A stretch of DNA of 64,000 nucleotides from the NCBI GenBank assembly GCA_026988355.1, contig JALSLK010000091.1:1-64000 (forward strand), given 5' to 3'. Below are positions 1 through 64,000 of the stretch, in pieces. Within the stretch, counting starts at the first letter, position 1. The number at the start of each line of letters is the position of its first letter. Source of the DNA: Flavobacteriaceae bacterium (GTDB lineage Bacteria > Bacteroidota > Bacteroidia > Flavobacteriales > Flavobacteriaceae). The notes below the pieces were generated by a model. The model saw only the letters and a program-made list of their open reading frames with translations, searched no databases and was not told the DNA's origin. Position numbers and translations under genes: made by a program.

Positions 1-170
1 GTCCTCGCAAAATCGCAACGTTTTTTCGTAAAGAGCGCAAAGTAATTTCAGTTAATTACTATGTTGTACTTTTTATGTAACTAAAGCCTTTGCGAACTTA
101 GCATATTTTTCTTTTCCGCCTTTGCGTGAAACAACAAACATCTTTTCAAATAACCGAAAAACTTAAAACA

Positions 171-3100
171 ATGCTCAATAAAAGCATCAAATTCTTAATA
201 GAAAACAAACTCGTAACCGTTTTATTACTCTTCTTATTTATAGGTTGGGGAATAGTTAATGCTCCATTTGATTGGAATTTAGGAAACTTTCCTAGAAACC
301 CTGTTGCAGTAGACGCCATACCTGATATTGGCGAAAACCAACAAATTGTATTTACCAAATGGGCAGGACGCTCTCCTCAAGATATTGAAGATCAAATTAC
401 CTATCCATTAACCACTTCCTTACTCGGAATTCCTGGCGTAAAAACCATTCGTAGTTCTTCTGCATTTGGATTTTCATCCATCTATATTATTTTAGAAGAA
501 GACGTAGAATTTTACTGGAGCAGAAGTCGTATTCTTGAAAAATTAAATTCACTTCCAAAAGGACTTTTACCAAATGGCGTACAACCAAGTTTAGGTCCAG
601 ATGCAACAGGTTTAGGGCAAATATTTTGGTACACCTTAGAGGGTCGAGATAAAGATGGCAATGTAACTGGTGGTTGGGATTTACATGAACTAAGAAGTAT
701 TCAAGATTATTACGTTAAATATGCTTTATCATCGGCAAATGGTGTTTCGGAAGTGGCTAGTATTGGTGGTTTTGTTCAAGAATACCAAGTAGATATAAAT
801 CCAGATATATTAAAAGAATACAAAATTTCGTTACAGCAAGTCGTAAATGCTGTTCGGAAATCCAACAAAGATATTGGTGCAAAAACCATCGAAATAAATC
901 AGGCAGAATATCTAGTTCGTGGTTTGGGATATATCAAATCGGTAGCAGATTTAGAAAATGCCGTAGTAACCGAAACCAGCCTAACTCCTATTTTAGTAAA
1001 AGATGTTGCTAAAGTAAGCTTAGGTCCTGCACAACGTAGAGGAATATTAGATAAAGAAGGTGCCGAAGTAGTTGGTGGAGTTGCCGTTGCTCGTTATGGC
1101 GCGAATCCAATGGAAGTAATTACCAATTTAAAAACAAAAATCAAAGAGATTAGTACAGGTTTACCATCTAAAGTTTTAAAAGATGGACGTACTTCGCAAT
1201 TGACCATTGTTCCTTTTTACGATCGCAGTGAATTAATTCATGAAACATTAGCAACCTTAAACGAAGCACTAACCCTAGAAATACTAATTACCATATTAGT
1301 TATTATAATGATGGTTTTTAATTTGCGTGTATCTGTTCTAATTTCAAGTTTATTACCAGTAGCCGTTTTAATGGTTTTTATTGGCATGAAACTATTTGGT
1401 GTCGATGCAAATATTGTAGCACTATCAGGAATTGCCATTGCCATCGGAACCATGGTAGATGTTGGCGTAATTTTAACCGAAAATATTATCCGCCATATTG
1501 ATGAAGCGAGAAAAAAGAGAGAAGATACAAAAAATAAGAAGCAAGAGATAAAAAATGAAAAATTATCCATTAATAAGATTGTTTATAAAGCAACCAAAGA
1601 AGTCTCTGGAGCAATCTTAACTGCAGTAGCAACAACAATTGTAAGTTTTGTACCTGTTTTTACTATGGTTGGTTCTGAAGGAAAACTATTTAGACCATTA
1701 GCTGCTACAAAAACCATGGCCTTAACAGCTTCGGTTATTGTTGCATTATTTCTAATTCCACCATTTGCTGCATGGATTTTTGCTTGGAAATCTCCAAAGA
1801 AAAAATTAGGTTTTGTTTTAAATATTACATTGGTTATTGTAGGAATTTACGCAATAATTAGCGGTTATTACATTGGATTAATTCTAATTGCTTTTGCAGT
1901 TTCTAGTTTCTTAAAATCTAAAAACATCTTGTCCGATAAAAATACGAATATTGTAAACGTACTTATTTCGGCAATTACGATTGTAGCGCTTTTAAGTGTA
2001 TATTGGCGACCTTTAGGTGTAGATTATTCTATATTTTCTAATGTATTATTTGTTAGCATCATCGCTTTTGGATTACTCGGAGCATTCACTTTATTTCAAA
2101 AATATTATGTAAAAATGCTTACTTGGGCACTTAATAACAAACTTTTATTTTTAAGTATTCCTACATTAATTATTGTATTAGGATTTAATATTTGGAGTAG
2201 AACTGGTAAAGAATTTATGCCTTCCTTAAACGAAGGCTCCTTTCTATTGATGCCAACATCTTTACCACATGCTGGTGTGGCAGAAAATAAACGTGTGCTA
2301 CAACAATTAGACATTGCAGTTTCTACAATTCCTGAAATTAAAACAGTCGTTGGAAAATCGGGACGTGTTGAAAGTGCATTAGATCCTGCACCTCTATCTA
2401 TGTACGAAAATGTAATTATTTACAAACCTGAATATAAATTAGATAGAAACGGAAAACGCTTAAAGTTTAAAGTAAATGAAGAAGGTCTTTTTGAAATAAG
2501 AGAGAATACGAAAATCGGAAAACAGAAGGCTATTAAAAATGGAACTAAAATTGCTACCAAAGATTTAATTTTAGATGAAGATGGTACATACTACAGAAAT
2601 TGGCGTGAAAAAATTAAGAGTACAGATGATATTTGGAAAGAAATTGTACGTGTTACCAAATTGCCTGGTGTTACTTCTGCACCAAAATTACAACCTATTG
2701 AAACACGTTTGGTAATGCTTCAAACAGGTATGCGTGCCCCAATGGGAATTAAAGTTAAAGGACAAAATTTAAAAGAAATTGAAGCCTTTGGTTTAGAACT
2801 TGAAAAAATATTAAAACAAGTAAAAGGTGTTAAAAAAGAAGCAGTTTTTGCAGATAGAATTGTCGGAAAACCTTATTTACTAATTGATATTAACAGAGAA
2901 AAAATAGCGCGTTATGGTTTGACTATTGAAGATGTACAATCTATTTTAGAAGTTTCAATAGGCGGAAAATTACTCACACAAACGGTTGAAGGCAGAGAAC
3001 GTTATGGCGTTCGTGTACGATATCCTAGAGAACTACGTGGCAGTCCTACGGATTTAGAAAAAATATACGTACCAATAAAAAATGGAAATCCAATCTTACT

Positions 3101-3908
3101 AAAAGAATTGGTAACAATTAGATACGAACAAGGGCCACAAATGATAAAAAGCGAAGATACTTTTTTAATTGGTTATGTATTGTTCGACAAATTGGATGGC
3201 GAAGCTGAAGTTAATGTGGTAGAAAGAGCACAAAAAGCAATTCAAGGTACTATAGATAGAGGCGAGTTGGTAATTCCAAAAGGAATAAATTACCAATTTA
3301 CTGGAACATACGAAAACCAGATTAGAGCCGAAAAGACTTTGGCTGTTGTAGTTCCATTAGCTTTACTTATCATTTTCTTAATCTTGTATTTTCAATTTAA
3401 ATCCATTGCAACTTCTCTAATGGTTTTTACAGGAATTGCAGTTGCCTTTGCTGGCGGTTTTATCATGATAGGTTTATACAGTACAGACTGGTTTTTAAAT
3501 ATTAATTTGTTCGGTTTAAATATTAGAGATGTTTTTCAGATAAAAACCATTAATTTAAGTGTTGCCGTTTGGGTTGGATTTATCGCCTTGTTCGGTATTG
3601 CTACGGATGATGGTGTTGTAATGGCAACTTACTTAACTCAAATATTCGATAGAGAAAAACCTACAACCAAAGAAACAATTAGAGCTTCGGTAATTGAAGC
3701 TGGACAAAAACGGATTCGACCATGCTTAATGACAACTGCAACTACCATTTTGGCGTTATTGCCTGTTTTAACAAGTACTGGTCGTGGTAGCGATATCATG
3801 ATTCCGATGGCAATTCCAAGTTTTGGAGGCATGTTGGTTGCATTAATTACGTTGTTTGTAGTACCTGTTTTGTATAGTTGGAGTAAAGAAATTAAAGTGA
3901 AATCATAG
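171..3908 (+). CDS. cusA: CusA/CzcA-family heavy-metal efflux RND transporter, inner-membrane pump
   Basis: RND-family sequence (AVDAIPDIGENQQIVFTKWAGRSPQDIEDQITYPLTTSLLG; GIATDDGVVMATYL). The ORF track start at 126 is a GTG inside repeat-like sequence; ATG at 171 (MLNKSIKFLIENKLVT) is the more likely start. Confidence 0.93.
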   Translation: MLNKSIKFLIENKLVTVLLLFLFIGWGIVNAPFDWNLGNFPRNPVAVDAIPDIGENQQIVFTKWAGRSPQDIEDQITYPLTTSLLGIPGVKTIRSSSAFGFSSIYIILEEDVEFYWSRSRILEKLNSLPKGLLPNGVQPSLGPDATGLGQIFWYTLEGRDKDGNVTGGWDLHELRSIQDYYVKYALSSANGVSEVASIGGFVQEYQVDINPDILKEYKISLQQVVNAVRKSNKDIGAKTIEINQAEYLVRGLGYIKSVADLENAVVTETSLTPILVKDVAKVSLGPAQRRGILDKEGAEVVGGVAVARYGANPMEVITNLKTKIKEISTGLPSKVLKDGRTSQLTIVPFYDRSELIHETLATLNEALTLEILITILVIIMMVFNLRVSVLISSLLPVAVLMVFIGMKLFGVDANIVALSGIAIAIGTMVDVGVILTENIIRHIDEARKKREDTKNKKQEIKNEKLSINKIVYKATKEVSGAILTAVATTIVSFVPVFTMVGSEGKLFRPLAATKTMALTASVIVALFLIPPFAAWIFAWKSPKKKLGFVLNITLVIVGIYAIISGYYIGLILIAFAVSSFLKSKNILSDKNTNIVNVLISAITIVALLSVYWRPLGVDYSIFSNVLFVSIIAFGLLGAFTLFQKYYVKMLTWALNNKLLFLSIPTLIIVLGFNIWSRTGKEFMPSLNEGSFLLMPTSLPHAGVAENKRVLQQLDIAVSTIPEIKTVVGKSGRVESALDPAPLSMYENVIIYKPEYKLDRNGKRLKFKVNEEGLFEIRENTKIGKQKAIKNGTKIATKDLILDEDGTYYRNWREKIKSTDDIWKEIVRVTKLPGVTSAPKLQPIETRLVMLQTGMRAPMGIKVKGQNLKEIEAFGLELEKILKQVKGVKKEAVFADRIVGKPYLLIDINREKIARYGLTIEDVQSILEVSIGGKLLTQTVEGRERYGVRVRYPRELRGSPTDLEKIYVPIKNGNPILLKELVTIRYEQGPQMIKSEDTFLIGYVLFDKLDGEAEVNVVERAQKAIQGTIDRGELVIPKGINYQFTGTYENQIRAEKTLAVVVPLALLIIFLILYFQFKSIATSLMVFTGIAVAFAGGFIMIGLYSTDWFLNINLFGLNIRDVFQIKTINLSVAVWVGFIALFGIATDDGVVMATYLTQIFDREKPTTKETIRASVIEAGQKRIRPCLMTTATTILALLPVLTSTGRGSDIMIPMAIPSFGGMLVALITLFVVPVLYSWSKEIKVKS

Positions 3909-3990
3909 CGTCCTTTGCGTAAATCGTTACGTTCCTTGCGGTTAAATTAACCGCAAAGTTCGCTAAGGTTTCGCAAGGTTTGCAAAGAAA
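3903..3990. repeat. GCAAAG-rich degenerate intergenic repeat
   Basis: CCTTTGCGTAAATCG...TTGCGGTTAAATTAACCGCAA...AGTTCGCTAAGGTTTCGCAAGGTTTGCAAAG; palindrome at 3936-3956. Similar words at 1-125. Confidence 0.7.
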
Positions 3991-3997
3991 TATAAAT

Positions 3998-5206
3998 ATG
4001 AAGAAAATAATAACAATAATAACAGTTTTAGTTGGGTTTAGTTCCTTTTCTCAAAGTATGGATGAATATTTAGAAATCGCAAGAGCAAACAATTCCAATC
4101 TCAAGGTAAAAACCTTAGACTACGAATTAGCAAAAGAGAAAGTAAATGAAGTTGGAAATTACGAAAACACCAATTTATCCTTAGGTGTATTTGCACTAAC
4201 ACCAGAAACACGCGTTGGTTCGCAATTGTTTAAACTTGGAGCGAGTCAAAAACTACCTTGGTTTGGTGAGTTTAATGCGAAAAAGAATGTCCTAAAAGCA
4301 AAAGCCGAAATAAAACAATACAATATTGCTTTATCAGAAATAGATTTAGACTTTAAAGTAAAAAAAGCCTACTACGAAATATACAAACAATTGGCAATTA
4401 CCAATATTTTAAAAGACAATAAACTAATTCTAAAAACCTATGAAAATATGGCGTTAGCAGCTTTGGCTAATAATAGAGCAACCATGAGTGATGTACTTCG
4501 TATTCGAGTACAAAAAAATGAACTACACAGTAAAATATTTCAGAATATTAATAGCATTGATGTACTGAGTAAAAATTTTAACAAACTATTACAACGCAAA
4601 AAGAACATACCATTAAACATCAAAGACAGTCTAAATGTATTAGATATTTTAATGCATAAGTCAACGATAAACAACCATCCATCTATTACAAAAATAGAAG
4701 AAATGAATGCGGTTTACGAAGCACAAGAAAAACAGATTGATATTGATAAAAAACCAAAAATTGCCGTTGGACTAGATTATATTTTAGTAGACAAACGAAA
4801 CGATTTCAATATTAGTCAAAATGGAAAAGATATTTTAATGCCTAAAATTTCCTTGGCAATTCCAATTTTCAATAAAAAATACAAATCGCAATACAAACAA
4901 ATAAAAATACAACAAAACATCTTAGAAGATGAAATAGAACATCAAAAAAACACATTAGAAATAGCTGTTGACAATGCTATATTAGAATTTGATAATGCTG
5001 TGTTAACTGTTGTAGCAGCACAAAAAAATAAAACAGAGATTCAACGAGCAATCAATGTAGATTTAAAAGCTTATGAAACAGGAATTTTAGATTACGATAA
5101 AATATTACGATTACAATTACAAAAAATCCGCTTTGAATTAATGGAAATTGAAGCAATTAAAAAAGCATTTATTGCTAAAGCTAAAGTGACATATTTAACG
5201 GATTAA
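3998..5206 (+). CDS. TolC/CusC-family outer-membrane efflux protein
   Basis: Signal peptide MKKIITIITVLVGFSSFSQ and TolC-like coiled-coil sequence between RND and P-type ATPase genes. The TTG at 3980 lies in the repeat; ATG at 3998 preferred. Confidence 0.88.
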   Translation: MKKIITIITVLVGFSSFSQSMDEYLEIARANNSNLKVKTLDYELAKEKVNEVGNYENTNLSLGVFALTPETRVGSQLFKLGASQKLPWFGEFNAKKNVLKAKAEIKQYNIALSEIDLDFKVKKAYYEIYKQLAITNILKDNKLILKTYENMALAALANNRATMSDVLRIRVQKNELHSKIFQNINSIDVLSKNFNKLLQRKKNIPLNIKDSLNVLDILMHKSTINNHPSITKIEEMNAVYEAQEKQIDIDKKPKIAVGLDYILVDKRNDFNISQNGKDILMPKISLAIPIFNKKYKSQYKQIKIQQNILEDEIEHQKNTLEIAVDNAILEFDNAVLTVVAAQKNKTEIQRAINVDLKAYETGILDYDKILRLQLQKIRFELMEIEAIKKAFIAKAKVTYLTD

Positions 5207-5251
5207 TTATAAACAACCATTTTAAATTTCTTCCTTTTTGGAAGACAACAA

Positions 5252-7759
5252 ATGGACAAACATTACATTATGAAACACACTTATAAAATAACAGGAATGA
5301 CATGCAATGGTTGTAAAGCCAATGTAGAATCTGTACTTGGCAATGTAAAAGAAATTACCAAAGTTCAAGCCGATTTAAAAAAAGGAGAAGTTACTTTAAA
5401 CATGACTTCGCATATATCTATAGAAAATTTACAAGAAATTTTACTAAAAGGAGGTTTACATTATACGATTTCGGACCAAACTTCAAATCAAACAAAACTA
5501 ACAAATATTGATAAACCGAAAGTTGATGGTAATGGCATTTTTTATTGTCCAATGCATTGCGAAGAAGAAAAGACATATACAGCACAAGTTGGTTGCCCTG
5601 TTTGCGGAATGGATTTGGTAGAACAACCAAAATTACAAGTTGCAACGCAATATACTTGTCCGATGCATCCAGAAATCATCAAAGACGAAATGGGTTCTTG
5701 TCCTATTTGTGGTATGGATTTAGTACCATTAAAACCTACAGAAAGTGAAGAAGATAAAACCTATCAAAAACTCCTGAAAAAGTTTAAAATAGCCGTTGCT
5801 TTTACCATTCCAATTTTCATCATTGCAATGGGCGAATTAATTCCTGGCAATCCGTTAGCGAAAATATTTAGCCAAATAACGTGGAATTGGATTCAATTTA
5901 CACTCTCTCTACCTGTGGTGTTTTACGCTACTTGGATGTTCTTTGAACGTGCGTACAAATCTATAAAAACGTGGAATTTAAATATGTTTACCTTAATTGG
6001 TATTGGCGCAGGAATTGCTTTTCTATTTAGTGTTTTCGCCTTGCTTTTTCCTAATGTTTTTCCATCGGATTTTAAAACGTCAAGCGGAACTGTTTTTGTG
6101 TATTTTGAAGCCGTTACCGTAATATTAACCTTAGTTTTATTAGGGCAATTATTAGAAGCAAAAGCACATAGTCAAACCAGTGGAGCAATAAAAGAACTAC
6201 TTAAACTCGCACCAACCGAAGCTACTTTAGTTACTGCCGAAGGAGATAAGGTAATTGCGATACAAAATATTAAAAAAGGAGATTTACTTCGGGTAAAACC
6301 TGGTGATAAAATTCCAGTAGATGGAAAAATAACCGAAGGTCATAGTAATGTGGACGAATCTATGATTACAGGCGAACCTATACCTGTAGATAAAAATGTT
6401 GATGATAATGTGAGTTCTGGTACGATAAACGGAAATAAATCTTTTATAATGTCTGCCGAAAAAGTAGGTTCTGAAACCTTATTATCACAAATTATTCAAA
6501 TGGTAAATAATGCTAGTAGAAGTCGTGCGCCAATTCAAAAACTAGCAGATAAAATTTCCAAGTATTTTGTACCAATCGTTATCACAATCTCTATAATTAC
6601 ATTTATTGTTTGGAAACTTATTGGACCAGAACCTGCATTGGTTTATGCTTTTGTAAATGCTATTGCTGTATTAATTATTGCTTGTCCATGCGCCTTGGGT
6701 TTAGCCACACCCATGTCCGTTATGGTAGGTGTTGGTAAAGGTGCTCAAAATGGCGTACTCATTAAAAATGCAGAAGCTTTAGAAAACCTCAACAAAGTAG
6801 ATGTACTAATAACAGACAAAACTGGTACGATTACCGAAGGAAAACCATCCGTAGAAAAAATTGTACCTGCTTCCGATACATCGAATGATGATTTATTAAT
6901 GTACATCGCAACTCTAAACCAATATAGCGAACATCCTCTAGCTGAAGCAATCGTAAATTACGGAAAAGAAAAAGGTATAAAAATTAAAAATGCAACTAAT
7001 TTTGAAGCAATTTCTGGAAAAGGAGTTATTGGAACTGTGGATAACCAAAAAATTGCTATTGGCAACAAAAAACTAATGGAACAAATTAATGCAACTGCCT
7101 CCGAAGTAATTGAACAAAATGTGATTACCGAACAAGAACATGGCAAAACCGTATCTTATATTTCTGTAAATGAAACTATAAAAGGTTATGTAACCATTAC
7201 AGATGCCATTAAGGAAACTAGCAAAAAAGCGATTAAACATCTACAAGAAAAAGGCATAAAAGTTATTATGCTTACTGGCGATAATAAACGAACTGCCAAA
7301 TCGGTTGCCAAGCAATTAAATTTAGTAGATTTTCAAGCAGAATGTTTGCCTGAAGATAAATTAAATGTAATTAAAAAATTACAAGCAGAAGGTAAAATTG
7401 TTGCTATGGCTGGCGACGGTATTAACGATGCTCCTGCTCTTGCACAAGCCAATATTGGTATTGCTATGGGAACTGGTACCGATGTCGCCATAGAAAGTAG
7501 TGAAGTTACTTTGGTAAAAGGGGACTTGTTAGGTATTGTAAAAGCAATAAACTTAGGAAAAGGTGTTATGAAAAATATCAAACAAAACCTCTTTTTCGCA
7601 TTTGTGTACAATGTTTTAGGTGTGCCAATTGCTGCTGGTGCATTGTATCCATTTTTCGGATTATTATTATCACCAATGATTGCGGCAGCAGCGATGAGTT
7701 TTAGCTCTGTAAGTGTAATTGCTAATTCGTTACGTTTGCGTAGTGTGGATTTAAAATAA
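5252..7759 (+). CDS. copA: Copper-translocating P-type ATPase (HMA domain, two CPMH...CPxCGMDL heavy-metal-binding domains, CPC motif)
   Basis: GMTCNGC HMA motif; YCPMHCEEE...CPVCGMDL and YTCPMHPEI...[47 protein letters not shown]. Confidence 0.95.
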
Positions 7760-7885
7760 AAATTTCCCTGTAGATTACACAGATTTTCGCAAACATGATT
7801 ATAAAAAATCTACGGTTATCTGCGAGATCTGAGGAAAAACAGGAGAAAAAATAAAACAAATATTAATAATTAAATAGAAATAAAA

Positions 7886-8287
7886 ATGAAAAAAACAATT
7901 TTAAGTATTGCGATTGCATTAGTAACAATAATTACTACAAATGCACAAAGTAAAGAAAGTAAAACTACCAATGTAACCTTTGGCGTTCGTGGTAACTGTG
8001 GTATGTGTAAAGCAACCATTGAAGGAGCGATAAAAGAACTAAAAGGTGTAACCAAAGTAAATTGGGATGTAGATAATAAAAAAATAGACATCACTTACGA
8101 TGATTTCCAAACAAACTTAATGGAATTACATACCGCAATTGCAAATTCTGGTTACGATACCGATATGTCAAAAGGAAATGATACTGCTTATGAGAACTTG
8201 GCAAGTTGTTGTCAATACGATAGAAAAATGAAAATGAGTTTAAATCCAAAAAAAGAAGATCATAGTCATAGTGGTCATAAACATTAA
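7886..8287 (+). CDS. Periplasmic HMA-domain (heavy-metal-associated) protein with His-rich C-terminus
   Basis: Signal peptide; GNCGMCKATIEGAIKELKGV HMA-like motif; C-terminal HSHSGHKH. Confidence 0.85.
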   Translation: MKKTILSIAIALVTIITTNAQSKESKTTNVTFGVRGNCGMCKATIEGAIKELKGVTKVNWDVDNKKIDITYDDFQTNLMELHTAIANSGYDTDMSKGNDTAYENLASCCQYDRKMKMSLNPKKEDHSHSGHKH

Positions 8288-8423
8288 TTGGAATTTTCAC
8301 AGATTATCTCAGAAATAAATAATATAAAAATTAGTGCAATCTGTGGAAGAAAACAAAAATAAATACAAAACAATTAAAAATGAAATACAAAGTATTCACG
8401 AATTTCTTAAAAATATAAAATTG

Positions 8424-9095
8424 ATGAGTAAAAAAATAATTTATGTATTAGCAATCGCATTATTAATAGTAACTGCGTGTAAAGATGGTAAAAAAAATAA
8501 GCCAGAAACAGACCATTCAAAAATGGAAATGAAAAAAGATCATAACGATGGACACGACCATTCTAAAATGGAGAAGAAAAACAATGATGATCACAATCAC
8601 GATCATTCAAAAATGGAAAACAAAACTTCACACGACTCAAAAACAATCGAGCAAAGTAAAGTTAAAAACCCAGCAACTACACCAATTATAAATGCATATT
8701 TACAAATTAAAAATGGTTTAGTAGCAACCGATAAATCTGCAACTGCAAAAGGAGCGACTGCTTTGTTAACTGCATTTAAAGGGTTTGACATGTCCAAATT
8801 ATCTGGAAATACACATAAAGAGTATATGGAGATTTTAGAAAATGCTAAGGAACAAGCAGAGCATATAGAAAAAAGTCCGATAGATCATCAAAGAGAACAT
8901 TTTGAGGTTTTAAGTACAGATATTACAGATATGATAGCACTTTTAGGAACTGAAAAAACCTTATACCAAGATCATTGTCCGATGGCAAGTAATGGCAAAG
9001 GTGCTAATTGGCTAAGCGAAACTAAAGAAATTAAAAACCCATATTTTGGAAGTAAAATGATGCATTGTGGCTCTGTAAAAAAACAAATAAATTAG
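8424..9095 (+). CDS. DUF3347 domain-containing lipoprotein with His/Met-rich repeat region
   Basis: Lipobox (ALLIVTAC) after ATG 8424; repeated DHSKMExK motifs; C-terminal DHCPMASNGKGANWLSETKEIKNPYFGSKMMHCGSV matches the CusB C-terminus in this window. ORF track start 8334 is an upstream GTG in repeat-like sequence. Confidence 0.85.
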   Translation: MSKKIIYVLAIALLIVTACKDGKKNKPETDHSKMEMKKDHNDGHDHSKMEKKNNDDHNHDHSKMENKTSHDSKTIEQSKVKNPATTPIINAYLQIKNGLVATDKSATAKGATALLTAFKGFDMSKLSGNTHKEYMEILENAKEQAEHIEKSPIDHQREHFEVLSTDITDMIALLGTEKTLYQDHCPMASNGKGANWLSETKEIKNPYFGSKMMHCGSVKKQIN

Positions 9096-9170
9096 TTTAG
9101 TTAGTAGTGATTCAGGGTTTTACTTTAAGTGAAGCCCTGAATATTAACAAAAATAAAATCGTTTATAATT

Positions 9171-9635
9171 ATGAACAAAAGAAAAATTTTAAAAAAAATT
9201 GGACTAATCTTATTGCTGATTTTTATTGTAATACAATTTATACCTACAAATAGAAATCTAAGTACTCAAGTTTTAAAAGACGATTTTATCACAACATTTA
9301 ATCCGCCAAAAAACATTGCAACCAAGTTAAAAATTTCTTGCTACGATTGCCATAGTAATAATACTTATTATCCTTGGTATAACAAAATACAACCTATTGC
9401 TTGGTTTTTAGAAAACCATATTAACGAAGCAAAAAAAGAATTAAATTTTTCTGAATTTGGAAATTATTCTAACAGGCGACAAAAAAGCAAACTAAAATCA
9501 ATTATATCGCAAATTAAAGATAACGAAATGCCTTTAAAATCATATACAATCATGCACAAAGATGCCATAATAACAGATAAAAGAAAAAAGCAAATTATTA
9601 TATGGATAGAGAATTTAAAACACACTATTAAATAA
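9171..9635 (+). CDS. Haem-binding domain-containing protein (single CxxCH)
   Basis: N-terminal TM then KISCYDCHSNNTYYPWYNKIQPIAWFLENHI, typical of the Bacteroidetes haem-binding domain family. Confidence 0.82.
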   Translation: MNKRKILKKIGLILLLIFIVIQFIPTNRNLSTQVLKDDFITTFNPPKNIATKLKISCYDCHSNNTYYPWYNKIQPIAWFLENHINEAKKELNFSEFGNYSNRRQKSKLKSIISQIKDNEMPLKSYTIMHKDAIITDKRKKQIIIWIENLKHTIK

Positions 9636-9646
9636 ACATTTTTATA

Positions 9647-11416
9647 ATGAAAACAAAACAAATCATAACACTTGCAGCCATCTTAATTTTAGGAATAGTT
9701 ATTGGCAAATTTGCATTTAATAATACAAGTTCTTCAAAAAATAAAGAACACAAAAACGAAACCGTAGAAGAACATTGGACTTGTTCCATGCATCCACAAA
9801 TTGATATGCCAGAATTTGGTGCTTGTCCTATTTGTGGTATGGATTTAATTCTAAAAAATAGTAATGCAAATGACGATAGTTTAGCTAGTAATGCATTTAA
9901 GATGACTAAAAATGCTATTGCCCTAGCAAATATCGAAACCATTACTGTTGGCAAAAATAATGCACAAAAAAATAATACGAATACTATTTTAAAATTATCA
10001 GGAAAAATTCAAACAAACGATAGAGCTTCTTCTGTACAAACAGCTCATTTTGGTGGTAGACTAGAACGATTAATGTATAAAAGCATTGGCGAATATGTTA
10101 GCAAAGGTAGTCTTATTGCAAGTGTATATTCTCCAGAATTGGTAACCGCACAAAACGAATTTATTGAAGCACTAGCCATCAAAAAAGCACAACCAGAATT
10201 GTACAATGCTGTACGAAATAAACTAAAAAATTGGAAAATTTCTGAAAAACAAATTCAGCAAATAGAAAACAATAAAAAAGTAATTACCAATTTTAAAATG
10301 TACGCTAATGTTTCTGGTTATATTGATGAAATTTTAGTACAAGAGGGAAGTCATGTTAACGAAGGTACGCCTTTGTTTAAAGTTTCTAATCTTGGAAGTG
10401 TTTGGGCAGTTTTTGATGTCTATGAAAACGATATAAAAAATCTAAAAATCGGACAGAAAATTAAAATAACACTCAACGCATATCCTGACAAAATTATTTC
10501 TTCTAAAATTAATTTTATTAATCCAGTTTTAAATACTGCAACTCGAACCATTACAGTAAGAGCAACTTTAAACAATACCAGTAAAAAATTAAAACCAGGC
10601 ATGCTTTTAAGTAGTGATGTGCAGTTATCTAACACCTCAAAAAAAGGAAAATCAAAAGGCGTATCGAGCGTTGAGATACCTAAAACAGCTGTAATGTGGA
10701 CAGGAAAGCGCTCTATTGTATATATTAAATCAAATAAAGATGACGCCGTTTTTGAATTACGTGAAGTAACTTTAGGAAATGAAAATGGCAGCAACTACAC
10801 CATTCTATCTGGATTAGAAAATGGCGATGAAGTAGTGGTTAATGGCACCTTCACGGTAGATGCTGCTGCACAGTTGCAAGGTAAAAGTAGCATGATGAAT
10901 AGCAAGAAGAGGCAAGAGGTAGGAAATAAGGCGCAAAAGGAAAAACAGGTTGCCAAACGCATAAAAGTAAATCTTGCTTTTAAGAAAAAGTTAAATATCG
11001 TTATTAACGATTATTTGGCTATTAAAGATGCCTTTGTTTTAACGGATGCTAAAAAGGTAAATGAACAAGCTAAAAAAACAGCTTTGGATTTAAAAAATGT
11101 AAAAATGAAATTATTAAAAAAGCCAGAAGCTCATAAAGTTTGGATGGATGCTGTACCAATTTTAAAAGCATCCTTAACGAGTTTAACAACCGAAACTGAT
11201 GTAGCAAAACAACGTACAACGTTTATAGATTTATCTAAGACTATGATTCTTCTTGCAAATAGTTTTGGTGTTGAAAAAACAATCTACGTACAGCATTGTC
11301 CAATGGCAAACAGTAACAATGGTGCCGATTGGTTAAGTACAGAAAAAGCAATTAAAAATCCATATTTTGGAGATAAAATGTTACAATGTGGTAGTGTAGA
11401 ACAAACTATTGACTAA
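9647..11416 (+). CDS. cusB: CusB-family efflux RND periplasmic adaptor with heavy-metal-binding domain and C-terminal DUF3347
   Basis: [24 protein letters not shown]; membrane-fusion-protein core (GGRLERLMYKSIGEYVSKGSLIASVYSPELVTAQNEF); DUF3347-like C-terminus HCPMANSNNGADWLS...KNPYFGDKMLQCGSV. Confidence 0.92.
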   Translation: MKTKQIITLAAILILGIVIGKFAFNNTSSSKNKEHKNETVEEHWTCSMHPQIDMPEFGACPICGMDLILKNSNANDDSLASNAFKMTKNAIALANIETITVGKNNAQKNNTNTILKLSGKIQTNDRASSVQTAHFGGRLERLMYKSIGEYVSKGSLIASVYSPELVTAQNEFIEALAIKKAQPELYNAVRNKLKNWKISEKQIQQIENNKKVITNFKMYANVSGYIDEILVQEGSHVNEGTPLFKVSNLGSVWAVFDVYENDIKNLKIGQKIKITLNAYPDKIISSKINFINPVLNTATRTITVRATLNNTSKKLKPGMLLSSDVQLSNTSKKGKSKGVSSVEIPKTAVMWTGKRSIVYIKSNKDDAVFELREVTLGNENGSNYTILSGLENGDEVVVNGTFTVDAAAQLQGKSSMMNSKKRQEVGNKAQKEKQVAKRIKVNLAFKKKLNIVINDYLAIKDAFVLTDAKKVNEQAKKTALDLKNVKMKLLKKPEAHKVWMDAVPILKASLTSLTTETDVAKQRTTFIDLSKTMILLANSFGVEKTIYVQHCPMANSNNGADWLSTEKAIKNPYFGDKMLQCGSVEQTID

Positions 11417-11464
11417 TTAATTTAACAGGTTTTAAAATGGATTAAACTCTTAAAATTTTAGGAA

Positions 11465-12514
11465 TTAATTTATATGCGATTTTTCAAAATTAAGCAACCA
11501 ACTTTTCTTGTGTAATCCACCAGCATAACCTGTTAAATTTCCATTGGCACCAATTACTCTATGACAAGGAATAATAATACTGATTTTGTTTGCTCCATTG
11601 GCAGACGCAACGGCTCTTACTGCTTTTTTGTGGTTTATCGCAAGTGCTTGTTCTTTATAACTTACGGTTTGTCCATAAGGAATTTTTAATAATGCATTCC
11701 AAACTTGTTTTCTAAAAGTTGTACCAACAATATCTAGTGCTACGGTAAAATGCTTTCGTTTTCCTTCAAAATATTCATTTATTTCTTTTTTTACTAAAGT
11801 CAAATGTTTGTTTTTTCCTGGAAGAATAATGGCATGAAATTGTTTTTGAATCGCTACAAAATGTTTTTCGATATGCTTTTGACCAATAAATCCTAAAAAA
11901 CAAATTCCTTTTTCAGTTGCACATGTAATAATACTTCCGATTGGAGAACTAAATCGTAAAACATTAATAATACTTCTATCTTTAGATTTACTTGCAGATT
12001 CGCCAAATATAGAGCGATAACTTTCATTAAAACCACTTAAAGATTCGTAACCACTATCAAAAGCCGAATAAGTAATTGATTTTCCTGCTTTAATGGTATT
12101 AAATGCATAGTTTATTCGCAACATTCTTTGAAATGCATGAAAGGTAATATTGTAATTTTTCTTAAACCAACGTCTAATCGTATGTGGCTCTATTCCTTTT
12201 AATTTTAATTGTGCATCACTAATTTTTTGATGTGGTTTTTTCTGTAATTCGGCGATGATTTTTTTTACATACTCTGGTGTTTCACCTATTTTCTCTAATG
12301 GTTTACAGACCTTACACGGACGATATCCATGCTGTAAAGCCTCTTCTATAGAATCGTAAAAAATTACATTTTCTGCCTTCGGAATTCTTGCTCTACATGA
12401 TGGGTGGCAAAAAATACCTGTTGTTTTTACCGCAGTAAAAAACGTACCATCGTATTTGGTATTTCTTGTACCTACAACACCGTACATTTCATCAAAAGAC
12501 ATTTTTTTATGCAT
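11465..12514 (-). CDS. ada: Bifunctional Ada: AraC-type regulator / methylated-DNA-[protein]-cysteine S-methyltransferase
   Basis: Ada Zn motif (FCHPSCRARIPKAENVIFYDS...CKVCKP), AraC HTH, MGMT active site IIPCHRVIGANGNLTGYAGG. Confidence 0.93.
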   Translation of the reverse strand: MHKKMSFDEMYGVVGTRNTKYDGTFFTAVKTTGIFCHPSCRARIPKAENVIFYDSIEEALQHGYRPCKVCKPLEKIGETPEYVKKIIAELQKKPHQKISDAQLKLKGIEPHTIRRWFKKNYNITFHAFQRMLRINYAFNTIKAGKSITYSAFDSGYESLSGFNESYRSIFGESASKSKDRSIINVLRFSSPIGSIITCATEKGICFLGFIGQKHIEKHFVAIQKQFHAIILPGKNKHLTLVKKEINEYFEGKRKHFTVALDIVGTTFRKQVWNALLKIPYGQTVSYKEQALAINHKKAVRAVASANGANKISIIIPCHRVIGANGNLTGYAGGLHKKSWLLNFEKSHIN

Positions 12515-12517
12515 AAT

Positions 12518-13294
12518 CTACGTAAATATAGGTTGAAAAGATTGTTCTTTCCTAATCTGCTTTATAGAATTTTCTACTTTTACAATCATCGTATTGTATA
12601 AAAAAGGACCAATACTAATACGTTTTACACCCATATTTTCTAATGCTTTAAAATTAGCTAAATTTGGCATACACATTACATTTATTGGAAGTGAAGTTAC
12701 TGCAACTATCTTTTTAATTTCATTTTCTTGTACAATACAAGGCACAAATATACCATCTGCTCCACTTTCTGCATAAATTTTTATTCTTTTTAAAGTTTCT
12801 TCTAGTGGATTTTTTAAACCCATGATATAAAAATCGGTACGTACATTTAAAAACACAGGCATATTATGTCTTGTTAAATAACTTTTAATTTCTCTAATAA
12901 TTTCTCCAAAATTTTGTGCATTTACAATTTCTCTCTCAACAGTTTGAGAGGTATTTGCAATAGAGTCTTCTATATTAATTCCAACAACTCCAAGTTTATA
13001 AAGTGCTGCTATATTTGCAATTATTTCGTTTACATTTCTACTATATCCTCCTTCTATATCTACTGTTAAAGGAATATTTATTTTGGTTTGTATATTTTTT
13101 ACAATTCGCAATAAATCTAAAAAAGGCATTTTCTCTCCATCATTATAACCCAATGAAGCTGCAATTGCTGCGCTTGAAGTTCCAATTGCTTTGTATCCTA
13201 ATTTCTCAAATAACATTGCACTTTGTACGTCCCAAACATTTCCTAATAGTAAAGTTTGATTGTGTAATTTTTTGAATTTTTCTGCTTTGCTCAT
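12518..13294 (-). CDS. Isocitrate lyase/phosphoenolpyruvate mutase family protein
   Basis: LLGNVWDVQSAMLFEKLGYKAIGTSSAAIAASLGYNDGE; DIEGGY; GINIEDS. Confidence 0.88.
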   Translation of the reverse strand: MSKAEKFKKLHNQTLLLGNVWDVQSAMLFEKLGYKAIGTSSAAIAASLGYNDGEKMPFLDLLRIVKNIQTKINIPLTVDIEGGYSRNVNEIIANIAALYKLGVVGINIEDSIANTSQTVEREIVNAQNFGEIIREIKSYLTRHNMPVFLNVRTDFYIMGLKNPLEETLKRIKIYAESGADGIFVPCIVQENEIKKIVAVTSLPINVMCMPNLANFKALENMGVKRISIGPFLYNTMIVKVENSIKQIRKEQSFQPIFT

Positions 13295-13398
13295 AATTTG
13301 TTTATTTATTATTATAATTATGCAAAGTAACTACGACTAAAAATACTGTGCTACCGAAAAATTGACAAGTATGTTTTAAATATCTTATATAGTAAATA

Positions 13399-13439
13399 AT
13401 ACCAACTCAACATCAAAATACGCTATAAATTATTTATTT
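13399..13439. repeat. Right-end fragment (inverted) of the 160-bp element
   Basis: ATACCAACTCAACATCAAAATACGCTATAAATTATTTATTT is the reverse complement of the right end of copy A. Confidence 0.8.
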
Positions 13440-13461
13440 TAAACCGATTCATAAAAAATGT

Positions 13462-14229
13462 TTATGGTTGTAATCGTTCCATTTTCCAATGGTAATCTTT
13501 TTGCAATGTAAATCGAATTCTATCGTGCATACGATTTGGTCTTCCTTGCCAAAATTCAATTACTTGTGGCTTTATTAAATATCCTCCCCAATGTTCTGGT
13601 CTTGGTATTTCTTTATTCTCAAATTGTTGTTCGTAGTCTTTTAATTTAGCATCTAATGTTTCTCTAGAGTCTATTATTTCGCTTTGATTAGATGCCCAAG
13701 CTCCTACTCTACTACCTATTGGTCTAGATTCAAAATAACCATCAGATAAATTTTTAGCTAGTTTTTCAGCTACTCCTTTTACGATTACTTGTTGCTCCTG
13801 AGTCTGCCAAAAAAAAGACAAACTTACGTTCGCATTTATTGCAATGGCTTTACCTTTTTCGGAATTATAATTGGTATAAAAAATAAAACCTTCCCAAGTA
13901 AAACGTTTTAATAAAACAATTCTACTTTTAGGAAAACCATCCAAACCAATTGTTGCAAGATTCATTGCATTTGCTTCGCCCAACTCTCTTTCTTTAGCTT
14001 CTAAAAACCATTTCTGGAATAATTCCATTGGATTATCGGAAAGATTTGTTTCTTCTAATTTATCTTTTTGATATGTTTTTCTATAATTACTTAGATCATT
14101 CACGTTATTACTCTTTTTAAAATTTCTATATATTTTAAATAAAAAAACAACAATGCTTATTATAAAAATAAAAACAATGAGTTGCCATATAAATAGACCT
14201 ACATTAAATATTTTAAAAATTTTACCCAT
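13462..14229 (-). CDS. pdxH: Pyridoxamine 5'-phosphate oxidase with unusual N-terminal transmembrane extension
   Basis: NDLSNYRKTYQKDKLEETNLSDNPMELFQKWF...SRPIGSRVGAWASNQS...EFWQGRPNRMHDRIRF. Residues ~1-42 contain a hydrophobic helix; possible alternative GTG start at 14103. Confidence 0.92.
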   Translation of the reverse strand: MGKIFKIFNVGLFIWQLIVFIFIISIVVFLFKIYRNFKKSNNVNDLSNYRKTYQKDKLEETNLSDNPMELFQKWFLEAKERELGEANAMNLATIGLDGFPKSRIVLLKRFTWEGFIFYTNYNSEKGKAIAINANVSLSFFWQTQEQQVIVKGVAEKLAKNLSDGYFESRPIGSRVGAWASNQSEIIDSRETLDAKLKDYEQQFENKEIPRPEHWGGYLIKPQVIEFWQGRPNRMHDRIRFTLQKDYHWKMERLQP

Positions 14230-14368
14230 TTTCCCCTTTTAAAAGTCTCTAGTTTTTACTTGATTTGAAATATAATTCTGTTGTTTCTCTGTAAAACTAA
14301 TATTCACACTAATAAAATTTCAAACAAAAATGCAAATTATGCCTATACTTAGCAAATATAGATATTTA

Positions 14369-15826
14369 TTATTCTTTACGAATTAACCACAAACCAATAA
14401 AAGTAAATAATCCATTTAAGCCAAGTAATTCAAAACTAAATTTATAACCATTAAACCAATCTACCGAATACGCATTTAAAAAATAACTCATCACAACAGA
14501 AATAATACAAACTAATAATACATATTGTTCCTTTATTTTATGCTTGGTATAAATTCCAAAAAAGAACAATCCTAATAAAGGACCATAAGTGTATGAAGCA
14601 ATCGTAAATAGTCCAGTGATTACGTTCATTTCTAGTACTTCATTAAAAAGTACTACAACAATAACTAAAATTGCAGAAACCACAATATGTACCTTTTTAC
14701 GTAAGGATTTTTGTATGGACTTTTCTTTGTTTTTTATATCTAAAAAATCGATACAATATGAAGTTGTTAAGGATGTTAATGCAGAATCCGCACTAGAATA
14801 TGCAGCTGCAATTATTCCTAAAATAAAAACCATTGCGAGTGGTACACCTAAACCACTTTTTACAGCAATCATTGGAAATAATAAATCTGTTCTTTTTAAA
14901 CCATCGACAACAGGCACATCCAATCCAAATTTTTCTGCATAAATATAAAGTAGTGCTCCAAGTAGTAAAAAAACAAAGTTTACTACCACTAATAAACTAA
15001 TCATAGATAGCATATTTTTTTGTGCTTCTTTTAAATTTTTACATGTCAAGTTTTTTTGCATCATGTCCTGATCTACTCCTGTCATTGCTATTGTAATGAA
15101 TATTCCGCCAAAGAAAGATTTAAAAAAGTAGCTTTTTTCTTTAAAATTATCAAAAAATAGTATCCGATTAAATTTTTTCAACTCGTCAGATGCATAAAAT
15201 TCAGAAAAACTCCAACCAATTTTCTGGTTGATAAAATAAATTGCTAGTAATACAGCCGAAAGCATAAAAAATGTTTGTAAAGTATCTGTCCAAACAATAG
15301 TTTTAATACCTCCTCTATGCGTATAAATCCAAATTAATAAAATGGAAAAAATAACGGTTAGGATAAATGGTACATTCCACTCATCAAAAATTAAATATTG
15401 CATTGCCAATGCTACTAAAAAAATACGAAATGCTGCGCCAATAGTTCTTGATAATAAAAAGAAGAATGCGCCAATTTTATGCGATTTAGAACCTAAACGC
15501 TGATTCAAATACTCATAAATAGAAGTTACATTATGCTTATAATAAATTGGCAATAAAACAAATGCAATTATTGCAGCTCCTACAACATAGCCAAAAACCA
15601 TCTGCATATAACTAAATTTTTGTGCTGCTACAGTTCCTGGTACCGAAATAAAAGTAACTCCAGATAAAGTAGCTCCTATCATACCAAATGCAACAATATA
15701 CCATGGCGATTTTTTATTTGCTTTAAAGAATGCATTATTGCTATCATCTTTACCTGTTAAATAAGATATTAAAAATAATACCGCAAAATAAGCTACAATT
15801 AATAAAAGTATATGTAATGGATTCAT
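14369..15826 (-). CDS. Sodium:solute symporter (SSS) family protein
   Basis: Multi-TM SSS-like sequence ([32 protein letters not shown]). ORF track start 16021 overlaps rec[19 protein letters not shown] at 15826 is the likely start. Confidence 0.9.
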
Positions 15827-15953
15827 TTTTTTATTTAAAGTTAGTCGTTTATTAAATGATTTAATATACAATATAGTATAAAATTTCACACACAAAGAAA
15901 CAAAATTTAAATTGATATTCGTTTGATATGTATATTTAAAGTAAATTTGCACA

Positions 15954-16574
15954 ATGAATTTTTCTTCCAAACTTTTAGAAAATGCGGTTAATGAGATTTC
16001 GCAATTACCAGGAATTGGCAAACGTTCTGCTCTTCGATTGGCTTTACATTTACTTAAACAACCTAAAGAACAAACTACGTATTTGACAAATGCATTACAA
16101 AATTTACGAAACGAAATTAAACATTGCTCTAGTTGTCATAATATTTCGGACGTAGAAATTTGCGAAATTTGTTCTAAATCTAATCGCAATAATCAAGTTA
16201 TATGTGTGGTAGAAGATATTAGAGATGTTATGGCTATCGAAAATACAGCACAGTTTAAAGGTTTATATCATGTTCTCGGTGGTAAAATATCGCCAATGGA
16301 TGGTATTGGTCCTCATAATTTAACTATTGATAGTTTGGTAAACAAAGTAAAATCTGGTAACGTCACAGAAATTATCTTTGCTTTAAGCTCTACAATGGAA
16401 GGAGATACTACCAATTTTTACATCTATAAACAGATTGAAGATTGTGTTGTTAAAATTTCAACTATTGCAAGAGGAATATCGGTTGGCGATGAAATTGAAT
16501 ATGCAGATGAAATAACACTTGGAAGGAGTATTTTAAATCGAATTCCTTTTGAAAATTCTTTAAAAAACAGTTAA
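15954..16574 (+). CDS. recR: Recombination mediator protein RecR
   Basis: [33 protein letters not shown] zinc finger; TOPRIM-like [16 protein letters not shown]. Confidence 0.96.
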
Positions 16575-16577
16575 TTT

Positions 16578-17738
16578 TTGAGTGATAAACAAAGTCATAT
16601 CGATTTATCCATCGTCATTGTTAATTACAATGTGCGCTATTTTTTAGAACAATGTTTACAAAGTGTTTTTGACGCTATTAATAATATTAATGCGGAAGTA
16701 ATTGTTGTAGATAACAACTCTCACGATACGAGTTGTGAAATGATTCTCAATAAATTTTCTCGTGTAAAACTGATTGCAAATAAAAAAAATACTGGTTTTT
16801 CTAAAGCAAATAATCAAGGCGTTGCAATTGCAAATGGAGCATACGTTTTAATTCTAAATCCAGATACTGTAGTTGCCGAAGATACTTTTGAGCAATTGTT
16901 GAATTTTGCAAAATCTAAAACCAATTTAGGTGCTATTGGTATAAAACTAATTGATGGAACTGGTACTTTTTTACCAGAAAGTAAACGAGGTATTCCAACT
17001 CCTAAAGTATCTTTTAACAAATTAACAGGAATTTCTAGCAAACAAACTGGTAAATATTACGCCACACACTTACAACATAATGAATCTGGTGTTGTCGAAA
17101 TTTTAGTTGGCGCTTTTATGTTTATGAAGAAGAACATTTATAATGAAGTTAAAGGTTTTGATGAGGATTATTTTATGTATGGAGAAGATATTGATTTAAG
17201 TTATAAAATTCACAAAAAAGGATATCAAAACTATTATTTTTCGGATACTCAAATTATACATTACAAAGGAGAAAGCACCAAAAAAGATATTAAATACCTA
17301 AAACATTTTTACGGTGCAATGAAAATATTTTACCAAAAACACTTTAAACTAAATCGTATTTACGATTTTATGATGAGTTTTGGAATTCGATTTTGGTATA
17401 GTATGAAATACTTAAAATTAAAAACAGTAGAAACACAACAAAAACAAATAAAAAAATTTATTTATATTGGTAGCAATACTACCACTTTTGCAAAACTTAA
17501 AGGAAAGATAAATCCTATTGTGGCTATAAATCATACGGCAATTAGCATCGTAGATATTTTAGCTAACAAAGTGGATACTATTATTTTTGATAATAATTTT
17601 ATTTCTAACAAAAAAATTATCGATGCTTTACAAAAACTAAACACTAAAAATATTCATTTTAGATGCATACCTAAAGGATGTAATTTTTATATTGGCAGTG
17701 ACAATTCAATAGATAAAGGTAATGTAGTTCCATTTTAA
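16578..17738 (+). CDS. Glycosyltransferase family 2 protein
   Basis: DLSIVIVNYNVRYFLEQCLQSV...EVIVVDNNSHD...GFSKANNQG...LNPDTV...FMYGEDIDLSYKI. TTG start. Confidence 0.92.
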   Translation: MSDKQSHIDLSIVIVNYNVRYFLEQCLQSVFDAINNINAEVIVVDNNSHDTSCEMILNKFSRVKLIANKKNTGFSKANNQGVAIANGAYVLILNPDTVVAEDTFEQLLNFAKSKTNLGAIGIKLIDGTGTFLPESKRGIPTPKVSFNKLTGISSKQTGKYYATHLQHNESGVVEILVGAFMFMKKNIYNEVKGFDEDYFMYGEDIDLSYKIHKKGYQNYYFSDTQIIHYKGESTKKDIKYLKHFYGAMKIFYQKHFKLNRIYDFMMSFGIRFWYSMKYLKLKTVETQQKQIKKFIYIGSNTTTFAKLKGKINPIVAINHTAISIVDILANKVDTIIFDNNFISNKKIIDALQKLNTKNIHFRCIPKGCNFYIGSDNSIDKGNVVPF

Positions 17739-17748
17739 TTTTTTAATT

Positions 17749-18414
17749 ATGAATGTAAACATAAACAAAACTTGGCTACCTATTCTACAAGAGGAATTTA
17801 ATAAAGCCTATTTTAAAAATTTAATTTCTTTTGTAAAGTCCGAATATAAAAATCATACTTGCTTTCCTAAAGAGGATGAAATTTTTAATGCTTTTAACGC
17901 TTGTACTTTTGATGCTTTAAAAGTAGTTATTATAGGACAAGATCCGTATCATGGTATTGGACAGGCGAATGGTTTATGTTTTTCGGTTAATGATGGCATT
18001 ACACAACCACCGTCGTTAATAAATATCTTTAAAGAATTACAAACGGATATTAACAAATCCATTCCTAAAAGTGGGAATTTAATTTCGTGGGCAAATCAAG
18101 GTGTTTTACTACTTAATGCTACTTTAACCGTTAGAGCACATCAGGCAGGTTCGCATCAAAAACAAGGCTGGGAACAATTTACAGATGCTATAATACAACA
18201 AATTTCGAAAAAAAAAGAAAATATAGTATTCTTACTTTGGGGAGGTTTTGCAAAGAAAAAAGGCGCTAAAATTGATACAACAAAACATCATATATTAATT
18301 TCTGGTCATCCATCTCCTTTAAGTGCCAATAGAGGTTATTGGTTTGGAAACAAACACTTTTCTAAAACAAATTCTTTTTTAAGTGATACGAATTTGGGAA
18401 TTATTACATGGTAA
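17749..18414 (+). CDS. ung: Uracil-DNA glycosylase
   Basis: VVIIGQDPYHGIGQANGLCFSV; LLLNATLTVRAHQAGSHQKQGW; HPSPLSANRGYWFGNKHFSKTN. Confidence 0.97.
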   Translation: MNVNINKTWLPILQEEFNKAYFKNLISFVKSEYKNHTCFPKEDEIFNAFNACTFDALKVVIIGQDPYHGIGQANGLCFSVNDGITQPPSLINIFKELQTDINKSIPKSGNLISWANQGVLLLNATLTVRAHQAGSHQKQGWEQFTDAIIQQISKKKENIVFLLWGGFAKKKGAKIDTTKHHILISGHPSPLSANRGYWFGNKHFSKTNSFLSDTNLGIITW

Positions 18415-18423
18415 TATACGCTA

Positions 18424-18654
18424 TTATTTTGGTTTATAAATTACTATTGTTGAAACTGGATATTTCTCTAATAATACTTTTGGTCTAATTGGTCTTTTTG
18501 TAAAATTACCTCCACAATTTGGGCATACTTCTCCAAACTTATCCGTAACACAGTTTATACAAAATGTACATTCAAAAGTACAAATCATTGCTTCTTCGGA
18601 GTCGAATGGCAATTTTTTATTACACTGCTCACAAGTTGGTCTAATTTCTAACAT
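18424..18654 (-). CDS. DUF1272 domain-containing Cys-rich protein
   Basis: MLEIRPTCEQCNKKLP...ICTFECTFCINC...CPNCGGNFTKRPIRP. Confidence 0.85.
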   Translation of the reverse strand: MLEIRPTCEQCNKKLPFDSEEAMICTFECTFCINCVTDKFGEVCPNCGGNFTKRPIRPKVLLEKYPVSTIVIYKPK

Positions 18655-18696
18655 ACTACGAGTTTTAGTATTCGTTTATAATTTATAATTTCCAAA

Positions 18697-19152
18697 TTAA
18701 ACACCAAATTGCGCTAAATGATGGTCTATATGTTTATGGAATAAATTATTCCATTCGTCTTCGGTTAATTTTCCAAAAGATTTTGTATCTCTTGGCAAAA
18801 GTACTTCTACACCATTTTTTTGTGTCTTTAGAATGTAGGCAATTAAACGCGTTTTTTCTTTTTCAAAATCTCTAGTATCAGCAATCACAAAATACGGTGC
18901 TGTTCGTCCATTTCTAGGAAAAGGCTTTGAACCAACTACTTTATTCTTTACAAAAGTCTTTAACATAAAGCGTACAAATGCATTTGGCTTCGGGAATTTT
19001 CCATTTTCATAAACTACTTCGTATTGTATGTTTAAATGTGCTAACATCTGCGCCACATCCATTTTTCCCCAAAGTCGTTCGGTTTTAGGCGTTAAATTAT
19101 TAATTCTGTCGATAACTTCTTGTGCTACTTCTTTTTTAAAAATATTTTTCAT
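18697..19152 (-). CDS. DUF1569/DinB-like domain-containing protein
   Basis: RLWGKMDVAQMLAHLNIQYE...HKHIDHHLAQFGV. Confidence 0.75.
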   Translation of the reverse strand: MKNIFKKEVAQEVIDRINNLTPKTERLWGKMDVAQMLAHLNIQYEVVYENGKFPKPNAFVRFMLKTFVKNKVVGSKPFPRNGRTAPYFVIADTRDFEKEKTRLIAYILKTQKNGVEVLLPRDTKSFGKLTEDEWNNLFHKHIDHHLAQFGV

Positions 19153-19177
19153 CCTAAATTTGTTTTAGCTCGTTAAA

Positions 19178-19816
19178 TTAATTCATGAAAGCATATTGCA
19201 CTAAGTTTGCTCCCATTTTTAAAGCCTTCATTCTTAATTCTTGTGGATCATGATGTACTTCTCGATCTTCCCATCCATCGCTTAAATCACATTGGTAGTC
19301 GTAAAAACAAACCAGACGTCCTTCATAAAAAATTCCAAAACCTTGTGCTGGTTTATTATCGTGTTCGTGAATTTTTGGTAAACTCTCAAAATTATAGGTT
19401 TGGTGGTATATGGGATGGTTATATGGTATTTCTTGAAATTCCAATTTCGGAAATATTTTTTTCATTTCTCGACGTAAAAATTTATCCATACCGTAATTAT
19501 CGGATACATGTAAAAAGCCTCCAGATGTTAAATAATTTTTTAAATTATCTACAGCATTTTCATCGAAAAAGATATTTCCATGACCTGTCATAAAGACTAT
19601 TGGATAATTAAATAATTCTACACTATTTGGTGCTACAACTTTAGGTTTTCCTTTTATTTTAGTATTAATATTTTGATTACAAAAAGCAATTAAATTTGGC
19701 AATGCTGTTGGATTTGCATACCAATCTCCTCCGCCATCGTATTTTAATACTGCCAATTCTTGTGCTTGTAATATTTGAAAATTTATTACTATCAATAGAC
19801 TAATTATGTACTTCAT
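19178..19816 (-). CDS. DUF4159 domain-containing secreted protein
   Basis: Signal peptide; LKYDGGGDWYANPTALPNL...FMTGHGNIFFDENAVDNLKNYLTSGGFLHVSDNYGMD. Confidence 0.85.
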   Translation of the reverse strand: MKYIISLLIVINFQILQAQELAVLKYDGGGDWYANPTALPNLIAFCNQNINTKIKGKPKVVAPNSVELFNYPIVFMTGHGNIFFDENAVDNLKNYLTSGGFLHVSDNYGMDKFLRREMKKIFPKLEFQEIPYNHPIYHQTYNFESLPKIHEHDNKPAQGFGIFYEGRLVCFYDYQCDLSDGWEDREVHHDPQELRMKALKMGANLVQYAFMN

Positions 19817-19953
19817 TATTTGTTTTATTATTTTTTAATTCATCTCGATACCAATTTTTTTCGTTATCACTACGAAAAATCACTTAATGAAATGTTTTCT
19901 AAAAATTACTTTTCAACATGCAACATCCTTCTCCCTACAATTTGGGACAATAT

Positions 19954-20661
19954 TCATTCATTTACAAAAGCGACACTATGTGCAGCTACAATTCCAGCAG
20001 TTTCGGTTCGCAAACGACTGTTACCCAAAGATACCGCAATAAAATTATTGTGCAATGAAAGTGCTATTTCATTTGTAGAAAAATCGCCTTCTGGCCCTAT
20101 TAGTACCATAACATCTTTTTCTTTTATTAATTGACTTTTTAAAGTTTTTTTATCTGTTTCTTCACAATGTGCTATAAATAGACTTCCGCTTTGCTTTACA
20201 TTAATAAATTTTTTAAATGTAATTGCCTCGTTTAGTTTTGGCAGATAAAAACGCTTTGATTGTTTCATGGCTGCAATAAGTACTTTTTCTAATCGTTCTT
20301 TTTTAATTACTTTTCGCTCGGAATGTGTACAAATTATCGGTGTAATTTCGGTTACTCCTATTTCCGTGGCCTTTTCTAAAAACCATTCTAATCGCTGATT
20401 ATTTTTTGTTGGTGCAATTGCAATATGCAATTTATATTCTAGTGGATTTTTTACAAATTCTTTTTTAACAATATCTACCAAACAGCGTTTATCATTTGCG
20501 ATACTAATTTTTGAAGTAAATATATTTCCTATTCCATTAGTAATATATAAAATATCTCCTTCTTTTTTTCGAAGTACTTTTACAATATGTTTACTTTCAA
20601 TTTTATCGAAAATAAATTGTGTATCGTTTTCTGTTATTTTTTTATCGTAAAAAAGTTGCAT
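19954..20661 (-). CDS. rsmE: 16S rRNA (uracil(1498)-N(3))-methyltransferase
   Basis: IAIAPTKNNQRLEWFLEKATEIGVTEITPIICTHSERK; LIGPEGDFSTNEIALSLHNNFIAVSLGNSRLRTETAGI. Confidence 0.95.
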   Translation of the reverse strand: MQLFYDKKITENDTQFIFDKIESKHIVKVLRKKEGDILYITNGIGNIFTSKISIANDKRCLVDIVKKEFVKNPLEYKLHIAIAPTKNNQRLEWFLEKATEIGVTEITPIICTHSERKVIKKERLEKVLIAAMKQSKRFYLPKLNEAITFKKFINVKQSGSLFIAHCEETDKKTLKSQLIKEKDVMVLIGPEGDFSTNEIALSLHNNFIAVSLGNSRLRTETAGIVAAHSVAFVNE

Positions 20662-20666
20662 TTTAT

Positions 20667-21740
20667 TTAATCCTTATCTTTGTTTTTTCTACGTTTACTT
20701 CTTCTGCGTTTTTTTCTTCTTTTCTTTTTCTTTTTTTTGTGAAAAGATGGTGTGCCTCTTTTGGCTCTTCTACTTTTTCTACGTTTCTTCGTTTTAACTT
20801 TTCTAACTTTCGGTTTTCTTTTTTTCTTTTTAAATATTCTTTTAAAGAATGGCTCTTTAGTGCCTTTTAATGCGGTACTCTTTTTCTTTTTTCCATGTTT
20901 ATCTAATCGCCAAGAACCTCCTAAACTTATATAATTTGTATAGCCTCCTCCAATTAAACTAGTTCTACCAGAAATATCTACTTGCAAATTATTATTTACC
21001 AAATAAGCTGCTCCTAATCCATATTGAAATTCGTTTGAAGCTAATTTTTTAAAAACACCTTGATGCTCTCCAAAGATTGACCATTTCTCATTTAATGCAT
21101 ACGTTGCCGTTAAAATATAACCATATTCTAAATCTTTTTGAAGGATATTATCTACAACCAAATTGGTTAAGATAACAAAACGGCTACTTATATCATTTTG
21201 CAATAATACTGCTCCTTTAAAACTCATTCCGTTTGCTTTAAACCCTTTTCCTAAAAAGTTTGAATTCCAACCAATATAAGCTCCAACCGATGGAATTAAA
21301 CGCTTAAAATCAAAAGCGTGTCTTTTTTTCCAACTTCTTATTTCTTTAGATCTATCTGCATATTTTTGATTGTAAATCAAATATTTAGCTCCAAGTGTTA
21401 ATTTACTTATTCCGTTTACCGAATACGTATTCGAATCGAACACATTATGGAAAATTCGCTTATCTCTCTGATATGCAAAATCTAAATTAATTTCTAATTT
21501 TTCTAAAAATTTACCATATCTTAAAAATAAATTTCCTCCAAAGGCATTATCTGTATAAAAAGTGGACTTTAAATCACTCTTTTTAAAAAAAGTTCCTGCT
21601 TCTACTTGAAATACATTTGTACCAACTCCATACGGACTTTCGGAAAAACCTGGTCTTTTAGAATTAATTATCTCTGTATATTGTGCATTTAAACTTAAAA
21701 ACCCACCGAAAAATAAGACTATAATAATTATTTTTTTCAT
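20667..21740 (-). CDS. Outer-membrane transporter-like beta-barrel protein with extreme Lys/Arg-rich C-terminal tail
   Basis: Signal peptide MKKIIIIVLFFGGFLSLNAQ at 21740; barrel-like alternation; last ~75 residues dominated by K/R. Confidence 0.75.
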   Translation of the reverse strand: MKKIIIIVLFFGGFLSLNAQYTEIINSKRPGFSESPYGVGTNVFQVEAGTFFKKSDLKSTFYTDNAFGGNLFLRYGKFLEKLEINLDFAYQRDKRIFHNVFDSNTYSVNGISKLTLGAKYLIYNQKYADRSKEIRSWKKRHAFDFKRLIPSVGAYIGWNSNFLGKGFKANGMSFKGAVLLQNDISSRFVILTNLVVDNILQKDLEYGYILTATYALNEKWSIFGEHQGVFKKLASNEFQYGLGAAYLVNNNLQVDISGRTSLIGGGYTNYISLGGSWRLDKHGKKKKSTALKGTKEPFFKRIFKKKKRKPKVRKVKTKKRRKSRRAKRGTPSFHKKKKKKRRKKRRRSKRRKNKDKD

Positions 21741-21837
21741 CTCTGCTATAAATATTTGGTAAATATAATATTTTATAGTTTTTATAACGTTCAATTTAAA
21801 GTCAAATTGTTATTTTTGAATTAAATTTGAAATACGA

Positions 21838-22086
21838 ATGGGATTTATTAGAACAATAGTAATTATAATGCTTGTATACTACGGATTTAAAATTGTAGCA
21901 CGTTATGCATTTCCTTTTTTTATAAAACGTTTTATGGGAAAGATGGAAGATAAATTTAAACAACAACAAGAATTTAATAAAAAAGAGGATCTAAATATTG
22001 GAGAAACTATAATTGATAAAAAGCCAAACAATAAAACGAGTAATAAAAATGTTGGCGAATATGTTGATTTTGAAGAAGTAGATTGA
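21838..22086 (+). CDS. DUF4834-like small membrane protein
   Basis: MGFIRTIVIIMLVYYGFKIVARYAFPFFIKRFMGKMEDKFKQQQ...GEYVDFEEVD. Confidence 0.72.
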   Translation: MGFIRTIVIIMLVYYGFKIVARYAFPFFIKRFMGKMEDKFKQQQEFNKKEDLNIGETIIDKKPNNKTSNKNVGEYVDFEEVD

Positions 22087-22182
22087 TTTAATTTTTAAGA
22101 AAAAATAATACTATAAATGAATTAAGGAAATAATATTCTAATACCTCTGGTGACAATTAAATTAATTACGATTCAACAAAAA

Positions 22183-24597
22183 ATGAAAAAATACATACCT
22201 TATCTTATCGCAATAATTATTTTTGCAGTTGTTTCCGTAACATATTTTAGTCCAATACTAGAAGGACAACAAATACTACAAAGTGATATTGTTCAATTTA
22301 AAGGTTCTGCAAAAGAAATTGCAGATTTTAGAACTAAAAATAACAAAGAACCTTACTGGACAAATACTTCTTTTAGCGGAATGCCTGCATATAATGTAAG
22401 TGCCCTTTATCCGAATAACTATATTGGTAAACTTGATAGTGTATTGCGGTTTTTACCTAGACCTGCGGATTATCTATTTTTATACTTTTTTGGCTTTTTT
22501 ATTCTTCTTTCTGTTTTTAAAGTGGATTGGAAACTTGCCATTTTTGGTGCGCTTGCTTTCGGTTTTTCTACCTATTTTATTATTATTTTAGGTGTTGGTC
22601 ACAATGCAAAAGCACATGCAATTGCTTATTTTCCTATAGTTTTAGCAGGAATTATTTCTGTTTTTAAACATAAATACCTTTTTGGTTTTACATTAACCGC
22701 TTTAGCCATGGCTTTAGAAATAAGTGCTGGTCATCCACAAATGACCTATTATTTACTTTTTATGGTCATGCTACTTGGTATTCTATTTTTAATTACTGCT
22801 ATAAAGCAAAAAACCACAATGCATTTTATGAAGAGTATTGCTATTTTGGTTGTTGCTGTTATTTTAGGAGTTGGTATGAATACAACCAGTTTATTAGCGA
22901 CAAAACATTATGCAAAAGATAGTACTCGAAGTAAAAGTGAACTAACCATAAATGCCGATGGCTCTAAAAAAGAAGCTACTACTGGTTTAGACAAAGCGTA
23001 TATTACGAGTTATAGCTATGGGATTTTAGAAACTTTTAATTTGTTTATTCCTCGATTTATGGGTGGTGGAAGTAGTGAAAATATTGGTGAAAATTCTCAT
23101 ACTTACGATTTTTTAAACAAAACTGCTGGGCAACAACAAGCCAAAGGCTTTGTTAAAAATGTACCTACTTATTGGGGAAAACAACCTTTTGTTGGTGCTC
23201 CTGCTTATATTGGAGCTATTTCTATTTTCTTATTTTTTCTCGGTATCTTTTTGGTGGATAATGTCTATAAAAAATGGTTGATTGCTGCTACCATCTTTTC
23301 TATTTTAATGAGTTATGGAAAAAATCTAGCATTCTTAACCAACTTTTTTATCGATTATGTACCAATGTACAATAAATTTAGAGCCATTACATCCATACAA
23401 GTAATTGCTGAATTGGCAATTCCTTTACTTGGAGTTTTAGGTTTAAAACACTTTTTTGATACCAATATTTCTTCCGATAAGAAACTTAGTGCGTTAAAAT
23501 TAGCAACGTATATTGTTGGCGGAATTGCTTTGTTTTTTACAATTTTTGGACAATTTATTTTTGATTTTGATGGACAAAACGACAGACAACTTGATAAAAT
23601 GATTGTTGGTTTATCGGACGCAATTATAGCAGATAGAAAATCACTTTTATTTCTAGATAGTTTACGTACTTTACTTTTAATACTGGCTTCTGCTGGATTA
23701 CTTTGGGCTTTTTTAAAAAAGAAACTCCATTCCACAAAAATAATAATTGCGTTGGGCATTCTTCTTTTATTTGATTTGGTTGGTGTTGCAAAACGCTATG
23801 TGAACAATGACAATTTTGTTGATGCTATAAAAGTTGAAAAACCATTTCGTGCTTCAAAAATTGATACTGAAATTTTAAAAGACAAAAGCCATTATAGAGT
23901 AATTAATTTTGCTGGCAATCCGATGAATGAAGGTAGAACTTCTTATTTTCATAATTCCATTGGTGGTTATCATGCAGCAAAGCCTAGAAGATATCAAGAA
24001 TTATTTGATTTTCAAATTGCTTCAAAAATGAATGATGAGATTTTAAATATGCTCAATACAAAATACATCATTTTTCCAGATCAAAAAGGCAATGAAACTT
24101 TTCAAAAAAATACAGATGCCAATGGTAATGTTTGGTTTGTAAATAAAATTAAGTTTGTAGATTCTGCAAACGAAGAAATTAAAGCTTTAGATAACTTAAA
24201 AACCAAAACGGAAGCGGTTATGGATAAACAGTTTAGCAAAAACATTCAAACTCATTATCCTAAAGACAGTACGGCAATCATAAAGCTAACTAAAATGAAA
24301 ATGACAAAATTTACCTATACCAGTTTTAGTAATATTACGCAGTTTGCTGTTTTTTCTGAAATGTATTTTAAAGATTGGGTTGCTTATATTGATGGAATCA
24401 AAACTCCTATTAAACGAGTAAATTATGTTTTACGTGGTTTGGAAATCCCAAAAGGGAAACATGAAATTATATTTGATTTTCAGCCAACTATCATTAAAAA
24501 AGGAACTAATTTTACCATTGCTTCTTATATTTTAATGTTGTTAATTCCTTTAGGTTGGTTTTTTATGAATCGAAAATCACATAAAAAAATAAACTAA
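22183..24597 (+). CDS. YfhO family membrane protein
   Basis: Large multi-TM protein with PYWTNTSFSGMPAYNV and C-terminal EMYFKDWVAYIDGIKTPIKRVNYVLRGLEIPKGKHEIIFDF. Start MKKYIPYLIA at 22183 preferred. Confidence 0.85.
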   Translation: MKKYIPYLIAIIIFAVVSVTYFSPILEGQQILQSDIVQFKGSAKEIADFRTKNNKEPYWTNTSFSGMPAYNVSALYPNNYIGKLDSVLRFLPRPADYLFLYFFGFFILLSVFKVDWKLAIFGALAFGFSTYFIIILGVGHNAKAHAIAYFPIVLAGIISVFKHKYLFGFTLTALAMALEISAGHPQMTYYLLFMVMLLGILFLITAIKQKTTMHFMKSIAILVVAVILGVGMNTTSLLATKHYAKDSTRSKSELTINADGSKKEATTGLDKAYITSYSYGILETFNLFIPRFMGGGSSENIGENSHTYDFLNKTAGQQQAKGFVKNVPTYWGKQPFVGAPAYIGAISIFLFFLGIFLVDNVYKKWLIAATIFSILMSYGKNLAFLTNFFIDYVPMYNKFRAITSIQVIAELAIPLLGVLGLKHFFDTNISSDKKLSALKLATYIVGGIALFFTIFGQFIFDFDGQNDRQLDKMIVGLSDAIIADRKSLLFLDSLRTLLLILASAGLLWAFLKKKLHSTKIIIALGILLLFDLVGVAKRYVNNDNFVDAIKVEKPFRASKIDTEILKDKSHYRVINFAGNPMNEGRTSYFHNSIGGYHAAKPRRYQELFDFQIASKMNDEILNMLNTKYIIFPDQKGNETFQKNTDANGNVWFVNKIKFVDSANEEIKALDNLKTKTEAVMDKQFSKNIQTHYPKDSTAIIKLTKMKMTKFTYTSFSNITQFAVFSEMYFKDWVAYIDGIKTPIKRVNYVLRGLEIPKGKHEIIFDFQPTIIKKGTNFTIASYILMLLIPLGWFFMNRKSHKKIN

Positions 24598-24670
24598 AAT
24601 CCAAAATAAAGCTCTAAATAACCATGTTATTTAAAGCTTCAATTCTATTTAAAACAGCATTCTAAGTATA

Positions 24671-24826
24671 CTATTCATTTTCAATACAAGCAACATCCAC
24701 ATCTTGTGGCGTATTTTGTAAAATTTCTTGTGTGTTTACTTTTGTACAACTGCTCTTTTTTGAACGACAAGAAGTTAAACTTGCTACTGCAAATACAAAC
24801 ACAACGAATACGATTATTTTTTTCAT
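24671..24826 (-). CDS. Small 51-aa predicted lipoprotein (absent from the ORF track)
   Basis: Hand translation: MKKIIVFVVFVFAVASLTSCRSKKSSCTKVNTQEILQNTPQDVDVACIENE*. Signal peptide with LTSC lipobox. The track reported a different frame (24681..24875) instead. Confidence 0.75.
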   Translation of the reverse strand: MKKIIVFVVFVFAVASLTSCRSKKSSCTKVNTQEILQNTPQDVDVACIENE

Positions 24827-24913
24827 TTTTATATTGTTTTAAGATGTCAAATATATGTATTTTTTTACAATACAAGAGTTACAACGAATTTTTATACGTT
24901 TTATTATATATAT

Positions 24914-25073
24914 ATACCAATTCAATTTCAAAATGCGCTAAATAGATTTGAACTATTTTTATGTTTTACAATCTTGAAATTTCAAGCATAACATAGCTAT
25001 GGTTGAAATTTAAAGTGCTGTAAAACGTGAAATGATAAATAATTTATAGCGTATTTTGATGTTGAGTTGGTAT
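24914..25073. repeat. 160-bp hairpin (MITE-like) element, copy A
   Basis: ATACCAATTCAATTTCAAAATGCGCTA...TAGCGTATTTTGATGTTGAGTTGGTAT; arms imperfectly complementary along most of the length; 6 mismatches by eye versus copy B, same length. Confidence 0.9.
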
Positions 25074-25128
25074 TACTACTTCCAATTCATAAATATTCTC
25101 TATTTTCGTTTACTAATTTATAATAAAA

Positions 25129-27117
25129 ATGCAATTCAAAATTCACAGTGACTTTAAGCCAACTGGAGATCAACCACAAGCTATTGCTCAATTAACTTCT
25201 GGTATTGGTACTAATGAGAAATCGCAAGTTTTACTTGGTGTAACTGGTTCTGGTAAAACGTTTACCATTGCAAATGTTATTGAACGTACCAAAAGACCAA
25301 CATTAATTCTTGCGCATAATAAAACACTTGCTGCTCAATTATACCAAGAGTTTAAACATTTTTTTCCTGAAAATGCTGTGGAATATTTTGTTTCCTACTA
25401 CGATTATTATCAACCAGAAGCCTATTTGCCAACTAGTGGTGTGTATATCGAAAAAGATTTATCTATAAATGAAGATATTGAACGTTTGCGTTTGAGTACA
25501 ACATCGTCCTTACTATCTGGACGTAGAGATGTTATTGTAATCGCTTCGGTGTCTTGTTTATACGGAATTGGAAATCCGATAGAATTCAAGAAAAATGTCA
25601 TTAAAATTGAAGTAAATCAAATAATATCTAGAACTAAACTTTTGCATCGTTTGGTAACTAGCTTATATTCTCGTACGGAAATGGAGCTCAAATCTGGTAC
25701 TTTTAAAGTAAAAGGAGATACGATTACTATTTATCCATCGTATGGAGATCAAGGCTATCGCATTCACTTTTTTGGCGACGAAATTGAAGAAATGGAAAGT
25801 TTTGATATCGCATCCAATTCCGTTATCGAAAATTACGACAAACTCACTATATATCCTGCAAACTTATTTGTAACTTCTCCAGAAGTATTGCAAAATGCCA
25901 TCCACGAAATTCAAAATGATATGGTAAAACAGGTTGCGTATTACAAAGAAATTGGAAAACATCTAGAAGCAAAACGTTTAAAAGAACGTACGGAATTTGA
26001 TTTAGAAATGATTCGCGAACTCGGTTATTGTAGTGGTATTGAAAATTATTCTCGTTACTTAGATGGTAGAGCTCCTGGAACTCGTCCTTTCTGTTTATTA
26101 GACTATTTTCCTGATGATTATTTAATGGTCGTCGATGAAAGTCATGTTACAATTCCGCAAGTACATGCTATGTATGGTGGTGACCGTTCTCGTAAAGAAA
26201 ATTTGGTAGAATATGGGTTCCGTTTACCTGCTGCTATGGATAATAGACCTTTAAAATTTGAGGAATTTGAAGTCATTCAGAATCAAGTAATTTATGTTAG
26301 TGCTACTCCTGCCGATTACGAACTACAAAAAACCGAAGGTGTGTTTGTTGAACAATTAATTAGACCAACTGGTTTATTAGATCCTATTATTGAAGTTAGA
26401 CCTAGTTTAAATCAGATTGATGATTTGATTGAAGAAATTCAAATTCGTGTAGAAAAAGACGAACGTACTTTAGTTACGACACTAACCAAACGTATGGCAG
26501 AAGAATTGGCAAAATATTTAACACGAATTCAAGTCCGTTGCCGCTATATTCACAGTGATGTTGACACCTTAGAACGTGTTGAAATTATGCGAGATTTACG
26601 TAAAGGTTTATTCGACGTTTTGATTGGTGTTAATTTACTTCGTGAAGGTTTGGATTTACCTGAAGTCTCTTTAGTTGCTATTTTAGATGCAGACAAAGAA
26701 GGTTTTCTACGTAGCCATCGTTCGCTTACTCAAACCATTGGTAGAGCTGCTAGAAATATTAACGGTAAAGCAATTATGTATGCTGATAAAGTTACCAAAA
26801 GCATGCAAAAAACCATCGATGAAACGAATTACAGACGTGAAAAACAAATACGATACAATACCGAAAACAACATTACTCCTACACAAATAAAAAAAGCAAT
26901 TGAAAGTGATTTAACCAAAAGTCAAGTTACATCGTATCATTACGATAATGCTTTAAGTAAAGTAGCGGAACAAGATTTGGAATATTTACCGAAACCTGAA
27001 ATTGAAAAACGCATCCGTCAAAAACGCAAATTAATGGAACAAGCTGCCAAAGCTTTAGATTTTATCATTGCGGCGCAACTACGTGATGAAATTGCAATTT
27101 TAAAAGAGAATTTATAA
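25129..27117 (+). CDS. uvrB: Excinuclease ABC subunit UvrB
   Basis: LLGVTGSGKTFTIANVI; YYDYYQPEAYLP; full-length UvrB with C-terminal UVR motif. Confidence 0.98.
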   Translation: MQFKIHSDFKPTGDQPQAIAQLTSGIGTNEKSQVLLGVTGSGKTFTIANVIERTKRPTLILAHNKTLAAQLYQEFKHFFPENAVEYFVSYYDYYQPEAYLPTSGVYIEKDLSINEDIERLRLSTTSSLLSGRRDVIVIASVSCLYGIGNPIEFKKNVIKIEVNQIISRTKLLHRLVTSLYSRTEMELKSGTFKVKGDTITIYPSYGDQGYRIHFFGDEIEEMESFDIASNSVIENYDKLTIYPANLFVTSPEVLQNAIHEIQNDMVKQVAYYKEIGKHLEAKRLKERTEFDLEMIRELGYCSGIENYSRYLDGRAPGTRPFCLLDYFPDDYLMVVDESHVTIPQVHAMYGGDRSRKENLVEYGFRLPAAMDNRPLKFEEFEVIQNQVIYVSATPADYELQKTEGVFVEQLIRPTGLLDPIIEVRPSLNQIDDLIEEIQIRVEKDERTLVTTLTKRMAEELAKYLTRIQVRCRYIHSDVDTLERVEIMRDLRKGLFDVLIGVNLLREGLDLPEVSLVAILDADKEGFLRSHRSLTQTIGRAARNINGKAIMYADKVTKSMQKTIDETNYRREKQIRYNTENNITPTQIKKAIESDLTKSQVTSYHYDNALSKVAEQDLEYLPKPEIEKRIRQKRKLMEQAAKALDFIIAAQLRDEIAILKENL

Positions 27118-27455
27118 CAACCTCAACACAGTCAGTTCGAGTGAAATTTATGACCTAAGGAACAAGTTTTGTATCAAGAACGAACAATACGCCACAAAAT
27201 AGTACAAATTGAATAATAAATCTAATATCATCAATTTGTTGAATAGTATGCTGAATTAGAATTATTTTTTATTATAATCAATTGATTATCAAATATTTTT
27301 ATTATATTTACTACAACTCAAATAATTGTTGTCGTTTTTTAAACTACAACTATTGAAATATTGTGTGATCTCCCCCTTGTAAGCATTTATTAATATAAGT
27401 AAGACTTACGTTGCAATAGTCTTAAAAAATTGCAATTCATTTAAATTTTATTATT

Positions 27456-28310
27456 ATGAAAATTAAGCATTTATTTTTAGCAATAAGTTTGCTATTTGGT
27501 ACATTTATTTATGCACAATGCGGAAGCTGTAATGATGTGGGAAACAATATTAATCCTAACGGAATTAACTCATTTACTGCGACAAGTGCACAAGCATATT
27601 ATTGGGAAGTTTGTAGTGGTAATGCAACTATTTCTGGATCGAATACCAACCAAACGGTTTCGATTAATTGCAGTAGTAACTATACCGTTAAATTAACACG
27701 TTTTGTTAATGGTAATTGTATTGAGTCTTGTGAATATAGTGTTTGTGATACGGTTCCACAACCATGTCCAACATCTAACAATCTTTATTATCTCAATGAA
27801 GGTGGTGGTGGATTATGTACAACTGGATTAGCTATTCTAAGTGGTGTCTCTAATGTTAATCATATTAACTGGACTTGGGCACTTGGTGGGTATACTGGTT
27901 CTATTACAAGTACTGGAACCACAACTCCTATTTATTATCCTTCTGGAAATTGGAATAACTATTATATCGTGATAAGAGCTCAAGTTGTTTTTAATAACGG
28001 ACAAACTTGTAATTTTGTATCTAGAAGTTTCTTATTAAGATGTGGAAGTGGTCCTGGAGGTCCTATTGATTATTATAGAACTAGTATTTATCCTAATCCG
28101 ACAAAAGGTAGTTTATTTGTTAAAACGGAAAAAGAGGTTGCTATTTCTAAAATAACAATAAGCAATTCGCATGGATTAAAAATGAAATCTGTTAAAACTA
28201 ATTTTTCTGAGGCAATGGATTTATCGCGTTTAGATAAAGGAATCTATACTGTAAGAATTGATTTTGCTGATGGTTCTTCGGAAACAAAAAAATTAATTTT
28301 AGAAAAATAA
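27456..28310 (+). CDS. T9SS type A sorting domain-containing Cys-rich secreted protein
   Basis: Signal peptide; SIYPNPTKGSLFVKTEKE...LDKGIYTVRIDFADGSSETKKLILEK. Confidence 0.85.
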   Translation: MKIKHLFLAISLLFGTFIYAQCGSCNDVGNNINPNGINSFTATSAQAYYWEVCSGNATISGSNTNQTVSINCSSNYTVKLTRFVNGNCIESCEYSVCDTVPQPCPTSNNLYYLNEGGGGLCTTGLAILSGVSNVNHINWTWALGGYTGSITSTGTTTPIYYPSGNWNNYYIVIRAQVVFNNGQTCNFVSRSFLLRCGSGPGGPIDYYRTSIYPNPTKGSLFVKTEKEVAISKITISNSHGLKMKSVKTNFSEAMDLSRLDKGIYTVRIDFADGSSETKKLILEK

Positions 28311-28403
28311 TACCAAATTTGGTATAAAATAACACACAATATTTTAGATTAGCGATAAGGAGTTTTCTCTTTATCGCTTTTCTTTTTTGACATATTTTCT
28401 CTA

Positions 28404-28563
28404 ATACCAATTCAATTTCAAAATGCGCTAAAGAGATTTGAACTATTTTTATGTTTTACAATCTTGAAATTTCAAGTATAACATAGCTATGGTTTAAATT
28501 TAAAGTGCAGTAAAACGTGAAATGACAAATAATTTATAGCGTATTTTGATGTGGAGTTGGTAT
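28404..28563. repeat. 160-bp hairpin (MITE-like) element, copy B
   Basis: Same element as 24914..25073, same orientation and length. Confidence 0.9.
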
Positions 28564-28677
28564 AAATAATAAAATGGCAGTGTTCACTATTGTGTGTCTG
28601 GTTCATCTTAAAGATTAATATAGAACTTGTATTATTTTTTTATAATTAAATGACTGTTAAGTATTTATGTTATCTCA

Positions 28678-28708
<31 letters not shown>

Positions 28709-28800
28709 TATCGCATATAATAATGCTGCAATTACCAATTGCCAAAGTGGTCTTTCTTTTTCGGTAATTATTAACCTGAGTTCGACCTAAACTTACCTAT

Positions 28801-29115
28801 TTACGCCTGTCCTGTAGGTCCAAAATTCATTGGAATTGGTGGTTGTTCGTAATCTTTTATTTCTCCGTAAGCACTTTCAAAACGTTTCAAATTTTCTGCT
28901 AATGCCTTCATAAACCGTTTGGCATGTTGTGGTGTTAGTATTATTCTAGATTTTACTTTTGCTTTTGGTGTTCCTGGCATTATATTTACAAAATCTACGA
29001 TAAACTCAGAAGCAGAATGATTGATAATTGCTAAATTGGTATAGGTTCCTTCTGCCACATTCTCATCTAATTGAATGTTTATATTGTTCTTTTTTTGCTT
29101 ATTATTTTCTGACAT
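28801..29115 (-). CDS. DUF3467 domain-containing protein
   Basis: NHSASEFIVDFVNIMPGTPKAKVKSRIILTPQHAKRFMKALAENLKRFE. Confidence 0.9.
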   Translation of the reverse strand: MSENNKQKKNNINIQLDENVAEGTYTNLAIINHSASEFIVDFVNIMPGTPKAKVKSRIILTPQHAKRFMKALAENLKRFESAYGEIKDYEQPPIPMNFGPTGQA

Positions 29116-29179
29116 ATTGTTTTTTATTAATTAAATCTTAATTATTTGTAATTTGGGAATTTTTTATTTGCATCTCCTT

Positions 29180-29252
29180 ATACCTAGTTGACATCAAAAC
29201 AAGCCAAAAAATATGTTGATTTTTTTGTTTCATCTTAAAATCAAATTGGTAT
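29180..29252. repeat. Short relative of the ATACC...GGTAT repeat family
   Basis: ATACCTAGTTGACATCAAAACAAGCC...CATCTTAAAATCAAATTGGTAT; shares ends with 61120..61262. Confidence 0.65.
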
Positions 29253-29304
29253 TAAATCGTTGCTACAGTAAATATACAATTTTGAAAAAGAATAAAAAAA
29301 TAAT

Positions 29305-29337
29305 AACCCTTCTAGAATTTAAAATTCTAAAAGGGTT
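29305..29337 (-). terminator. Hairpin downstream of rpoC
   Basis: AACCCTTCTAGAATTTAAAATTCTAAAAGGGTT inverted repeat 31 nt past the rpoC stop. Confidence 0.7.
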
Positions 29338-29367
29338 ATATATATACAAAACTTTCGTTTTTATTTT

Positions 29368-32300
29368 CTAGTTTGCTTCTATCTCTGCATTAGACCCTAC
29401 AATTAACGTATCGTATTCACGCATTCCTGTACCTGCTGGAATTCTCTTACCAACAATTACATTTTCTTTCAATCCTTCTAGATAATCTATTTTACCGTTA
29501 ACTGCTGCTTCATTCAATACTTTTGTTGTCTCTTGGAAAGATGCGGCAGAAATAAATGATTTTGTCTGTAAAGATGCTCTTGTAATACCTTGTAATACAG
29601 GATCTGCAGTTGCTGGCATTGCATCTCTAGCTTCAATTAAAGCTTTATCATTTCTACGTAATTTAGAATTTTCATCTCTTAGCTGTCTAGCAGAAACTAC
29701 TTGTCCAACTTTAATACTTGTAGAATCTCCTGCATTTTCAATAATTTTCATTCCATAAATATTATCATTTTCTTCGATAAAGTCATTTTTATGAATCAAT
29801 TGATTTTCTAAGAAAATAGTATCTCCTGAATCAATAATTCTAACTTTACGCATCATTTGACGTACGACAACTTCAAAGTGTTTGTCATTAATAAGTACTC
29901 CTTGTAAACGATATACTTCTTGTATTTCATTTACAATATATTCTTGCACTTTTCCTGGACCTTGAATTTTAAGAATATCGTTTGGTGTGATTGCTCCATC
30001 AGAAATTGGCATTCCTGCTTTTACAAAATCGTTTTCTTGAACTAAGATTTGATTTGATAATTTTACCAGATATTTTTTAATTAATCCTGTTTTTGATTCG
30101 ACAATTACCTCACGATTACCTCTTTTAATTTTACCATAAGAAACAACACCATCTATCTCAGAAACTGCTGCTGGATTGGAAGGATTACGAGCTTCAAATA
30201 ATTCGGTAACTCGTGGTAAACCTCCAGTAATATCTCCTGCTTTTCCTGCTTTACGTGGAATTTTAACTAGTATTTTTCCTGGTTCAATTTTATCTCCATC
30301 TTCAATGGATAAATGTGCTCCTACTGGCAAACTATACGAACGTAACGTTTCTCCTTTACTATTTTTAATTAGTAATGCTGGAATTATTTTCTTGTTTTTA
30401 GAGTCTGATATTATTTTTTCTTGATTTCCTGTTTGTTCATCTACTTCAACAATAAAGTTAACTCCTCGTACAATATCATCATATTCTACAGTACCTCCAA
30501 ATTCGGAAACAATCACTCCATTAAATGGATCCCATTGACAGATTACATCGTCTTTTTTAACTGTTTTTCCGTTTTTGACAAATAAGAAAGCTCCATAAGG
30601 CAAATTGTTTGTACTTAAAACATTTCCTGTTTTTGGATCAATAATCTTAATTTCTGCGGTTCTAGAAATTATAATATCCTTTTTATTTCCATCTTTATCT
30701 TTACCTTCTACAGTTTTTAATTCTTCAATTTGAACTTTCCCTCCAAATTTACTAATCATTTTATTTTCTTCTGAAATATTTCCTGCAATACCTCCAACGT
30801 GGAATGTACGTAAGGTTAACTGTGTTCCTGGCTCTCCAATAGACTGTGCTGCAATAACTCCAACTGCTTCTCCTCTTTGAACCATTTTTAGATTCGATAA
30901 ACTATGGCCATAACATCTTGCACAAATACCTTTTTTAGCTTCGCATGTTAAAGCAGAACGTACTTCTACATTTTCAATTGGATTTGCTTCTATTATCTTA
31001 ACGATATCTTTTGTAATCTCTGTATTAGCTTCAACTACAACTTCATTAGTTAACGGATTGTATACATCGTGTAATGTTACACGTCCTAAGATACGTCTGC
31101 CTAAAGATTCTACGATTTCATCATTTTTCTTCAACGCTGTAACTTCTAATCCTCTTAAAGTACCACAATCGTTTTCGTTAATAATTACATCTTGTGATAC
31201 ATCTACCAAACGACGTGTTAAGTATCCTGCATCTGCTGTTTTTAAAGCTGTATCTGCAAGTCCTTTACGTGCTCCGTGTGTAGAAATAAAGTATTCTAAA
31301 ATCGATAATCCTTCCTTAAAGTTCGATAAAATTGGATTTTCAATAATTTGTCCTCCTCCTGAAGTCGATTTTTTAGGTTTTGCCATCAATCCTCGCATAC
31401 CTGTTAACTGACGAATTTGCTCTTTAGAACCCCTCGCTCCAGAATCCAACATCATAAATACAGAATTAAAACCGTCTTTATCTTCACGTAAACGTTTCAT
31501 AGATAATTCGGTTAATCTATTATTTGTTGCTCCCCAAATATCAATAACTTGGTTGTAACGCTCTTTATTTGTAAGCATTCCCATGTTATAATTTTCCATG
31601 ATTTCATCCACTTCTTTATTCGCTTCAGCAACCATTCCTGCTTTTTCTTCAGGAATAATAATATCTCCCAAACTGAAAGATAATCCTCCTTTAAAAGCGA
31701 ATTGGAATCCCATATTTTTAATATTATCTAAGAATTCACCTGTTGTAGGTACATCTGTAACTCGTAATACATTACCAATAATATCTCTTAATGATTTTTT
31801 AGTTAATACTTCATTAATATAACCTGCTTGTTCTGGTACTACTTCGTTAAACAATACTCTACCAACTGTGGTGTTGATTAGTTTTGTAACAATTTCGTCA
31901 TTTTCTAAATCTTTTGTTCGTACACGAATTGAAGCATTTAATTCTACTGCTCCTTCATTAAAAGCAATCGTCACTTCTTCTGGAGAATAAAATGTTAATC
32001 CTTCTCCTTTAATTTTTACTTTTTTAGTAGATTTACGTTCTTTAGTCATATAGTACAATCCTAATACCATATCTTGTGATGGTACGGTAATTGGAGATCC
32101 ATTTGCTGGATTTAATATACTATGCGATGCTAACATTAACAGTTGCGATTCTAAAATTGCTTCTGGCCCAAGTGGTAAATGTACTGCCATTTGATCTCCA
32201 TCAAAATCCGCATTAAATGCTGTACATACTAATGGATGTAATCGAATTGCTTTTCCTTCAATCAAAGTTGGCTGAAATGCTTGTATTCCTAAACGGTGAA

Positions 32301-33636
32301 GTGTAGGTGCTCGATTTAATAGTACTGGATGTCCTTTTAATATATTCTCTAAAATATCCCAAACTACTGGTTCTCTTCTATCGATTATTTTTTTAGCTGA
32401 TTTAACTGTTTTTACAATTCCTCTCTCTATTAATTTTCTAATAATAAAAGGCTTGTACAGTTCTGCTGCCATATCTTTAGGAATACCACATTCATATAAT
32501 TTTAATGATGGTCCTACAACAATTACCGAACGAGCTGAATAATCCACACGTTTTCCTAAAAGGTTTTGACGGAAACGTCCTTGTTTTCCTTTTAAAGAAT
32601 CGGATAATGATTTTAATGGTCTATTTGATTCTGTTTTTACAGCAGATGATTTACGTGTGTTATCAAATAAGGAATCTACGGATTCTTGTAACATCCGTTT
32701 TTCATTACGTAAAATAACCTCTGGTGCTTTAATTTCAACTAATCTTTTTAAACGATTATTACGTATTATTACTCGTCTGTATAAATCATTCAAGTCGGAT
32801 GTTGCAAAACGCCCTCCATCTAATGGTACTAACGGTCGCAATTCTGGTGGAATTACTGGTACTGCGTTAATAATCATCCATTCTGGTTTGTTCTCTCTAT
32901 TTTTTGCAGAATCTCTAAAAGCCTCTACTACATTTAAACGTTTTAATGCTTCTGTTTTACGTTGTTTGGAGGTTTCTGTATTCGCTTTATGTCTTAATTC
33001 GTAAGATAGAGAATCTAAATCAATTCTAGTTAATAGGTCTCGCAAACATGCTGCTCCCATCTTAGCGATGAATTTATCTGGATCTGAATCTTCTAAATAT
33101 AAATTTTCTTGTGGTAAGGTATCTAGTATATCTAAATATTCTTCTTCCGTTAAGAAATCCATTTTTTGTAAGGCTTCTCCTTCTGCATTTTGTGCAATAC
33201 CTGCCTGTATTACTACGTATCTCTCATAGTAAATAATCATATCTAATTTTTTAGAAGGTAAGCCTAATAGGTATCCCATTTTATTTGGTAAGGATCTAAA
33301 ATACCAAATATGTGCTACTGGCACTACTAAATCGATATGACCAATTCTATTTCTTCTTACTTTTTTTTCTGTTACTTCAACTCCACAACGGTCGCATATA
33401 ATTCCTTTATAACGAATACGTTTGTATTTTCCACAAGCACATTCATAATCTTTTATAGGTCCAAATATTCGTTCACAAAACAAACCATCTCTTTCTGGCT
33501 TGTGTGTACGATAATTAATTGTTTCTGGTTTTAAAACTTCTCCTCTAGAATCTTTTAGTATTGTTTCTGGTGAAGCTAATCCTATTGAAATTCTACTGAA
33601 TTTTTTTACCGAATATGTATTATTTCTTTTTGCCAT
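29368..33636 (-). CDS. rpoC: DNA-directed RNA polymerase subunit beta'
   Basis: [15 protein letters not shown] active site; full length. Confidence 0.99.
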
Positions 33637-33715
33637 TTACTTTAGTTTTCAGTGGTCAGTTTTCAGTTTTCAATCTCTAGTATATTACCTAAAGTTTGAA
33701 AATTGCGTACTGAAT

Positions 33716-36700
33716 TTAGTTTTTATTTGCGTTAATATCTAAACCATTTTCATCTTCTAATCGTACGTCTAATGCAAGTCCTTTAAGTTCGTGCATCAAT
33801 ACATTGAATGATTCTGGCAATCCTGGTTCTGGCATTGGCTCTCCTTTTACGATAGATTCGTAAGTTTTTGCTCTACCTAATACGTCATCTGATTTTACAG
33901 TTAAGATTTCTCTTAATGTTGCAGATGCTCCATACGCTTCTAAAGCCCAAACCTCCATCTCTCCAAAACGTTGCCCTCCAAATTGCGCCTTACCTCCAAG
34001 TGGTTGTTGTGTAATTAAAGAATATGGTCCTATAGATCTTGCATGCATTTTATCTTCAATCATATGACCTAATTTTATCATATAAATAACTCCAACAGTT
34101 GCTGGTTGATCGAAACGCTCTCCTGTTCCTCCATCATATAAGTAAGTATGTCCAAATTCTGGAACTCCTGCTTTGTTGGTTATTGCCGTTATTTCATCTA
34201 AAGATGCTCCATCAAATATTGGTGTTGCATATTTAGAACCTAAATTTTGTCCTGCCCAACCAAGTACTGTTTCGTATATCTGTCCTATATTCATACGCGA
34301 TGGTACTCCTAACGGATTTAACACGATATCAACTGGTGTTCCATCTTCTAGGAATGGCATGTCTTCTGCTCGTACAATTCTAGCTACAATACCTTTATTT
34401 CCATGACGTCCTGCCATCTTATCTCCAACTTTCAATTTACGTTTTTTGGCGATATATATTTTTGCTAATTTTACAATTCCTGCTGGTAATTCGTCTCCTA
34501 CTGTTATGGTAAATTTCGCTCTTCTAAGAGATCCTTGTAAGTCACTAACTTTAATTTTATAGTTGTGAATTAATCGGTTTACCAAGTTATTTAATTCTTT
34601 ATCGGTTGTCCATTGTCCTTTAGTTAAATGTTCAAAATCATTTATTGAATTTAACATTTTCAAAGTAAATTTCTTCCCTTTTGGCAAAATATCTTCTCCT
34701 AAATCATTGGCTACTCCTTGGGAAGTTTTCCCATTAATTAATGAGAATAATTTTTCTACTAATACAGCTCTTAATTCTTCAAACTTAACACCAAACTTAA
34801 CTTCTAAATTTGAAATATCTGTTTTATCTTGAACTCTTTTTGCTTTGTCTTTTACAACTCTTTGGAATAATTTTTTATTGATTACTACTCCTTTTAAGGA
34901 TGGTGATGCTTTTAAGGATGCATCTTTTACATCTCCTGCATTATCTCCAAATATAGCTCTTAATAATTTTTCCTCTGGTGTTGGATCGGACTCTCCTTTT
35001 GGCGTAATTTTTCCAATTAAAATATCTCCTGGTTTTACTTCTGCTCCAATACGAATCATTCCGTTTTCGTCTAGATCTTTTGTTGCTTCTTCACTAACAT
35101 TTGGTATATCTGCTGTTAGTTCTTCTGCTCCTAAACGTGTATCTCTTACATCTAAAGAGTATTCATCGATATGAATGGAAGTAAAGATATCTTCTCTTAC
35201 CACTTTTTCGGAAATTACAATCGCATCCTCAAAATTATATCCTTTCCAAGGCATAAATGCAACTTTCATATTTCTACCAAGTGCTAATTCTCCTTTTTCT
35301 GTCGCATATCCTTCACATAAAACTTGTCCTCTAACTACTTTATCTCCTTTTTGTACAATTGGATGTAGATTAATACAAGTTCCTTGATTTGTTTTTCTAA
35401 ATTTTATTAGTGGATATGTTTTTGTATCTTCTTCAAAACTTACTATTTTTTCATCTTCACTACGTTTATATTCTATCGTAATTTTATTAGAATCCACATA
35501 AGTTACTACACCATCTCCTTCTGCATTTATTAAGATACGTGAATCTTTTGCAACTCTACGTTCTAATCCTGTTCCTACAATTGGTGCTTGTGGTCGCATT
35601 AATGGTACTGCTTGACGCATCATGTTCGATCCCATCAACGCTCTATTCGCATCATCGTGTTCTAAGAATGGAATTAGCGATGCTGATATAGATGATATTT
35701 GATTTGGTGATACATCCATGTAGTGTACTTCTTTATTTTCTACTACTGGAAAATCGCCTTCTGCTCTTGCTACTACTTTTTCTAAAGCAATATGTCCATC
35801 TTTTGTTAATTCTAAGTTAGATTGTGCTATTTTTTTACCTTCTTCTTCTTCTGCCGATAAATAAACTGGTGCATCTTTTAAATTAACTTTTCCATTATCA
35901 ACTTCTCTATATGGTGTTTCTAAAAATCCCAAGTAATTTACTTTTGCATAAACAGATAAGGAGGATATCAATCCAATATTTGGTCCCTCTGGTGTTTCTA
36001 TCGGACAAAGTCTTCCATAATGTGTGTAGTGTACATCACGCACCTCAAACCCTGCTCTTTCTCTAGATAAACCTCCTGGTCCTAATGCGGATAATCTACG
36101 TTTATGTGTTATCTCTGCTAATGGATTGGTTTGATCCATAAATTGAGATAATTGATTTGTTCCAAAAAAGGAATTAATTACAGACGATAATGTCTTTGCA
36201 TTAATCAAATCAATTGGTGTAAATACTTCGTTATCACGAACATTCATTCTTTCACGAATAGTACGAGCCATTCTGGAAAGACCAACACCAAATTGAGATG
36301 CTAATTGTTCTCCTACTGTTCTTACTCGACGATTAGATAAGTGGTCAATATCATCTACTTCTGCTTTTGCATTTACTAACTGAATCAAATTCTTGATTAT
36401 TGTGATAATATCATTTTTCGTCAATACTTTTTGATCAATTGGTTCGTCTAATTTTAAACGTTTGTTCATTCTATAACGACCAACTTCTCCTAGATTATAA
36501 CGTTGCTCTGAGAAAAATAATTTATTTATTACTCCTTTTGCTGTTTCATAATCTGGCGGTTCTGCATTACGTAATTGTCTGTATATATGTTCTACTGCTT
36601 CTTTTTCAGAATTTGTAGGGTCTTTTTGTAATGTATTATAAATAATTGCAAAATCTCCTGTTTCATTATCTATTTTATGCAATAAAATAGTTTTTGAACC

Positions 36701-37564
36701 AGATTCTATAATTTCGTCAATATGTTCTTTTTCTAAAATAGTATCGCGATCTAAAATAATTTCATTTCGTTCGATAGATACCACTTCTCCAGTATCTTCA
36801 TCTACAAAATCTTCAAACCAAGTCTTCAAAACTCTCGCTGCTAATTTTCTGCTTAATACTTTTTTTAGTCCCGATTTAGATACTCTAACTTCTTCTGCTA
36901 AGTTAAATATTTCTAAAATATCTTTATCTCTTTCGTATCCAATTGCTCTAAATAGTGTAGTAACTGGTAATTTTTTCTTTCTATCGATATAAGCATATAA
37001 TACTTGATTGATATCGGTAGAGAATTCAATCCAAGATCCTTTGAAAGGAATTACTCTTGCTGAATATAATTTTGTTCCATTTGCATGAAATGATTGTCCA
37101 AAAAATACTCCTGGAGAACGATGTAATTGCGATACTACAACTCGTTCTGCTCCATTAATAATAAATGTACCACTATGTGTCATATAAGGAATTACTCCTA
37201 AATACACATCTTGTACAATAGTTTCAAAATCCTCATGTTCTGGGTCTGTACAATAAAGTTTTAAACGTGCTTTTAATGGCACACTATAGGTTAATCCTCT
37301 TTCGATACATTCTTGAATAGAATATCTAGGTGGATCTACAAAGTAATCTAAAAATTCTAATACAAAATTATTACGTGTATCCGTAATTGGAAAGTTATCA
37401 GAAAATGTTTTATATAAACCTTCGTTAGCTCTTTCATCTGCTTTTGTTTCTAATTGAAAAAAGTCTTGGAAAGATTTTACTTGAATATCTAAAAAATCAG
37501 GATATTCCATTATTTTTTTCGCAGTTGCGAAATTTACTCTTTCGGTTGTATTTGTTGTTGCCAA
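33716..37564 (-). CDS. rpoB: DNA-directed RNA polymerase subunit beta
   Basis: Full-length Rpo[45 protein letters not shown]. Confidence 0.99.
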
Positions 37565-37723
37565 ATGGAGAAATTTTAATGGTTAAAAATTCAATTTTCT
37601 TTTGCAATGTCTATATACGCAAAATGGTTTAGGTCATTCCGATTAAAATTCGGAAGACCTAAACCTTTATTTTGAGTCCATTTATACGATTGAATAATTC
37701 GTACAATGGACTAGTAATAAAAC

Positions 37724-38098
37724 TTATTTAAGTTCTACTTCTGCTCCTGCTTCTTCTAAAGATTTTTTAAGACCTTCTGCCTCATCTTTAGATACACCTT
37801 CTTTAATTGGAGCTGGCGCACTATCTACGATACCTTTCGCATCTTTTAATCCTAATCCTGTTAATTCTTTAACTAATTTAACAACTGCTAATTTAGAACC
37901 TCCTGCTGCTTTTAGGATCACATCAAATTCTGTTTTTTCTTCTGCTGCTTCTCCTCCTGCTGCTGCTGGCCCTGCTACTGCTACTGCTGCCGCTGCTGGC
38001 TCAATACCATACTCTTCTTTTAATATAGTTGCTAATTCATTAACATCTTTTACTGATAGGTTAACTAATTGTTCTGCGAAATCTTTTAAATCTGCCAT
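37724..38098 (-). CDS. rplL: 50S ribosomal protein L7/L12
   Basis: [42 protein letters not shown]. Confidence 0.98.
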
Positions 38099-38149
38099 TT
38101 TATTCTTGTTTTTTTAATTTTTATTATTTAGTTTAATTGTGCGCTTAAT

Positions 38150-38665
38150 TTATTTTTCAGATAATGTTTTAATTATACCTGATAATTTATTACCACCGGA
38201 TTGCAATGCTGAAATAACATTTTTAGCTGGTGATTGTAATAAAGTAATAATATCTCCGATAAGTTCTTCTTTAGATTTGATGTTTACTAAAGCATCTAAT
38301 TGATCATCGCCAACATAAATTGCTTCTTCAACATAAGCTCCTTTCAATACTGGCTTATCTGATTTTTTTCTAAAATTCTTTATTACTTTTGCTGGTGCAT
38401 TTCCAGTTTCAGAAAATAAAACTGAGGTATTTCCTTTTAATGTTGAAGGCAATTCTCCGAATTCTTTATCTGATTTTTCCATTGCTTTTGCAAGCAAAGT
38501 GTTCTTAACAACCGCTAATTTCACATTAGCTTTAAAGCATGCTCTTCTTAAATTAGAAGTCTCTAATGCGTCTAATCCTGATATATCTGCTAAATAGATA
38601 ATACTGTTATCAGTCAATTTGCTTGTTAAGTCTTTAATTACTACTGATTTTTCTTCTCTAGTCAT
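38150..38665 (-). CDS. rplJ: 50S ribosomal protein L10
   Basis: L10 family sequence; position in rplKAJL order. Confidence 0.97.
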   Translation of the reverse strand: MTREEKSVVIKDLTSKLTDNSIIYLADISGLDALETSNLRRACFKANVKLAVVKNTLLAKAMEKSDKEFGELPSTLKGNTSVLFSETGNAPAKVIKNFRKKSDKPVLKGAYVEEAIYVGDDQLDALVNIKSKEELIGDIITLLQSPAKNVISALQSGGNKLSGIIKTLSEK

Positions 38666-38686
38666 AATGTGTGTATATTAACTTGC

Positions 38687-39376
38687 TTAAACTGATTTTA
38701 CTTCTATTTCTATCCCTGGACTCATTGTACTTGACATAAAAGCACTTTTCACATAAGTTCCTTTAGCTGTATTTGGCTTTAAATTAAGAATTGTTTGAAT
38801 TAATTCTTGTGCATTTTCTTCGATTTTTTTTGCATCGAAAGAAATTTTTCCAATTGCTGCATGTATGATACCTGTCTTATCTACCTTAAAGTCTATTTTA
38901 CCTGCTTTTACATCTTTTACAGCTTTTGCTACATCCATTGTTACTGTACCTGTTTTAGGATTTGGCATTAAACCTCTTGGTCCTAATATACGCCCTAATG
39001 GTCCTAATTTACCCATAACACTTGGCATCGTAATAATAACATCAACATCTGTCCATCCTCCTTTTATTTTTTGAAGGTATTCATCTAATCCCACATAATC
39101 TGCTCCTGCTGCTGTAGCATCTGCTTCTTTATCTGGAGTTACTAATGCCAATACTTTGACATCTTTTCCTGTTCCGTGTGGTAATGACACTACACCTCTA
39201 ACCATTTGGTCTGCCTTACGTGGATCTACACCTAAACGCAAAGCTAAATCAACAGATGCATCAAATTTTACATTGGTAATTTCTTTTACTAATGCCGAAG
39301 CTTCCTCAAGTGAATATACTTTTGCTGTATCCACTTTAGCATATGCTACTTTTTGTTTTTTTGTTACTTTTCCCAT
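38687..39376 (-). CDS. rplA: 50S ribosomal protein L1
   Basis: [19 protein letters not shown]. Confidence 0.98.
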
Positions 39377-39379
39377 TGT

Positions 39380-39823
39380 TTATGCTTTTACTGGTGCTTC
39401 ACCCATTACAGTTATTCCCATTGATCTTGCAGTTCCTGCTATCATTAACATTGCTGATTCCACTTGAAATGCATTCATGTCAACCATTTTATCTTCTGCA
39501 ATCTTTCTAATTTGATCCCAAGAAATTTTCCCTACCTTATTACGGTTAGGCTCTCCTGATCCTTTTTTAAGTTTTATTGCTTCTAATATTTGTACTGCTG
39601 CTGGTGGAGTTTTTACTACGAAATCAAAGGATTTATCTTTATACACCGTAATTACTACTGGTAATACTTTTCCTTGTTTATCTTGAGTTCTAGCATTAAA
39701 TTGCTTACAGAACTCCATAATATTTACTCCGGCAGCACCAAGTGCAGGTCCTACAGGTGGTGAAGGGTTTGCAGCTCCTCCACGTACTTGTAATTTTACA
39801 ACCTTACCTACTTCTTTTGCCAT
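39380..39823 (-). CDS. rplK: 50S ribosomal protein L11
   Basis: [36 protein letters not shown]. Confidence 0.98.
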
Positions 39824-39891
39824 TTTATATTTGTTTTAAAAATTCAGAAAATCACCAATTGGAAGCTGGCAATCATCTTATTTATGTAACA

Positions 39892-40443
39892 CTATGATAC
39901 TTTATTTACCTGCGTATAACTTAATTCTAATGGTGTTCTTCTTCCGAAAATTTTCACCATTACTTCTAGTTTACGTTTTTCTTCATTTATTTTTTCTATC
40001 GTTCCATCAAAACCATTAAATGGTCCATCAATAACTTTTATTGTTTCTCCAACTATATAAGGAATTACAACATTTTCATTTTGAATAGCTAATTCATCCA
40101 CTTTTCCTAGCATTCGATTAACTTCTGCTTTTCTTAACGGTACTGGTTCTCCTCCTTTTACTTCTCCAAGAAATCCAATAACTCCTGTTATGGATTTAAT
40201 AACGTGAGGTACTTCTCCACTTAAATTGGCTTTTACCATGATATATCCAGGAAAGTATACTTTTTCGATATTATATTTCTTTCCTTTTCGTATTTGAATA
40301 ACTTTCTCTGTTGGCACTAAAACTTCTTCAACAAAATCAGATAAACCTAGACGAGATATTTCATTTTCTATATATCTTTTTACTTTATTTTCTTGTCCGC
40401 CTATAGCTCTTACTACATACCATTTCTTTACAATATCAGCCAT
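39892..40443 (-). CDS. nusG: Transcription termination/antitermination protein NusG
   Basis: KKWYVVRAIGGQENKVKRYIE; FPGYIMVKANL; VIDGPFNGFDGTIEKIN. Confidence 0.98.
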   Translation of the reverse strand: MADIVKKWYVVRAIGGQENKVKRYIENEISRLGLSDFVEEVLVPTEKVIQIRKGKKYNIEKVYFPGYIMVKANLSGEVPHVIKSITGVIGFLGEVKGGEPVPLRKAEVNRMLGKVDELAIQNENVVIPYIVGETIKVIDGPFNGFDGTIEKINEEKRKLEVMVKIFGRRTPLELSYTQVNKVS

Positions 40444-40452
40444 ATTCTTTAA

Positions 40453-40641
40453 TTAAAAAAGTTTAAAAAATTTATCTAAAGCATTTTGAAATACTTTATC
40501 TGTTAAAAATACAGCTATTGCGAAAATTACAGTAAAAATTGCAACTATAATGGTCGATTTTTGAGCTTCAGATAAAGGTATCCATGTCACTTCATTATTA
40601 AGTTCTTTGTATGATTCCTTTACATAATTTACAATTCCCAT
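40453..40641 (-). CDS. secE: Preprotein translocase subunit SecE
   Basis: 62 aa, VKESYKELNNEVTWIPLSEAQKSTIIV plus one TM; beside nusG. Confidence 0.95.
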   Translation of the reverse strand: MGIVNYVKESYKELNNEVTWIPLSEAQKSTIIVAIFTVIFAIAVFLTDKVFQNALDKFFKLF

Positions 40642-40841
40642 ATTTATTTATTTTTAAGTATGAATTGATTATTAATTTGTTCTTGTTTTTATTTCTCTAA
40701 AACCAGAACATTTATTCTCTTTAACACACTTTTATATTTAAAGTTTAATCCTAAAAAGAATTACCTAATCTTATTTTCTACGCTTTAAAAAGCTTAATTT
40801 TTACGTCGGCATTCCATGTCATATACTTTTTATTCCATTGC

Positions 40842-40913
40842 ACGGGCGGAGAGACTCGAACTCCCGACACCTGGTTTTGGAGACCAGTGCTCTACCAACT
40901 GAGCTACGCCCGT
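40842..40913 (-). tRNA. tRNA-Trp (CCA anticodon)
   Basis: Cloverleaf: ACGGGCG...CTGGTCTCCAAAACCAG...CGCCCGT; between secE and tuf. Confidence 0.95.
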
Positions 40914-40998
40914 AATTATTAATTAACTAGTATAAATCAAGGCGTTCGCCAATTTTAATTGACGAACACCTCGTTATATTAATTACAAGCTTACTTAA

Positions 40999-42183
40999 TT
41001 AGAGTATCTCTGTAACTTGTCCTGCTCCTACGGTTCTACCTCCTTCACGAATTGCAAAACGAAGTCCAACATTCATTGCAATTGGTTGATGTAATTCAAC
41101 TTCAATTGTTAAGTTATCTCCAGGCATCACCATTTCTACTCCACTTGGCAAAGTAATTGTACCAGTAACATCAGTAGTTCTCACATAAAATTGAGGACGA
41201 TAGTTGTTATGGAATGGAGTATGACGTCCACCTTCTTCTTTTTTAAGGATATAAACCTCAGCTTTAAAGTGTGCATGTGGTGTTACGGAACCTGGCTTAC
41301 AGATTACCATTCCTCTTTTAATATCTTCTTTTGCAATACCTCTTAATAAGATTCCTACATTATCTCCTGCTTCTCCTCTATCTAATATTTTACGAAACAT
41401 TTCAACTCCTGTAACTGTTGAAGTTAATTTTTCTGCTCCCATACCGATGATATCTACTGCATCTCCTGTATTTGCTACTCCTGTTTCGATACGACCTGTC
41501 GCTACAGTTCCACGACCAGTAATTGAGAATACATCTTCAATTGGCATTAAAAAATCTTTTTCTACATCTCTCTTTGGCAATTCAATCCAAGAATCTACAG
41601 CTTCCATCAATTCTAAGATTGATTTAGCCCATTTTTCTTCTCCGTTTAATCCTCCTAGAGCAGAACCTGCTATTACTGGAGTATTATCTCCATCATATTC
41701 ATAGAAATCTAATAATTCTCTGATTTCCATTTCTACTAATTCTAATAATTCTTCATCATCAACCATATCCACTTTGTTCATGAATACAACCATTCTAGGA
41801 ATACCTACTTGACGTCCTAATAGGATATGCTCACGAGTTTGTGGCATTGGCCCATCTGTCGCCGCAACAACTAAAATAGCACCATCCATTTGAGCTGCAC
41901 CAGTTACCATATTCTTTACATAATCCGCGTGACCTGGACAGTCTACGTGCGCATAATGACGTTTATCTGTTGCATATTCTACATGCGAAGTATTTATTGT
42001 AATCCCTCTTTCTTTTTCTTCTGGAGCGTTATCAATTTGATCAAAATCTTTTACCTCACAAAACCCTGCTTTAGCTAACACAACTGTAATTGCTGCTGTT
42101 AAAGTAGTTTTCCCATGATCTACGTGACCAATTGTACCAATATTTAAGTGTGGTTTCGAGCGGTCAAAATGTTCTTTTGCCAT
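40999..42183 (-). CDS. tuf: Elongation factor Tu
   Basis: [39 protein letters not shown]. Confidence 0.99.
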
Positions 42184-42257
42184 AATTATTAATTTTAAAT
42201 CTAGTTATATAATTTATTTAGTGTTCTTGTTTATCTTTGAATTCCAAAATACATTAG

Positions 42258-42330
42258 AGCCAATGACGGGAATTGAACCCGTGACCTCTTCCTTACCAAG
42301 GAAACGCTCTACCTCTGAGCTACACCGGCT
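42258..42330 (-). tRNA. tRNA-Thr (GGT anticodon)
   Basis: AGCCGGT...TTTCCTTGGTAAGGAAG...ATTGGCT cloverleaf. Confidence 0.94.
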
Positions 42331-42340
42331 TTAAAAAAGA

Positions 42341-42412
42341 GCGAGAGACCGGGCTCGAACCGGCGACAGTCAGCTTGGAAGGCTGAAGCTCTACCAACTG
42401 AGCTACTCTCGC
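42341..42412 (-). tRNA. tRNA-Gly (TCC anticodon)
   Basis: GCGAGAG...CAGCCTTCCAAGCTG...CTCTCGC cloverleaf. Confidence 0.94.
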
Positions 42413-42543
42413 TTTTAAATTATCTTTCTAATTTAAGGTGTATCTATCTTTAAAAATAAAAATAGAGCTTATTTTCAAGCTGCAAAATTAATATTTTTTA
42501 TTCAAATAGTCTATTTTATTTTGTTTTTTTTTCAAAAAAAGTG

Positions 42544-42625
42544 TGGGGAGGGAAGGATTCGAACCTTCGAAGGCGAAGCCAACGGAGTTACAGTCCGTCC
42601 TCGTTGACCACTTGAGTACCTCCCC
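42544..42625 (-). tRNA. tRNA-Tyr (GTA anticodon, long variable arm)
   Basis: GGGGAGG...CGGACTGTAACTCCG...CCTCCCC; class II variable arm. Confidence 0.94.
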
Positions 42626-42696
42626 AGTTTTTTTTATTCAAAGAACTTAGTGCAACAACTTTTTTAAACATTTTCTAAAGTTATTACAATAAAAAG

Positions 42697-42771
42697 AGCC
42701 AATGGAGGGACTCGAACCCACGACCTGCTGATTACAAATCAGCTGCTCTAGCCAGCTGAGCTACATCGGCT
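42697..42771 (-). tRNA. tRNA-Thr (TGT anticodon)
   Basis: AGCCGAT...CTGATTTGTAATCAG...ATTGGCT cloverleaf. Confidence 0.94.
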
Positions 42772-42795
42772 TTTACTATTTTTTTTATAAAAAAA

Positions 42796-42820
42796 CAGTC
42801 CGCTTTTTTCTAACGGACTG
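42796..42820 (-). terminator. Intrinsic terminator downstream of hpf
   Basis: Minus-strand CAGTCCG-TTAGAAAAAAG-CGGACTG followed directly by TTTTTTT. Confidence 0.82.
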
Positions 42821-42966
42821 CAAATGTAAGATGTTTTTTTTCTTTACAAAACTTTTTCAGTATTTTTTTTTATTTTTTTTTACACGTTATTTTTATTCCT
42901 TCATTATTGCATTTTATTCACTCTTTCTAACTTCTCATTAGAATATTGTTTTCTATCAAAAAACTA

Positions 42967-43266
42967 TTATCTTCCTCTCTGCTTTTCTTTCATTTTTTTT
43001 AAACTTCTTTTTAACGCTTCTAATGATATTGATGTTCCTTCTTCAAACGTCTTTGCTGTTTTTTTTACTACAATATCTTCTCCTGGTACATTAATTTTTA
43101 TTTCAATAATTTTATTTTCCTTTTCGCTTGTTTTTTGCACTTTTAAAAAAACTTCCGTGGAAATAATATTATCATAAAATTTATTTAATAATGCTATTTT
43201 ATCTTCAATATAGATTTTTAATTCCTTATCCATATTAAAATTTACAGACTGCACGAATACTTTCAT
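42967..43266 (-). CDS. hpf: Ribosome hibernation-promoting factor, HPF/YfiA family
   Basis: MKVFVQSVNFNMDKELKIYIEDKIALLNKFYDNIISTEVFLKV; start moved from 43317, where it would overlap xerC. Confidence 0.92.
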   Translation of the reverse strand: MKVFVQSVNFNMDKELKIYIEDKIALLNKFYDNIISTEVFLKVQKTSEKENKIIEIKINVPGEDIVVKKTAKTFEEGTSISLEALKRSLKKMKEKQRGR

Positions 43267-43273
43267 AATCTTT

Positions 43274-44167
43274 TTAGTTTTTAGTTGAGCTCCTTGGATG
43301 AGCTTGGTTATACACATTTTTTAATTCTTTTAAACTACTATTTGTATAAACTTGTGTAGATGCTAAACTAGCATGACCAAGTAATTCTTTAACAGCATTT
43401 AAATCTGCTCCTTCGTTAAGTAAGTGAGTTGCAAATGCATGACGTAATATATGCGGACTCTTCTTTACCTTTGATGACACCGTACTAAAGTAATCATTAA
43501 TTACTCGATAAACAAGTGTTCCGTAAAGTTTATTTCCTTTTTTTGTAATAAACAGAAATTCATTGTTTTGCGATAATTTTGTTCTGATTTTTAAATATTC
43601 TATTATATTTTTTTGTAGCGTTTCCAATAATGGAATGTAACGTTCTTTATTTCGTTTTCCTAGCACTTTAATTACTTTCTGCTTTACATCTACATCTTCT
43701 ATTTTTAAATTTATCAATTCATTTCGTCGCACTCCTGTTGTATAAAAAATTTCTACAATTAATTTATTACGTACGGATATAAAATCTTTATTCTGGTCTA
43801 GATTATATAAAACTTCATTGATTTCTTTTTTATTAAATGGTACATTTACTCTTTTAGGAATTTTTAACGATTTGTGCTTTTGCAATGGATTCTCTTTTAT
43901 TTGCTTTATTTTTATTAAGAATTTATAAAAGGATTTTAGGGAACTCATTTTTCTGTTGATACTCCTATTAGAAATATTTTTTGATACTAATAAAACTATC
44001 CACGATCTTATTTGCGTATAATGTATTTTTTGAATGTTCTTTTCTCCACAAGTTTCTTCTATAAAATTTAAAAATTTTTCTAAATCATTTTTATAGGATA
44101 TAATGGTATTTTCTGAATATTTTTTTTCTAAAGAAAGGTATTCTAAAAATGATTCAATTAATTGCAT
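43274..44167 (-). CDS. xerC: Tyrosine recombinase XerC/XerD family
   Basis: Integrase catalytic residues: TTGVRRNELINL, HILRHAFATHLLNEGADLNAVKELLGHASLASTQVY. Start at MQLIESFLEYLSLEKKYS (44167); upstream part of the ORF lies in a hairpin. Confidence 0.9.
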   Translation of the reverse strand: MQLIESFLEYLSLEKKYSENTIISYKNDLEKFLNFIEETCGEKNIQKIHYTQIRSWIVLLVSKNISNRSINRKMSSLKSFYKFLIKIKQIKENPLQKHKSLKIPKRVNVPFNKKEINEVLYNLDQNKDFISVRNKLIVEIFYTTGVRRNELINLKIEDVDVKQKVIKVLGKRNKERYIPLLETLQKNIIEYLKIRTKLSQNNEFLFITKKGNKLYGTLVYRVINDYFSTVSSKVKKSPHILRHAFATHLLNEGADLNAVKELLGHASLASTQVYTNSSLKELKNVYNQAHPRSSTKN

Positions 44168-44170
44168 AAA

Positions 44171-44223
44171 AAAATCCGTTATTTTAAACAAATTTAATGT
44201 TTTTGTTTAAAATAACGGATTTT
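44171..44223 (-). terminator. Long hairpin between rpsU and xerC, probable terminator or processing site
   Basis: AAAATCCGTTATTTTAAACAAA ... TTTGTTTAAAATAACGGATTTT, 22-nt perfect inverted repeat. Confidence 0.72.
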
Positions 44224-44242
44224 TAAGCTAATAAAAAATTAT

Positions 44243-44434
44243 TTATTCTTCATTTTCTCGTTTACGCTGTACATATTGCGCTTTCATCTTTTGCTGACGA
44301 TTTAAAACTGAAGGTTTCGTAAACTGCTTACGCTCACGTAATTTTTTCATTGTTTTTGTTCTATCGAATTTTCGCTTAAAACGTTTTAACGCTCTATCGA
44401 TGTTTTCTCCGTCTTTTACTGGAATGATTAACAT
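44243..44434 (-). CDS. rpsU: 30S ribosomal protein S21
   Basis: MLIIPVKDGENIDRALKRFKRKFDRTKTMKKLRERKQFTKPSVLNRQQKMKAQYVQ. Confidence 0.97.
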   Translation of the reverse strand: MLIIPVKDGENIDRALKRFKRKFDRTKTMKKLRERKQFTKPSVLNRQQKMKAQYVQRKRENEE

Positions 44435-44441
44435 TTAATGG

Positions 44442-44450
44442 CACCTCCCT
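44442..44450 (-). promoter_or_regulatory. Strong Shine-Dalgarno sequence upstream of rpsU
   Basis: Minus-strand AGGGAGGTGCCATTAAATG; GGAGGTG matches the anti-SD complement with 9 nt between GGAGG and ATG. Confidence 0.9.
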
Positions 44451-44540
44451 TCACAAACATATCTTTTTTGATTTAAAAATGGCTGCAAATATAAACTTTT
44501 TTTTACAGCCATTTCATTTATTCTATTTTATTTTTAGAAA

Positions 44541-45044
44541 TTATGGTGCAACGTACTTATACGTAAACGAAACTGATTTACCTGAAACTATATCACTTCC
44601 ATTTCCATCTACCTGATTAATCTTTATGGTACATGAAAAATCTCTATTTCCTACTTGTCCGTTAAAAATATGTGTTTCTACATTAGTAGTTGTATGACCT
44701 GCTTCGATTGTTTTAATCTCTGTATCATCTACATTTATATTAGCACTACACGTCTTAAAACACAATTGCATACCATCTCCATTTCCTTCTACGGATACTA
44801 CTGTTATTTTTAAATCGATTGCTGCATTTGTATTATTTGTAATATTAAATCCTAATTCTCCATCTGCTCCAACTACATTATAAGTTTTTACTAAAATCGT
44901 ATTCTCTACTACCTCTTCTTCGTCTATCTTAAGTGTAAATGGCACTACTTCTTCCACTACTGGATCTGGATCGTCACTCTTACACGAAGTTAAAATTAAA
45001 GACGATATAACTACTAGTGTTACTAAATATATTATTTTTTTCAT
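44541..45044 (-). CDS. Hypothetical lipoprotein next to Omp28-like protein
   Basis: MKKIIYLVTLVVISSLILTSCKSDDPDP lipobox; CFKTC cysteine pair. Confidence 0.75.
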   Translation of the reverse strand: MKKIIYLVTLVVISSLILTSCKSDDPDPVVEEVVPFTLKIDEEEVVENTILVKTYNVVGADGELGFNITNNTNAAIDLKITVVSVEGNGDGMQLCFKTCSANINVDDTEIKTIEAGHTTTNVETHIFNGQVGNRDFSCTIKINQVDGNGSDIVSGKSVSFTYKYVAP

Positions 45045-45062
45045 TGGTATAATTTTAATTTA

Positions 45063-46709
45063 CTATTCTATGATTATTTTTTGCGTTCCTTTATGTGCTC
45101 CATCAAATATGGATACGATGTATATTCCCTTTTCTAAATTGGATAAATCTAATGTGGTTTCTTCTCTAATGCTATCTTTTACAAAGACTACTCTTCCTAA
45201 CATATCGGAAAAACTTAGGTTAATTTCTCTATCGGTTTTTATATTCAATTTTCCTTTGGTTGGGTTTGGATAAATACTTACTGCTTCAAAGATATAGTTA
45301 TCTACTGCTGCTGTTGCATTTTCTGTTGACGTAACGGATTGCATGACACTTTTCGATGCATTATGCTGTATAAACACTACCACTTTTAAATCGCTCATTT
45401 CTTCGATATGTGTTCCTACCAAACTAGCTGTTAAAACTTGTTTTAGATGTGCTCCTTCTGTAAATGTAACTGCTGTACCATTTGCGTCTGGTATCATTTT
45501 CATCATTACATCTGTAAAATACGTTTCTCCGTTTGTTGCTACGTTTGCTGTTGTTCTTCCTTCAATTAATGCTGCATGAAGCACATAATCTCCTGACAAA
45601 TATGGATCGATGTCTACTTCTACTACCACTTCATTTGCAAGTGCATGAACAGAATGAATTGCCGCCATTGTAAAAAATGCTGGTTTTGCATTTACTTGAT
45701 TTAATACTGGCTGTAATTGCGCTGTATTTTGAAAGAAATTAGGATTATCGTCTACTCCATCTAAAGCTAAAGTAGGTACTCCTGTTACACTATAATAATC
45801 TCTTCTCACTCCTCCTTCTGCTGTGTAATATGGATCTCCTCCTACTCCTGGCCAATTCATTTGGTATTTTATCAAACTGTAATTTCCTGTATTTGCAGCT
45901 AAAAACGCATCGTTAAAATTATTTGTATTAAACCCTGCACATGGTCCGCAAGTAGAGCTTGTAAATTCTTCATATAATGGAAGTCTTTGTGTTGCTTGAC
46001 TAGCAATACTTATTCCTAATTCTTTAGAGTCATTATTCAAATCTTCATCATTTCCACTTGCATTTGCATTAGAAACCCAAGCTGTTATAGTATAATCTCC
46101 TGTCGTTGCTGCCCATGGCGTCGTAAATGTCACTTCATTTCTATCTCCAATAGAAAGGTTTACTCCTGTAACATTTTGTGTTACAACTGCTCCATTATCT
46201 ACTCTATAATTAACATCAAACGAAGTAAGGTTATTTAATCCTGTGTTTTCTACTGTACAGGTAATACTAATATCTCCTGCTGCTGCAAATGGCACTTGGT
46301 TTATTGCGCTCATCTTTGCATCTACATTATGACACCCCTCTCCAATTCCATAAACTACAAATCTCGAACCGAAACCTGAATTGGCTGTTGTAAATCCTCC
46401 TACATAAACTCCGTTATAAGATACACTTAACGAACCTGGAGCACTACCGTTATATCCTGCAATTCCATCTCCATAAGAATCTAATATTACAAATCGATAA
46501 CATTCGGTTGTTGTAACATTCACATTTGTTGTTACAGAGGTTTCATTGGCTAATGTTGCATTTTGCGCGATAAGATTATCATTAGAATCTAAAATCCCCC
46601 ATCTTGTTTCGCTAGCATAAGCATCCGTCAATAATTCTACCGTAATTGTTTGCGACAACGCAACAGCTACTGTAAATAATAAGATAACAGTTGTTGTAAT
46701 TTTTTTCAT
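45063..46709 (-). CDS. Omp28-related secreted protein with thioredoxin-like CGPC motif and T9SS type A sorting domain
   Basis: LYEEFTSSTCGPCAGFNTNNFNDAF...GVPTLALDG; C-terminal SIYPNPTKGKLNIKTDREINLSFSDMLGRVVF...LEKGIYIVSI. Confidence 0.85.
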   Translation of the reverse strand: MKKITTTVILLFTVAVALSQTITVELLTDAYASETRWGILDSNDNLIAQNATLANETSVTTNVNVTTTECYRFVILDSYGDGIAGYNGSAPGSLSVSYNGVYVGGFTTANSGFGSRFVVYGIGEGCHNVDAKMSAINQVPFAAAGDISITCTVENTGLNNLTSFDVNYRVDNGAVVTQNVTGVNLSIGDRNEVTFTTPWAATTGDYTITAWVSNANASGNDEDLNNDSKELGISIASQATQRLPLYEEFTSSTCGPCAGFNTNNFNDAFLAANTGNYSLIKYQMNWPGVGGDPYYTAEGGVRRDYYSVTGVPTLALDGVDDNPNFFQNTAQLQPVLNQVNAKPAFFTMAAIHSVHALANEVVVEVDIDPYLSGDYVLHAALIEGRTTANVATNGETYFTDVMMKMIPDANGTAVTFTEGAHLKQVLTASLVGTHIEEMSDLKVVVFIQHNASKSVMQSVTSTENATAAVDNYIFEAVSIYPNPTKGKLNIKTDREINLSFSDMLGRVVFVKDSIREETTLDLSNLEKGIYIVSIFDGAHKGTQKIIIE

Positions 46710-46894
46710 GGTTGTTGTTTTAAATATTTGTTGTTAAATAATTTATGGTTGCGAATATACATTTTTTAACATTTTAATACAATAAATTCTTTAAAATAAT
46801 AATAATCCCATATAAATTAGTTAATTTAATTAACCAATTCTCATAAAAACATTCAAAATAATACGATTCTAAAATCAGATTTTAGAGTAGGTAA

Positions 46895-47737
46895 TTAATC
46901 AAAATCTTTATTTACATTTACTTTTGCCATTTGTACATTTAGACAGTTATCATTTGCGTCTACTACAAAAGCGACAATGCGTATATTTGAAATACTTTGA
47001 ATTGTATTTGGTAAATTTATTGCCATGAAATTTTTTGTATATCTATGATTATCTTCTATTTGATTTGGCAATGCATCTCCTAATGTGCTCGTAAATGAGT
47101 AACGCAATACATCATTATGTTCGTAATCTTCAATAATTGCTGGTCGATCGGATAATGATGCATTATGCTGTGCGTAGATCAAACCATCTTCTACTAAATA
47201 AACCACTAATTTATAATTGTTAACAGTTGTTAATTCTTCTACAAAACCTACTCTTACAGTTACATCAATTGTATTATTTGTTAATGTGGAATTAATTGCC
47301 AATCCAACTGGTGCATATTTATTTAATAACAACTCTAAATCTCTTATTTTATAATCGTCTGACCATATTGCCTCGTTTCTATTTAAGGTAACTCTTGGAA
47401 ATCCTAAATCTGGATTAAATTCTGTCACCAATGTTTCTGAATACTCATTTTGCATTTCTTCTGGACTTGATAGTGATTTAAAATGAAGTGCAATCGGTAT
47501 AAATCTATCATTTCCTTCTACAGTACCATTACCATGTACTGCATTATGTATTGCAAATCCTGCTCCCGTACAATACACACACCATGTTCCTGTATAGTCT
47601 TCGATTAATAGCTTTTGCGTAAATTCTGATTGTTCTACTAATATTGTTTCTGGCACATCTTCACTTTTATAACAAGATATAAAAACTTGTGAAAGGGCTA
47701 TCATCGTAAAAATTATTTTTATCGAAACTTGTTTCAT
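46895..47737 (-). CDS. Omp28-related lipoprotein with CxxC motif
   Basis: SQVFISC lipobox; LLIEDYTGTWCVYCTGAGFAIHNAVHG. Start moved to MKQVSIKIIFTM. Confidence 0.82.
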   Translation of the reverse strand: MKQVSIKIIFTMIALSQVFISCYKSEDVPETILVEQSEFTQKLLIEDYTGTWCVYCTGAGFAIHNAVHGNGTVEGNDRFIPIALHFKSLSSPEEMQNEYSETLVTEFNPDLGFPRVTLNRNEAIWSDDYKIRDLELLLNKYAPVGLAINSTLTNNTIDVTVRVGFVEELTTVNNYKLVVYLVEDGLIYAQHNASLSDRPAIIEDYEHNDVLRYSFTSTLGDALPNQIEDNHRYTKNFMAINLPNTIQSISNIRIVAFVVDANDNCLNVQMAKVNVNKDFD

Positions 47738-47848
47738 TCTTGGTATGCTTTTTGAATTATTCCTCACAAATATAATACGTTCATAGATATTTATTAAGTA
47801 TTATTTCATAATATTGACAACTCTTACAAATTAAAAACCTTTTTTATC

Positions 47849-48331
47849 ATGAAAAAACCAATTCTATTTTTTTTATTTACATTTTCTTTTTCGCTTTTTT
47901 ATGCGCAAAAATCTTTCCCTAACATTAGCTTAAAAAATACTTCTGGAGAAAATGTAAACATCATTGAAAAAAGTAAAGACAAATTAATTGTTGTTAGTTT
48001 TTGGGCTACTTGGTGTGGTCCTTGTATTCAAGAATTAGAAGCTATTAGTGAGGATTATGAGGATTTACAAGACGAAATGAATTTTGAATTAATTGCAATT
48101 TCTATCGACAACTCTCGCTCTGTCTCTAGGGTTAAGCCAATGGTTAATGGCAAAGATTGGAATTATGAAATCTTATTAGATACAAATCAAGAGTTAAAAA
48201 TGGCTTTGAATTTTTCTGCTCCTCCATATTTATTAATTGTTAAAAATGGCAAAATTTTATATACACACTCTGGCTACACTCCTGGAAGCGAAGATGAAGT
48301 TTATGAAAAATTTAAAGCATTTTCTAAATAA
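47849..48331 (+). CDS. TlpA-like thioredoxin family protein
   Basis: Signal peptide; VVSFWATWCGPCIQELEAISEDY; cis-Pro APPYLLIVKNG. Confidence 0.9.
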   Translation: MKKPILFFLFTFSFSLFYAQKSFPNISLKNTSGENVNIIEKSKDKLIVVSFWATWCGPCIQELEAISEDYEDLQDEMNFELIAISIDNSRSVSRVKPMVNGKDWNYEILLDTNQELKMALNFSAPPYLLIVKNGKILYTHSGYTPGSEDEVYEKFKAFSK

Positions 48332-48533
48332 CTATATCGCATATTAAAATATTAATCCGCTAATACTCTTTCGATTATCTTTTCCTGCTTTTTTTACATT
48401 TAATTTTCAAACTTCATTTTTTTTATATTGAAATGACTTCTTAATTGGTGTTTTTGATTTTTCGTAACGAAAGTCTATAAATATTTCGGGTTAAAAAAAT
48501 TGTTTTTCTATATTTGTTCAAATTATTTTTATA

Positions 48534-50234
48534 ATGAAAAACTTAGTATTTGCTAGTCTTGTAATTTTATCTTCTATAACTTACAGCCAAAAAAAAGGAA
48601 ACTTCACTATTAGTTTCGAATCTAATTCGCAATATAACTTATTTGATAAAGAGGAAGTTTCTATAAAAAATGAAAACTTTAGATCTAATAATTATTTGAA
48701 TCTAAACTATACTATTAGTGATTTTTCATTTGGTATTCAATTAGAAAGTTATGCTCCAAATGCTATTCTTAACTTTTCGCCTTCTTTTAATAAACAAATT
48801 GGTTTAGGTACTGCTTTTGTTAAATTTAAAAATAAAAAATTGGATGTAACTCTTGGGCATTTCTACGAACAGTTTGGCAGCGGTTTAACACTTCGTTCTT
48901 GGGAAGATAGACAACTTGGAATTAACAATGCTTTACTAGGTGCTAATATTAAATTTTTACCGAACCCATATCTTGAATTTACTGGCTTTGTTGCAAGACA
49001 GCGCAAAGGCTTTGAAATTGCAAAAAGTAATCTCATTGGCTTTAATACTGAAATTAATTTGGGTTCGTTTCTAAAATCGGATAAAACTGGTGTAAATTTA
49101 GGTCTAAGTTATGTTGGAAAAGATGAAGATTACACAAGTAATACTCCTGGTTTTATAGGTGCTTATTTTCCTAATTATGTGTATACAACCTCCACTCGTT
49201 TAGATATAAATCACAATAATTTTTATATTAATTCTGAATATGTATACAAAAGTAACGATGTACGAATTAAAGCAAACAATGATGGTGTTAACGAGACGAA
49301 AGTGTCGGATGGTAATGCTATTTTATTAACGCTTGGTTACTCTCAAAAAGGATTAGGAATTAGCTCTACTTTTAGGCGTTTGGAGAATATGAATTTTTAT
49401 AGCGAACGTGAAGCCGCTGGCAATCCTTTTAATGAACAAATTGTGAATTATTTGCCTAATTTAACCAAACAACACGATTATTCTCTTACAAATATTTATG
49501 TGTATCAAGCGCAATCTGGAACTGATTTTTCTAGAGGTGATTTTAGAAACGGTGTTTTAAATGGTTTTGTTAGAGATGGCGAAATTGGGAATCAAATTGA
49601 TGTGTACTACAAAATAAAGAGAAGTTCTTTGTTAGGCGGAAAATACGGTACCAAACTAGCCTTGAATTTTTCGTATTGGGCTGGACTTAAAACCAACATT
49701 ATTACTACAAATATTGATGGCGTTTATGATATAAATTATACTACGGATTTTTTAAATTTTAAAAATAAGTATTATCGAGATATTAATCTTGAAGTACGAA
49801 AAAAATGGTCAAAAAAATGGGCTTCTATCTTTTCGTATGTCAATTTATTTTATGATAAAGAAATTTTAGAAAGCAAAGAGGATAAGGTTCATGCCAATAT
49901 TGCTGTAATTGAATCTACTTATAAAATAGGTAAGGGAAAAGCTATTCGTGCCGAAATTCAACACCTTTGGACGAAAGATGATCAAAAAAATTGGGCAGCT
50001 GGCACTGCTGAATTTAATGCTTCAACTAAACTTTCTTTTTTCGCTACCGATATGTATAATTATGGCGATGAGCAAAAACATTATTACAATGCTGGTACAA
50101 GTTACACAAAAGGCAAAAGCAGATTTGCCTTAAGTTACGGTAAACAAAGAGGTGGTTTGTTATGTGTTGGTGGTGTTTGTAGAGAGGTTAGTGCTTCTAC
50201 TGGTTTTAATTTTAATTTTATTACTTCGTTTTAA
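48534..50234 (+). CDS. DUF6029-like outer-membrane protein
   Basis: Signal peptide; GNFTISFESNSQYNLFD; GHFYEQFGSGLTLRSWEDRQLGINNALLGANI; barrel pattern. Family assignment from memory. Confidence 0.7.
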   Translation: MKNLVFASLVILSSITYSQKKGNFTISFESNSQYNLFDKEEVSIKNENFRSNNYLNLNYTISDFSFGIQLESYAPNAILNFSPSFNKQIGLGTAFVKFKNKKLDVTLGHFYEQFGSGLTLRSWEDRQLGINNALLGANIKFLPNPYLEFTGFVARQRKGFEIAKSNLIGFNTEINLGSFLKSDKTGVNLGLSYVGKDEDYTSNTPGFIGAYFPNYVYTTSTRLDINHNNFYINSEYVYKSNDVRIKANNDGVNETKVSDGNAILLTLGYSQKGLGISSTFRRLENMNFYSEREAAGNPFNEQIVNYLPNLTKQHDYSLTNIYVYQAQSGTDFSRGDFRNGVLNGFVRDGEIGNQIDVYYKIKRSSLLGGKYGTKLALNFSYWAGLKTNIITTNIDGVYDINYTTDFLNFKNKYYRDINLEVRKKWSKKWASIFSYVNLFYDKEILESKEDKVHANIAVIESTYKIGKGKAIRAEIQHLWTKDDQKNWAAGTAEFNASTKLSFFATDMYNYGDEQKHYYNAGTSYTKGKSRFALSYGKQRGGLLCVGGVCREVSASTGFNFNFITSF

Positions 50235-50245
50235 AACGTATCTAA

Positions 50246-52216
50246 TTATTTTGCTTCTTTTAGCCTGTAATTATCGTATTTCACGATAAAAACACCATCA
50301 TTATAATATCCTCCTAACGGATTTATTATGTAACTAAATTTACTTTCTAATCGTTTTGATTTTCCTTCTTGAAACGCTTTTGATATATCGTAATTATTTG
50401 CTAAACGTAATAATGCATCGTAGGTTGTATCATATCCTTTATACGAAAAATCACTTGGTAATGCCCCATATTTAGTTTTGTAAATTTCTTGGAATTTTGA
50501 TATTTCTTCCGACTCCTCATCTATCAAATTTGTGGATGGATAATGAAATGTTAATCGATTTAAAAAGTGTGTTTTTATTTTATCGATATTTTTTGGTTTC
50601 TTTAATCCAAATAATGTTATTTTATATTCTTTTTCATATACTCCTAAATTATCGACTGCTACGGAAGATGTCGCTTCTGAATCTGATACTAAAATTACCC
50701 AATTCTCTTTTTTATTTTTAATATTTTTTGCAAATAATTCTCTCTTTATATATCCGTCTTTCATATAAAGTACTGGTATTTTTATCGCTGTATTGTTATT
50801 TTGCAAATACGATTTAACCTTTATTATATTCGCATTATCTTTCGTTTTTTTATCTGTTATTATCATCAAATTTTGATTGGTATATCGTTCCTTAATATAC
50901 GACAGCATCTTATTTGCCATTTGTGTTTTTGTTGCATTATTTTGAATGGCACTTTTTACTGCTATTGTTCCATGATCCTTTTTAGACAAAGGCGATATTA
51001 AGGGCACATTTTTATCTCTTAATTTTGTTGCTACTTCTTTAAATTTACTATAAAATAATGGTCCTATTATTACATCAGTTTTTGAAAAATCATACGAGTT
51101 TAATATGGTAGCGACTTGTGCCGAATTATTCTTAGTATCAAACACCTTTACATTTACGGATAATCCTTTTTCTTTTAATTTTTCTAATGCTATCATAGCT
51201 CCTAAATAAAAATCTGTTACTCTGTTTAACAGTTTGCTTTTTGCAAATGTTTTGGAATTGTCGTCTGCTTTAAATGGCAGCATAATAACTACATTTAATT
51301 CTTTTCCTTGTATGTCTCCTTCATACATTAAGTTTTCTTCTTCTTTTTTTACAGGAATCTTAATTTCCATACCTACTTTTAATCCATTTTTTAACTCTGG
51401 ATTTAAGCGAATTAATTCTTCTTCGGAAACGCCATAAGTTTGTTTTAATCTATAAAAACCTTCTTTTGCTACTACTTTATGAATTTTATACGTTGGTTCT
51501 ATAGATTCATTTACAATTACGACTTCGGTGTTTCTTGGTATTAATATAAAATCTTCTACTTTTAAACCGTGTTCTAATTGCGGATTTAGATGAATTATCT
51601 GTTGCTTTGTTACATTGTACTTTCTTGTTAGCGAATAAAATGTATCGTATTGTTTTACAGTATATCCTACATATTTTTTAGTATCATATTCTGGTTCTTT
51701 CGGAATGACAACTACTGGTTTTGTATCTTGTAATTTGGTAGGGAATTTTAATACTTGTCCTACGGACAATACACTTTTTCTTCTAAGTTTATTTAATTTT
51801 CTTGCTTTTCGCTTAGAAATTTTGTATTTCTTACATAAGGAATACACTGTTTCTTGCGGTCTAACTGTATGATATAAAATACCATTTTTTATTGAATCCC
51901 TCTCTAACTTTACCTTTTTTACTAATTCTATTTTTTTAGGAGCTTCTTGTTCTTTTATTGTTTCTGATTTTCGTACTTCGGATGTCTTTTTTTTGTATTT
52001 TACATTTGGTATTATTAGTACTTCATCGATGTTTATTCCGTCTTTTGCATCTGGATTTAGTTTTAATAAATCGTATGGTGTTATTCCTAATTTTCTTGAT
52101 ATACTGCTTATTGTTTCGTTATCGACAACTCGGTACGTAGTATACTTTTTTTCTTGTGAAAAAGTTGCTATCGCTATAAAAAATGATAGTATTAAAAGTC
52201 CAATTTGTTTTTTCAT
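50246..52216 (-). CDS. LysM-repeat protein fused to a periplasmic-binding-protein (LpoA-like) domain
   Basis: Four LysM-like units (YRVVDNETISSISRKLGITPYDLLKLNP; YHTVRPQETVYSLCKKY; YTVKQYDTFYSLTRKY; HKVVAKEGFYRLKQTYGVSEEELIRLNP) then VVIMLPFKADD...FYLGAMIALEKLKEKGLSVNVKVFDT. Confidence 0.85.
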   Translation of the reverse strand: MKKQIGLLILSFFIAIATFSQEKKYTTYRVVDNETISSISRKLGITPYDLLKLNPDAKDGINIDEVLIIPNVKYKKKTSEVRKSETIKEQEAPKKIELVKKVKLERDSIKNGILYHTVRPQETVYSLCKKYKISKRKARKLNKLRRKSVLSVGQVLKFPTKLQDTKPVVVIPKEPEYDTKKYVGYTVKQYDTFYSLTRKYNVTKQQIIHLNPQLEHGLKVEDFILIPRNTEVVIVNESIEPTYKIHKVVAKEGFYRLKQTYGVSEEELIRLNPELKNGLKVGMEIKIPVKKEEENLMYEGDIQGKELNVVIMLPFKADDNSKTFAKSKLLNRVTDFYLGAMIALEKLKEKGLSVNVKVFDTKNNSAQVATILNSYDFSKTDVIIGPLFYSKFKEVATKLRDKNVPLISPLSKKDHGTIAVKSAIQNNATKTQMANKMLSYIKERYTNQNLMIITDKKTKDNANIIKVKSYLQNNNTAIKIPVLYMKDGYIKRELFAKNIKNKKENWVILVSDSEATSSVAVDNLGVYEKEYKITLFGLKKPKNIDKIKTHFLNRLTFHYPSTNLIDEESEEISKFQEIYKTKYGALPSDFSYKGYDTTYDALLRLANNYDISKAFQEGKSKRLESKFSYIINPLGGYYNDGVFIVKYDNYRLKEAK

Positions 52217-52218
52217 TA

Positions 52219-53757
52219 TTATTCCCATTCTATTGTTGCTGGTGGTTTTGAGCTTATATCGTATACTACTCTGTTTACACCTTTTACATTATTTATTATT
52301 TTATTTGATATTTCTTGTAAAAACTTATATGGCAAATCTACCCAATCTGCTGTCATTCCATCTGTAGACGAAACTGCTCGCAAAGCTACAACTTTTTCAT
52401 AAGTTCTTTCGTCTCCCATTACTCCTACCGAATTTATTGGCAACAATATGGCTCCTGCCTGCCAGACTTTATCATATAAGTTCCATCTTCTCAATCCATT
52501 TATAAAAATGGCATCTACTTCTTGTAACATTTTTACTTTCTCTTTTGTGATATCTCCCAAAATCCGAATTGCTAATCCTGGTCCTGGAAATGGATGTCTT
52601 CCTAATAACACTTTATCTATTCCTAATGTTTTTCCTACTCTTCTCACTTCATCTTTAAATATCATTCGTAATGGTTCTACAATTTTTAACTTCATATAAT
52701 CTGGTAATCCTCCTACATTGTGGTGTGATTTTATAGTTGCTGATGGACCTCCTGATATAGACACAGATTCTATCACATCTGGATATATTGTTCCTTGTGC
52801 TAGATATTTTACACTTGTAATTTGCTTTGCTTCATCATCAAAAACATCTACAAACACTTTCCCTATTGCTTTTCTTTTCTTTTCTGGATCACTTATTCCT
52901 TTTAATTCTTTCAAAAAACGTGCCGAAGCATCTACTCCTTTAACGTTTAATCCCATATTTTGGTATTGTTCTAGTACCGAAATATACTCCTCTTTACGCA
53001 ACAAACCGTTATCTACAAAGATACAATATAAATTTTGTCCTATTGCTTTATCTAGTATTACTGCTGCTACAGTAGAGTCTACTCCGCCTGACAATCCCAA
53101 TACTACTTTTTCGTTTCCTATTTGCTCTTGTATTTTTTTTACGGTCGTTTCTACAAATGCATCTGGTGTCCAATTTTGTTCTATCTCTGCTATTTGCACT
53201 AAAAAGTTCTTTAACAATTGCTTTCCTTCTGTCGTATGATATACTTCTGGATGAAACTGTATGGCATAAGTTTCTTCTTCTTTTATTTTAAATGCTGCAT
53301 TTTCTACATCGTGTGTACTTGCTATTTTTATTGCATTTTTTGGTAAAGTTATTATGGTATCGCTATGACTCATCCATACTTGACTATTTACTTCTATTTT
53401 TTGGAATAATAAATTTTCTGTTTTTATATAGGATAAATTTGCTCTTCCATATTCTCTTGTATTACTTTCTCCTACTCTTCCTCCAAAAAAATGTGCTAAA
53501 TATTGTGCTCCATAACAGATTGCTAATAGTGGTTTTTTTCCTTTTATTTCTGACAATTCTGGGTGTAATACTGCTTCTCCTTGAACTGAACTTGGACTTC
53601 CTGAAAGGATAACGGCTTTGTAATTATTTACATCGTAATTTTTACTATTATACGGAAATATTTCTGAGTATATATTGAGTTCTCTAACTCTCCGTGCTAT
53701 TAGTTGTGTAAACTGTGATCCAAAATCTAAAATTAGTACCTTTTGTTGCATTTGCAA
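52219..53757 (-). CDS. guaA: GMP synthase (glutamine-hydrolysing)
   Basis: [53 protein letters not shown]. Confidence 0.98.
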
Positions 53758-53865
53758 AAGTATGAAGATTCAAGAAAAAAAAATCAGGAATAAAGACTTA
53801 TTTTAAATAAAATATTCTCAATAATAAATTTGATTTTATTGTTGCTTATCCAGAAAAATGTTGTT

Positions 53866-54150
53866 TTATACAATCTCAGCAGTAAGTCCCAGTTCTAACA
53901 ATCTAGAGCATTTTGATTCTAGTTCATTATATTCTCCTGTTTTTACTGCACATTTTCCTTTATAATGGACTAGCATGGTACATTGCTCTGCTTGCAGTAA
54001 CGTATGATTACAAACATCTATTAATGAGTCTATTACAAAATCGAATGTATTAAAATCATCATCAAATAAAATGATTTCATGTTGAGACACTTCTTTTTCG
54101 AGTATCTCAAAATCTTCTTGTTTTTTTTGTTTTGTCCCCATTTTAATCAT
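53866..54150 (-). CDS. clpS: ATP-dependent Clp protease adaptor ClpS
   Basis: HEIILFDDDFNTFDFVIDSLIDVCNHTLLQAEQCTMLVHYKGKCAVKTG. Confidence 0.93.
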   Translation of the reverse strand: MIKMGTKQKKQEDFEILEKEVSQHEIILFDDDFNTFDFVIDSLIDVCNHTLLQAEQCTMLVHYKGKCAVKTGEYNELESKCSRLLELGLTAEIV

Positions 54151-54269
54151 TGTTAGTAACGTAAATGTATAAATTATTTACGGAAAATGCAAATTTTATA
54201 CCAAATTCACGATTAAAATAATTTATTTTCGGCAAATTTAATTAAATATCCGAATTTTTACCAAATTTT

Positions 54270-55094
54270 TTATTGATATTTTACTGCAACCCAATTTTCC
54301 ATTTCTTCGATAGTTTGTATTTTTAAATTAAATTTAGATACTTCTTTATCTATTATTGGTATATCTTCGGTATAAAAACCACTTAAGAGTACTATTCCGT
54401 TTTCGTTTAATACATTTGTATACGTCTGGATATCATTTAATAGAATATTTCGATTGATATTTGCTATTATTATATCGTATTTTTTATTTACTAATAAAGA
54501 TGCTTCTCCTTCGTATACTGTTATTTTCTCACAATTATTTCTTTCTATATTTTCTATAGAATTTAGATAACACCAATTATCTATATCGATTGCTTCCACT
54601 TGTTTTGCTCCTAACTTTTCTGCCATTATTGCTAAAACTCCTGTTCCGCAACCCATATCTAATACCGTTTTATTTTTAACATCTATTTGCAACAAATGTT
54701 TTACCATCATGTGTGTTGTTTGATGGTGTCCTGTTCCAAAACTCATTTTTGGCTCTATTATTATATCGTACTTTAAGTCTGTTTTTTTATGAAATGGCGC
54801 TCGTATTCTTACTAAATCATCTATTTCTATTGGATTAAAATTTTTCTCCCATTCGGCATTCCAATTTACTTGTGTTATTTCTTCTTTGGTATATGTTATC
54901 TTAAATTCTTTATTTGTTAATATAAATATATCGTCTAAAATACCTTCTCTATATTCTTCTTTTTGTATGTACGCTATAACTCCTTGTTCATTTTCTACAA
55001 AACTTTCAAATCCTGCTTGTCCTAGCTCTGCTATTACTATTTCTGTTGCTGGTTCTCTTGGTGTTATTTGGAAGGTATAACTTATGTAAATCAT
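54270..55094 (-). CDS. prmA: Ribosomal protein L11 methyltransferase
   Basis: IIEPKMSFGTGHHQTTHMMVKHLLQIDVKNKTVLDMGCGTGVLAIMAEKLGA. Start MIYISYTF at 55094 preferred. Confidence 0.95.
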   Translation of the reverse strand: MIYISYTFQITPREPATEIVIAELGQAGFESFVENEQGVIAYIQKEEYREGILDDIFILTNKEFKITYTKEEITQVNWNAEWEKNFNPIEIDDLVRIRAPFHKKTDLKYDIIIEPKMSFGTGHHQTTHMMVKHLLQIDVKNKTVLDMGCGTGVLAIMAEKLGAKQVEAIDIDNWCYLNSIENIERNNCEKITVYEGEASLLVNKKYDIIIANINRNILLNDIQTYTNVLNENGIVLLSGFYTEDIPIIDKEVSKFNLKIQTIEEMENWVAVKYQ

Positions 55095-55182
55095 TTTATT
55101 ATTTGGTTGTTTTATTATAAACTTGTTCGTTCTTTTTTTACGCAAAGGTTTTGTAAAGTGGTATTTTAAAAATTTAACTGGT

Positions 55183-55947
55183 TTACTTCATCGCTCTAAT
55201 AATTTCTGCAAACATATCGGCTTTAAGTGCTGCTCCTCCTATTAATCCTCCATCTACATCTGGTTTTCCAAATATTTCTTGTGCGTTGGCTGGTTTTACA
55301 CTTCCTCCGTATAGTATACTTACATTTTCTGCGACATTGTTATGGTAATTTTCTTTTACTAAATTTCGTATAAACGCATGCATTTCTTGTGCTTGTTCTG
55401 GTGTTGCTGTTTTTCCTGTTCCTATTGCCCAAACTGGTTCGTAGGCTAATACAATTTTGCTCCAATCACTTTCTTTTAAATGGAATAAAGCATTTTTTAT
55501 TTGACTTTCTACTATCTTAAAATGATTTTCGGATTCTCTATCTTCTAATTTTTCTCCAAAGCAAAATATTATTTCTATTTCGTTTGCTATTGCTGCATCT
55601 ACTTTTTGTTTTAACAGCACATCGTCTTCTTTAAAATATTCTCTTCTTTCGGAATGTCCTAATAAGGTTATATTTACATTTATTCCCTTTAAAATACCTG
55701 CCGATACTTCGCCTGTATATGCTCCTTTTTCTGCAAAATGCATGTTTTGTGATGCATATTCTATTTTCTTATCATTTCCTTGATTTTCTACTACCGCTGC
55801 TAAATTGACACTTACTGGCGCTACAATGATTCTATTATTTCCTATTTTTATATCTTTTATTTCTTTTGATATTTCTGAAACTAATTGTATGGATTCTGTT
55901 CTGTTTAGGTTCATTTTCCAATTTCCTGCTACTATTTTTTTTCTCAT
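55183..55947 (-). CDS. tpiA: Triose-phosphate isomerase
   Basis: KIVAGNWKMNLNRTES; LLGHSERR; VLAYEPVWAIGTGKTATPEQAQE; LYGGSVKPANA. Confidence 0.98.
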   Translation of the reverse strand: MRKKIVAGNWKMNLNRTESIQLVSEISKEIKDIKIGNNRIIVAPVSVNLAAVVENQGNDKKIEYASQNMHFAEKGAYTGEVSAGILKGINVNITLLGHSERREYFKEDDVLLKQKVDAAIANEIEIIFCFGEKLEDRESENHFKIVESQIKNALFHLKESDWSKIVLAYEPVWAIGTGKTATPEQAQEMHAFIRNLVKENYHNNVAENVSILYGGSVKPANAQEIFGKPDVDGGLIGGAALKADMFAEIIRAMK

Positions 55948-56008
55948 GTCTGTTTAACCTTCCTAGAGAGAAGGAATTTTATTAATTAGTAAACTTCTTT
56001 TTTCTAAT

Positions 56009-56509
56009 TTATTTATCTTCGTTTATTGTTTTTTGTATCGTTTTATCCGATATTTTTGTGGCTTTATACATTTTTATTGTACCATTTTTCCCTACGATTA
56101 TATACCTTGGTATCCAATCCAAATTGATAGATTCGCAGAATTTACTTTGCTTCCATTTTTTGGTAAATAAATAATGTTGTCCTACGAGTTGGTGTTTTTT
56201 TATTCCATCTTTCCATGCTTCTTTTGTTTTATCTAGGGATAATAACACATATTCTAACTCTTTTTCTTTGGCTTGTAACTTTTTTAATTCTGGTATTCCT
56301 GCTACACAATCGCTACACCATGATGCCCAAATATCTATAAATATGGTTTTTCCTTTATTTTTTTCTAGGATCTCTTTAAATTGTATTTGACTTTCATCTG
56401 TTTGTGTAAAAATTTCCTCTAATGCTATTTCATCAAAGGTTGTTTTTTGCCCTTCACAACTTAATAAAAAATGCAATGTTGTTATAAATAATATTGTTCT
56501 TAGTTTCAT
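56009..56509 (-). CDS. TlpA/thioredoxin-like family protein
   Basis: GKTIFIDIWASWCSDCVAGIPELKKLQ; LDWIPRYIIVGKNG. Confidence 0.88.
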   Translation of the reverse strand: MKLRTILFITTLHFLLSCEGQKTTFDEIALEEIFTQTDESQIQFKEILEKNKGKTIFIDIWASWCSDCVAGIPELKKLQAKEKELEYVLLSLDKTKEAWKDGIKKHQLVGQHYLFTKKWKQSKFCESINLDWIPRYIIVGKNGTIKMYKATKISDKTIQKTINEDK

Positions 56510-56532
56510 TATTTTTGCTTTTTAAGTAATTT

Positions 56533-58134
56533 CTAAAAAAATCGTGGTGACATTAAATTCTTCCTATCGTGTTTAAACATCCCTCTTCTTTTTTTTGGAT
56601 ATTTAACATTATACTTTAGTATTATTCGCCGATTTTCTAATGGTTTTAATTCTAGCTTCCATGTTAATTGTCCGCTTTGAGTATCTATTTTTGCGCCACT
56701 TATTTCTAGTGACTTTACTTCTACATTTTTATCTATTGAAACTGGTAATTGATCTCTCAATTCAATTTTTACATTTTTATTTTTATTGTTTTTTACTATA
56801 AATTCATAGGTTAATGTTTCATTTATACTTGTTCCTATCAACTTTTCTCTACTCCTACTTTTTAGTTTTCGTCTGGTTATGGTATACGATTTATCTTTTC
56901 CTAATGCTATTTCCAACTCTTTTGCTACTTGTTGTGTATCTAATTGTGATACTCCTTGAAACGTATTGTTAAAATATAAGTCTATTGGTCCATCTAAAAG
57001 TCCCATATTTTCCCAATCGGAAATACGTGCTATAATAAAGGCACCTTCTTTTATTTTTGGAATTGATAAGGTATAGTAGGTTGCTTTTTTTATATACGTT
57101 TTTATATCTATTAAATGTGGTGTTGCATCGGATGGTATAATGTGCAAATCTTTAATTTTAAATCGCGTACTTAAATCATCTACTTTAATTACATCGTAGG
57201 TTACCTCTTGTTTTTCTCTTGTATAGAAGTTCCCTTTTGCTTTGCTTAATTTCCCTTCTCCTGCATCTCTTCTTCCATATTCATCGTCATTTAAAACCCA
57301 TGTATTCATTTTTGGTTTACTTACATCGTCCGAAGCGTCTAATATTGCTAGTGTTATTGGTTTGTTTATCCAATCGTTTCCTGTATCATTAAATATTTTT
57401 GCTTGATATTCTAATGTAATATCTTCATTTATTCCTTTTGTTCTAATGGAATAATATGGTTTCCAAATTGCATTACTCACTAAATATTTTAATTCTATAT
57501 CGCTGTTTTCTTTTTTATTACTGATAACCGTTATTCTAATATTTGTATTTATTTCTTTTTGTTGTAATGCTATTTTACTTTGTTCTTTTTTTAATTCCTC
57601 TTCTTTTTCTAATACTATTTTAAGTTTTTTCTTTTGTTCATACATTTTAATTTGCACCTTCTTCACTTTTTCTTTAAAGTAAATTGCTCCTTCATTTATT
57701 TGAGCAAAAGTTGCTCCATTTGTTCCTCCAATTTTCATATTTGAACCTAAATACAATAGCTCTTTACTTAGTATATTTAATTCTATTTCTACATTGTTTT
57801 TTTCTGATTTTAGTACTTGTATTTTATCTTCTATCGTTTTCCAAATTTTATTTACATTTATTTCATCTTTATTCTCCTCAATATTTATTGCATATACTTT
57901 TACTTCATTAGATATATGTACTTTTATTCCTTGCTTTAATATTTTTGAGGATATTCCTTTAAAAACTAATTCTGTTTTCCCTCTTGGTATGGTTACTTTT
58001 GCGTTTCTTGTTATTTCCGCACTATTCAAATAGACAGTTACTGCTTCTATATTATGCGTTACTTCTATTTCTTTTTGTGCTATTAAATTACTAAATGAAA
58101 ATAGAAAAATAAATAATATTGTTATTGATTTCAT
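56533..58134 (-). CDS. DUF4139 domain-containing protein (mucoidy inhibitor MuiA-like)
   Basis: HNIEAVTVYLNSAEITRNAKVTIPRGKTELVFKGIS; DIELKYLVSNAIWKPYYSIRTKG. Confidence 0.88.
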   Translation of the reverse strand: MKSITILFIFLFSFSNLIAQKEIEVTHNIEAVTVYLNSAEITRNAKVTIPRGKTELVFKGISSKILKQGIKVHISNEVKVYAINIEENKDEINVNKIWKTIEDKIQVLKSEKNNVEIELNILSKELLYLGSNMKIGGTNGATFAQINEGAIYFKEKVKKVQIKMYEQKKKLKIVLEKEEELKKEQSKIALQQKEINTNIRITVISNKKENSDIELKYLVSNAIWKPYYSIRTKGINEDITLEYQAKIFNDTGNDWINKPITLAILDASDDVSKPKMNTWVLNDDEYGRRDAGEGKLSKAKGNFYTREKQEVTYDVIKVDDLSTRFKIKDLHIIPSDATPHLIDIKTYIKKATYYTLSIPKIKEGAFIIARISDWENMGLLDGPIDLYFNNTFQGVSQLDTQQVAKELEIALGKDKSYTITRRKLKSRSREKLIGTSINETLTYEFIVKNNKNKNVKIELRDQLPVSIDKNVEVKSLEISGAKIDTQSGQLTWKLELKPLENRRIILKYNVKYPKKRRGMFKHDRKNLMSPRFF

Positions 58135-58150
58135 ACTTCTTTTTTATTGT

Positions 58151-59227
58151 TTAACTCGTTCTAATTCTAGGATCTAACCATCCATAAATTACATCTACAA
58201 ATATATTAATTAGAATAAACATACTTGCGATGATAATGGATGTTCCTATGATTACTGGATAATCTTTTTCGTTTAATGCATTAATTATTTCTTTTCCTAA
58301 TCCATTCCATCCAAAAATATACTCTACAAAAACGGCTCCTGCTAACAGCGATGCAAACCAGCCTGATATTGCTGTTACTACTGGATTTAATGCATTTTTT
58401 AAGGCGTGTTTTCGTATTATTTTATAGGTTGTTAATCCTTTTGCTCTTGCTGTCCGTATATAATCTTGTTCTAGTACTTCGAGCAGTGAATTTTTCATTA
58501 ATGGAATAATTACTGCTAATGGTCTTATTCCTAACACCAATGCTGGTAATATTAAATTTTTGAGTTGGATGTATTTTCCTTCTCCGAAATTATCTACTGC
58601 ATATAGACTTCCTGTCATATTTAAATTGGTATATTTATGCAATACAAATCCAAAAATCCATGCAAATAATATTGCAGAAAAAAAGGACGGTATACTCATT
58701 CCAAAAATACTTATTACGGAAACTAATCTATCGAATAAGGTATCTTTATATAATGCCGATAGTATTCCGAATAGTATTCCGATTACAATCGCTATTAATA
58801 TGGATGTTACTGCTAATACCGCTGTATTTGGTAATGTTTCACTTATAATTGTTGCTACTTTTTTTCCGCTTTTATGATACGATTCTCTTAAATATGGTTT
58901 TTTTAATACGAGTGTATATTTTCCTACGGAGAATAATTGCATATAACTATATTTTCCTTTTTTTAGAGATGTAAAATCTTCTGTTTTTTTACTGTGTAAC
59001 GATATTGGCGATAAATCATTTAGATACAACAAATATTGTGTTGTTAGTGATTTATCAAAACCATATTTTTTCTTTATTGCTAATAATTGTTCGCTATCTT
59101 CTCGTTGATCTTGCATCATTTGTGCTGCATCTCCTGGAATTTTATGCAATATAAAAAAGAGGACGGTTACTACGCCAAAAAGCGTAATTATTCCATATAC
59201 GAATTTATGTAATAGTTTTTTTAACAA
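58151..59227 (-). CDS. ABC transporter permease (DppB/OppB-like)
   Basis: GVVTVLFFILHKIPGDAAQMM; MKNSLLEVLEQDYIRTARAKGLTTYKIIRKHALKNALNPVVT. Confidence 0.93.
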   Translation of the reverse strand: MLKKLLHKFVYGIITLFGVVTVLFFILHKIPGDAAQMMQDQREDSEQLLAIKKKYGFDKSLTTQYLLYLNDLSPISLHSKKTEDFTSLKKGKYSYMQLFSVGKYTLVLKKPYLRESYHKSGKKVATIISETLPNTAVLAVTSILIAIVIGILFGILSALYKDTLFDRLVSVISIFGMSIPSFFSAILFAWIFGFVLHKYTNLNMTGSLYAVDNFGEGKYIQLKNLILPALVLGIRPLAVIIPLMKNSLLEVLEQDYIRTARAKGLTTYKIIRKHALKNALNPVVTAISGWFASLLAGAVFVEYIFGWNGLGKEIINALNEKDYPVIIGTSIIIASMFILINIFVDVIYGWLDPRIRTS

Positions 59228-59258
59228 ATAATATATTTTTAGTTGCGATGGATAACAA

Positions 59259-60071
59259 TTAATATTCTGTTACAAATTTAGCTACTAGTTTACTTAATAT
59301 TTTTTCGGCTGATTTTGCTGCTTTTTGCACTTCTTCGTGTGATACGGATTCTACGATTCCTTCTACGCCTAAATCGGTAATTACGGAAACTCCAAAACAG
59401 GTCATATCCATGTGTTTGGCTACGATAACTTCTGGTACGGTCGACATTCCTACACAATCTGCTCCAAGTACTCTTACCATTCCGTATTCGGCAGGTGTTT
59501 CAAAAGTTGGTCCTTGTAATGACATATAAACTCCTTTATGTACTTTTACATTACTTTCTGCTGCTATTTCTTCCATTTTTGCTATCATAGATTTGTCGTA
59601 TGCATCGTGCATGTCTACAAACCGTGGTCCAAAACGTGTATCATTTTTTCCATGTAATGGATGTTCTGGCATCATATTTATATGATCTGTAATTAGCATA
59701 ATATCTCCAACTTTAAAGTTTGCATTTACTCCTCCTGATGCATTAGATACTATTAAATTCTTTGTTCCTAATATTTTCATAACGCGTACTGGAAAAATAG
59801 TTTCTTGCATTGTCCATCCTTCGTAATAATGAAATCGTCCTTGCAAACAAATTACTTTTTTTGTTCCTATTGTTCCAAAAATTAATTTTCCACTATGTCC
59901 TTCTACTGTGGATACTGGAAAGTTAGGTATCTCTTTATAATCTATACTTTTTTCAACGGTAATAATATCTACCAATTTTCCTAATCCAGATCCTAAGATT
60001 ATACCATAATCTGGTGTCGAAAATCCGTTTTCTCTTAAATATTTAACTGTTTCTTGTACTTTGTTCCACAT
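59259..60071 (-). CDS. punA: Purine-nucleoside phosphorylase
   Basis: YGIILGSGLGKLVDII; GRFHYYEGWTMQETIFPVRVMKILG; VSNASGGVN; GPTFETPAEYGMVRVLGADCVGMSTVPE. Confidence 0.96.
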   Translation of the reverse strand: MWNKVQETVKYLRENGFSTPDYGIILGSGLGKLVDIITVEKSIDYKEIPNFPVSTVEGHSGKLIFGTIGTKKVICLQGRFHYYEGWTMQETIFPVRVMKILGTKNLIVSNASGGVNANFKVGDIMLITDHINMMPEHPLHGKNDTRFGPRFVDMHDAYDKSMIAKMEEIAAESNVKVHKGVYMSLQGPTFETPAEYGMVRVLGADCVGMSTVPEVIVAKHMDMTCFGVSVITDLGVEGIVESVSHEEVQKAAKSAEKILSKLVAKFVTEY

Positions 60072-61098
60072 ATCTCTTTATCTTGGTTTTAAAACTTTTT
60101 TCTTCTACACCTTCTGTATTTAAAAATTGTGTTTTTATTGGTAAATAATATACTTTTTCATTTCTATTTTCAAAGGTACGAACATAATCTTTTTCTGTTG
60201 TTAAAATGAGCTTTTTTTTAGCTTTCATTTTTAAAAATGTCGTGTGGATTTTATCTAAATCTTTTTCTGTAAAGTTATAATGATCTTTGTATTTTAAATG
60301 TTCGAATTTGATTTTCCTTTTCTTTAAAAAATCGGTTAATGGTTTTGTTATTGCAATTCCTGTAACTAATAGTACTTCATATTCTTCTAAATCGATTAGA
60401 TTTATTTTTTTCTGTTTACTGTGTACTTTCGAATCGTATTCTATTCTAGTAAAATAAGCGGTTTGTACTAAATCTATTTGTAATTTTTTTGTAATTTCAA
60501 ATTGCTCTTCTTCCGATAAATCTTCTGGACATTTTGTTACTATAATTACTTGGGCTCTTTTTGCTCCTTCGATATTTTCTCTTAAATTTCCTGCTGGCAG
60601 CATGGCATCATCTACATACAAATCGTTATAAGGTGTTAGTAAAATATTAAATCCTCCTTGTATTTTTCTATGCTGAAATGCATCATCTAACAATACTACT
60701 TCTGGCGGATTCTCTAACTTTTTTAATTGCTTTATTCCATTTACTCTATCTTCATCAACTGCGACTATTATCTTATTAAATTTCTTGTGAAATTGCATTG
60801 GTTCATCTCCAATTTGTGCTGCGGTTGTATCCTCGTTGGCTAATTGAAATCCTTTTGTAATTCGTTTATATCCTCTGCTTAAAACGGCCACTTTGTAATC
60901 GTCTCTTAATAATCGAACTAAGTATTCTATTTGTGGTGATTTCCCTGTTCCTCCGACGCTTAAATTTCCTACTACGATAGTTGGTATATCAAATTTTATC
61001 GATTCTATCATTCCTTTATCGTACATTTTATTTCGTGCCTTTACGACTCCTCCATATAAAATGCCTATCGGTTTTAGTATTTTTCTAATTTTTTTCAT
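60043..61098 (-). CDS. lpxK: Tetraacyldisaccharide 4'-kinase
   Basis: PTIVVGNLSVGGTGKSPQIEYLVRLL; LSRGYKR; LLDDAFQHRKI. Confidence 0.96.
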   Translation of the reverse strand: MKKIRKILKPIGILYGGVVKARNKMYDKGMIESIKFDIPTIVVGNLSVGGTGKSPQIEYLVRLLRDDYKVAVLSRGYKRITKGFQLANEDTTAAQIGDEPMQFHKKFNKIIVAVDEDRVNGIKQLKKLENPPEVVLLDDAFQHRKIQGGFNILLTPYNDLYVDDAMLPAGNLRENIEGAKRAQVIIVTKCPEDLSEEEQFEITKKLQIDLVQTAYFTRIEYDSKVHSKQKKINLIDLEEYEVLLVTGIAITKPLTDFLKKRKIKFEHLKYKDHYNFTEKDLDKIHTTFLKMKAKKKLILTTEKDYVRTFENRNEKVYYLPIKTQFLNTEGVEEKSFKTKIKRYVEQSTRNS

Positions 61099-61119
61099 TA
61101 CTGCAAAAGTAATTAATTA

Positions 61120-61262
61120 ATACCAAGTTGACATCAAAATAAGCTATAAACTCTTTATCTTTTCTCATGCTACTTTACTTAAAATTATATAATAAAAATT
61201 TAAGATGGTATACTTTAAAAAAATATGTTTTTTTTTGGTTCCTCTTAAAATCTAATTGTATA
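61120..61262. repeat. Longer relative of the 29180 element
   Basis: ATACCAAGTTGACATCAAAATAAGCTATAAA...ATATGTTTTTTTTTGGTTCCTCTTAAAATCTAATTGTATA. Confidence 0.62.
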
Positions 61263-61295
61263 AAATGTATATTTGCCTTTAATACAAACACATTT

Positions 61296-62501
61296 ATGTC
61301 TAAAAAATTATTTTTTTATCTCAGTTTTATTTATGTACTGAGTTCTTGCCACGCTGCTCGTTTTTTTGCTTGGAATGTTGCCAATCATGACGACTATAAA
61401 AAATTTCATAACGTTAGCATTAAAAAAGGTAAAAAATCTTTTTTCTTTAAGAACAATACAAACCATAACAGCTTGATTTTACCAAAAGAAGTTGCTAGTA
61501 AAAAAAAGCACCTTTTCACTTTAGATGCCGCTCTTAAAAAAGACAAAACTGCTGCTTTTTTAATTATAAAAAACGATTGTATTTTGTATGAAAAATATTT
61601 TGATGGCTTTGATAAAAGTAGCCTTTTGGCTTCCTTTTCTGTTTCTAAATCTTTTTTGGCAACTATGATTGGTATTGCTATTGATGATGGTTTAATCCAT
61701 TCTGTTAAAGATCCTATTACGAATTATCTTCCTAATTTAAACAAAGAAAAATTTCAAAATATAAGCATTGAAAATCTTTTAAATATGCGAAGTGGTATTA
61801 ACTCTAGAAAAGATTTCCTTAACCCTTTTGGGCAACTTGTAAAAATGTATTACGGCACGAATATTAGAAAATACATGCGCCAAATTAAAATTAAAAGAGA
61901 ACCTAATATTTCTTACGAATATAGCAATGTAAACTCGCAATTACTTGCTATTATCTTAGAAAATGTAACTGGTAAATCCGTAGAGAAAAATTTAGAAGAA
62001 AAAATTTGGAAACCTTTGGGTATGGAATTTAATGCGACTTGGAGTGTGGATAGTAAAAAACACAAAATGGTTAAGGCCTTTTGTTGTATGAATGCTAGTG
62101 CAAGAGATTATGCTAAGATTGGTCGTCTGTATTTGAATCATGGTAAATGGAATAACAAACAAATTGTTTCTAAATCTTGGGTAGATAAAGCTACTAATAT
62201 TACGAGTACAAAAAATGATTTTCGATATGCGTACCATTGGAAACACAGTGTTACTTATGAAGTAGTTACCGATTCTACAAAATATCCAGATTTATATGTA
62301 GATGGTGGCTACTTTTTTGATAAAAACAATGTAAAGCAGCATTTTATAATTTATCCATATCCTGCTTTTTTTGCTATTGGTATTTTTGGACAATTTGTTT
62401 ACGTTTATCCAGAAAAAGATTTAATTATTGTTCGTTTAGGAAAAACGGATAAAACTTTTGAATGGGAAGATATTATCAAACAAATTGCTGAATTGAATTA
62501 A
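61296..62501 (+). CDS. Serine hydrolase (beta-lactamase/class C-like), predicted lipoprotein
   Basis: SFSVSKSFLATMIGIAIDDG (SxxK), YEYSNVNSQLLAIIL. Start revised to ATG 61296 (MSKKLFFYLSFIYVLSSCHAARF, lipobox); the 61167 start lies in a repeat. Confidence 0.88.
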   Translation: MSKKLFFYLSFIYVLSSCHAARFFAWNVANHDDYKKFHNVSIKKGKKSFFFKNNTNHNSLILPKEVASKKKHLFTLDAALKKDKTAAFLIIKNDCILYEKYFDGFDKSSLLASFSVSKSFLATMIGIAIDDGLIHSVKDPITNYLPNLNKEKFQNISIENLLNMRSGINSRKDFLNPFGQLVKMYYGTNIRKYMRQIKIKREPNISYEYSNVNSQLLAIILENVTGKSVEKNLEEKIWKPLGMEFNATWSVDSKKHKMVKAFCCMNASARDYAKIGRLYLNHGKWNNKQIVSKSWVDKATNITSTKNDFRYAYHWKHSVTYEVVTDSTKYPDLYVDGGYFFDKNNVKQHFIIYPYPAFFAIGIFGQFVYVYPEKDLIIVRLGKTDKTFEWEDIIKQIAELN

Positions 62502-62514
62502 GCAAACAAAATAA

Positions 62515-63186
62515 CTATTCTACCTTAAAATTCTCTTCTCTAAAAGTAACTTTATACTCTTTTTTGTTATTTATAATTAATGCCTTAAAAGGAGAAGATT
62601 CTGTTTTAACTTCTGTTGGGAACCACTTCGTTTTTTCTATATTATTTACTAATAAAAATAGTCCTTCTTGCGTTCCATTACATGCAAATCGTTCGTAATT
62701 TCCTTTCCATAATTTGGAATGCATCCAATTTTCTAATTGTTTATCGTGTTTCTCTATTGTTTTAGATGGCGCTCCAATTTCATTTACACTGATAACCGCT
62801 GCATTTGTAAATTCTTCGTTTACTTCATTCTCTAAATCATATCGCACAATAAATTCTACGACATTTCCTGTTCCATCATAAAAATACACCGATTCGGCAT
62901 TCCAAGATTCAAAAAATTGTGTTTCAAATTTCTCTTCTATTTTTATAATCTTTAATCGTTTTTTTAACCATTTTACTGCTTCTTTTAGCTTATTAGATGG
63001 TATTAAGAAACAGTAATGGTATTTATAATCTCTCTCTGTATATTTAAAAGTCAATTTTGTATTACCTATTTGCATTGTAATTTTATTTTCTTTTTCTTCT
63101 AGCAAATTAAATCCCAATACCTCTACATAAAATTCTTTTTGTTTGGACAGCTTATTTGTATATAATGTTAATTCTCGAATTTTCAT
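62515..63186 (-). CDS. VOC family (glyoxalase-like) protein
   Basis: MKIRELTLYTNKLSKQKEFYVEVLGFNLLEEKENKITMQIGNTKLTFK. Confidence 0.82.
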   Translation of the reverse strand: MKIRELTLYTNKLSKQKEFYVEVLGFNLLEEKENKITMQIGNTKLTFKYTERDYKYHYCFLIPSNKLKEAVKWLKKRLKIIKIEEKFETQFFESWNAESVYFYDGTGNVVEFIVRYDLENEVNEEFTNAAVISVNEIGAPSKTIEKHDKQLENWMHSKLWKGNYERFACNGTQEGLFLLVNNIEKTKWFPTEVKTESSPFKALIINNKKEYKVTFREENFKVE

Positions 63187-63236
63187 ACATAATTATTTTT
63201 ATTGTTATTCTTTAAACATGTCATTTCGATAGAGTT

Positions 63237-63283
63237 ATACCAATTCAATTTCAAAATGCGCTAAATAGATTTGAAATATTTTT
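63237..63283. repeat. Left-end fragment of the 160-bp element
   Basis: ATACCAATTCAATTTCAAAATGCGCTAAATAGATTTGAAATATTTTTA. Confidence 0.8.
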
Positions 63284-63324
63284 AAGGCTACCGAAATGAC
63301 AAAATTGCTTTAATTATTCTTTTA

Positions 63325-63987
63325 TTATAGTTCTTTTTTACACAGATAAAAATCCGTTCTTTCACAAGTATCGTCATTTAATCTCTCTTCCATTTCTGCT
63401 AAAGTTTTTGGTGGTGGAATAATTACTTTATCACCATCTTTCCAATCTAACGGCATGGCAACTTTAAATTTATCGGAAACTTGCAAGGCGTGTAATGCTC
63501 TCAAAATTTCATCCATATTTCTTCCTACATTTAAAGGGTAATACATCATTAATCTAATCTTTTTAGATGGATCTATAAAAAATACAGCTCTTACTGCAGC
63601 AGTTTCACTTTCATTTGGCTGTAACATACCGTATAATTTGGATACTTTCATGTCAATGTCTGCTATAATTGGAAAATCAAAATATACACCTGTATTTTTC
63701 TTTACATTATTTACCCATCCTAAATGTGCATGCACACTATCGATACTCAAACCCAGAAGTTCGGTATTTAATGCTGTAAATTCGTCTTTACGTAAAGCAA
63801 ATCCGCTCATTTCGGTAGTACAAACTGGTGTAAAATCTGCTGGATGAGAAAATAAAACAATCCATTTATCTTTTGCAAAATTGTTAAATTCAATTTTTCC
63901 TTTTGTTGTTACTGCTGTAAAATTTGGTGCTTGATCTCCAATTCTTGGCATTACATTTTGCGCTTCTTGTTTTTCGTGTGTTTCCAT
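63325..63987 (-). CDS. Peroxiredoxin (1-Cys/Prx6-like)
   Basis: IVLFSHPADFTPVCTTEMSGFALRKDEF; FFIDPSKKIRLMMYYPLNVGRNMDEILR. Confidence 0.94.
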   Translation of the reverse strand: METHEKQEAQNVMPRIGDQAPNFTAVTTKGKIEFNNFAKDKWIVLFSHPADFTPVCTTEMSGFALRKDEFTALNTELLGLSIDSVHAHLGWVNNVKKNTGVYFDFPIIADIDMKVSKLYGMLQPNESETAAVRAVFFIDPSKKIRLMMYYPLNVGRNMDEILRALHALQVSDKFKVAMPLDWKDGDKVIIPPPKTLAEMEERLNDDTCERTDFYLCKKEL

Positions 63988-64000
63988 GATATTATTATTT

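What the first reader, a model, noticed from the sequence alone, without database searches (positions are those of the whole stretch)
24914..25073. 160-bp near-palindromic mobile or regulatory element, two full copies about 3.5 kb apart
Copies at 24914-25073 and 28404-28563 have identical length and differ at six positions by eye. Termini are imperfect inverted repeats (ATACCAAtTCAAttTCAAAATgCGCTA versus ATACCAAcTCAAcaTCAAAATaCGCTA). Inner segments also pair (GTTTTACA/TGTAAAAC; CTTGAAATTTCAAGCATA against the complement of TATGGTTGAAATTTAAAG), so the transcript could fold end to end. Neither copy lies in a gene and neither has an obvious target-site duplication. This fits a non-autonomous MITE or REP-like element, or a structured intergenic RNA.
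Basis: seen in the sequence. Interest (0 to 1): 0.75.

Follow-up and report, generated by a model that had tools for sequence, protein, structure and literature searches.

The report
Hairpin MITE family with TNA duplications
The two 160-base repeats belong to a family of about a hundred or more short, gene-less jumping DNA pieces that have multiplied in this bacterium's genome; each folds into one long hairpin, copies three bases of its target on insertion, and has relatives with the same hairpin in other genera, but the enzyme that moves it was not found.

Summary
Confirmed, and larger than reported. Both 160-bp copies are real (96% identical, no gaps, end-to-end fold z = -10.8). The host genome (3.14 Mb draft) holds at least 40 near-full-length copies and 269 end motifs (reversed-pattern control: 1), against 0 or 1 exact hits in each of 399 other genomes of the family. 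Two-ended copies are flanked by a 3-bp target-site duplication: 49 of 62 identical (shuffled mean 24, maximum 37), T at -2 in 61/62 and A at +2 in 60/62, so the target is TNA, mostly TTA or TAA. Empty sites confirm insertion: an orthologous one upstream of uvrB in a congener, and paralogous ones inside other repeats and a gene paralogue. Internal-deletion forms (52, 62 and 74 bp) keep both ends. This is a MITE; RAYT/REP and local-duplication readings are not supported. Beyond the usual, elements of 157-161 bp with the same ends, inner stem and apex occur in three genera of two families of the order; the whole hairpin covaries (25 of 53 pairs with compensatory changes) and folds better on one strand. 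That polarity is mostly ancestral, so RNA-level selection is not shown. No partner transposase was found in the families searched. New member of a known kind.

The parts
24914..25073 (+). MITE copy 1, full length (160 bp as called; 158 bp TACCAA..TTGGTA between target-site duplications)
   Evidence: model R1 148.6 bits; orthologous empty site in congener G005 upstream of uvrB
24912..24914 (.). left target-site duplication of copy 1 (ATA, one base changed from TTA)
25073..25075 (.). right target-site duplication of copy 1 (TTA)
24914..24940 (+). left terminal inverted repeat (L end, ATACCAATTCAATTTCAAAATGCGCTA)
25047..25073 (-). right terminal inverted repeat (R end, ATACCAACTCAACATCAAAATACGCTA on the minus strand)
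24957..25031 (+). inner stem with apex GCATA..TATGG, paired in the fold and covarying across genera
28404..28563 (+). MITE copy 2, full length
   Evidence: 140.4 bits
28402..28404 (.). left target-site duplication of copy 2 (TAA)
28563..28565 (.). right target-site duplication of copy 2 (TAA)
29180..29252 (-). 73-bp internal-deletion member of a related subfamily (ends ATACCTAGTTGACATCAAAA / ATACCAATTTGATTTTAAGATG), TSD TTA/TTA
   Evidence: 44.0 bits, E 6.5e-6
61120..61261 (-). diverged, old member of the related subfamily; right boundary uncertain (61212 or 61261)
   Evidence: 37.8 bits, E 9.6e-5
13399..13437 (-). solo R end, 39 bp, remainder deleted
63237..63284 (+). solo L end, 48 bp, lying between the arms of a GTCATTTCGATAG/CTACCGAAATGAC palindrome

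Best explanation
The 160-bp repeat is a non-autonomous DNA transposon (MITE). Its two about 27-bp ends are recognised by a transposase supplied in trans, and the element is inserted at TNA sites (TTA or TAA preferred) with a staggered cut that duplicates 3 bp. The body between the ends carries no gene; it forms, with the ends, a single long imperfect hairpin whose layout (about 160 bp, outer stem, internal loop, inner stem, GCATAGC..GCTATGG apex) has been kept across genera. The family burst in this species: most copies are a few percent from their consensus. Copies then decay by internal deletion, either to 52/62/74-bp elements that keep both ends or to solo ends broken near the foot of the inner stem. 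Shown: dispersal, ends, TSD, empty sites, deletion forms, burst, cross-genus fold conservation. Inferred: movement in trans by a DDE-type enzyme making 3-bp duplications (IS5-like or PIF/Harbinger-like target habit), and repeated transposition of the short forms.
For: At least 40 near-full-length copies and 269 end motifs versus a control of 1 in the host genome; exact motif 137 in the host versus one hit in each of two of 399 other genomes of the family. TSD: 48/61 identical, nearly all TTA or TAA, some TCA/TGA; 49/62 with permutation mean 24.2, maximum 37, none of 10,000 reaching it; T at -2 61/62, A at +2 60/62. Paralogous empty sites: copies inside another copy's end (TGA), inside another dispersed repeat (TTA), in a gene paralogue (TAA), in a 31-bp repeat (TAA). 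Orthologous empty site of window copy 1 in congener G005. Deletion forms 52, 62 and 74 bp with both ends and TSDs. Low divergence of 38 full copies, 1-16 differences and mostly under 8. Insertion between genes: 85 of 87 clusters.
Against: No autonomous element with these ends was found. PF01609 in the host finds only IS4-like pieces and one decayed fragment without matching ends; PF13586, PF12762 and PF13612 find nothing in the host. No element longer than 400 bp with matching ends and an ORF was seen in 0.79 Mb sampled. Strict conservation of the non-terminal body across genera is more than a passive deletion derivative needs.
Confidence: 0.9

Rival explanations
1. The hairpin is a functional structure of one strand, as transcript (3' UTR stabiliser, RNase site, terminator-like) or as single-stranded DNA in transposition, that is kept by selection while the element moves as a MITE.
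For: Covariation over the whole hairpin across three genera: 90.9% of cells paired versus 78.0 +/- 1.1 shuffled, 69 double-change cells versus 25.8 +/- 3.6, slid versions 3-22. Plus strand folds better than minus in 15 of 16 cross-genus members and 37 of 38 own copies; consensus energy -34.8 versus -10.4. Enriched between convergent genes, 36/85 versus 19% of gap bases. Slight excess oriented with the gene reading into it: 23 v 14 tandem, 29 v 14 convergent, post hoc.
Against: In a strand-neutral register, lineage-private G.T columns equal A.C columns (9 v 8); the polarity lies in 5 shared, ancestral columns. Palindromes can gain paired changes neutrally by template switching. No Rfam family above threshold. 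No expression data.
Confidence: 0.2
2. REP/REPIN-like element moved by a RAYT (Y1) transposase.
For: Palindromic, intergenic, high copy number.
Against: Clean 3-bp target duplication with empty sites; 160-bp unit with long terminal inverted repeats. Y1 transposase was not searched for.
Confidence: 0.03
3. Local tandem or segmental duplication of one intergenic stretch.
For: Two copies 3.5 kb apart share subfamily differences from the consensus.
Against: Flanks unrelated; identity stops at the element borders; dozens of copies elsewhere.
Confidence: 0.01

Closest known systems
ERIC elements (Enterobacteriaceae, Vibrionaceae)
   Same: Orphan palindromic MITE of 100-200 bp, conserved between genera, very variable copy number (30 to 711, PMC10969869), mostly intergenic, foldable end to end.
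   Different: Different taxon (no sequence comparison was made); target here is TNA with 3 bp duplicated, ERIC is reported with TA (own knowledge).
RUP and BOX of Streptococcus pneumoniae
   Same: Tightly folded elements with the inverted repeats paired as part of the duplex; proliferated in one species and sparse in relatives (PMC3049150).
   Different: RUP has a proposed IS630 partner and TA duplication (own knowledge); none found here.
MITECca01 of Cardinium (Bacteroidota)
   Same: Lineage-specific burst (169 copies), mostly intergenic, ends without transposase gene (PMC9769881).
   Different: MITECca01 shares ends with resident IS982; here no IS982-type transposase (PF13612) in the host and the body is conserved across genera.
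IS5-group / PIF-Harbinger transposons and their Tourist MITEs
   Same: 3-bp duplication of a T-N-A or TWA target (PIF/Harbinger 3 bp, PMC2213677 abstract; TNA for IS5 groups from own knowledge).
   Different: No transposase of that kind linked; terminal sequence TACCAA not matched to a known element.

Membership tests
MITE (prokaryotic) | short, no coding capacity | tested here: met
   52-161 bp; no ORF of 100 aa overlaps
MITE (prokaryotic) | terminal inverted repeats | tested here: met
   27-bp ends paired, 269 end matches
MITE (prokaryotic) | target-site duplication | tested here: met
   TNA, 49/62 identical, permutation maximum 37; empty sites
MITE (prokaryotic) | many dispersed copies | tested here: met
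MITE (prokaryotic) | ends shared with an autonomous element | tested here: inconclusive
   none found in the families searched; rve, DDE_3, IS110, IS256 and Y1 families not searched; draft assembly may lack multi-copy IS
REP / REPIN-RAYT | 20-40 bp palindrome unit, no target duplication | tested here: not met
   160-bp unit, 3-bp duplication
REP / REPIN-RAYT | RAYT gene in genome | not tested
IS5-like / PIF-Harbinger-like derivative | 3-bp TNA/TWA target duplication | tested here: met
IS5-like / PIF-Harbinger-like derivative | IS5-like transposase with the same ends | tested here: inconclusive
   PF13586 none, PF01609 only unlinked pieces; DDE_Tnp_4 not searched
ERIC | TA target duplication | tested here: not met
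   TNA, 3 bp; definition from own knowledge
Structured RNA family | covarying secondary structure | tested here: met
   neutral palindrome correction not excluded
Structured RNA family | match to a known Rfam family | tested here: not met
   nothing above gathering
Structured RNA family | transcription of one strand | not testable with these tools
   no expression data

The most novel reading that the evidence does not exclude
An order-wide family of MITEs whose complete 160-bp hairpin, not only its ends, is held by selection as a single-stranded structure of fixed polarity (RNA, or ssDNA during transposition), moved by a transposase not yet known with TNA target choice.
Probability: 0.2. Interest if true: 0.65.

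Novelty: new member of a known kind. Interest (0 to 1): 0.4.

Why it matters
It adds a well-defined MITE family (ends, target, empty sites, age classes) to Flavobacteriales; no description of it turned up in the literature searches made here. It offers a case where an orphan MITE keeps its whole body across genera. Finding the enzyme would show what mobilises it, and the copies near gene ends are natural tests of how a hairpin insertion affects expression.

Tried and rejected
Local duplication: rejected (unrelated flanks, many copies). REP/RAYT: rejected on duplications. Autonomous partner: PF01609, PF13586, PF12762 and PF13612 searched; the IS4-like pieces have no TACCAA ends next to them, and the decayed fragment on C111 lies beside two short MITE pieces but is not flanked by matching ends. 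Plasmid and phage collections: no match. Viral-contig scan failed twice. Order-wide search with the covariance model failed and used the last search. RNA-level selection from strand polarity: raw counts favoured it (GT 44 v AC 9 cells) but lineage-private columns did not (9 v 8), so it was downgraded. Solo ends abutting stop codons: looked striking by eye, but only 10 of 64 truncated ends (a set that still held some two-ended short forms) had a facing stop within 15 bp (2% at random positions, coding included), so kept as a side note. Orthologous comparison for the window's solo ends was uninformative: gene order differs at 63237 and no congener match spanned 13399.

Full report
What was checked. 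The two copies are as described: 160 bp each, six differences, no gaps. The plus strand of copy 1 folds end to end with -62.8 kcal/mol, z -10.8 against dinucleotide shuffles. Copy 1 lies between a 51-codon minus-strand ORF and uvrB (NCBIfam equivalog), copy 2 between convergent ORFs, the left one carrying a T9SS sorting domain.

Dispersal. A search of the host assembly (3.14 Mb, 123 contigs, 94% complete) gave 51 matches, about 40 of them near full length at 90-100% identity; only 40 of 276 first-look candidates were scored, so this is a lower bound. The 26-bp end motif with up to 3 mismatches occurs 138 times forward and 131 times reverse, against 1 for the reversed-pattern control. Congeners have 0-8 such ends. 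Among 400 genomes of the family the exact motif occurs 137 times in the host and once in each of two others. The family has burst in this species. Thirty-eight full copies differ from their consensus at 1-16 positions, mostly fewer than 8.

Insertion signature. In 0.79 Mb sampled (stretches chosen around ends, so enriched for them), two-ended copies are flanked by identical trinucleotides in 48 of 61 cases, 45 of them TTA or TAA and three TCA or TGA. With copy 2 added the count is 49/62, against a permutation mean of 24.2 and maximum of 37 in 10,000; T at -2 in 61/62 and A at +2 in 60/62; left and right middle bases agree in 51/62 while other registers give 12-30. Flanks show weak mirror-symmetric preferences (A-rich near -9 to -12, T-rich near +9 to +12).

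Empty sites. Joining flanks with one TNA gives uninterrupted matches elsewhere in the host genome: a copy sits inside the end of another copy (TGA), one inside a different dispersed repeat (TTA; empty copies on three other stretches including window 19853-19915), one in a paralogous gene (TAA), one in a 31-bp repeat (TAA). For the window's own copy 1, congener G005 has the same uvrB upstream region at 84% identity without the 160 bp.

Decay. Lengths run from 52 to 161 bp, with recurrent 62-, 52- and 74-bp forms that keep both ends and duplications. About thirty solo ends remain, each with a TNA outside; 24 of 31 break 34-57 nt from the end, at the internal loop and foot of the inner stem. This fits deletion starting at the inner hairpin, which is inferred. 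In sampled loci 85 of 87 clusters are intergenic; 36 of 85 lie between convergent genes, which hold 19% of gap bases, consistent with selection against promoter damage.

Relatives. Elements of 157-161 bp with the same termini occur in congeners, in another genus of the family (G021) and in a genus of a second family of the order (G038, G053); the G038, G021 and G053 full-length ones are flanked by identical TNA duplications. Eleven were aligned (mean column identity 76%). RNAalifold predicts 53 pairs, 25 with compensatory change. Observed pairing and covariation exceed every one of 500 shuffles and all slid controls, and the inner helices, outside the terminal repeats, contribute most: 8 of 11 and 6 of 13 pairs change on both sides. 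So the body, not only the ends, has been kept as a hairpin. The shuffle control does not remove relatedness, and palindromes can be corrected by template switching, so selection is likely but not proven.

Strand polarity. The plus strand folds better in 15 of 16 cross-genus members and 37 of 38 own copies; consensus energies are -34.8 and -10.4. In a strand-neutral Watson-Crick register there are 44 G.T against 9 A.C cells, but the excess sits in five columns shared between genera; lineage-private columns are 9 against 8. Polarity is therefore an old feature, for instance of unequal left and right ends (ATTTC versus ACATC in most members), and RNA-level selection is not demonstrated. Orientation relative to the gene reading into the element is mildly biased (23 v 14 tandem, 29 v 14 convergent), a post hoc count.

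Partner. No transposase with these ends was found. PF01609 gives IS4-like pieces and one decayed fragment; PF13586, PF12762 and PF13612 give none in the host. Other transposase families were not searched before the cap. Multi-copy IS often drop out of such draft assemblies, and several contigs end inside copies of this element. Plasmid and phage collections gave no match.

Verdict. A MITE family: new member of a known kind, comparable to ERIC, RUP/BOX and MITECca01 (PMC10969869, PMC3049150, PMC9769881), notable for TNA targets, a species-level burst and a hairpin body conserved between genera. The open points are the enzyme and whether the hairpin acts as RNA.

Noticed in passing
window 28311-28326: 16-bp perfect palindrome ATACCAAATTTGGTAT flanked by TAA on both sides, about 80 bp from copy 2; may be a minimal remnant of the same element or chance.
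   Followed up: no
window 19853-19915: Member of another dispersed repeat (TCGAGYGATTTTTTGTAG.GATAACGAAG-like) into which one copy of the MITE inserted elsewhere (L088); further members on L102 and L123.
   Followed up: partly
window 63215-63305: Palindrome GTCATTTCGATAG..CTACCGAAATGAC holding the 48-bp solo MITE end.
   Followed up: no
window 28760-28800 and many element flanks: Recurrent motif AACCTGAGTTCGA near MITE copies, perhaps another interspersed repeat.
   Followed up: no
window 28680-28707: (AAT)n microsatellite about 120 bp from copy 2.
   Followed up: no
L061/L056 (G053 contig 160): 351-bp element with the same ends and apex and an internal insertion, with a second copy of its left part 1.4 kb away.
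   Followed up: partly
L134 1400-1720: Decayed transposase-like fragment (weak DDE_Tnp_1) next to two MITE pieces, not flanked by matching ends.
   Followed up: partly
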